The position numbers and the translations under genes are program-made. From positions 1-24,894 of the forward strand of contig CALEZT010000126.1 of the NCBI GenBank assembly GCA_937927975.1: 24,894 nt of DNA, in the 5' to 3' direction. The DNA is from an uncultured Phycisphaerales bacterium. GTDB taxonomy: Bacteria; Planctomycetota; Phycisphaerae; Sedimentisphaerales; Anaerobacaceae. Positions 1 to 24,894 of the stretch are shown piece by piece. Position 1 is the stretch's first letter. Every line of letters begins with the position of its first letter. Below the pieces are notes generated by a model. That model worked only from the letters and a program-made list of their open reading frames with translations. It had not been told where the DNA came from and made no database searches.

Positions 1-17
1 TTGGCTCCTACGGATGG

Positions 18-578
18 TTATCGGCCAAAGACACTGTTTTGAGATAGTTTCTTAGGGGTTTCTGACTCTAACCACCCGTTCCACCCGTAGCTGGCGTATC
101 CGCTCATATTGGACTCCTCCAGCAGCCCTTGCGAGATCAGTCGTCCCATGCCATACGCGTGAAACGCGTCACCCCAGAGGACGCAGGGACCGGCCAGCGG
201 CGTCGGAGCGGAAGGACAGAGCACCAATCCGGGATCCAAGCGCATTTTCGTGTGCCAGTAGGGAAGCCACCAACCACCGGATGACGCGGCTCTCGTCGAA
301 CCGCTGTTCTCCTGTATGTAGATTGCCGACTGCAGACCCAGCTCGCGCAACCTTGACTGGCAGACAACGGCTTTCGCCTGTTTCCGCACCCGCTGGAGCG
401 TCGGCAGCAGGATCGCCATCAGTAGCGCGACGATGGAGATCACCACGAGCAATTCGATGAGGGTGAAGCCATCGGAATTGATGAAGGATGATTTGTGATG
501 GATAATTGGGGCGGAGGCGACCCTTCTGTCGCCCGGAGGCAGTTTCGCTCGGCGAATTCGTTTCTCCCTGCATCCCAT
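18..578 (-). CDS. Truncated type II secretion pseudopilin-like protein (copy 1)
   Basis: This encodes 186 residues. A basic leader of 37 residues ends in Gly, followed by FTLIELLVVISIVALLMAIL, the prepilin cleavage/N-methylation signal and hydrophobic helix of GspG/H-type pseudopilins. I chose the ATG at 578 because AGGGAG sits 8 nt upstream; the frame is also open upstream to 626. The C-terminal body resembles the paralogue at 4397-5299 but stops at VFGR about 115 residues early, so the H-x9-D-W tail is missing. A one-base shift near the stop would restore Leu-Trp at exactly the spacing found in the paralogue (GWN-x16-LW), so a frameshift or contig-end error is possible. Role, from family knowledge: an exported, membrane-anchored pseudopilin or surface protein processed by a prepilin peptidase. 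Confidence 0.65.
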   Translation of the reverse strand: MGCREKRIRRAKLPPGDRRVASAPIIHHKSSFINSDGFTLIELLVVISIVALLMAILLPTLQRVRKQAKAVVCQSRLRELGLQSAIYIQENSGSTRAASSGGWWLPYWHTKMRLDPGLVLCPSAPTPLAGPCVLWGDAFHAYGMGRLISQGLLEESNMSGYASYGWNGWLESETPKKLSQNSVFGR

Positions 579-773
579 CGCTTCGGCTCCCTTCTCCCCA
601 GAGAACCCTGGTTCCGACGACTCCAAGACGAGGAACCGCCACCGCCGATCCCATCCCGCGTCGCGAAGGTGTCGTCATCAATCGTTGCTCAGGTCTCGAC
701 AAAGGTCCATTATGCGTTCCCCCCGTTGAACTTGCAAGAGAAAGATCATACGAATCCAGGAAGAGAATACAAG
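309..773 (-). repeat. Arm 1 of 465-bp inverted repeat (pseudopilin promoter, leader and N-terminus)
   Basis: The reverse complement matches 4203-4666 with about 13 mismatches and one indel by hand alignment (about 97% identity). An uninterrupted identical run of 229 bp covers 388-616. The arm contains the promoter, the whole leader, the start codon and the first ~85 codons of the gene; similarity falls off sharply on both sides. Confidence 0.9.
709..737 (-). promoter_or_regulatory. Predicted sigma70-type promoter of pseudopilin copy 1
   Basis: On the minus strand TTGCAA (732-737) is followed after 17 nt by CATAAT (709-714). The identical arrangement precedes copy 2 at 4238-4266. The predicted start near 702 gives a leader of about 124 nt before the ATG at 578. 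Confidence 0.5.
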
Positions 774-830
774 GATCGAGAGAAGACGGTGGACGGAGTC
801 CACCCTTCCGCTGTCGCCTGATCTCTGGGG

Positions 831-846
831 CCTCTGTGGCCCAAAT
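831..846 (+). repeat. CTCTGTGG-type dispersed intergenic repeat
   Basis: CCTCTGTGGCCCAAAT occurs here and in inverted orientation at 3822-3837. Related CTCTGTGGGCTCTGTG strings occur at 11401-11427 and 11611-11635. It does not lie in any supported gene. Confidence 0.7.
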
Positions 847-883
847 AGTCTGTAATTCTCCGCGTTCCTCGGCGTCCTCCGCA

Positions 884-904
884 GTTGCTTCAAGCAGTGG
901 CTCG
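884..904 (+). repeat. Short dispersed repeat GTTGCTTCAAGCAGTGGCTC
   Basis: A 21-bp identical copy lies at 11479-11499. In both places it follows a CTCTGTGG repeat in the same intergenic mosaic, but what comes next differs (a GCGGCGGGACGCCGC hairpin here; tandem GGCTCGTG units there). Confidence 0.65.
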
Positions 905-1069
905 GTGCGGCGGGACGCCGCGTTGGAGCGTGTGAGCGTAGAAGCGTGGAAGCGTTTCGGGGGAGGGGGCGGGCGAGGACGCGGGCAAGGGCCGCGCGAC
1001 GCAAGGGCAGGATGCCCTCGCCACGCAGGACGCCTGAGGGCGTCGGGATGGACGCGGCCACGCTTCTAC
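899..1069 (+). repeat. Hairpin-rich, MITE-like intergenic repeat, copy 1
   Basis: Terminal inverted GTAGAAGCGTGG (938-949) and CCACGCTTCTAC (1058-1069) bound a G-rich interior. Outside the left end is a module (899-937) with the perfect hairpin GCGGCG-GGA-CGCCGC (907-921); inside is GACGCC-TGAG-GGCGTC (1029-1044). The interior is shared with 1911-2081, and the left module plus terminus recur inverted at 3929-4057. There is no ORF for a transposase. With 831-904 this accounts for the 627-1144 gap. Confidence 0.7.
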
Positions 1070-1144
1070 CCGTCTGGCTTTGCGTTCCTTGCGGCTTGGC
1101 GAGAGACAAGAGCAGGACCCGGGGTCTTCTCCACCCTCGTGCAC

Positions 1145-1393
1145 TTACTTGCTGCTGGCGTTCATGATCGTCAGACCCACGATGTCCTTGCCGTCCTTGC
1201 GGACGAGGATATCGTCGTTCAGCTCAATGGTCTCGGTGGCTCTTTGGGGCTTGCGGAAACTCACGTAGAGCACGTCGGCCTCCTTGTCGTAATCGAGCCA
1301 CATGTGTCGAGCAGGGAGTTTGAGCATCTCCATGGCCAAGGATACGCACCGGCCGGCGAAATCTCCCGTCTTTCTTGCACTTACGGTCGCCAT
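1145..1393 (-). CDS. DUF2283 family protein (antitoxin-like partner)
   Basis: This 82-residue protein has a C-terminal DUF2283 core at about residues 32-80 (WLDYDKEADVLYVSF, then ELNDDILVRKDGKDIVGL). Compared with typical DUF2283 proteins of about 65 residues it carries some 30 extra N-terminal residues. The start at 1393 is fixed by AGGAGGAG (1401-1408) 7 nt upstream. It overlaps the end of the preceding gene by 13 bases, and its ribosome site lies within that gene, so the two are probably translationally coupled. DUF2283 genes often sit beside DUF4258 or RelE-like toxin genes, so an antitoxin role is plausible; that is inference. No terminator was seen downstream. Confidence 0.8.
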   Translation of the reverse strand: MATVSARKTGDFAGRCVSLAMEMLKLPARHMWLDYDKEADVLYVSFRKPQRATETIELNDDILVRKDGKDIVGLTIMNASSK

Positions 1394-1677
1394 ATGACTT
1401 CTCCTCCTGGCCGTTTCGACACCAGGTAAGCCGTGATTACAAATCCATCCCGTCTGGACACCTCGCGGTAGGCAACCACCATCCACCGCTTCCTGCCCAT
1501 GTTTCTTATCGCCCTGAGAGCACCGTGGCTCGCGCGAGTGACGAAGTCGGGCCTCTGCACGGTGTCCAGGACCTCGTGAAACATGCTTGCCAAGTCATCG
1601 TGGTTCTCAACGATATGGTACCACCGTTCATAGGTGAGCCGTATCGGAATTCCATTGATTGACTGAGCAACATCCAT
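1381..1677 (-). CDS. PBECR/DUF4258-like putative toxin nuclease
   Basis: A small basic protein of 98 residues. It starts with IRLTYERWYHIVENHDDLAS, has a central EVLDTVQRPDFV segment and a C-terminal strand pair (RWMVVAYREV, then GFVITAYLVSK). This layout matches the phage-Barnase-EndoU-ColicinE5/D-RelE-like (PBECR) nuclease-fold and DUF4258-type proteins paired with small antitoxins. It is the first gene of a two-gene operon with DUF2283 downstream (13-base overlap) and has a good promoter 50 nt upstream. The ribosome site is weak (CAGGAT directly before ATG). RNase activity is inferred from the fold family only; no catalytic residues were confirmed. Confidence 0.7.
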   Translation of the reverse strand: MDVAQSINGIPIRLTYERWYHIVENHDDLASMFHEVLDTVQRPDFVTRASHGALRAIRNMGRKRWMVVAYREVSRRDGFVITAYLVSKRPGGEVIWRP

Positions 1678-1727
1678 ATCCTGTTCTCCACCACCAACGG
1701 TCGGATACTGGTTCTGACACCGGTTAT

Positions 1728-1756
1728 AGCATAGCAGCGACGAGCCGGCCTGGCAA
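1728..1756 (-). promoter_or_regulatory. Predicted promoter of the toxin/antitoxin-like pair
   Basis: On the minus strand TTGCCA (1751-1756), a 17-nt spacer, then TATGCT (1728-1733). The start near 1721 would leave a leader of about 44 nt. The spacer includes no obvious operator palindrome. Confidence 0.55.
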
Positions 1757-1910
1757 TGGGGGAAGAGATGGACAATCCCAGGAGGTGAACCGGGTCAGAC
1801 TTGCTCATTTCACTCGCATGCCAGGGCCACACATGCGTCGCCCCTACGAGGGCTCCGGGCGGATCTGGGTTTCTTTGCCGCGTCCACGCTTCCACCGGTC
1901 CAGAGATAGC

Positions 1911-2081
1911 GGCTCGGTGCGGCCGGGGGCCGCGTTGGAGCGCATGAAGCGTTTCGGGGGAGGGGGCGGGCAAGGGAGGCGTGGGCGAGGACGCGGGCAA
2001 GGGAGGCCCGCGCGACGCAAGGGCAGGATGCCCTCGCCACGGGGGGACGCCTGAGGGCGTCGGGACGGACGCGGTCACGCT
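1911..2081 (+). repeat. Hairpin-rich intergenic repeat, copy 2 (no terminal repeats)
   Basis: Matches 899-1055 in order: GGCTCGGTGCGG, CGCGTTGGAGCG, then the G-rich interior GCGTTTCGGGGGAGGGGG and the GGGCAGGATGCCC and GACGCC-TGAG-GGCGTC hairpins. The GTAGAAGCGTGG termini are absent or degenerate and a short GGGAGGCGTGGGC stretch is duplicated. The remainder of the 1757-2267 gap includes a partial palindromic string ACATGCGTCGCCCCTAC near 1831-1848; no gene was seen. Confidence 0.65.
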
Positions 2082-2267
2082 TGCACGGCCTGCGGCGTTC
2101 GTGGGGCGGTTGGGTCGTGTTCGGGGTGGAAAAAGGCTTCTGTCGGGTGGGGGCGTCTGGTAGGATGGGGGGCTGGTTCCCGCAATAGATGGGCCGCGGG
2201 GACCGTCTTACCTGTGTCGTGCATGGGAACATGCGGCTTGCTTGATGGACAGCGAAAGGAGCAGATG

Positions 2268-3746
2268 ATGAGTGAAATGAATCGCCGGGGGTTCTTGAAG
2301 GGCGCCGTGGCTGCGACGGCCGGTTCGTATGCGGCCCTGTCTTCGTTCAACTTCATGCCGAGCGTGCTGGGGGCCAATCGCGAGATCCGGCTGGCGGTGG
2401 CGGGGATTCGCAGCCGGGGCGGGGCGCATGTGAACGACTTCATGAAGATCGAGGGCGTGAAGGTGGTGGCGCTGATCGACCCGGACAAGCAGATCGTCGA
2501 GCAGGGAGTGGCGGGGTTCAAGAAGAGGTACAACGTGGGGGACGAGGCGATCCAGGGGTACGCGGACGTGCGGGCGGTTTTGGACCGCAAGGACGTGGAC
2601 GCGCTGGTGATCGCGGCACCGAACCACTGGCATTCGCTGATGACGGTGTGGGCGTGCCAGGCGGGCAAGGATGTGTACGTGGAGAAGCCGGTGAGCCACT
2701 CGATCTGGGAGGGGCGCAAGATGGTGGAGGCGGCCCGCAAGTACAAGCGGATTGTCGCGGCGGGGACGCAGCATCGGTCGTGCCCGGCGGTGCAGGAGGC
2801 GGCCCGCGATATTCAGTCGGGCAAGTACGGCAAGGTCCAGTGGGTCCACTGTTCGGTGCTGCACTCGCGCGCGAGCATCGGCAAAGTGACGGAGCCCACG
2901 CCCGTGCCGGCGAGCATCGACTACAACCTCTGGGCGGGACCGGCCCCGATGACTCCGGTCATGCGACAGCAGTTTCATTACGATTGGCACTGGCAGTGGG
3001 CCTGGGGCGATGGGGAGATGGCCAACTGGGGGATTCACTACCTCGACGACGTGCGGCACTTGCTCAACTGGAACGACGTGCCGACGAAAGTCGTCGCGGC
3101 GGGCAATCGGTTCGCGTGGGACGACAACGGCGAAACCCCGAACATGCACTTCGCCCTGATGGACTACGACGGCGTGCCTCTGGTGGTCGACATCCGCAAC
3201 CTGCCCGACCCCGCGCGTCGCGGCGGCAAACAGGGAGCCCTCTACCTCGGCGGCCGCGGCGGCAACTACATCCAGTGCGAGCACGCCTCGGTCCGCATCG
3301 CCCGCGGCGGCGGCGGCGCCTACGACAACGACGGCAAGCGAATCCACCAGTACAAAGGCGACGGCGGCGGCGGCCACGCCCGGAACTTCATCAACGCCCT
3401 CCGCAGCGGCCGGCGCGAGGACCTGGCCGCCGAGATCGAAGTCGGCCACCTCGGCACCGCCATCTGCCACCAGGCCAACATCGCCTGGCGCGCGGGCAAA
3501 GACGCCACGCCCGACCAGGTCCGCGACAACATGAAATCCTCCGAGGACGCCCTGAACACCTTCGCGGACATGCTCGAACAGCTCCAAGGCAACGAGGTCG
3601 ATCTCGCCAAGCGGCCCTTCGTCCTGGGCCCCACGCTCACCTACGACCGCAAGACCGAGCGATTCACCGGCCCCAACGCCGACTCCGCGAACCGGTTCCT
3701 CAAGTGCTCCTACCGAGAGCCGTTCGTCATCCGCGACGCGGTATAG
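2268..3746 (+). CDS. Gfo/Idh/MocA family oxidoreductase with TAT signal
   Basis: 492 residues. The twin-arginine signal NRRGFLKG (residues 5-12) precedes a hydrophobic stretch to about residue 36, so the folded, cofactor-bound enzyme is probably exported. The Rossmann domain begins at REIRLAVAGIRSRGG; E139-K140-P141 is the conserved EKP motif of the Gfo/Idh/MocA family, which binds NAD(P) and usually oxidises sugars or cyclitols. The C-terminal half carries the WHWQWAWGDGEMANWGIHYLDD segment typical of planctomycetal members. Start: GGAG at 2258-2261 fits the ATG at 2268 (6 nt) better than the ATG at 2265; the frame extends upstream to a GTG at 2214. The substrate is unknown. It is monocistronic with a strong terminator 22 nt after the stop. 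Confidence 0.92.
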   Translation: MSEMNRRGFLKGAVAATAGSYAALSSFNFMPSVLGANREIRLAVAGIRSRGGAHVNDFMKIEGVKVVALIDPDKQIVEQGVAGFKKRYNVGDEAIQGYADVRAVLDRKDVDALVIAAPNHWHSLMTVWACQAGKDVYVEKPVSHSIWEGRKMVEAARKYKRIVAAGTQHRSCPAVQEAARDIQSGKYGKVQWVHCSVLHSRASIGKVTEPTPVPASIDYNLWAGPAPMTPVMRQQFHYDWHWQWAWGDGEMANWGIHYLDDVRHLLNWNDVPTKVVAAGNRFAWDDNGETPNMHFALMDYDGVPLVVDIRNLPDPARRGGKQGALYLGGRGGNYIQCEHASVRIARGGGGAYDNDGKRIHQYKGDGGGGHARNFINALRSGRREDLAAEIEVGHLGTAICHQANIAWRAGKDATPDQVRDNMKSSEDALNTFADMLEQLQGNEVDLAKRPFVLGPTLTYDRKTERFTGPNADSANRFLKCSYREPFVIRDAV

Positions 3747-3767
3747 CTCCTCCGTTCGACGAATCCG

Positions 3768-3795
3768 AGAGCCCGGGAAACCGGGCTCTTTTTTT
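3768..3795 (+). terminator. Rho-independent terminator of the oxidoreductase gene
   Basis: AGAGCCCGG (3768-3776), GAAA tetraloop, CCGGGCTCT (3781-3789): a perfect 9-bp stem whose end runs into seven T (3789-3795). Confidence 0.93.
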
Positions 3796-3821
3796 GCGAC
3801 CCGCTTGCAGGCCAGGAAGGG

Positions 3822-3846
3822 ATTTGGGCCACAGAGGACACAGAGG
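3822..3846 (-). repeat. CTCTGTGG-type repeat, inverted copy
   Basis: ATTTGGGCCACAGAGG (3822-3837) is the exact reverse complement of 831-846, followed by a further ACACAGAGG unit. It sits in the same relative place, between the pseudopilin arm and the oxidoreductase/TA segment. Confidence 0.7.
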
Positions 3847-3928
3847 TCACCGAGGGAAGAGGAGGCGAAGGCAGGAAGCGAACAGGACCCGAAAACGCGA
3901 CCGACAGAGAGCCACTGTCCTGGGGCCA

Positions 3929-4057
3929 GTAGAAGCGTGGAAGCGTAGATGCATGGATGCGTTCGGAAAGAAGCACGCCGAGCCTTGCCCGATCCCTAAC
4001 GCTTCCACGCTTATACGCTCACACGCTCCAACGCGGCGTCCCGCCGCACCGAGCCAC
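3929..4057 (-). repeat. MITE-like intergenic repeat, copy 3 (inverted)
   Basis: GTAGAAGCGTGG (3929-3940) and CCACGCTTATAC (4005-4016, one mismatch) form terminal inverted repeats around a 64-bp interior. The flank 4017-4057 is the reverse complement of 899-937, with the same GCGGCGTCCCGCCGC hairpin. Together with the arms at 309-773 and 4203-4666 it gives mirror symmetry. The gap 3796-4396 holds this, the CTCTGTGG repeat and the second arm; no gene. Confidence 0.7.
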
Positions 4058-4202
4058 GGGTCACGAGACACGAGTCACTGCGGCCCCTGGCCGCCCGACG
4101 CTTCCGCCCCGTCCCGCCGTACCCCGCCTTCGTTCGTATTGACGCCGCCACGAGACGCCGATCCCCTCAGGCCCATTGCAGTGCCTGACCACGGTCTTAC
4201 GT

Positions 4203-4666
4203 CTTGTATTTTTTCTTGGATTCGTATGATCTTTCTCTTGCAAGTTCAACGGGGGGAACGCATAATGGATCTTTGTCGAGACCTGAGCAACGATTGATGA
4301 CGACACCTTCGCGAAGCGGGATGGGATCGGCGGTGGTGGTTCCTCGTCTTGGAATCGCCGGAACCAGGGTTCTCTGGGGAGAAGGGAGCCGAAGCGATGG
4401 GATGCAGGGAGAAACGAATTCGCCGAGCGAAACTGCCTCCGGGCGACAGAAGGGTCGCCTCCGCCCCAATTATCCATCACAAATCATCCTTCATCAATTC
4501 CGATGGCTTCACCCTCATCGAATTGCTCGTGGTGATCTCCATCGTCGCGCTACTGATGGCGATCCTGCTGCCGACGCTCCAGCGGGTCCGCAAACAGGCG
4601 AAAGCCGTTGTCTGCCAGTCGAGGCTACGCGAGCTGGGGCTGCAGTCGGCAATCTACATACAGGAG
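4203..4666 (+). repeat. Arm 2 of inverted repeat (pseudopilin promoter, leader and N-terminus)
   Basis: Reverse complement of 309-773 at about 97% identity; the perfectly identical core here is 4359-4587. It spans the promoter, the leader and the first ~90 codons of the copy 2 gene. Synonymous sites inside the core are unchanged, whereas the rest of the two proteins has diverged strongly. Confidence 0.9.
4238..4266 (+). promoter_or_regulatory. Predicted promoter of pseudopilin copy 2
   Basis: TTGCAA (4238-4243), a 17-nt spacer, CATAAT (4261-4266), identical to the copy 1 promoter. The predicted start near 4273 gives a leader of about 124 nt. Confidence 0.5.
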
Positions 4667-5299
4667 CAAATCGGTTCAATGAACGCCGCGCCATACAGTG
4701 ACTGGTGGCTTTCTCACTGGTCATCAATACGCTTGGGTCGCGGATTGGTGCTCTGTCCTTCCGCTCCGACGCCGCTGCCCGGGCCCCCCGTCCCCTGGGG
4801 CGATGTGTTTCATGCGTACGCCTTCGGACGAGTGGACCCTGCGGCGCCACCGGAGAAGCGCAGTGTGCTGGGGTATGGCAGTTACGGTTGGAACGCGTGG
4901 TTGAACTACACCCCCGACGAGATGCACCCGTGGAAAGGGCGCCTGTGGCGTGGCCCGGATGTCAAGGGACCCTCGCGGGTACCGGTGTTCTTCGATTGCA
5001 CCCATTGGTTCGCGGGACTTCATCATCTGGACCCGCCACCCAAGCAGCCGTTCACGCCGCCCCCCGAGCTGAATCCCAGCTCCTATTATGGCGATCGTGT
5101 GTCGTATCTATTCATAGAGCGTCATGGCCAGGGGATCAACATGGTGTTTCTCGACTGGTCGGTGCGCAGGGTGGGTCTGAAAGAGCTCTGGACACTCAAG
5201 TGGCACAAGGAATACGACACGAGCGGACCCTGGACCAAGGCCGGAGGGGTGCAGCCGGAGCAGTGGCCGGCGTGGATGCGAAAGCTCAAGGACTACTGA
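4397..5299 (+). CDS. Type II secretion pseudopilin-like protein (copy 2, full length)
   Basis: 300 residues. A long basic leader (37 residues, ending Asp-Gly) precedes FTLIELLVVISIVALLMAIL, the class III signal and membrane helix of pseudopilins. The extracytoplasmic body ends with RHGQGINMVFLDWSVRRVG, an H-x9-D-W version of the H-X9-DG processing-associated motif found in large planctomycetal pseudopilin families, and KEYDTSGPWTKAGG. ATG at 4397 is preferred because AGGGAG lies 8 nt upstream; the frame is open upstream to 4349. Expected fate from family knowledge: cleavage after Gly37, N-methylation and insertion in the inner membrane. It stands alone, with no secretion genes next to it, so a surface-display or sensing role is as likely as a structural pseudopilus part. 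Confidence 0.85.
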   Translation: MGCREKRIRRAKLPPGDRRVASAPIIHHKSSFINSDGFTLIELLVVISIVALLMAILLPTLQRVRKQAKAVVCQSRLRELGLQSAIYIQEQIGSMNAAPYSDWWLSHWSSIRLGRGLVLCPSAPTPLPGPPVPWGDVFHAYAFGRVDPAAPPEKRSVLGYGSYGWNAWLNYTPDEMHPWKGRLWRGPDVKGPSRVPVFFDCTHWFAGLHHLDPPPKQPFTPPPELNPSSYYGDRVSYLFIERHGQGINMVFLDWSVRRVGLKELWTLKWHKEYDTSGPWTKAGGVQPEQWPAWMRKLKDY

Positions 5300-5638
5300 G
5301 GACGTGGCTCGTATCCCGTGACTTGGTGCGTGGGCTCTGGAGTTGAGACAAGAGCATGGAAGGAGACTCTGTCGAGGTAGAGGAACGTAGGTCAGGGAAT
5401 GACGACTTTGCGAGACTCCTTCGGAGTATCTCTGACAGATGTGGAATGTGTGTGCGCATTCAGAGGTGGCCAGAAGACAAAGACAACGGACAGATGCTTG
5501 AGATCAAGGAGGTGAGGACTATGATCCGAGGACCGTAAGCAACAAGGAGGGATGCTTGATGAGATCGAGAGATGCCTCTCGACGGCAAGGAGATCGCCAA
5601 TATTTCGAGACCACGTGTCTTGAAGGGAGGTTGTTGGT
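5300..5638 (+). other. Leader region of the peptide operon with mini-ORFs
   Basis: This gap holds no recognisable gene, but a 60-codon frame (5356-5538) and short frames at 5399-5515 (38 codons) and 5559-5651 (30 codons) are open. The last has a good site (AGGAGG 5545-5550, 8 nt before ATG) and overlaps the peptide gene start by 13 bases, so it could be a coupled leader peptide. A 7-bp hairpin TCGAGAG-ATGC-CTCTCGA lies at 5565-5582. None of the mini-ORF products resembles a family I know. Confidence 0.35.
5498..5525 (+). promoter_or_regulatory. Predicted promoter of the peptide/C39 operon
   Basis: TTGAGA (5498-5503), a 16-nt spacer and TATGAT (5520-5525). A start near 5532 leaves about 107 nt of leader before the peptide gene, including the 5559 mini-ORF. 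Confidence 0.4.
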
Positions 5639-6010
5639 ATGGAATCAATGAGATGTTCACAGGCATCTCTCGTGCTGGGCATCGCACTCGGTGTGGGCGC
5701 CCTCTGCATGGGAATGATGCCGCTCAACATAGGGTCGGGTTCTGTATTCGGAGGTTACTTTGAAGACGCTTTGATTGAGGGACACTGGGTGGCGGTGGAC
5801 TCGGCTTCAGGTGGTTGCCAATACTGCAGCAGTGCGTCGATGCGAGCATGTTCAGAGTATTTGAATGATGGCAATCCCATTTGCACCGGAGGGTGGGCCG
5901 TAGTAGCAACGTGCGGTGGTTCCTGGACAACGCATGCGACTGGACTCGCCGGTTGTCTGGGGCATTCGTATTGCACTGATCTCTACGATGCCACGTGCAC
6001 CTACGACTAA
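5639..6010 (+). CDS. Small secreted cysteine-rich peptide precursor
   Basis: 123 residues, no family recognised. Residues 8-32 form one hydrophobic segment (SLVLGIALGVGALCMGMM) that should act as a signal peptide or anchor. Two Gly-Gly sites follow (SVFGG-YFED and SASGG-CQYC). The last 65 residues carry eight cysteines, starting CQYCSSASMRAC and ending YCTDLYDATC, with few charged residues: a likely disulfide-rich exported domain. GGGAGG (5625-5630) 8 nt before ATG supports the start. It is the first gene of a plus-strand group with a C39-type peptidase, a glycosyltransferase and a MauE-like redox protein, which suggests it is their substrate. Both the processing site and the modification are inference. 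Confidence 0.65.
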   Translation: MESMRCSQASLVLGIALGVGALCMGMMPLNIGSGSVFGGYFEDALIEGHWVAVDSASGGCQYCSSASMRACSEYLNDGNPICTGGWAVVATCGGSWTTHATGLAGCLGHSYCTDLYDATCTYD

Positions 6011-6170
6011 GCAGAGGCCCGACTTCATGTGAGACACCGTTCTTGTTGAAGCAGTGGGTGTGGAGCAAGGCTCTATGGTACTCCACACCCACTGGCGGGT
6101 TCTTTCTTGTTGGCACGTCACATGGAAATGTTCCTCTGTCAACCGTGCAGCCCGCAGACAGGAGGAAGAG

Positions 6171-8465
6171 ATGCATGGCACGCTATTGGGGCTTCTATCT
6201 CTGCTGGCGCTTCTGCCGGCAGCGGGTGTTTCACATCCCTCGACGCCCCTGGACGTGATACAGCGGTATACCTTGAATCAGGACCATTTCAAGTCCTGGC
6301 GCATGGAGTACGAGGCCACGCAGAAGTCAACAACGACCCGCGATCCGAACCGGATCGACATGAGCTATCACACCTGCGACCTGCGATACGACGGCGAACG
6401 GGTATTCTGGCGGTGGCGCCGGTGGGGTGGCGTCGAGGGCACGCCGCATTTCACGCCGAAGGACAACACGCACTACTTGGGTATTCTCTGGGACGGCCAA
6501 ACCCACAGCAGCTACCGGGCGAAGGATCAGGAGGGAAAAGGCCTTATCATCCTTGACAAGAACCCGCGTCGGGAGGACATCGACGCCTTGCTGTATGATA
6601 ACATGGTGGGCTCCTTCATGGGCTGCCATCAGAATGCGTTCGAACGTGTCGATGAGATTCTGCGCTCGGCCAACCGCACTTCGCTGCGCGATGAACGGCA
6701 GGCGGTCAACGGGTCAGAGTGTCTTGTCCTCGATGCTACGACGGATTACGGCGAATACACGGTCTGGATCGATCCCGGGCATGGATACAATATCGCGAAG
6801 GCCGAGATCCGTGCCAGAGCGGCCCAGAAGCACCTCTACAGAGGTCGCCCCGTTCGCGCCGGAGAATCGATACTCAAGGTCGACATCCTGCGCTTCGAGG
6901 AGTTCGAGGGGGCATGGATGGCAGTGGAGGGTACGTGGGAACACTCGTATGATCGGCATGACGGAGCAAGGCAGAAGACGGAAACCCACGTGCGGATAAC
7001 CGATCTGACCGTGGCTCCCGACCACGAGGCGCTACGCTCCTTCGTCAGGGACGACGTTCCGAACGGCACTGCGGCCTATATCGCGCCCTTTGCCCACATC
7101 CGCCATACCTGGGAGGACGGCAGTCTCGTGCCCGAATTCGACGGAGAAGCGGTCGGCAAGATCGACGAGATCGTACAGGAGATGCTTGGGCACAATGACC
7201 GTGATTCCGACTCGATGGCTCAGGGGAAACCGCAATCAGACCTGCCAGTACCGGTGGAAAGGCCGGACCAGGAGTTGCTGCCCCAAACGCCGGTGGTGGA
7301 GACCGGTGCCCACGCAGCCGAGGGTATGACGGACTTGCAGCAGGTTCGCGAGGAGCAGACCGACGCTCAGCAACAAGACCGCGCGGCCCGGAAGGGCCGC
7401 AAGGTGCAACATCCCCATTGCGGCCTCTACTGTGTCTATACTCTCGTCGGCTTGACCGGCGGACAGATGGACTTCTCCGATCTGGTCAAGTCGGAGTATC
7501 TGGGGCAACGAGAAGGCAGTTCGCTCTGGGAGGTCCGCAAAGCGCTGCTGGACCATGGTCTGAGCGCAGAACCGGCCGCAAGGCTTACGGTGGGCGGCTT
7601 GAAGAAGTGCCCCTACCGAGCGATACTACACGTTCGGGCGCATCCGGAATCACCCCAATACGATCACTACGAGTTGTTCCTGGGTGTGGAGAATGGCAAG
7701 GCTCGCCTGTTCAATCCACCCCAAGAACCACGGCTGGTGGAGTTCAAAGACTTGGCGCCGCGTTGGGATGGAAGGGCGGTGGTCGTATCAGACGGTCCGG
7801 TGAACATTGCCACGGTTCTCGCGCCCGACCGGCAACGATGGCTTACGTACGCGATCGTCGGTGTACTTGTGCTTGTCGTGGCGCACTTCGCCAGATGGCT
7901 CTGGCTCTCAACCGTTCCTTCGATCCCGCGAAGGTGGGCTCTCTGGGTGTCGTCAGGGCAGTTGGCCGCGATTGGTCTGGCGGCGTTGGTGTGTGGGACG
8001 CTCTGCCAGTTCGTCAGTGAGGCAGGACTGCTCTCAAATGCTTCTGCCACGCAGTCTCTCCAGAGAGGATACGCCGGCAGTTTCATCCCGAAGGTCCGCG
8101 AAGGCAGGGTTCGCGAGCTTCTCGGGACCAAGACGGTGTTCGTAGACGCCAGACTCGCGGGCGATTACGAGCGGGGCCATCTGGAGGACGCGATCAGTCT
8201 GCCCATCGACGCCAACGATGTGTTGTGGAAGGCGACGATTGAGAAGATCCCCCGGCATGCGCATATCGTGACCTATTGCCAGAGTGCCGGCTGCAAGTTC
8301 GCCGAGACGGTGTCGCTGAGACTGATCGAAGAAGGCTACTCAGACGTTTCGATCTTCAAGGGAGGCTGGGCCGAATGGGCGTCTAAGCATGGGCGGTCCC
8401 AGTCGCCGGCGCCGGTAGAGAAGGAGGTAGAGAGCGACAATGCAGAGCAGAACGATCCCGCGTAG
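6171..8465 (+). CDS. Secreted C39-like peptidase / two-TM / rhodanese fusion protein
   Basis: 764 residues. A signal peptide (residues 1-21, LLGLLSLLALLPAAGVS) leads into a large domain (about 22-390) that I compare with LolA-like lipoprotein-sorting folds (YTVWIDPGHGYNIAKAEIR); this is tentative. A C39-like cysteine peptidase follows at about 410-540: C417 in HCGLYC, H499 in YDHYELFLG, and N515 in LFNPP where C39 enzymes usually have Asp; Q413 may serve the oxyanion hole. Two membrane helices (about 558-579 and 594-615) then place a rhodanese domain (650-745, C703 in YCQSAGC) outside the cytoplasm as well. The ATG at 6171 has AGGAGG 5 nt upstream; the frame extends to 6054 without a site. 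No ABC transporter is fused, unlike bacteriocin exporters. It overlaps the next gene by 26 bases. Confidence 0.82.
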   Translation: MHGTLLGLLSLLALLPAAGVSHPSTPLDVIQRYTLNQDHFKSWRMEYEATQKSTTTRDPNRIDMSYHTCDLRYDGERVFWRWRRWGGVEGTPHFTPKDNTHYLGILWDGQTHSSYRAKDQEGKGLIILDKNPRREDIDALLYDNMVGSFMGCHQNAFERVDEILRSANRTSLRDERQAVNGSECLVLDATTDYGEYTVWIDPGHGYNIAKAEIRARAAQKHLYRGRPVRAGESILKVDILRFEEFEGAWMAVEGTWEHSYDRHDGARQKTETHVRITDLTVAPDHEALRSFVRDDVPNGTAAYIAPFAHIRHTWEDGSLVPEFDGEAVGKIDEIVQEMLGHNDRDSDSMAQGKPQSDLPVPVERPDQELLPQTPVVETGAHAAEGMTDLQQVREEQTDAQQQDRAARKGRKVQHPHCGLYCVYTLVGLTGGQMDFSDLVKSEYLGQREGSSLWEVRKALLDHGLSAEPAARLTVGGLKKCPYRAILHVRAHPESPQYDHYELFLGVENGKARLFNPPQEPRLVEFKDLAPRWDGRAVVVSDGPVNIATVLAPDRQRWLTYAIVGVLVLVVAHFARWLWLSTVPSIPRRWALWVSSGQLAAIGLAALVCGTLCQFVSEAGLLSNASATQSLQRGYAGSFIPKVREGRVRELLGTKTVFVDARLAGDYERGHLEDAISLPIDANDVLWKATIEKIPRHAHIVTYCQSAGCKFAETVSLRLIEEGYSDVSIFKGGWAEWASKHGRSQSPAPVEKEVESDNAEQNDPA

Positions 8466-10641
8466 TGGGCCGGCGTTGACTCTGTCGGAGGTTCGAGGCC
8501 GATTGCTGGAGGCGTTCGCGGGTAGAGCTGCGCAGAGGCAGGTGCTCGTATACCTGCTGATTGTTGTCTGTACGGCGGTGTTCTTCGCGCACTTGCCCGC
8601 GTTGTCGGCTCGCGCCCAGTTTCTCGATGACCAGGATTATGTGGTGAAGAATCCTCTCGTGAATCACCCGTCGTGGGAATCCATCGGCCGTTTCTTCTCC
8701 GAGGTATGGAAGCCGTCTACGGTCCGAGGTTACTATCAGCCGCTGACGATGGTGTCCTTAATGGTGGATCGTTTCCTCGGCGGTCCGTATGAGGACATGA
8801 GAGTCTATCACCGCACCAGTCTGTGCCTGCACGTTGCCAATACTGCCTTGGTGGGCGCGCTGCTCTACGTGCTCTTCGGCCGGCCCTTGATTGCCGCGGG
8901 GGTCGCGCTGCTGTTCGGCTTGCATCCCATGTCGGTGGAATCGGTCTGTTGGATCGCCGAGCGAAAGACGGTCCTGGCGACGTTCTTCGCGTTGTGGTCG
9001 CTAATCTACTATGTGCGATTCGCACGCGACGACTGCAGGCGTTACTACGTCGTCTGCCTGACGACGTACATCCTGGCCCTGCTGTCCAAGCCGATTACGG
9101 TCCCTTTGCCCGCGATGATGTTGCTGATGGACTATTGGCTGCTGAACCGGCTTGGCCGCAGGGGGATTGTCGAGAAGCTACCCCTATTTGCGGTTGCCTG
9201 CGTCTTCGGGGTGATCACCTATCTGTCGCAGAGTAACGCGGGGGCCGTGCACTTGCCGGGGCACTATAATCCCCTCCATATCCCGCTGATTCTCGCCCAT
9301 AACATCGTCTTTTATCTGTACAAGTTCATCTGGCCCGTTCACCTCTCAGCGTACTATGAGTTTCCCTCGCCCATGAGCCTCGCGCATCCGATGGTGTTGA
9401 TAGGTGTTATCGGGACGTGTCTTCTCATTGCAGGTTTGGCCTTCTCGCGTAGGCGCACACGTGCGCCGCTGGCCGGCTGGCTGATCTTCTTCGTAATGAT
9501 CCTGCCAACCATGGGGATCATCAGCGTCACGCCGACCATCGCGGCCAACCGGTATGCCTATTTGCCTTCTGTAGGCTTCCTGATGGTGCTGACGGCGCTA
9601 TTCTCATGGATGACCCGAGTCCGTGTCGATGCCAACCAGGGCCGACGCACGGCGATGGTGATGGTGTTCGTGCTCGCTCTGGCGGGCTTGGAGACGATCC
9701 CGATGCGTCACTACCTGACGCAGTGGCGAGACTCGGTGGGGCTGCACGAGTACATGCTGTCGATAGACCCGCGGTCAGTGGGCGTCCACGCCAACCTGGG
9801 AGTCGAGTTCACCAGACAGGGGAACATCCGCGACGCTATTTCCCACTACCACATCGCATTGAGCGAGTCACCCGGCAGGGCCCACATTCGCTACAATCTT
9901 GCCGTTGCACTCCAGGGTCTGCCCGACAAAGCAGATGAAGCGATTGAGCAGTACCAAGAAGTGCTTAAGGCAAATTCGATGTTCAGCCTGCAGGCCGCTC
10001 TCAATCTGGGGAATCTCCATCTTCACAAAGGGCAGATTCATCTGGCCATTGAGAACTACCGCAAGGCGCTGGAAATCAGACCGCTGTTCGTCGCGGCTCG
10101 CTGTAATTTGGGCAAGGCATTGGTCATAGCCGGTGAGTGGGCCGAAGGCATCGAGCACCTGCGTGAGGCAGTCCGCCTTCAGCCCGGTTTTCTCCTGGCG
10201 AAAAAGGAACTGGCGTGGTTCCTGGCGACACACCCGAGCGCCGAAGTCCGGGACGCGAATGAGGCGATCCGACTGGCCGAGCGGGCAATGGCAATGACCG
10301 GCGGCCGAGACGTGGGCGTGCTGGATACGCTGGCGGCGGCGCATGCCCTAGAGGGGCGGTACAAAAAGGCCGTGGAGACGGCGGAGAAGGCCCGGGCGCT
10401 TGCCGTGCGGGTCCGGAACCACGAACTGGCGGACCAAATCCAAGAGCGTTTGCGGTTGTACCAGTTCGAGTGTCCCTACTATGAGGACCCGAAGGTGCAG
10501 TTGGAGCGACTGATGGCCAAGCGCCAGGCTGAAGCCTGCACGCCGGAGATGAGAAGGCAAGCAACTGACGACTGTGAACTGGAAACGGACAACTCGGCAC
10601 AGGAGGTTCTGGATGAAGCTCAGACGACTGCTACCCGGTAG
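8440..10641 (+). CDS. TMTC-like membrane glycosyltransferase with TPR repeats
   Basis: 733 residues. The first helix (34-52) is followed by an extracytoplasmic loop with F-L-D63-D64-Q-D-Y, the acidic motif expected in GT-C/PMT-type transferases, then roughly ten further helices up to about residue 420. From about 445 to 690 there are TPR motifs (GVHANLGVEFTRQGNIRDAI, AALNLGNLHLHKGQIHLAIE, AARCNLGKALVIAGEWAEGI). This order resembles TMTC O-mannosyltransferases and their many planctomycetal relatives. From family knowledge it would move a sugar from a lipid-linked donor onto an exported protein; the acceptor is unknown. AAGGAGGT (8421-8428) sits 11 nt before the ATG, inside the upstream gene, so translation is probably coupled. 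Confidence 0.85.
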   Translation: MQSRTIPRSGPALTLSEVRGRLLEAFAGRAAQRQVLVYLLIVVCTAVFFAHLPALSARAQFLDDQDYVVKNPLVNHPSWESIGRFFSEVWKPSTVRGYYQPLTMVSLMVDRFLGGPYEDMRVYHRTSLCLHVANTALVGALLYVLFGRPLIAAGVALLFGLHPMSVESVCWIAERKTVLATFFALWSLIYYVRFARDDCRRYYVVCLTTYILALLSKPITVPLPAMMLLMDYWLLNRLGRRGIVEKLPLFAVACVFGVITYLSQSNAGAVHLPGHYNPLHIPLILAHNIVFYLYKFIWPVHLSAYYEFPSPMSLAHPMVLIGVIGTCLLIAGLAFSRRRTRAPLAGWLIFFVMILPTMGIISVTPTIAANRYAYLPSVGFLMVLTALFSWMTRVRVDANQGRRTAMVMVFVLALAGLETIPMRHYLTQWRDSVGLHEYMLSIDPRSVGVHANLGVEFTRQGNIRDAISHYHIALSESPGRAHIRYNLAVALQGLPDKADEAIEQYQEVLKANSMFSLQAALNLGNLHLHKGQIHLAIENYRKALEIRPLFVAARCNLGKALVIAGEWAEGIEHLREAVRLQPGFLLAKKELAWFLATHPSAEVRDANEAIRLAERAMAMTGGRDVGVLDTLAAAHALEGRYKKAVETAEKARALAVRVRNHELADQIQERLRLYQFECPYYEDPKVQLERLMAKRQAEACTPEMRRQATDDCELETDNSAQEVLDEAQTTATR

Positions 10642-11158
10642 GGAGAGGGCATTGTCTGCGTTCGTGCTGGTGGTGCGGCTGGGGCTGGGGTTCATGTTCA
10701 TCGTGAGCAGCATGCCGAAGATCCTCCAGCCGTACGTGTTCCTCGGCAGTGTGTACGGCTATGAGTTGGTCGGGCCGAAGCTCGGTGTGCTCGTGGCGAT
10801 GGTGCTGCCGTGGGTGGAGCTTCTTGCCGGCGTGTGCCTGGTTGGCGGGGTATTCGTGGGCGGGGCGCTGCTGGCAAGCATAGGCATGGCAGCGATGTTC
10901 ACGTTCGTGCTGGGCTATGCCCTGTGGAATCATCTGGACATCAGTTGCGGCTGTTTCAGCAGTTCGGCGGCGGGGAAGATCAGCTACATGACCTTGATCC
11001 GGGCCATCGTGATCATGGTCGTAAGCGCGATGGCCTACGTTGGGGTGATTCTCTTGCAGCCCAAGCAATGGGTGCCGAGGGCACAGCCTGAACCAGACTC
11101 TGAAGATGCGAATGAAGTTGGGTCGGCTGCCGGGAGACTGGCGCCAGCGTCAGAGTGA
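10613..11158 (+). CDS. MauE/DoxX family redox-associated membrane protein
   Basis: 181 residues with about four helices (16-33, 58-80, 84-105, 128-148). The C112-G-C114 motif after HLDIS at the end of the third helix is the redox centre expected in MauE-like proteins, which support disulfide formation in methylamine dehydrogenase maturation; DoxX relatives share the fold. AGGAGG (10601-10606) 6 nt upstream fixes the ATG at 10613, inside the preceding gene (29-base overlap). Beside a Cys-rich exported peptide and an exported rhodanese domain, a role in oxidising or exchanging thiols is a reasonable inference. No methylamine dehydrogenase subunit is present. No terminator was found after the stop. 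Confidence 0.85.
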   Translation: MKLRRLLPGRERALSAFVLVVRLGLGFMFIVSSMPKILQPYVFLGSVYGYELVGPKLGVLVAMVLPWVELLAGVCLVGGVFVGGALLASIGMAAMFTFVLGYALWNHLDISCGCFSSSAAGKISYMTLIRAIVIMVVSAMAYVGVILLQPKQWVPRAQPEPDSEDANEVGSAAGRLAPASE

Positions 11159-11282
11159 CCCTTCAGGGCCAGGCGGAGCGAGCGGAACGGTGCTAGGTGA
11201 TCTTTCCGGCGTGTGACAATCGCTTTGTGCCCAGAGCGGCGGTTTCGGTCGGCTGTTCCTGGTGCGGCGGGTCGCGGAGAAG

Positions 11283-11390
11283 GGTAGAAGCGTGGGAGCG
11301 TGGGAGCGTAGAAGCGTTGGAGGGGGCTGAAAGAACGCCGGGCTCCTCTTCCAGAACGCATTCACGCATCTACGCTTCCACGCTTCTACC
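11283..11390 (+). repeat. MITE-like intergenic repeat, copy 4
   Basis: GGTAGAAGCGTGG (11283-11295) and CCACGCTTCTACC (11378-11390) form a perfect 13-bp terminal inverted repeat. Pairing continues imperfectly over about 37 nt per arm (AGCGT units), leaving a loop of some 35 nt, so the whole element could fold as one long hairpin. The interior is unlike copies 1 and 3. Confidence 0.7.
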
Positions 11391-11400
11391 GTCCCCCAAC

Positions 11401-11635
11401 CTCTGTGGGCTCTGTGCCCTCTGTGGCAAGAATCCTGATCCGTGCTCCGGAATCAGCGTTCATCAGCGTTCATCTGCGGTTGCTTCAAGCAGTGGCTCGT
11501 GGCTCGTGACTCGTGGCCCGTGGCTCGCGAAGACAACGCCTTACGGCGTCACTACGAACGGGATTCCGCCCTCCGCGTCGCTGCGTCCCTGTGTGCGCAC
11601 CCCTATCCTTCTCTGTGGGCTCTGTGCCTCTGTGG
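11401..11635 (+). repeat. Cluster of CTCTGTGG and GGCTCGTG short repeats
   Basis: CTCTGTGGGCTCTGTG occurs at 11401 and again at 11611. Between them lie the GTTGCTTCAAGCAGTGGCTC copy (11479-11499) and tandem GGCTCGTG/ACTCGTG/GGCCCGTG units (11494-11527). The 11159-11827 gap has only these repeats, copy 4 of the hairpin element and a promoter. Confidence 0.6.
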
Positions 11636-11716
11636 TGAATGCCGTCGCTCCCAAACCCTTGCGCGACAACAGGTTACAATTATTCCAGAAATGCAACAAG
11701 TTATTGTCGTTTTGTA

Positions 11717-11745
11717 TTGACAGAACTGCTCGGTACTTGTACCAT
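11717..11745 (+). promoter_or_regulatory. Predicted promoter of the HNH-AP2 gene
   Basis: A perfect TTGACA (11717-11722), 17-nt spacer, TACCAT (11740-11745). The surrounding 11670-11765 stretch is clearly more AT-rich than its neighbours. The ATG lies about 75 nt after the predicted start. Confidence 0.55.
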
Positions 11746-11827
11746 ATTCATAGCGTTGTGAAGCGATGTCTCGGGACTCCGTGGGGCGAATCGTGATTCG
11801 CCTCCGAACGAACACAAGGACAGAGCC

Positions 11828-12742
11828 ATGGGAAAGCGAAGCGGACAAGCAAGAAGTCAAGAGGCAGAGGGAAAAAGGGCGAAGGCGAGACCAGGAAAGG
11901 CGGTCGGGGCGGCGCCTGCGTCGCGTGTGCGGGGGCCCAGGTCGCGGCTGCGGGTTCCGCCGCCGGAGAGCGACGCGTGGCCCGAGCAGTATCGCGGGGC
12001 CAACTGGAAGCCGGCGTACGCGTTCATTTTCGCGGGCAAGTGCCAGTTGTGCACGCACTCGTGTCCGCTGCCCAGGTCGCGGCAGTTGCGCGACAAGTGG
12101 ACCGGCACGACGCGCCTGCTCCAGTGCACCAACCATCCGGCCTGTCCCGGCGAGATCGAGGAGGTCCTGCCGACGGATACGTGCCGGAATTTCAAGACGA
12201 AATGGTGGCGGAGGCCCAGTGACAAGGCGTTGAAGCGTCCCCATCCGACGGGGTGCAGGAACCGTCGCGGCGGCAAACGCATCCCTCTGGGCAACGGGCG
12301 GTTCGCCCTCGTCAGCGCCGCCGACTACGAGAGGGTGAGCAAGTACAAATGGTACGCGAGTCGTCACGGGCGGACGACCTATGCCATCACGCTGGGCAGC
12401 GCAGGCGAGGTGGCCATGCATCGCATGATCATGCGTCCGCGGAAAGGCTACGTCGTGCACCACGCCGACCACAACGGGCTGAACAATCGCCGGGACAACC
12501 TGCTCGTGTGTACGCCGCGACAGCACATGGCCGCACGGGGCCCTGTCGGCGGAGCCTCGCGATTCGTGGGCGTGTACCGACGGGGCGACAAGTGGGAGGC
12601 GCGGATTCGGTGCCGCGGGAAGGTGTACTATCTCGGGTACTTCGACGACGAGATCGCGGCGGCCAAGGCCCGCGACCGAAAGGCGTACGAACTGCACGGC
12701 AAGCTCGCATACTTCAACTTCCCCGAGGATTACGAGTTCTGA
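11828..12742 (+). CDS. HNH endonuclease with AP2 DNA-binding domain and N-terminal Cys cluster
   Basis: 304 residues. A basic tail (1-45) leads to a Cys-rich segment with C72, C75, C79, C100, C106 and C119 (CQLCTHSC, then CTNHPAC), probably a zinc-binding domain of unknown type. An HNH_3-type nuclease core follows at about 195-235: MHRMIMRP, then H211-H212-A-D214-H-N216 and NNRRDNLLVC. The AP2 fold is at 244-298 (RFVGVYRRGDKWEARI, YYLGYFDDEIAAAKARDRKA). HNH-AP2 proteins are typical free-standing homing-type endonucleases of phages and mobile introns. AAGGA is 7 nt before the ATG. No intron or intein is visible around it. Its promoter region adjoins the dispersed repeats, in line with a mobile past. 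Confidence 0.85.
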   Translation: MGKRSGQARSQEAEGKRAKARPGKAVGAAPASRVRGPRSRLRVPPPESDAWPEQYRGANWKPAYAFIFAGKCQLCTHSCPLPRSRQLRDKWTGTTRLLQCTNHPACPGEIEEVLPTDTCRNFKTKWWRRPSDKALKRPHPTGCRNRRGGKRIPLGNGRFALVSAADYERVSKYKWYASRHGRTTYAITLGSAGEVAMHRMIMRPRKGYVVHHADHNGLNNRRDNLLVCTPRQHMAARGPVGGASRFVGVYRRGDKWEARIRCRGKVYYLGYFDDEIAAAKARDRKAYELHGKLAYFNFPEDYEF

Positions 12743-12770
12743 AAGGGACTTGAGAGTACCGAGTTCCAGG

Positions 12771-13016
12771 CTACCCTGATCTGTCCTGTTTGGCACTCTG
12801 CATTCTGAGCTTCGAGTGTTCGAGGCTCAAGTCGATCCATCGTTCGACCCAGCGGGTGAACCGCTTGTAGGTTGCGATCTGTCTGCGAATGTCCTGTTCC
12901 CACGCCGGAGAGACCTTGGGGGGAGGGGGCTTGCCGGCGGGAGGGCTCGGCTGTACAGTGATGTCCACAGGATGAACCATCAAGCCAAGAGACGCATCAT
13001 GAAGAGTGTCTGGCAC
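12771..13016 (-). pseudogene. ORF fragment, DUF6788-like C-terminal helix (tentative)
   Basis: An open frame of 81 codons starting at GTG with no ribosome site. Its last 45 residues (QIATYKRFTRWVERWIDLSL) form an amphipathic helix like the tail of DUF6788-type proteins often found near planctomycetal transposases; the proline-rich first half looks non-native. It may be a decayed remnant or a chance frame. It fills most of the gap before ybaK. Confidence 0.3.
12931..12959 (+). promoter_or_regulatory. Weak predicted promoter for ybaK
   Basis: TTGCCG (12931-12936), 17-nt spacer, TACAGT (12954-12959). The leader would be about 104 nt. The same TACAGT hexamer appears in the candidate at 24792. 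Confidence 0.35.
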
Positions 13017-13069
13017 TGTGCGGCGGCTGCTTCGAGGTTCGCTGGCCCGCCTGCTGGAGACAATCGGGA

Positions 13070-13555
13070 ATGCAGAAAGACTATCCCAAGACCAACGCGA
13101 TTCGTTGTTTGCTCGACCGTGGGATCGAGTTCGAGCCGTTTTTCTACAAGTACGAAGAACGGGGCGGTACCCGCGTGTCTTCGCGGGAACTGGGCGTGGA
13201 CGAGCATGTCGTCGTCAAGACCCTCGTCATGGAGACCGACGCCAAGGAGCCCCTGATCGTGCTCATGCACGGCGACTGCGAGGTCTCGACCAAGGGTTTG
13301 GCTCGGATTCTGGGCGTCAAATCGGTCGGTCCGTGTGACCCGAAGGTGGCCAATCGGCACAGCGGGTATCTGGTGGGGGGGACCAGTCCGTTCGGGACCA
13401 GGCGGGCGATGCCGGTTTATTGCGAGGCGAGCATCCTGGAGCTGGGCACGATCTACATCAACGGCGGGGCTCGCGGGTTCCTCGTCCGAATCGATCCGCG
13501 CGATCTGCCCAAGGCGTTGAACGTCACGGCGGTGCAGGTGGCGATCCCTGGATGA
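13070..13555 (+). CDS. ybaK: YbaK/EbsC family aminoacyl-tRNA deacylase
   Basis: 161 residues, the normal length for the family. K50 in HVVVKTLVME matches the conserved catalytic-site lysine, and GGTSPFGT (103-110) is the signature loop. YbaK clears mischarged Cys-tRNA(Pro) in the cytoplasm as a free-standing editing factor; related proteins act on other misacylated tRNAs, so the exact substrate is less certain. The ribosome site is poor: GGGA directly precedes the ATG and a GGAG lies 12 nt away. It is monocistronic, convergent with csrA, whose terminator separates them. Confidence 0.92.
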   Translation: MQKDYPKTNAIRCLLDRGIEFEPFFYKYEERGGTRVSSRELGVDEHVVVKTLVMETDAKEPLIVLMHGDCEVSTKGLARILGVKSVGPCDPKVANRHSGYLVGGTSPFGTRRAMPVYCEASILELGTIYINGGARGFLVRIDPRDLPKALNVTAVQVAIPG

Positions 13556-13604
13556 TGAGGGTCTGGGGAGGTCGATTCGGGAGCGGAGGGCAGCCAGGAG
13601 CGCA

Positions 13605-13635
13605 AAAGAAAAACCCTCTGTCAAACCAGAGGGTT
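13605..13635 (-). terminator. Terminator of csrA
   Basis: AACCCTCTG (13612-13620) and CAGAGGGTT (13627-13635) form a 9-bp stem with a 6-nt loop. Read on the minus strand it is followed by TTTCTTTT, so it serves csrA and not ybaK. Confidence 0.85.
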
Positions 13636-13676
13636 GTGGACAGTCGATGGGTGTGGCGAGCAGATCGCGGGCGAGT

Positions 13677-13937
13677 CTACTTCTGGGGAGCCTTCTTGTG
13701 CAGGGATTCTTCGGCGCTGTCGAGGTGTTCGTTGTTGCCGCCGGTCTGAACCTCTCCGTCAGTCTTCTGAGACTTCTCCCGCTGGATGGCGTCGTAGATC
13801 TCTCGGCGATGGACCGGGATGTGCTTGGGCGCGGTGATTCCCAGCCGCACCTTGTCACCCCGCACATCGACGATGGTGATCTCCACCTCGTCGCCGATCA
13901 TGATGGACTCGTCTTTTTGTCTGCTCAGAACCAACAT
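13677..13937 (-). CDS. csrA: CsrA carbon storage regulator with long C-terminal tail
   Basis: 86 residues. The core MLVLSRQKDESIMIGDEVEI matches CsrA; L4 and R44 (in PVHRRE), the key RNA-contacting residues, are both present. CsrA dimers bind GGA motifs in mRNA leaders and change translation or stability, commonly for carbon flow, motility and biofilm genes. About 25 extra polar residues follow the core (EVQTGGNNEHLDSAEESLHK), longer than the usual 60-70 residue protein. AAAGGAG lies 6 nt before the ATG. It is alone, without the flagellar or fliW neighbours seen in many bacteria, and ends in a strong terminator. Confidence 0.97.
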   Translation of the reverse strand: MLVLSRQKDESIMIGDEVEITIVDVRGDKVRLGITAPKHIPVHRREIYDAIQREKSQKTDGEVQTGGNNEHLDSAEESLHKKAPQK

Positions 13938-14279
13938 CGTTAACTCCTTTTATCGGCTGGCTTTACAGTGCTCCTTACGATACGGGCACTTCACCTGTTC
14001 GTATAGCCGATTCTTTCACATTCCCTATCCACGGCGGCCCTACGTGTGTTCCTTCACGCGACGAATCGCGTGGGAGGCCTCACGTCCCTGGCCCCGCATC
14101 TGAGTCCTGAAGGTTTCAGGACATCCTTATGTCGGCCAATTCAGGGAGGGCAAGCAGACAATTTTCGTTTTCTTTGCGCAGGGGGCGGCGACTACGGGGC
14201 GGATTGACTGTAAATCTCTGCAAAAGCTCAGTTTATGAGCTTTCTATTGGGTGAAGAAAGGGTGAAATGACTGGCGGAA
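13938..14279. other. Intergenic region with two perfect hairpins
   Basis: No gene seen. GTCCTGAA-GGT-TTCAGGAC (14104-14122) is an 8-bp hairpin of unknown use. The second, at 14223-14243, is listed separately. I could not find a convincing promoter for csrA here. Confidence 0.5.
14223..14243 (-). terminator. Terminator-like hairpin downstream of the membrane protein gene
   Basis: AAAGCTCA-GTTTA-TGAGCTTT, a perfect 8-bp stem 37 nt after the stop of the minus-strand gene. The U-tract is only the three T of the stem plus one, so termination may be weak. Confidence 0.45.
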
Positions 14280-15182
14280 TCAGAAGGTTTCGTGCTTGCG
14301 CCACCAGTCATATCGGACCGCAATCCAGAACCCCAGGACCGAGCCCAGCGTTCCCAGGGTCACCAATTGGACGGGGACGATCGCAAAGACGCTGTGCGGG
14401 AAGAAGGGCGCCGGCAGGGTCTCGGCGAACCTCTGGAGGGTCTGGCCTCGATAGTGGAGAACCTGGGCTGTTCCAACCACCAGCAGTGACGAGAGAGCAG
14501 GCAAAATGTAGCTTTGGCCGAGGAACTGCTTGACGACGAAGCCTGCGACCGCGAACGCGGCTGCGACCCCGAAGATGATCTGGCCGACGTCCGGCTGAGC
14601 CGCCAGGTTGTGGGACATCGCCAGATTCTGCACGAAGACGCCCACGAAGAATTGCGAGATCACGACCGATACGCCCAAGGCCACCAGGCTATTCGCAAAG
14701 GCGTTGCCGGCGGGACCTTTTCGCGTCGTTTGCGCGTCCGATTCCAGGACGCTGTTGCGGGGCGCCTGTCGCAGACGCTGCGCCAGCAGGACTCCTGCGA
14801 AGCCCGCCGCGACGAGCAGCATCCAATAGAGGGGCTCCACGCGAAGGGATTGGATCAGCGCAGCCCGTTCGGCGGCGTCGTCCCAGATCTGCGTCAGTGC
14901 CCGCATGGAACCCGAGCGGCCCGCCCAGATGGCCAGACCGAAAGGCACCCCGAGAATGCCGATCTCCCGACCGTGCGGCCAGGCGATGAAGTAGCCCGCG
15001 AATCCGATCGCCAGGGCCAGGACGAGCAGCAGCAGCGTGCCGGAGAAGTCGATGACGGAGGCTCGGACGGGAAGCAGCGGGTCCGCCGGGGCCACCAGCG
15101 GCCAGGCGAGAATCCCAAGGACGACGATGCCCAATGCCGCCACCGCCGCGATCCGAAGCTTGTTGATCCATGTCAATTCCAT
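14280..15182 (-). CDS. Polytopic membrane protein of unknown function
   Basis: 300 residues with about eight hydrophobic helices; the first (IAAVAALGIVVLGILAWPLV) follows a short basic N-terminus, and the last is LVTLGTLGSVLGFWIAVRYD. I recognise no domain. A soluble, charged stretch (QAPRNSVLESDAQTTRKG) divides the protein into two membrane halves. The start at 15182 has GGGAG 8 nt upstream; the frame is open to 15251 without a site. It is transcribed divergently from the iron-sulfur flavoprotein gene. No catalytic or transport motif was found, so no function is proposed. Confidence 0.75.
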   Translation of the reverse strand: MELTWINKLRIAAVAALGIVVLGILAWPLVAPADPLLPVRASVIDFSGTLLLLVLALAIGFAGYFIAWPHGREIGILGVPFGLAIWAGRSGSMRALTQIWDDAAERAALIQSLRVEPLYWMLLVAAGFAGVLLAQRLRQAPRNSVLESDAQTTRKGPAGNAFANSLVALGVSVVISQFFVGVFVQNLAMSHNLAAQPDVGQIIFGVAAAFAVAGFVVKQFLGQSYILPALSSLLVVGTAQVLHYRGQTLQRFAETLPAPFFPHSVFAIVPVQLVTLGTLGSVLGFWIAVRYDWWRKHETF

Positions 15183-15207
15183 ACGAACTACTCCCAAAGA
15201 AAGCGCC

Positions 15208-15236
15208 AGAGTAGCGGCAACGCCCCAGTCTGTCAA
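15208..15236 (-). promoter_or_regulatory. Predicted promoter of the membrane protein gene
   Basis: Minus strand: perfect TTGACA (15231-15236), 17-nt spacer, TACTCT (15208-15213). The leader would be about 19 nt. Confidence 0.45.
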
Positions 15237-15396
15237 CGCCATGGCAGCCACGACACAGAGCCGTCGCGGATCTACGATTTGTGTTGACGACTTCCTTGCG
15301 GCTGCTCACTATGACGTACGCGTCGTCAACGCGGTCGCGGATGTGGTAAGAGGGTGCCGCGCGAATCATGAGCCTCGCGATTCCAGGGAGTCGAGA

Positions 15397-15957
15397 ATGT
15401 CGAAGGTGCTGGCTGTGGTCGGCAGTCCCCGCAAAGGCGGGAATACGGAGATTCTGGTTTCCCAGATCGCCGAAGGGGCGGCCTCGGTCGGAGCGGCGGT
15501 TGAGATGGTCCGTTTGGGCGATCTGCACATTCGCGAATGCGACGGCTGTCATGCCTGCTGGCGGGGTCGGCCTTGCAGCAAGGACGACGACATGCGGCCC
15601 CTCTATGAGAAGATCGCGGCCTGCGACGCCATCGTGTTCGCAACGCCGGTCTATTGGTACGGCCCGACCGCACTGATGAAGGCATTCGTCGATCGGTTCG
15701 TGTACTTCAATTGCGAGGCGAATCGCCCGATGGTGCGGGGCAAGCGGGCCGCAGCGGCCGTGGTCCTGGAGGAGACGCACGAGGAGACCTGGCGGCCTGT
15801 CGTGGACTTCTTCCGCAAGAGCCTGGCGTATCTCGAAATGGACCTGGCGGACACCATCGTCGTTCCCGGCGTCGGAGACAAAGGCGCGATCCGCAAGGAA
15901 TCACAGCGATTGGAGGAGGCGCACCGTCTCGGTGCAGCTCTCGCCTTGCGCTCGTAG
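15397..15957 (+). CDS. NADPH-dependent FMN reductase / iron-sulfur flavoprotein
   Basis: 186 residues in a flavodoxin-like fold. SPRKGGNTEI (10-19) is the FMN phosphate loop, and ATPVYWYGPTALMKAFVDR is the second flavin-binding segment. C48, C51, C54 and C60 (ECDGCHACWRGRPC) fit the compact C-x2-C-x2-C-x5-C cluster motif of iron-sulfur flavoproteins such as those of methanogens, which carry a 4Fe-4S cluster beside FMN. Expected role: cytoplasmic electron transfer or quinone/oxygen detoxification; partner unknown. AGGGAG is 6 nt before the ATG. The frame extends upstream to 15037 across the divergent gene, but without a ribosome site. Confidence 0.9.
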   Translation: MSKVLAVVGSPRKGGNTEILVSQIAEGAASVGAAVEMVRLGDLHIRECDGCHACWRGRPCSKDDDMRPLYEKIAACDAIVFATPVYWYGPTALMKAFVDRFVYFNCEANRPMVRGKRAAAAVVLEETHEETWRPVVDFFRKSLAYLEMDLADTIVVPGVGDKGAIRKESQRLEEAHRLGAALALRS

Positions 15958-15984
15958 AGGCGATCCATCCGGGTAACCCTCCTG

Positions 15985-16013
15985 TTGACGGCCGCTCATG
16001 CGACAGGGATAAT
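15985..16013 (+). promoter_or_regulatory. Predicted promoter of the DUF401 gene
   Basis: TTGACG (15985-15990), 17-nt spacer, GATAAT (16008-16013): five of six matches in each box. The leader would be about 45 nt. Confidence 0.6.
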
Positions 16014-16064
16014 GCCGCGTTCGTTCCGACGCCCCGATAACTCGGTTGGAGTGCAATCTCTCGA

Positions 16065-17312
16065 ATGTATGCGTTGATCGCGATTCTCGTGTCGTTGCTG
16101 GCGCTGGTGGTTCTGCTGCGTCTGCGGGTCCGGATCGGCAAGGCGATGACGGCCTCGGCCGTGCTGCTGGCGATCTTGTTGCAGGTCACGCCGGGCCAGA
16201 TGTGGGGTCATCTGGCGACCGAATGGCATGACCGACCGCTGACGGAGACTACGCCGTATCTGTTCGTGTCCCTGACGTTGCTCCTGCTTCTGGTCAACGT
16301 GGTGGGCGAGGCGATGGGGCAAATCGGCCTTTCGGCCCGCCTCATCCCTGCAATGCACGGCCTGTTCCGCAGTCGGCGCGTGGCCTTGGCGGCGATTCCC
16401 CTGGTCATGGGACTGCTGCCGACGCCCGGCGGGATCATGCTCTCGGCTCCGATGGTCCGCGAGGCAGGCGACAAGATCGGGGTCGAACGAAGTCGCGTCG
16501 CGGCGATCAATTTCTTCTTCCGCCACCAGTGGGAGCCGGTCTGGCCGCTCTTTCCGGCGGTGCCCCTGATCGTGACGATGCTGAGCGTCTCGCCGGGCAG
16601 GATTGTCGCATATCACGCAGCTTTGGCCGTCGCGGGGATGGTTTCGGGAATCGTCTTTCTTCTGCTGGCCGGCATCCCGCCGCGACGAGCCGAGCACATG
16701 GAGGCCCGCGCGAGCGTCGGTTCTCACGTGAAGGACCTGGTGCTCGTGTTCTGGCCCATTCTGTTCACCGCGATCCTGTACGTGAAGCTTCACGTTCCGC
16801 CAGCGGTGGGAATCCTGCTGGCGATTCTCGGATTGCTGCTGTTCCATCGGGTGGACGTGAGGCGCTGGCCGGGGATCTTCAAGGCCGCCCGCGAAGCCGA
16901 CATCGTGCTGCTGCTGTTCGGGGCTCTGTGGTTCAAGCTCAATCTGGAGGCCGGCGGGGCGGTCGGCGCCGTCGTGACGTTCTTCCAGGACATCCACATG
17001 CCGCCTCTGCTGGTGGTGTTCTTGCTGCCGTTTCTGGTGAGTTTCAGCACGGGAGTGACGACGCCGACCGTGGCGATCACATATCCGTTCCTGACGCCGT
17101 TCATTCAGACCGGGGGCCAAACGCTTCTGGGCGTCGAGACGCTGGCCTTCGCGGGCGTCGTGTTCGGGCTGGCGATCAGTCCCATCCACCTGTGCCTGGC
17201 GCTGTCGGCCAGTTACTTCAACGCGCCGCTGATGCGGATCATCTTCAAGGTGCTGCCGCCGGCGTTATGCGTCGCGGCGGCGGGACTCGCGATGGCCCTG
17301 CTGGCTCCATAG
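16065..17312 (+). CDS. DUF401 family integral membrane protein (putative permease)
   Basis: 415 residues, about ten helices. GLLPTPGGIMLSAPMV and RHQWEPVWPLFPAV in the first half are the DUF401 hallmark segments; a second re-entrant-like stretch, STGVTTPTVAITYPFL, lies in the second half. The family resembles GntP/DctM-like ion-coupled carriers, so transport of an organic anion is likely, but the substrate is unknown. The ribosome site is weak (GGAG 13 nt before ATG), although the promoter is good. It follows the flavoprotein gene by 107 nt with its own promoter, so the two need not be functionally linked. Confidence 0.85.
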   Translation: MYALIAILVSLLALVVLLRLRVRIGKAMTASAVLLAILLQVTPGQMWGHLATEWHDRPLTETTPYLFVSLTLLLLLVNVVGEAMGQIGLSARLIPAMHGLFRSRRVALAAIPLVMGLLPTPGGIMLSAPMVREAGDKIGVERSRVAAINFFFRHQWEPVWPLFPAVPLIVTMLSVSPGRIVAYHAALAVAGMVSGIVFLLLAGIPPRRAEHMEARASVGSHVKDLVLVFWPILFTAILYVKLHVPPAVGILLAILGLLLFHRVDVRRWPGIFKAAREADIVLLLFGALWFKLNLEAGGAVGAVVTFFQDIHMPPLLVVFLLPFLVSFSTGVTTPTVAITYPFLTPFIQTGGQTLLGVETLAFAGVVFGLAISPIHLCLALSASYFNAPLMRIIFKVLPPALCVAAAGLAMALLAP

Positions 17313-17322
17313 CGATCGGCAT

Positions 17323-18111
17323 TCAGCGAATCCGGATCGAGCCCACGTTCGAGCGGAGTTGAATCCGCCCTTCGCCGTTGCCGAGCGAGGCCCGAATCGA
17401 CTGTTTGAGCGATCCCGAGATGGTGAGCGGCCGGTCGCTGCTGATGGAGCCGACGTTCGTTTCAGCGGCGACCGTGGCCGAGATGTCCCTGGGACCCGTC
17501 AGTTCGACGTCTCCGACGTTGGCGGAAGCGTCGATCGAGATCGTGGCAGGTGCGTCCGACGCATATTCCGCGCGGACGTCTCCGACGTTCGTGTGCACGG
17601 TGGCGTCGCTGCGCAGGCCCAGACAGGTGACGGAACCGACTTCGCTGCGAGCCTCCACCGAACCTGCAAAGCCTGAGATGTGGATGTCTCCGACGTTCAC
17701 TGTGCTCTTGATCCCCAGGGAGGGCGGGGTGGTGATCGTGAAGTCCACCGACAGTTGATTGCGGCCAAAGCCGGACGGTTTGACCGCATTGACTACGAGG
17801 GTTCGCCCCGACGTTTTGGCCTCGATGCGAACGCTCTCGGCCAACTCCTGCGCCTGTTCTTGCGTCTTGGCCTTGACTGTGATCACGGCGGCGATCCGCG
17901 CCTCCGCGACGTCAACTGCCTTCACTTCGATCCGACCGACGTTCGTGCTCACATTCAGCGTGGCGATGCCGGCCAGAGGAACGCTCAGATCCTCGCTTCG
18001 GACGTGCTTGGCTCTGAATCCGTCGCCATCAATGTTGATGCTGCAACCGGCCAGGACCGTGCCTGCCAGGACCGCCGCGATGCCGAGGCGGTGATACCCG
18101 CGTGTTCTCAT
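17323..18111 (-). CDS. DUF4097 family beta-repeat lipoprotein
   Basis: 262 residues. The signal RLGIAAVLAGTVLAGC ends in a lipobox (LAGC), so the protein is probably lipid-anchored. The rest is a right-handed beta-helix type domain of the DUF4097 (putative adhesin) family, with at least seven NVG-type turns: TNVGRIEV, VNVGDIHI, SEVGSVTC, TNVGDVRA, ANVGDVEL, TNVGSISS and SNVGSIRI. Function of the family is unclear. The start at 18111 has GGAG 7 nt upstream; the frame is open to 18195 without a site. It converges with the DUF401 gene (10-nt gap) and diverges from asnA. Confidence 0.85.
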   Translation of the reverse strand: MRTRGYHRLGIAAVLAGTVLAGCSINIDGDGFRAKHVRSEDLSVPLAGIATLNVSTNVGRIEVKAVDVAEARIAAVITVKAKTQEQAQELAESVRIEAKTSGRTLVVNAVKPSGFGRNQLSVDFTITTPPSLGIKSTVNVGDIHISGFAGSVEARSEVGSVTCLGLRSDATVHTNVGDVRAEYASDAPATISIDASANVGDVELTGPRDISATVAAETNVGSISSDRPLTISGSLKQSIRASLGNGEGRIQLRSNVGSIRIR

Positions 18112-18193
18112 GTCCGATCTCCAGTCTGTCGTGCTTGGCTCTCTGGGACTTCGACCTGGAAGTTCCCTTGTTCCCAGTCGTTCGTCCTGCTCC

Positions 18194-18221
18194 ATTATTG
18201 CGGTGAATCCGTTCTTATCAA
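18194..18221 (-). promoter_or_regulatory. Predicted promoter of the DUF4097 lipoprotein
   Basis: Minus strand: TTGATA (18216-18221), 16-nt spacer, AATAAT (18194-18199). It lies back to back with the asnA promoter. Confidence 0.5.
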
Positions 18222-18268
18222 GAGTGAAAGTCCGGATTGTCGCCAGGAAATCGGTCCGGCTTTTTGCT

Positions 18269-18297
18269 TTGACCGAGCGGGAGGATTGGGATATCGT
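18269..18297 (+). promoter_or_regulatory. Predicted promoter of asnA
   Basis: TTGACC (18269-18274), 17-nt spacer, TATCGT (18292-18297). The predicted start is about 50 nt before the ATG. Confidence 0.5.
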
Positions 18298-18353
18298 CTG
18301 GGCCGCCGTGCGGCGCGCCGGTTTGACTGTGTAAACATGGTTTGGAGGCTTCC

Positions 18354-19394
18354 ATGCCGGATCTGATCTTGACCGAAGGCTATCGACCTACATTGAATCT
18401 GCGCGAGACCGAACGCGCGATCAAGTTCATCAAGGATTTCTTCCAGGATCACCTGGCGACCGCATTGAATCTCCAGCGGGTCTCTGCGCCCTTGTTCTTG
18501 CGGAAGGGCAGTGGAATCAACGACGACCTCAATGGGGTGGAGGCCAAGGCGACGTTCCGCATCAAGGACGACGGGCTGTCCGAGGCCGAATGCCTGTTCT
18601 CGCTGGCCAAGTGGAAGCGGATGGTGCTGGCGGACTATGGCTTCGGGCCGGGCGAAGGGCTTTACACCGACATGAACGCGATTCGACCCGACGAGGAGTG
18701 CCTGGACAATCTGCACTCGGTCTATGTGGATCAGTGGGATTGGGAGCGTGTCATCAATCCGCAGGACAGGAGCCTGGAGTTTCTCAAGGGGACCGTCCGC
18801 TCGATCTATTCGGTGCTTCGCATGATGGAGCGGGCGGTGCATGACCGGTATCCGCAGATCGCGCCGATGTTGCCGGAGGAGATCACGTTTGTCCATGCGG
18901 AAGAACTGCTGCAGCGATGGCCGGACGTCGGGCCGCGGGAGCGGGAGAACCGGATTGTGAAAGAATGGGGGGCGGTCTTCGTGATCGGCATCGGCGGCGA
19001 GCTGCCCGACGGAACGATTCACGATGGGAGGGCGCCGGATTATGACGACTGGATCACGCCCACCGTCAACGGCTGCAAGGGCCTCAACGGCGACATTCTC
19101 CTGTGGTATCCGCTGCTCGATCGAGCGTTTGAGATCAGCTCCATGGGGATTCGCGTGAACGCGGATTCGCTGCAAGAGCAGTTGCGGGTTCGCGGGGCCC
19201 TGGCTCGGCGGGAATTCCCATGGCACAAGAGGCTCCTGGCGGGCGAGTTGCCCCTGAGCATCGGCGGCGGCATCGGCCAGTCGCGTCTGTGCATGTTCTT
19301 CCTCCGGAAGCTGCACGTCGGAGAGGTGCATGCGAGCGTGTGGCCTCAGTGGGTCATCGACCAGTGCCGGGAGGCGGGGATCACGCTGCTGTGA
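18354..19394 (+). CDS. asnA: Aspartate--ammonia ligase (asparagine synthetase A)
   Basis: 346 residues, close to the 330 of the E. coli enzyme. It makes asparagine from aspartate, ammonia and ATP in the cytoplasm, through an aspartyl-AMP intermediate, on a class II aminoacyl-tRNA synthetase fold. Recognisable segments: VSAPLFLRKGSGINDDLNG, FSLAKWKRMVL, LYTDMNAIRPDEE, VYVDQWDWERVI, the SMGIRVN stretch and the C-terminal class II motif 3 (GELPLSIGGGIGQSRLCMFF). GGAGG 5 nt before the ATG at 18354 decides the start. It is monocistronic, with its own promoter and a terminator shared with the convergent lipoprotein gene. Confidence 0.97.
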   Translation: MPDLILTEGYRPTLNLRETERAIKFIKDFFQDHLATALNLQRVSAPLFLRKGSGINDDLNGVEAKATFRIKDDGLSEAECLFSLAKWKRMVLADYGFGPGEGLYTDMNAIRPDEECLDNLHSVYVDQWDWERVINPQDRSLEFLKGTVRSIYSVLRMMERAVHDRYPQIAPMLPEEITFVHAEELLQRWPDVGPRERENRIVKEWGAVFVIGIGGELPDGTIHDGRAPDYDDWITPTVNGCKGLNGDILLWYPLLDRAFEISSMGIRVNADSLQEQLRVRGALARREFPWHKRLLAGELPLSIGGGIGQSRLCMFFLRKLHVGEVHASVWPQWVIDQCREAGITLL

Positions 19395-19418
19395 TTCGGT
19401 GCGAATTCGGCGCAGGCA

Positions 19419-19446
19419 AAAGGGGATGACTTTCGCCATCCCCTTT
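19419..19446. terminator. Bidirectional terminator between asnA and the repeat lipoprotein
   Basis: AAAGGGGATG (19419-19428) and CATCCCCTTT (19437-19446): a perfect 10-bp stem with an 8-nt loop, ending in T on both strands (TTTC on plus, TTTTGCC on minus), midway between convergent genes. Confidence 0.8.
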
Positions 19447-19498
19447 CTCGTCTGTGGTCCTGTGTTCCGGAGGCTTCCGTGCGTTTAACGATCGAGGG

Positions 19499-22400
19499 TC
19501 ACTCGCCGGTCTGGACGACGCGCGGTTCGACCGACCTGGCGGCGTCGCCGACCTTGACCTCGACCGGAGGCTGTTGGGTCGGAGCGGCCTTCAACTGCTC
19601 GATCGTGGTCTTGAGCGTGTCCGCCTGGCTCTGGGTGCTCTTGTGCACCTGGCTCATCTGCTCCTGGAGCTGGGCCTGAGTCTGACGAAGCTGCGAGAGG
19701 GCGTCGATCATCGCCTGCACGTCCTGGGCGATCTTGGCCTCGAATCGCTGACGCTGCTGTCCGTTTGCGTCGAGCGCGGCGCTGGTGGTCGCAACGCCGG
19801 TCTGGAGGACGCCCTGGAGTTTGGCGAGTTGCTGGTCGAGCGTGGCAATGCCGTCGGCCATCGCCTGAATCCGGGTTTGGACCGTGTCGAATCTCTCGGT
19901 CCAGCTCTGCTGGCCCTGGGCGATCTCGGTCAGTTTGACGGTCACTTCCGCACGGCCGGCCTGGGCTGTCTGATCGGACTTGGTCTGGATTTCGCTGAGG
20001 GCGGCGATGTCGCGAACCGCTTGTCCTGCGGTCGTCGCCACGGCGTCGATGCCGTTCTGGGTCTTGTGCTGATTCTCGTCCAGCTTGGCGATCCGACCGA
20101 TCACCGATTCATCGTGACTCTGGATCGCCGAGGCAAGCGTATCCTGCCGGCCGGTCACCGCGACCAGATCCTTGGCGGTCTGTTGCGAGGTGGCGGCGAC
20201 GGCATCCAGGCCGCTCTGCATCTTCTGCTGGTTCTCATCGAGCTTGGCCATCCGAACGTCGGTCGAGTCGTTGTGGCTCTGGACGGCCTTGGCGAACTGG
20301 GTCTGCCGCTCGGCGGCTTCAATCACGTTCGCCGCCGTTTGTCCAGAAGTGACGGCCAGCGTGTCCAGGCCGCTTTGCATCTTCTGCTGATTCTCATCGA
20401 GCCTGGCCATGCGGACGTCGGTCGAGTCGTTGTGGCTCTGGACGGCCTTGGCAAACCGGGCCTGCCGCTCGGCGGTTTCCACCACGTTCGCCGCTGTCTG
20501 TTCGGCCGTGACGGCCAACGCATCCAGGCCGCTTTGCATCTTCTGCTGGTTCTCATCGAGCCTGGCCATGCGGACGTCGGTCGAGTCGTTGTGGCTCTGG
20601 ACGGCTTTGGCGAACCGGGCCTGCCGCTCGCCGGCTTCGATCACGTCCAGGGCGGTCTGTCCGGCGGTGGCGGTGAGCACGTCGATGTCGCTCTGCATCC
20701 GCTGCTGATTGTCCGCAAGCCTGGCCATATGGCCGGTGGCGGAGTCGCTGTACGCTCGGACCATGCCGGCAAGGGCGTTCTGCCGATCGGATGCGTCGAT
20801 CACGTCCGCCGCGGTCTGGCTCGTGGTGGCGGTCAGGACGTCGAGTTGGCTGCTCAGCGTGTTCTGATTGTCGGCGAGCTTCGCCGTGCGGGCGATGATC
20901 GCGCTGTCCCCGGCGGCGATGGTCCGGTTCAGCTCGGCATGGCCGGTGGCCAGTCCCATGACGTCCAAAGCCGTCTGGCCTGCGGTGGCCGTCAGGACAT
21001 TGAGGCTTTCTGCGAGGTCTTTCTGGTTGTTGTCGAGACGGGCGACCCGTCCGCTGATCTCGTCGCTGCGAGTGGTCAACGCGCTCTGAAGGGTGTCCTG
21101 GGCGAGCGATACCGCGGTGAGGTCCGCGTAGGCCCGATCCATGACGCCCGCCATGCGGGTGAGATCCGCCTTCATGGCCTGCTGATTCTCGGTCATCCTG
21201 GCGGCCTGAGCGGCGATCGCCTGGTTCATGGCCGAGTTCAGCTCGATCATGCCCTTGACGTTCATCGCCGTCTGGTCGGCTCTCTCATGAAGACCATTCA
21301 TGCCCGTCTGCATCGCCTGCTGGAAGGTCGCCTGGCTATTGTTCAATGTGAGCATGGACAGGGCGGTCTGGCTGGTGGTCGCCGTGAGGAGATCCACCTG
21401 GCCCCGAAGGGCCTGCTGGTGCTCGGCCAATCCGGTCATGCGAGTCGTCATCGCGTCATTGTGATTCAACTGCTGCCGACGGAAGGCGTCCTGCGCCGAG
21501 GCCATTGCGCCCAGTTCCGTGGACACCTGCCGGGTCCGGACGCCGAGGTCTGCGATCGCGGCATTCGTGCTCCGGTGGTTGTCGGCGACCGCGGCTGCGT
21601 GGGCGGCCAATTCAGAAGTCATCGTATCGGATTTGACGCCGATCTGTTCGATGCCTGAACGAAGAGACTGATGCCCGTCGGAGAGTCCGGCCATCGCAGT
21701 GACGATCTCATCGTGGTGAGCTCGTGCGACGTCTTTCGCGGTTGCCTGCTCGGTTGCCACAACCGCGAGGTTCCCAGCCATCGCGTCCGTCTTGCTGTGG
21801 AGGTCCTGGACGGCGGTCCGGATCGCCTGCTGATTCTGGAGGCTTGCGGCCATCCGGTCTGTGACCACTTCCTGTCCGGTCCGCAACGTCTCCTGGAGAG
21901 AGGCGACTGCGGTCTGAGATTCCGACGAGGCTTTGTCCGCTTTTGCATTCAATACGTCGATGCGGGCCTGGAGGTCTTGTTGGCCCGTGGCCAGCCCGGC
22001 GATCCGCGACGTCACGGCGTCGTGGTCGGTCGCGAGCCTTTGCTGCAGAGTCGAGGCCGCGCCGGCCAGATCTTCGTTCATCCGGACCATTCTGCCGTCG
22101 AGGATCTCGATGCGTGCCTGGAATCTCTGCTGCGATTGCGTCAGACCTGCGAGTCGGTTATCGACCTGTTCGTGGTTGGCGGTGATTGAATCCTGGGTCG
22201 TCTTCTGGGTCGCGGCGATCGCGGCGAGCCGTTCAGCCAATTGGGTGTTGTTGTCCTGGAGGGTCGAGGACAGGGCGTCCTGCTTGCCCGCCACGGAGGC
22301 GATGCTTCGGGCCAGCGATTCATCCGCCTCGTGCAGGCGAACGACGCCGGCCTGAATGCCTTGCTGGTTGCTGACGACGACGCCCATGTGGGTGTTCAAC

Positions 22401-22885
22401 TCCTGCTGATTGGCCAGCACGGTTTCACGCAGCCCGGCCTGGTGTCGGGCGAGGGCCGTCAAATCGGAGGCCGTTCGTTGCGCGGTGTCCTGGACCTGCG
22501 CCACCTGGCCTCCCAAAGACTGCTGGCCTGCCCGCAGAGCGTCTGCCTGGGCGTCGAGGCTTCGATGGCCTGCGACGACGGTTTCATGAAGCTGCCTCTG
22601 GTCGCTCTGAACGGTCTGGACGCCTGCGGCGATCCCCTGGGCCTGCGCGTCGAGGTTCTGGATGCCTTCCCCGAGTTTGGCGGTCCCGGCGTGGACCTGC
22701 GAGGAGAGGGTGGCAAGCTCCCGGGCATTCGCGGCCACCATGGCTTGCAGTTTGATCTGATTGTCCTCCATCCGGGTCAGTTGCTCGCCGCAACCGCAGA
22801 CGAAAAACAGGGTCCCAGCGACTGCGCACAGACAGACGCCCAGCCTGGCCCATCGTTTGATTTCGAATCCCTTCGATTCTCGCAT
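19499..22885 (-). CDS. Large repetitive coiled-coil lipoprotein
   Basis: 1128 residues. A signal (LGVCLCAVAGTLFFVCGC) ends in a plausible lipobox V-C-G-C. Nearly all the rest is alpha-helical: Ala, Gln, Asp, Thr and Leu-rich with few prolines, in about twenty degenerate repeats of 53 residues built on DENQQKMQSGLDALAVTA and QTAANVVE. Four copies at about residues 740-910 are almost identical, as 159-bp DNA repeats. The C-terminus turns to SQVHKSTQSQADTLKTTIEQ and a short Pro/Val tail. I know no family; a long fibrous, envelope-anchored spacer is the most natural reading. AAAGGAG sits 5 nt before the ATG at 22885; the frame runs open to 23050 without a site. Confidence 0.85.
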   Translation of the reverse strand: MRESKGFEIKRWARLGVCLCAVAGTLFFVCGCGEQLTRMEDNQIKLQAMVAANARELATLSSQVHAGTAKLGEGIQNLDAQAQGIAAGVQTVQSDQRQLHETVVAGHRSLDAQADALRAGQQSLGGQVAQVQDTAQRTASDLTALARHQAGLRETVLANQQELNTHMGVVVSNQQGIQAGVVRLHEADESLARSIASVAGKQDALSSTLQDNNTQLAERLAAIAATQKTTQDSITANHEQVDNRLAGLTQSQQRFQARIEILDGRMVRMNEDLAGAASTLQQRLATDHDAVTSRIAGLATGQQDLQARIDVLNAKADKASSESQTAVASLQETLRTGQEVVTDRMAASLQNQQAIRTAVQDLHSKTDAMAGNLAVVATEQATAKDVARAHHDEIVTAMAGLSDGHQSLRSGIEQIGVKSDTMTSELAAHAAAVADNHRSTNAAIADLGVRTRQVSTELGAMASAQDAFRRQQLNHNDAMTTRMTGLAEHQQALRGQVDLLTATTSQTALSMLTLNNSQATFQQAMQTGMNGLHERADQTAMNVKGMIELNSAMNQAIAAQAARMTENQQAMKADLTRMAGVMDRAYADLTAVSLAQDTLQSALTTRSDEISGRVARLDNNQKDLAESLNVLTATAGQTALDVMGLATGHAELNRTIAAGDSAIIARTAKLADNQNTLSSQLDVLTATTSQTAADVIDASDRQNALAGMVRAYSDSATGHMARLADNQQRMQSDIDVLTATAGQTALDVIEAGERQARFAKAVQSHNDSTDVRMARLDENQQKMQSGLDALAVTAEQTAANVVETAERQARFAKAVQSHNDSTDVRMARLDENQQKMQSGLDTLAVTSGQTAANVIEAAERQTQFAKAVQSHNDSTDVRMAKLDENQQKMQSGLDAVAATSQQTAKDLVAVTGRQDTLASAIQSHDESVIGRIAKLDENQHKTQNGIDAVATTAGQAVRDIAALSEIQTKSDQTAQAGRAEVTVKLTEIAQGQQSWTERFDTVQTRIQAMADGIATLDQQLAKLQGVLQTGVATTSAALDANGQQRQRFEAKIAQDVQAMIDALSQLRQTQAQLQEQMSQVHKSTQSQADTLKTTIEQLKAAPTQQPPVEVKVGDAARSVEPRVVQTGE
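20190..20680 (-). repeat. 159-bp tandem repeats inside the lipoprotein gene
   Basis: GGTCGAGTCGTTGTGGCTCT recurs at 20261, 20420 and 20579, exactly 159 bp apart. It encodes SHNDSTDVRM within a 53-residue unit. Neighbouring units on both sides are recognisable but more diverged. Confidence 0.9.
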
Positions 22886-22924
22886 GGCGACTCCTTTCCT
22901 TCTTCGTGACCGCACAGGCCACAA

Positions 22925-23010
22925 TCTTCCCAACCGAAACCTATCCTTGTTCCCTGTGGGAGGCAGGCGACCCAGGTTGCCCAGAATCCGCACTGCCAGT
23001 ACTGGGAAGA
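22925..23010. ncRNA. Candidate structured RNA upstream of the repeat lipoprotein
   Basis: TCTTCCCA (22925-22932) pairs perfectly with TGGGAAGA (23003-23010), closing an 86-nt domain whose interior has further complementary runs (AACCT with AGGTT; CCTG with CAGG). On the minus strand it would be a leader element of the lipoprotein gene, 40 nt before its ATG. It matches no riboswitch consensus I can name. It could be chance. Confidence 0.3.
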
Positions 23011-23214
23011 GACTACTACCTTTCTCTGTCATCGGCAAGCATATTTTCAAACCTTGACTCTTTATGGGACGAGTCTGGAACGTGGGCAGAATACAGGAGA
23101 TACGACGCTTCCAGGGACATCGTCCGGGGCTTGCCGGTCCGCCGGGGCGTCATGAATCGACCCGGTTCGCCGGCAGCGGTCCAATAACATAAGCCAAAAC
23201 CTCAATTTCCCAGC

Positions 23215-23244
23215 TTGACAGGGTAGTCGGCTGCGCCTTATAAA
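23215..23244 (+). promoter_or_regulatory. Strong predicted promoter upstream of the DUF5648 gene
   Basis: Perfect TTGACA (23215-23220), 18-nt spacer, TATAAA (23239-23244). Predicted start near 23251, only a few bases before the ATG of the 38-codon ORF at 23255. The rest of the 22886-23489 gap holds the RNA candidate and two short ORFs. Confidence 0.65.
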
Positions 23245-23254
23245 ATGGAGCACC

Positions 23255-23371
23255 ATGGAGGAGCGGCCGGAGTCAGGACACGGTAGTCCGCGGTTTCAAC
23301 GACGGCCTTGCAGGGTGTGCGGGTGGCCCAAATGCCGCGATTGCAGGGCGATCCTTCACACCTGGCAATGA
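23255..23371 (+). CDS. Small CxxC-x4-CxxC protein (38 residues, putative)
   Basis: A short frame directly behind a strong promoter. PCRVCGWPKCRDC gives C19, C22, C27 and C30, a compact CxxC-x4-CxxC arrangement suitable for one zinc ion or a redox pair. GGAG at 23247-23250 is 4 nt before the ATG, but the predicted transcript would begin about there, so translation might be leaderless. Its TGA overlaps (ATGA) the ATG of a 20-codon frame (23368-23430), which in turn ends in ATGA at 23427 in frame with the DUF5648 gene. No homologue is known to me; it might be a leader peptide or a chance frame. Confidence 0.35.
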   Translation: MEERPESGHGSPRFQRRPCRVCGWPKCRDCRAILHTWQ

Positions 23372-23489
23372 AGTACCGTGTGTTCGCCAGGAGTCGCATA
23401 GAGACGGATCTCGCGGGGCATAGCGCATGATTCGCTTATGGATTCTGAGCGGCGAAGGGATTCTGGGTATCCTAGTGGGAGGTAGGGAC

Positions 23490-24707
23490 ATGCAGGCTGT
23501 GATTCGCATCACGTTCTGGGCCGTCGCGGTTGCCGTGATTCTGGGGTGTGGGTTTGGGGGATTCGAGAGTGTTGCGATTGGGCAGGTGATCGGATCGCCT
23601 CCCTCCTCGACGCTATCGCTGGGGCAGCTGATCCTGCGGGAGAACTTCGACGACAACGAGAGAAGCGTCATCTGGCGAACGCATGTGGAGGATCCGCGCA
23701 ACTGCACGTTGGTCGAGAGGAACGGACGCCTGGAGCTTCAGACCACGGCCTCCGCGGCTGGGGCCTGGGCCATGTATGTCTCGAACGCCTGGCGATTCGA
23801 CCCGCAGTTCGATTTCGCCATGAAGGTGGACCTGCAATACACGCCTCTGACATACGCCAAGGGCTGGATCGGCTTCGGTTTGACCTGCGACGCCGAGCGG
23901 CCGCGTCAGCAACAGATCGGCGTCGGAATCGGGGCGTCGAGCATGTACTCCCACTTCTGGTTCAGGACGGTGGACGGAATCTGCACCGACACAAGCACCG
24001 CGCCGCGGTTCAAGAACAGCGCGACGATTTACCTTTCGTATTGCGCCGAGGCGGACGAACTCTACGTCGGCGACGGCGGCTACGGCGTCGACAACGCATG
24101 GCTGTCGTTTCCCGGCCTGATCAAGGGCCAGTGGAACGGCAAGCCCCTGTACATCTGGCTCGGCGGGACCTCCGACGGGTTGAGCCTGACCTCCGGGCAG
24201 GCCTTCCTGGATAATCTGATGATCGAGAATGGAGATCTGCTGGAAGCGTCTCTTCGCGACGTATACCGGTTCTGGTCGCCCAAGACCGGCAGGCATTTCT
24301 ACACCATCAACAGCGACGAGAAAGAGAGACTGCTCATCGACTATCCCCTGGTGTGGAAGTATGAGGGAGCAGTGTTCGCGGCGTTTTGCGACGACTCCGA
24401 TCCTTTGACGCGTCCCGTCCATCGGTTCTGGTCCGACAAGCTTTCCACTCATTTCTACACGATCGACGAGCAGGAAAAGGACAAGCTCATCAAGGAGCAG
24501 CAGAAGATCTGGACGTATGAGGGGGTCGCGTTCTACGTCTACCCGTCGGGTTTGCAGCCGCAGATGACTCAGCCGGTGTACCGGTTCTGGTCTCCCGTCA
24601 AAGGCGGTCATTTCTATACGACCGACGAGGCGGAGAAGGAGATGCTCATCGCCAAGTACCCGAGGATCTGGACTTACGAGGGCGTCGCCTGGTACGCCCT
24701 GCGATAG
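23490..24707 (+). CDS. Secreted protein with jelly-roll-like domain and three DUF5648 repeats
   Basis: 405 residues. A signal (AVAVAVILGC) ends in a possible lipobox or Sec site. The middle (about 45-250) begins ILRENFDDN and reads like a concanavalin/LamG-type or DUF1583-like beta-sandwich (FDFAMKVDLQYTP, GWIGFGLTC). Three DUF5648 repeats follow from residues 258, 310 and 363, each with RFWS, HFYT and a final WxYEGVA(W/F)Y. Such tails occur on surface and secreted enzymes and may bind carbohydrate; this is inference. GGGAGG 7 nt before the ATG at 23490 favours that start, but an in-frame ATG at 23427 is coupled by ATGA to an upstream mini-ORF. No terminator is visible before the contig end. 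Confidence 0.85.
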   Translation: MQAVIRITFWAVAVAVILGCGFGGFESVAIGQVIGSPPSSTLSLGQLILRENFDDNERSVIWRTHVEDPRNCTLVERNGRLELQTTASAAGAWAMYVSNAWRFDPQFDFAMKVDLQYTPLTYAKGWIGFGLTCDAERPRQQQIGVGIGASSMYSHFWFRTVDGICTDTSTAPRFKNSATIYLSYCAEADELYVGDGGYGVDNAWLSFPGLIKGQWNGKPLYIWLGGTSDGLSLTSGQAFLDNLMIENGDLLEASLRDVYRFWSPKTGRHFYTINSDEKERLLIDYPLVWKYEGAVFAAFCDDSDPLTRPVHRFWSDKLSTHFYTIDEQEKDKLIKEQQKIWTYEGVAFYVYPSGLQPQMTQPVYRFWSPVKGGHFYTTDEAEKEMLIAKYPRIWTYEGVAWYALR

Positions 24708-24768
24708 TGTGGTTCGCGACGTTCATCGGACCGGCCGTCGGTTCGCGCGGGCGGCCGACAAGATCGAC

Positions 24769-24797
24769 TTGAGCCCGGCGCTTTCCTCTGGTACAGT
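24769..24797 (+). promoter_or_regulatory. Candidate promoter near the contig end
   Basis: TTGAGC (24769-24774), 17-nt spacer, TACAGT (24792-24797), pointing at a gene that is not in the window. Confidence 0.35.
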
Positions 24798-24850
24798 ACC
24801 GTTCTGCCCGCCGACGGCAGGGCGGATTCGTGGCCGGCGTCTGGGCCAGG

Positions 24851-24894
24851 AGATCGGAAGAGCACACGTCTGAACTCCAGTCACCGAATACGAT
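24851..24894 (+). other. Illumina TruSeq adapter plus index (sequencing artefact)
   Basis: From 24851 the sequence begins AGATCGGAAGAGCACACGTC and continues as the standard TruSeq read-1 adapter through 24884. The last ten bases, CGAATACGAT, are in the place of the sample index. This is not genomic DNA. Read on the minus strand it produces the well-known spurious peptide start MCSSDL. Confidence 0.98.

Follow-up and report, generated by a model that had tools for sequence, protein, structure and literature searches.

A candidate transporter-free system for double-glycine peptide maturation outside the cytoplasm in Planctomycetota

The window, i.e., the whole stretch of 24,894 nucleotides analyzed here, from an uncultured Phycisphaerales bacterium, carries genes that we read, with a probability of about 0.6, as a transporter-free, extracytoplasmic maturation system for double-glycine peptides. 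According to this reading, a C39 peptidase of Planctomycetota left the ABC exporter, was itself exported and joined a thiol enzyme in one polypeptide, a rhodanese here and a thioredoxin in a sister system. Cys-rich peptides exported by Sec would lose their leaders, form disulfides and, optionally, be O-glycosylated, all outside the cytoplasm, and the class would be an undescribed one. To our knowledge, double-glycine leaders are known to be cleaved only in the cytosol, in a step that is tied to export by ABC transporters. If the reading is correct, such cleavage also operates outside the cytoplasm without a transporter, a large family, comprising 346 proteins at E ≤ 1e-10 out of the 7998 candidates scored, acquires a predicted function and substrate, and Planctomycetota make a class of Cys-rich secreted peptides missed by searches based on peptidase-ABC exporters. 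The cut site, protease residue, disulfides and sugar are all directly testable predictions.

Table 1. Features of the locus, in window coordinates
Feature	Coordinates	Strand	Description or evidence
Pseudopilin-like (N_methyl) gene	4349..5299	+	Directly upstream of the precursor gene; membership doubtful
Precursor CysP, 123 aa	5639..6010	+	Hydrophobic helix at about 7-25, flexible linker to Gly38-Gly39, 84-aa core with 8 Cys
Gly38-Gly39 codons, predicted C39 cut site (after Gly39)	5750..5755	+	Gly38 column invariant in 23/23 aligned precursors
Long hairpin with a stem of 14-15 bp, in the gap separating the precursor gene from the peptidase gene	6052..6094	+	Stem comparison with random windows
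N-domain (weak MucB/LolA-like fold match) + Peptidase_C39 + two TM helices + rhodanese, 764 aa	6171..8465	+	C417, H499, N515; C703, C708; Pfam, model, Foldseek, alignment
Accessory glycosyltransferase of the TMTC-like GT-C type, 733 aa, TPRs at its C-terminus	8440..10641	+	Pfam TPRs, DD motif
MauE-like membrane protein, CGC motif, 181 aa	10613..11158	+	Pfam MauE 1.2e-22

Four genes in one direction had been predicted, and all four ORFs were found at the predicted positions on the plus strand. The CysP gene encodes 10 Cys in total and has GGGAGG 8 nt upstream of its ATG. The mechanical ORF of the C39-rhodanese gene starts at GTG 6054; its likely start is ATG 6171, with AGGAGG 5 nt upstream, and the predicted residue numbers C417, H499 and C703 are consistent with that start. 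The MauE gene likewise likely begins at ATG 10613, with AGGAGG 6 nt upstream. With these starts, the predicted overlaps of 26 bases (peptidase and TMTC-like genes) and 29 bases (TMTC-like and MauE genes) were recovered. Strong ribosome sites had been proposed for both overlaps, which holds for the MauE start, the TMTC-like start having a weaker GGAGG 12 nt from its ATG.

Pfam gave only a sub-cut-off match for the Cys-rich ORF. The Cys-rich ORFs of the loci have a leader of approximately 39 residues, made of a hydrophobic helix and a linker, that ends in Gly-Gly, Gly-Ala or Gly-Ser. Such an end was found next to the C39 gene in all 23 aligned precursors, including one (L104) located by a mechanical scan that itself requires G[GAS]. 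Distant precursors were chosen by eye from several Cys-containing ORFs, and that of L051 is only a partial piece. The motif lies at residues 36 to 43 in 21 of the 23, versus 6.1 expected, and none of 200,000 simulated draws was as high, the rows not being independent. An excerpt of PMC6363468 describes leaders of C39 substrates as ending in GG, GA or GS, with SunA cleaved after GS. The Gly-Gly leader ties the peptidase to the peptide, a clue absent from the original prediction. In the leader of the window, the consensus that known C39 substrates follow (Leu-12/Glu-8/Leu-7) was not found. Glu-8 and Leu-7 together are missing from 22 of the 23 precursors and present only in L104, where a precursor with the leader SADELSQVIGG (type ELxxVxGG; Glu-8/Leu-7/Val-4, no Leu-12) adjoins a C39-thioredoxin fusion.

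In the best AlphaFold2 model of CysP (mean pLDDT 81.2, pTM 0.62; two of five models scored poorly, about 54), the linker ahead of GG is predicted to be disordered (residues 29-37 below 50) and the core to be folded and beta-rich (blocks at 80-92). For small ORFs from L098 and L099, dN/dS was 0.18 and 0.22 in two pairs presumed to be orthologous and 0.42 in a more diverged pair, indicating by this sequence measure that relatives of the small ORF, namely, pairs of the L098/L099 type rather than the ORF of the window itself, evolve as proteins.

The second gene had been described as a C39-peptidase/rhodanese fusion, and Pfam identified both domains (Peptidase_C39, 4.6e-6, 26.9 bits against a cut-off of 22; Rhodanese, 1.1e-13, 51.9 bits against 22.2). 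The fusion is nevertheless a composite, as many relatives split it into adjacent genes for an N-domain protein and a C39-TM-rhodanese protein. Foldseek analyses matched the modeled peptidase domain, which is similar to the double-glycine proteases LahT, PCAT1 and ComA, to LahT with leader (6mpz) and to ComA (5xe8), both with a TMt of 0.75, and the rhodanese part to 3o3w. The catalytic Cys is kept in 144 of 144 ungapped sequences and the His in 147 of 147; the third catalytic residue, Asn515 in the window, is Asp or Asn in 145 of 147 (82 D, 63 N).

The genes might instead cooperate around an ordinary signal peptide cut by signal peptidase I, with GG a structural linker and the C39 domain acting on another substrate or only binding. 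The N-terminus of CysP does look like a Sec signal, and while C39 enzymes bear a Gln before the catalytic Cys, this residue is not conserved in the aligned relatives, and the third residue of the window is Asn. We nevertheless consider that explanation unlikely, if worth bearing in mind: a domain that only binds need not keep the Cys and His, which are invariant where aligned, and both the fixed G[GAS] position and the modeled disordered linker before a folded core argue against it.

By Pfam, the C39 protein of the window has no ABC domain, the peptidase being followed instead by the two TM helices and the rhodanese. A hydrophobic N-terminus occurs in 123 of 127 proteins, and Lys plus Arg number 3.8 in the loop between the TM helices versus 0.1 after TM2 (140 proteins). 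The 15 residues ahead of TM1 hold 2.95, so charge alone leaves the side of the C39 domain unsettled. Taken together, the hydrophobic N-termini and the charges predict that the rhodanese domain sits outside the cytoplasm and suggest that the C39 domain probably does as well.

We examined 23 places with a C39-TM protein, including the window, 16 in one planctomycete order and 6 outside it. Of 161 genomes of the order, 13 have strong C39-TM(-rhodanese) matches, at 16 places in all, and the number of genomes rises to 17 with four weak or partial ones added; 6 further loci came from class and phylum samples. The protein carries a rhodanese at 22 of 23 places (not at L050); a MauE-like gene adjoins it at 21 of 22 assessable places, with none nearby at L046, and a small Cys-rich ORF at 20 of 21, none being seen at L102. 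A precursor profile search of the same 161 genomes returned 14 places, all of which adjoin a strong C39 place; the profile already contained 13 of them but not the remaining one (G002, E 0.005). The mechanical scan, run on both strands of 28 loci (430 kb), gave 25 matches, 22 of them adjoining a C39 gene. The arrangement recurs far above chance, and the peptide, C39-rhodanese and MauE genes are a conserved three-gene module of Planctomycetota. That these exported proteins are unrelated and neighbors by chance is extremely improbable given a neighborhood kept at all 23 places, including the 6 outside the order, even if the TMTC gene is inconstant and pilin-like neighbors are found on either strand in several loci.

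The original prediction would have been contradicted by homologues scattered without each other. The three genes of the module travel together, which supports the proposed extracytoplasmic pathway and the Cys-rich peptide as its shared substrate. The glycosyltransferase, which had been counted in the set, is found at only 6 of 23 places and is an optional accessory.

The MauE-like protein scored 81.1 bits against a Pfam cut-off of 27. All 20 aligned copies have its CGC motif (L047, with a masked stretch over the motif, was omitted), and the rhodanese loop CQSxxC keeps its first Cys in 142 and its second in 146 of 147 sequences. These cysteines, together with the odd number of Cys that 9 of 23 cores contain, would also fit a sulfur or redox relay in which rhodanese and MauE load CysP, acting as a periplasmic carrier of thiol, persulfide or metal and not as a released bioactive peptide. 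We find this quite unlikely, as L098 and L099 harbor two or three tandem precursors whose five copies have more variable cores than leaders (mean pairwise identity, 47% versus 75%), unlike a conserved carrier.

Regulated proteolysis appears very unlikely, with the MucB-like domain and the C39 protease controlling CysP as a single-TM Cys-rich sensor, as RseB/MucB do over anti-sigma factors. The N-domain weakly matches MucB bound to MucA (6in9; E 7e-6, TMt 0.24, rmsd 18 over a multi-domain model), and genes named by eye as sigma-factor-like lie upstream of N-domain paralogs in L053, L056 and L057 and near L102 and L104. However, no sigma-like family recurs in at least three compared loci, and CysP has almost nothing cytoplasmic ahead of its helix. 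No Pfam family matched a separate N-domain protein.

The predicted D63-D64 pair of the glycosyltransferase lies in a TMTC-like DD motif of the first outer loop in 5 of 5 aligned copies (a sixth, L044, is split in two pieces and was omitted). Its TPR part gave a sub-cut-off match to NF033920, the model of the PA2778-family C39 peptidase; that peptidase (partner PA2779) also has a C39 domain without an ABC transporter. TMTC O-mannosyltransferases (GT-C/PMT clan), as outlined in part of PMC7801869, share the DD motif and the C-terminal TPR domain, but the copy of the window is bacterial, the Arg of RxxY is Lys in one of five copies, and O-mannosyltransferase activity is putative.

It had been stated that no described system has this set of genes, which is too strong, as glycocin clusters combine similar parts and are, by analogy, the closest known counterpart. 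In those of sublancin, glycocin F and thermoglycocin, an extract of PMC12457901 lists a Cys-rich precursor, a C39-cut leader, a glycosyltransferase and thioredoxin-like thiol-disulfide enzymes. Glycocins have a glycosylated core with disulfide bonds; their C39 domains are part of an ABC exporter and the glycosyltransferases are cytosolic S/O-enzymes acting before C39-ABC export, whereas the system of the window has no ABC exporter, a C39 domain predicted outside and fused to rhodanese, an optional GT-C membrane enzyme, and a precursor bearing its own export helix and a core predicted to be beta-rich. PCAT1, ComA and LahT share the C39 fold, the Cys/His pair and GG/GA/GS leaders with it but differ in the leader motif and in the side of the membrane, the C39 domain of the window being predicted to lie outside the cytoplasm, and PCAT exporters fuse C39 to an ABC permease and ATPase, domains missing from the window protein. 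MauE lies beside a Cys-rich substrate, as in the window, both in MauE/MauD methylamine dehydrogenase maturation and in candidate RiPP clusters of Streptomyces. For the latter, of another phylum, the portion of PMC7794033 describing decRiPPter reports three families that combine mauE with precursors containing 8 or more Cys, and that description names no C39-rhodanese.

In the maturation system that we favor, Sec would export CysP, whose N-terminal helix would anchor it in the membrane with the Cys-rich core outside. The C39 peptidase would cut this anchored precursor at GG, the leader or precursor perhaps being held by the N-domain, and rhodanese and MauE, through their conserved cysteines, would set or repair core disulfides. 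Where present, the TMTC-like enzyme might O-glycosylate the peptide from a lipid-linked sugar. The product would be a secreted disulfide-bonded peptide of some 60 to 85 residues in most loci; an antagonistic or signaling role is our guess.

Stems of at least 10 bp occur in 11 of 18 gaps downstream of precursor genes, compared with 14 of 599 random 140-bp windows. No intrinsic terminator was called at the hairpin of the window, which is possibly an attenuator or mRNA stabilizer and may keep precursor mRNA above that of the processing enzymes. On the other side of the precursor gene, same-strand pilin-like genes are also found upstream in L038, L039 (twice) and L040.

The four ORFs of the original prediction, encoding a Cys-rich precursor peptide (CysP), an N-domain/C39-TM-TM-rhodanese fusion, a TMTC-like protein and a MauE-like protein, were all recovered as described in an ORF check of the window, and the overlaps between the last three genes are indeed 26 and 29 bases. 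For the peptidase gene, ATG 6171 is the most likely start in place of the mechanically called GTG 6054, because AGGAGG precedes ATG 6171, the residue numbers of the prediction fit this start, and GTG 6054 falls within a hairpin. C39, rhodanese, TPR and MauE domains were assigned by Pfam, and no NCBIfam model matched the four genes above its own cut-off. Database comparison identified Phycisphaerae/Sedimentisphaerales metagenome genomes as the closest named relatives.

A first protein search returned 11 proteins related to the full fusion, at 39-51% identity, and a single relative (65%) of the Cys-rich peptide. The window and its closest relatives encode the N-terminal domain fused to C39-TM-TM-rhodanese, and the two are adjacent genes in many others. 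Of 7998 candidates scored with the separated C39-TM-rhodanese form as the query, 346 proteins reached E<=1e-10. In the order of genome G001, 17/161 genomes had matches, 13 of them strong and corresponding to 16 places (occurrences of the C39-TM gene), the other four weak or partial. Samples of the class and phylum gave 7/397 matching genomes (one, G210, absent from the order's matches) and 6/392 (five new), respectively. Neighborhoods were retrieved for the 16 order places and six from these samples; with the window this makes 23 places, two of them in locus L039 and one, L050, without rhodanese.

In an all-against-all comparison of the 23 loci, after removal of the shadows that these genes cast in antisense or in other frames, few families recurred in at least three loci: N-domain/C39-rhodanese, MauE, CysP, pilin-like and TMTC-like proteins, and three minor groups, each from 3 loci. 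MauE adjoined in 21 of the 22 assessable places, leaving out the first copy of L039 at a contig end; it was absent at L046 and upstream on the opposite strand at L045. A Cys-rich ORF was present in 20/21 places, leaving out L043 and L052, which are cut by contig ends. None was seen at L102, the one at L051 is just a fragment (profile E 0.005), and those of L098 and L099 lie downstream of MauE. TMTC-like genes occurred at 6/23 places, the L044 copy being split in two and located about 3 kb upstream. At L100, a MauE-GT2 fusion followed by a PMT_2 gene provides an independent tie to glycosylation. The L050 protein stops before the rhodanese domain, with MauE and a 15-Cys precursor still adjoining. 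Sigma-factor-like ORFs, named by eye, lie close to the C39 loci of L102 and L104, and a regulatory link is possible. At L053-L057, N-domain paralogs stand alone or in tandem without C39, some behind sigma-factor-like genes also named by eye.

Features of the compared loci and the window
Feature	Locus	Position	Strand	Remark
C39-thioredoxin fusion beside double-glycine precursor	L104	5690-7153 and 8719-9159	both -	precursor with 13 Cys
Sigma-factor-like ORF	L104	4002-4694	-	
Sigma-factor-like ORF	L102	11928-12683	-	
MauE-GT2 fusion	L100	8527-9777	-	GT2 domain resembles polyprenyl-phosphate sugar transferases (sub-cut-off NCBIfam hits)
PMT_2 protein	L100	6725-8593	-	next after MauE-GT2
C39-TM protein	L050	10103-11005	+	
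Inverted repeat	window	255-762 and 4213-4720		508 nt, 95% complementary, arms 3450 nt apart
GTAGAAGCGTGGAAGCGT-type repeats	window	894-960, 3922-4057, 11256-11396	both orientations	
Direct copies	window	20017-20793		300-nt stretch, four copies, 159-nt spacing

Precursors were chosen by position and Cys number within the order, and by eye among Cys-containing ORFs at distant loci. All 23 aligned precursors carry Gly plus Gly/Ala/Ser at the leader end, just before the Cys-rich part, and the L100 precursor, outside this alignment, has SAQVIGG at the equivalent position. Leaders are about 39 residues long (36-42), or 26 in L101, where the start is uncertain. When residues after position 25 were shuffled, 6.1 G[GAS] motifs were expected at this position versus 21 observed, five rows being tandem relatives. 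Tandem copies in L098/L099 averaged 75% identity in leaders versus 47% in cores, the usual pattern of precursor peptides. Two presumed orthologous precursor pairs gave dN/dS of 0.18 and 0.22. In the best AlphaFold2 model of the window CysP (two of five were poor), a helix spans residues 7-25, residues 29-37 are of low confidence, and a confident beta-rich core begins at residue 40; the core had no fold match among solved structures. PMC6363468 describes C39 leaders as typically ending in GG, GA or GS, and the glycocin precursor SunA as cut after GS.

A structural model of the 764-aa protein (mean pLDDT 73.8, 12 input sequences) gave good matches to the LahT/PCAT1/ComA peptidases and to a rhodanese, and a weak one to MucB (E 7e-6, with TMt at 0.24). 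Our alignment of 147 rows drew on 120 of the 346 database proteins, on two earlier sets of 9 and 12 rows and on 6 distant rows, with some proteins appearing twice. The C39 Cys was present in 144/144 ungapped rows, the His in 147/147 and Asp or Asn in 145/147; the rhodanese Cys was found in 142/147, and another Cys at position +5 from it (CQSxxC) in 146/147. The window C39 lacks Asp as the third catalytic residue, its precursor lacks the Glu-8/Leu-7 consensus of C39 leaders, and the oxyanion Gln, a feature of C39 enzymes, is not conserved, which leaves room for a different substrate mode. Across 140 proteins, K+R averaged 3.8 between the two TM helices versus 0.1 past TM2, and the inter-TM loop is therefore predicted to face the cytoplasm and the rhodanese to lie outside it. 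Ahead of TM1, the adjoining 15 residues hold 2.95 K+R, so that charge is less clear for the side of the C39 domain; the signal-like N-terminus, a hydrophobic segment in 123/127 proteins, is the better argument. We infer every functional step of the proposed transporter-free, extracytoplasmic maturation of a double-glycine peptide.

A sister system at L104 contains an N-domain-like protein, a precursor and a C39-thioredoxin fusion; the C39 portion of this fusion has a sub-cut-off similarity to NHLP bacteriocin exporters. The L104 precursor, which came from a scan demanding G[GAS], reads SADELSQVIGG, with Glu-8, Leu-7, Val-4, Gly-2 and Gly-1. As thioredoxin replaces rhodanese in this fusion, this single locus supports a putative thiol role for the partner domain of C39.

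Behind the precursor stop codon, 11/18 gaps contain a stem of 10 bp or more and 8/18 one of 12 bp or more, versus 14/599 and 4/599 random 140-bp windows. For each of the 11, none of 60 shuffles of its own gap gave a stem as long, and the hairpin sequence differs from locus to locus. The whole-gap fold of the window was not unusual versus shuffles (z -1.13), and a terminator scan did not list the window hairpin. The distinctive feature of the gap is the single long stem.

The window also carries several repeats. The direct copies, 63-75% identical to the first, sit within a 1183-aa minus-strand ORF without a Pfam match above cut-off. The GTAGAAGCGTGGAAGCGT-type repeats are scattered outside the main genes. 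Two pilin-like genes on opposite strands start within the arms of the inverted repeat and flank a Gfo/Idh/MocA oxidoreductase.
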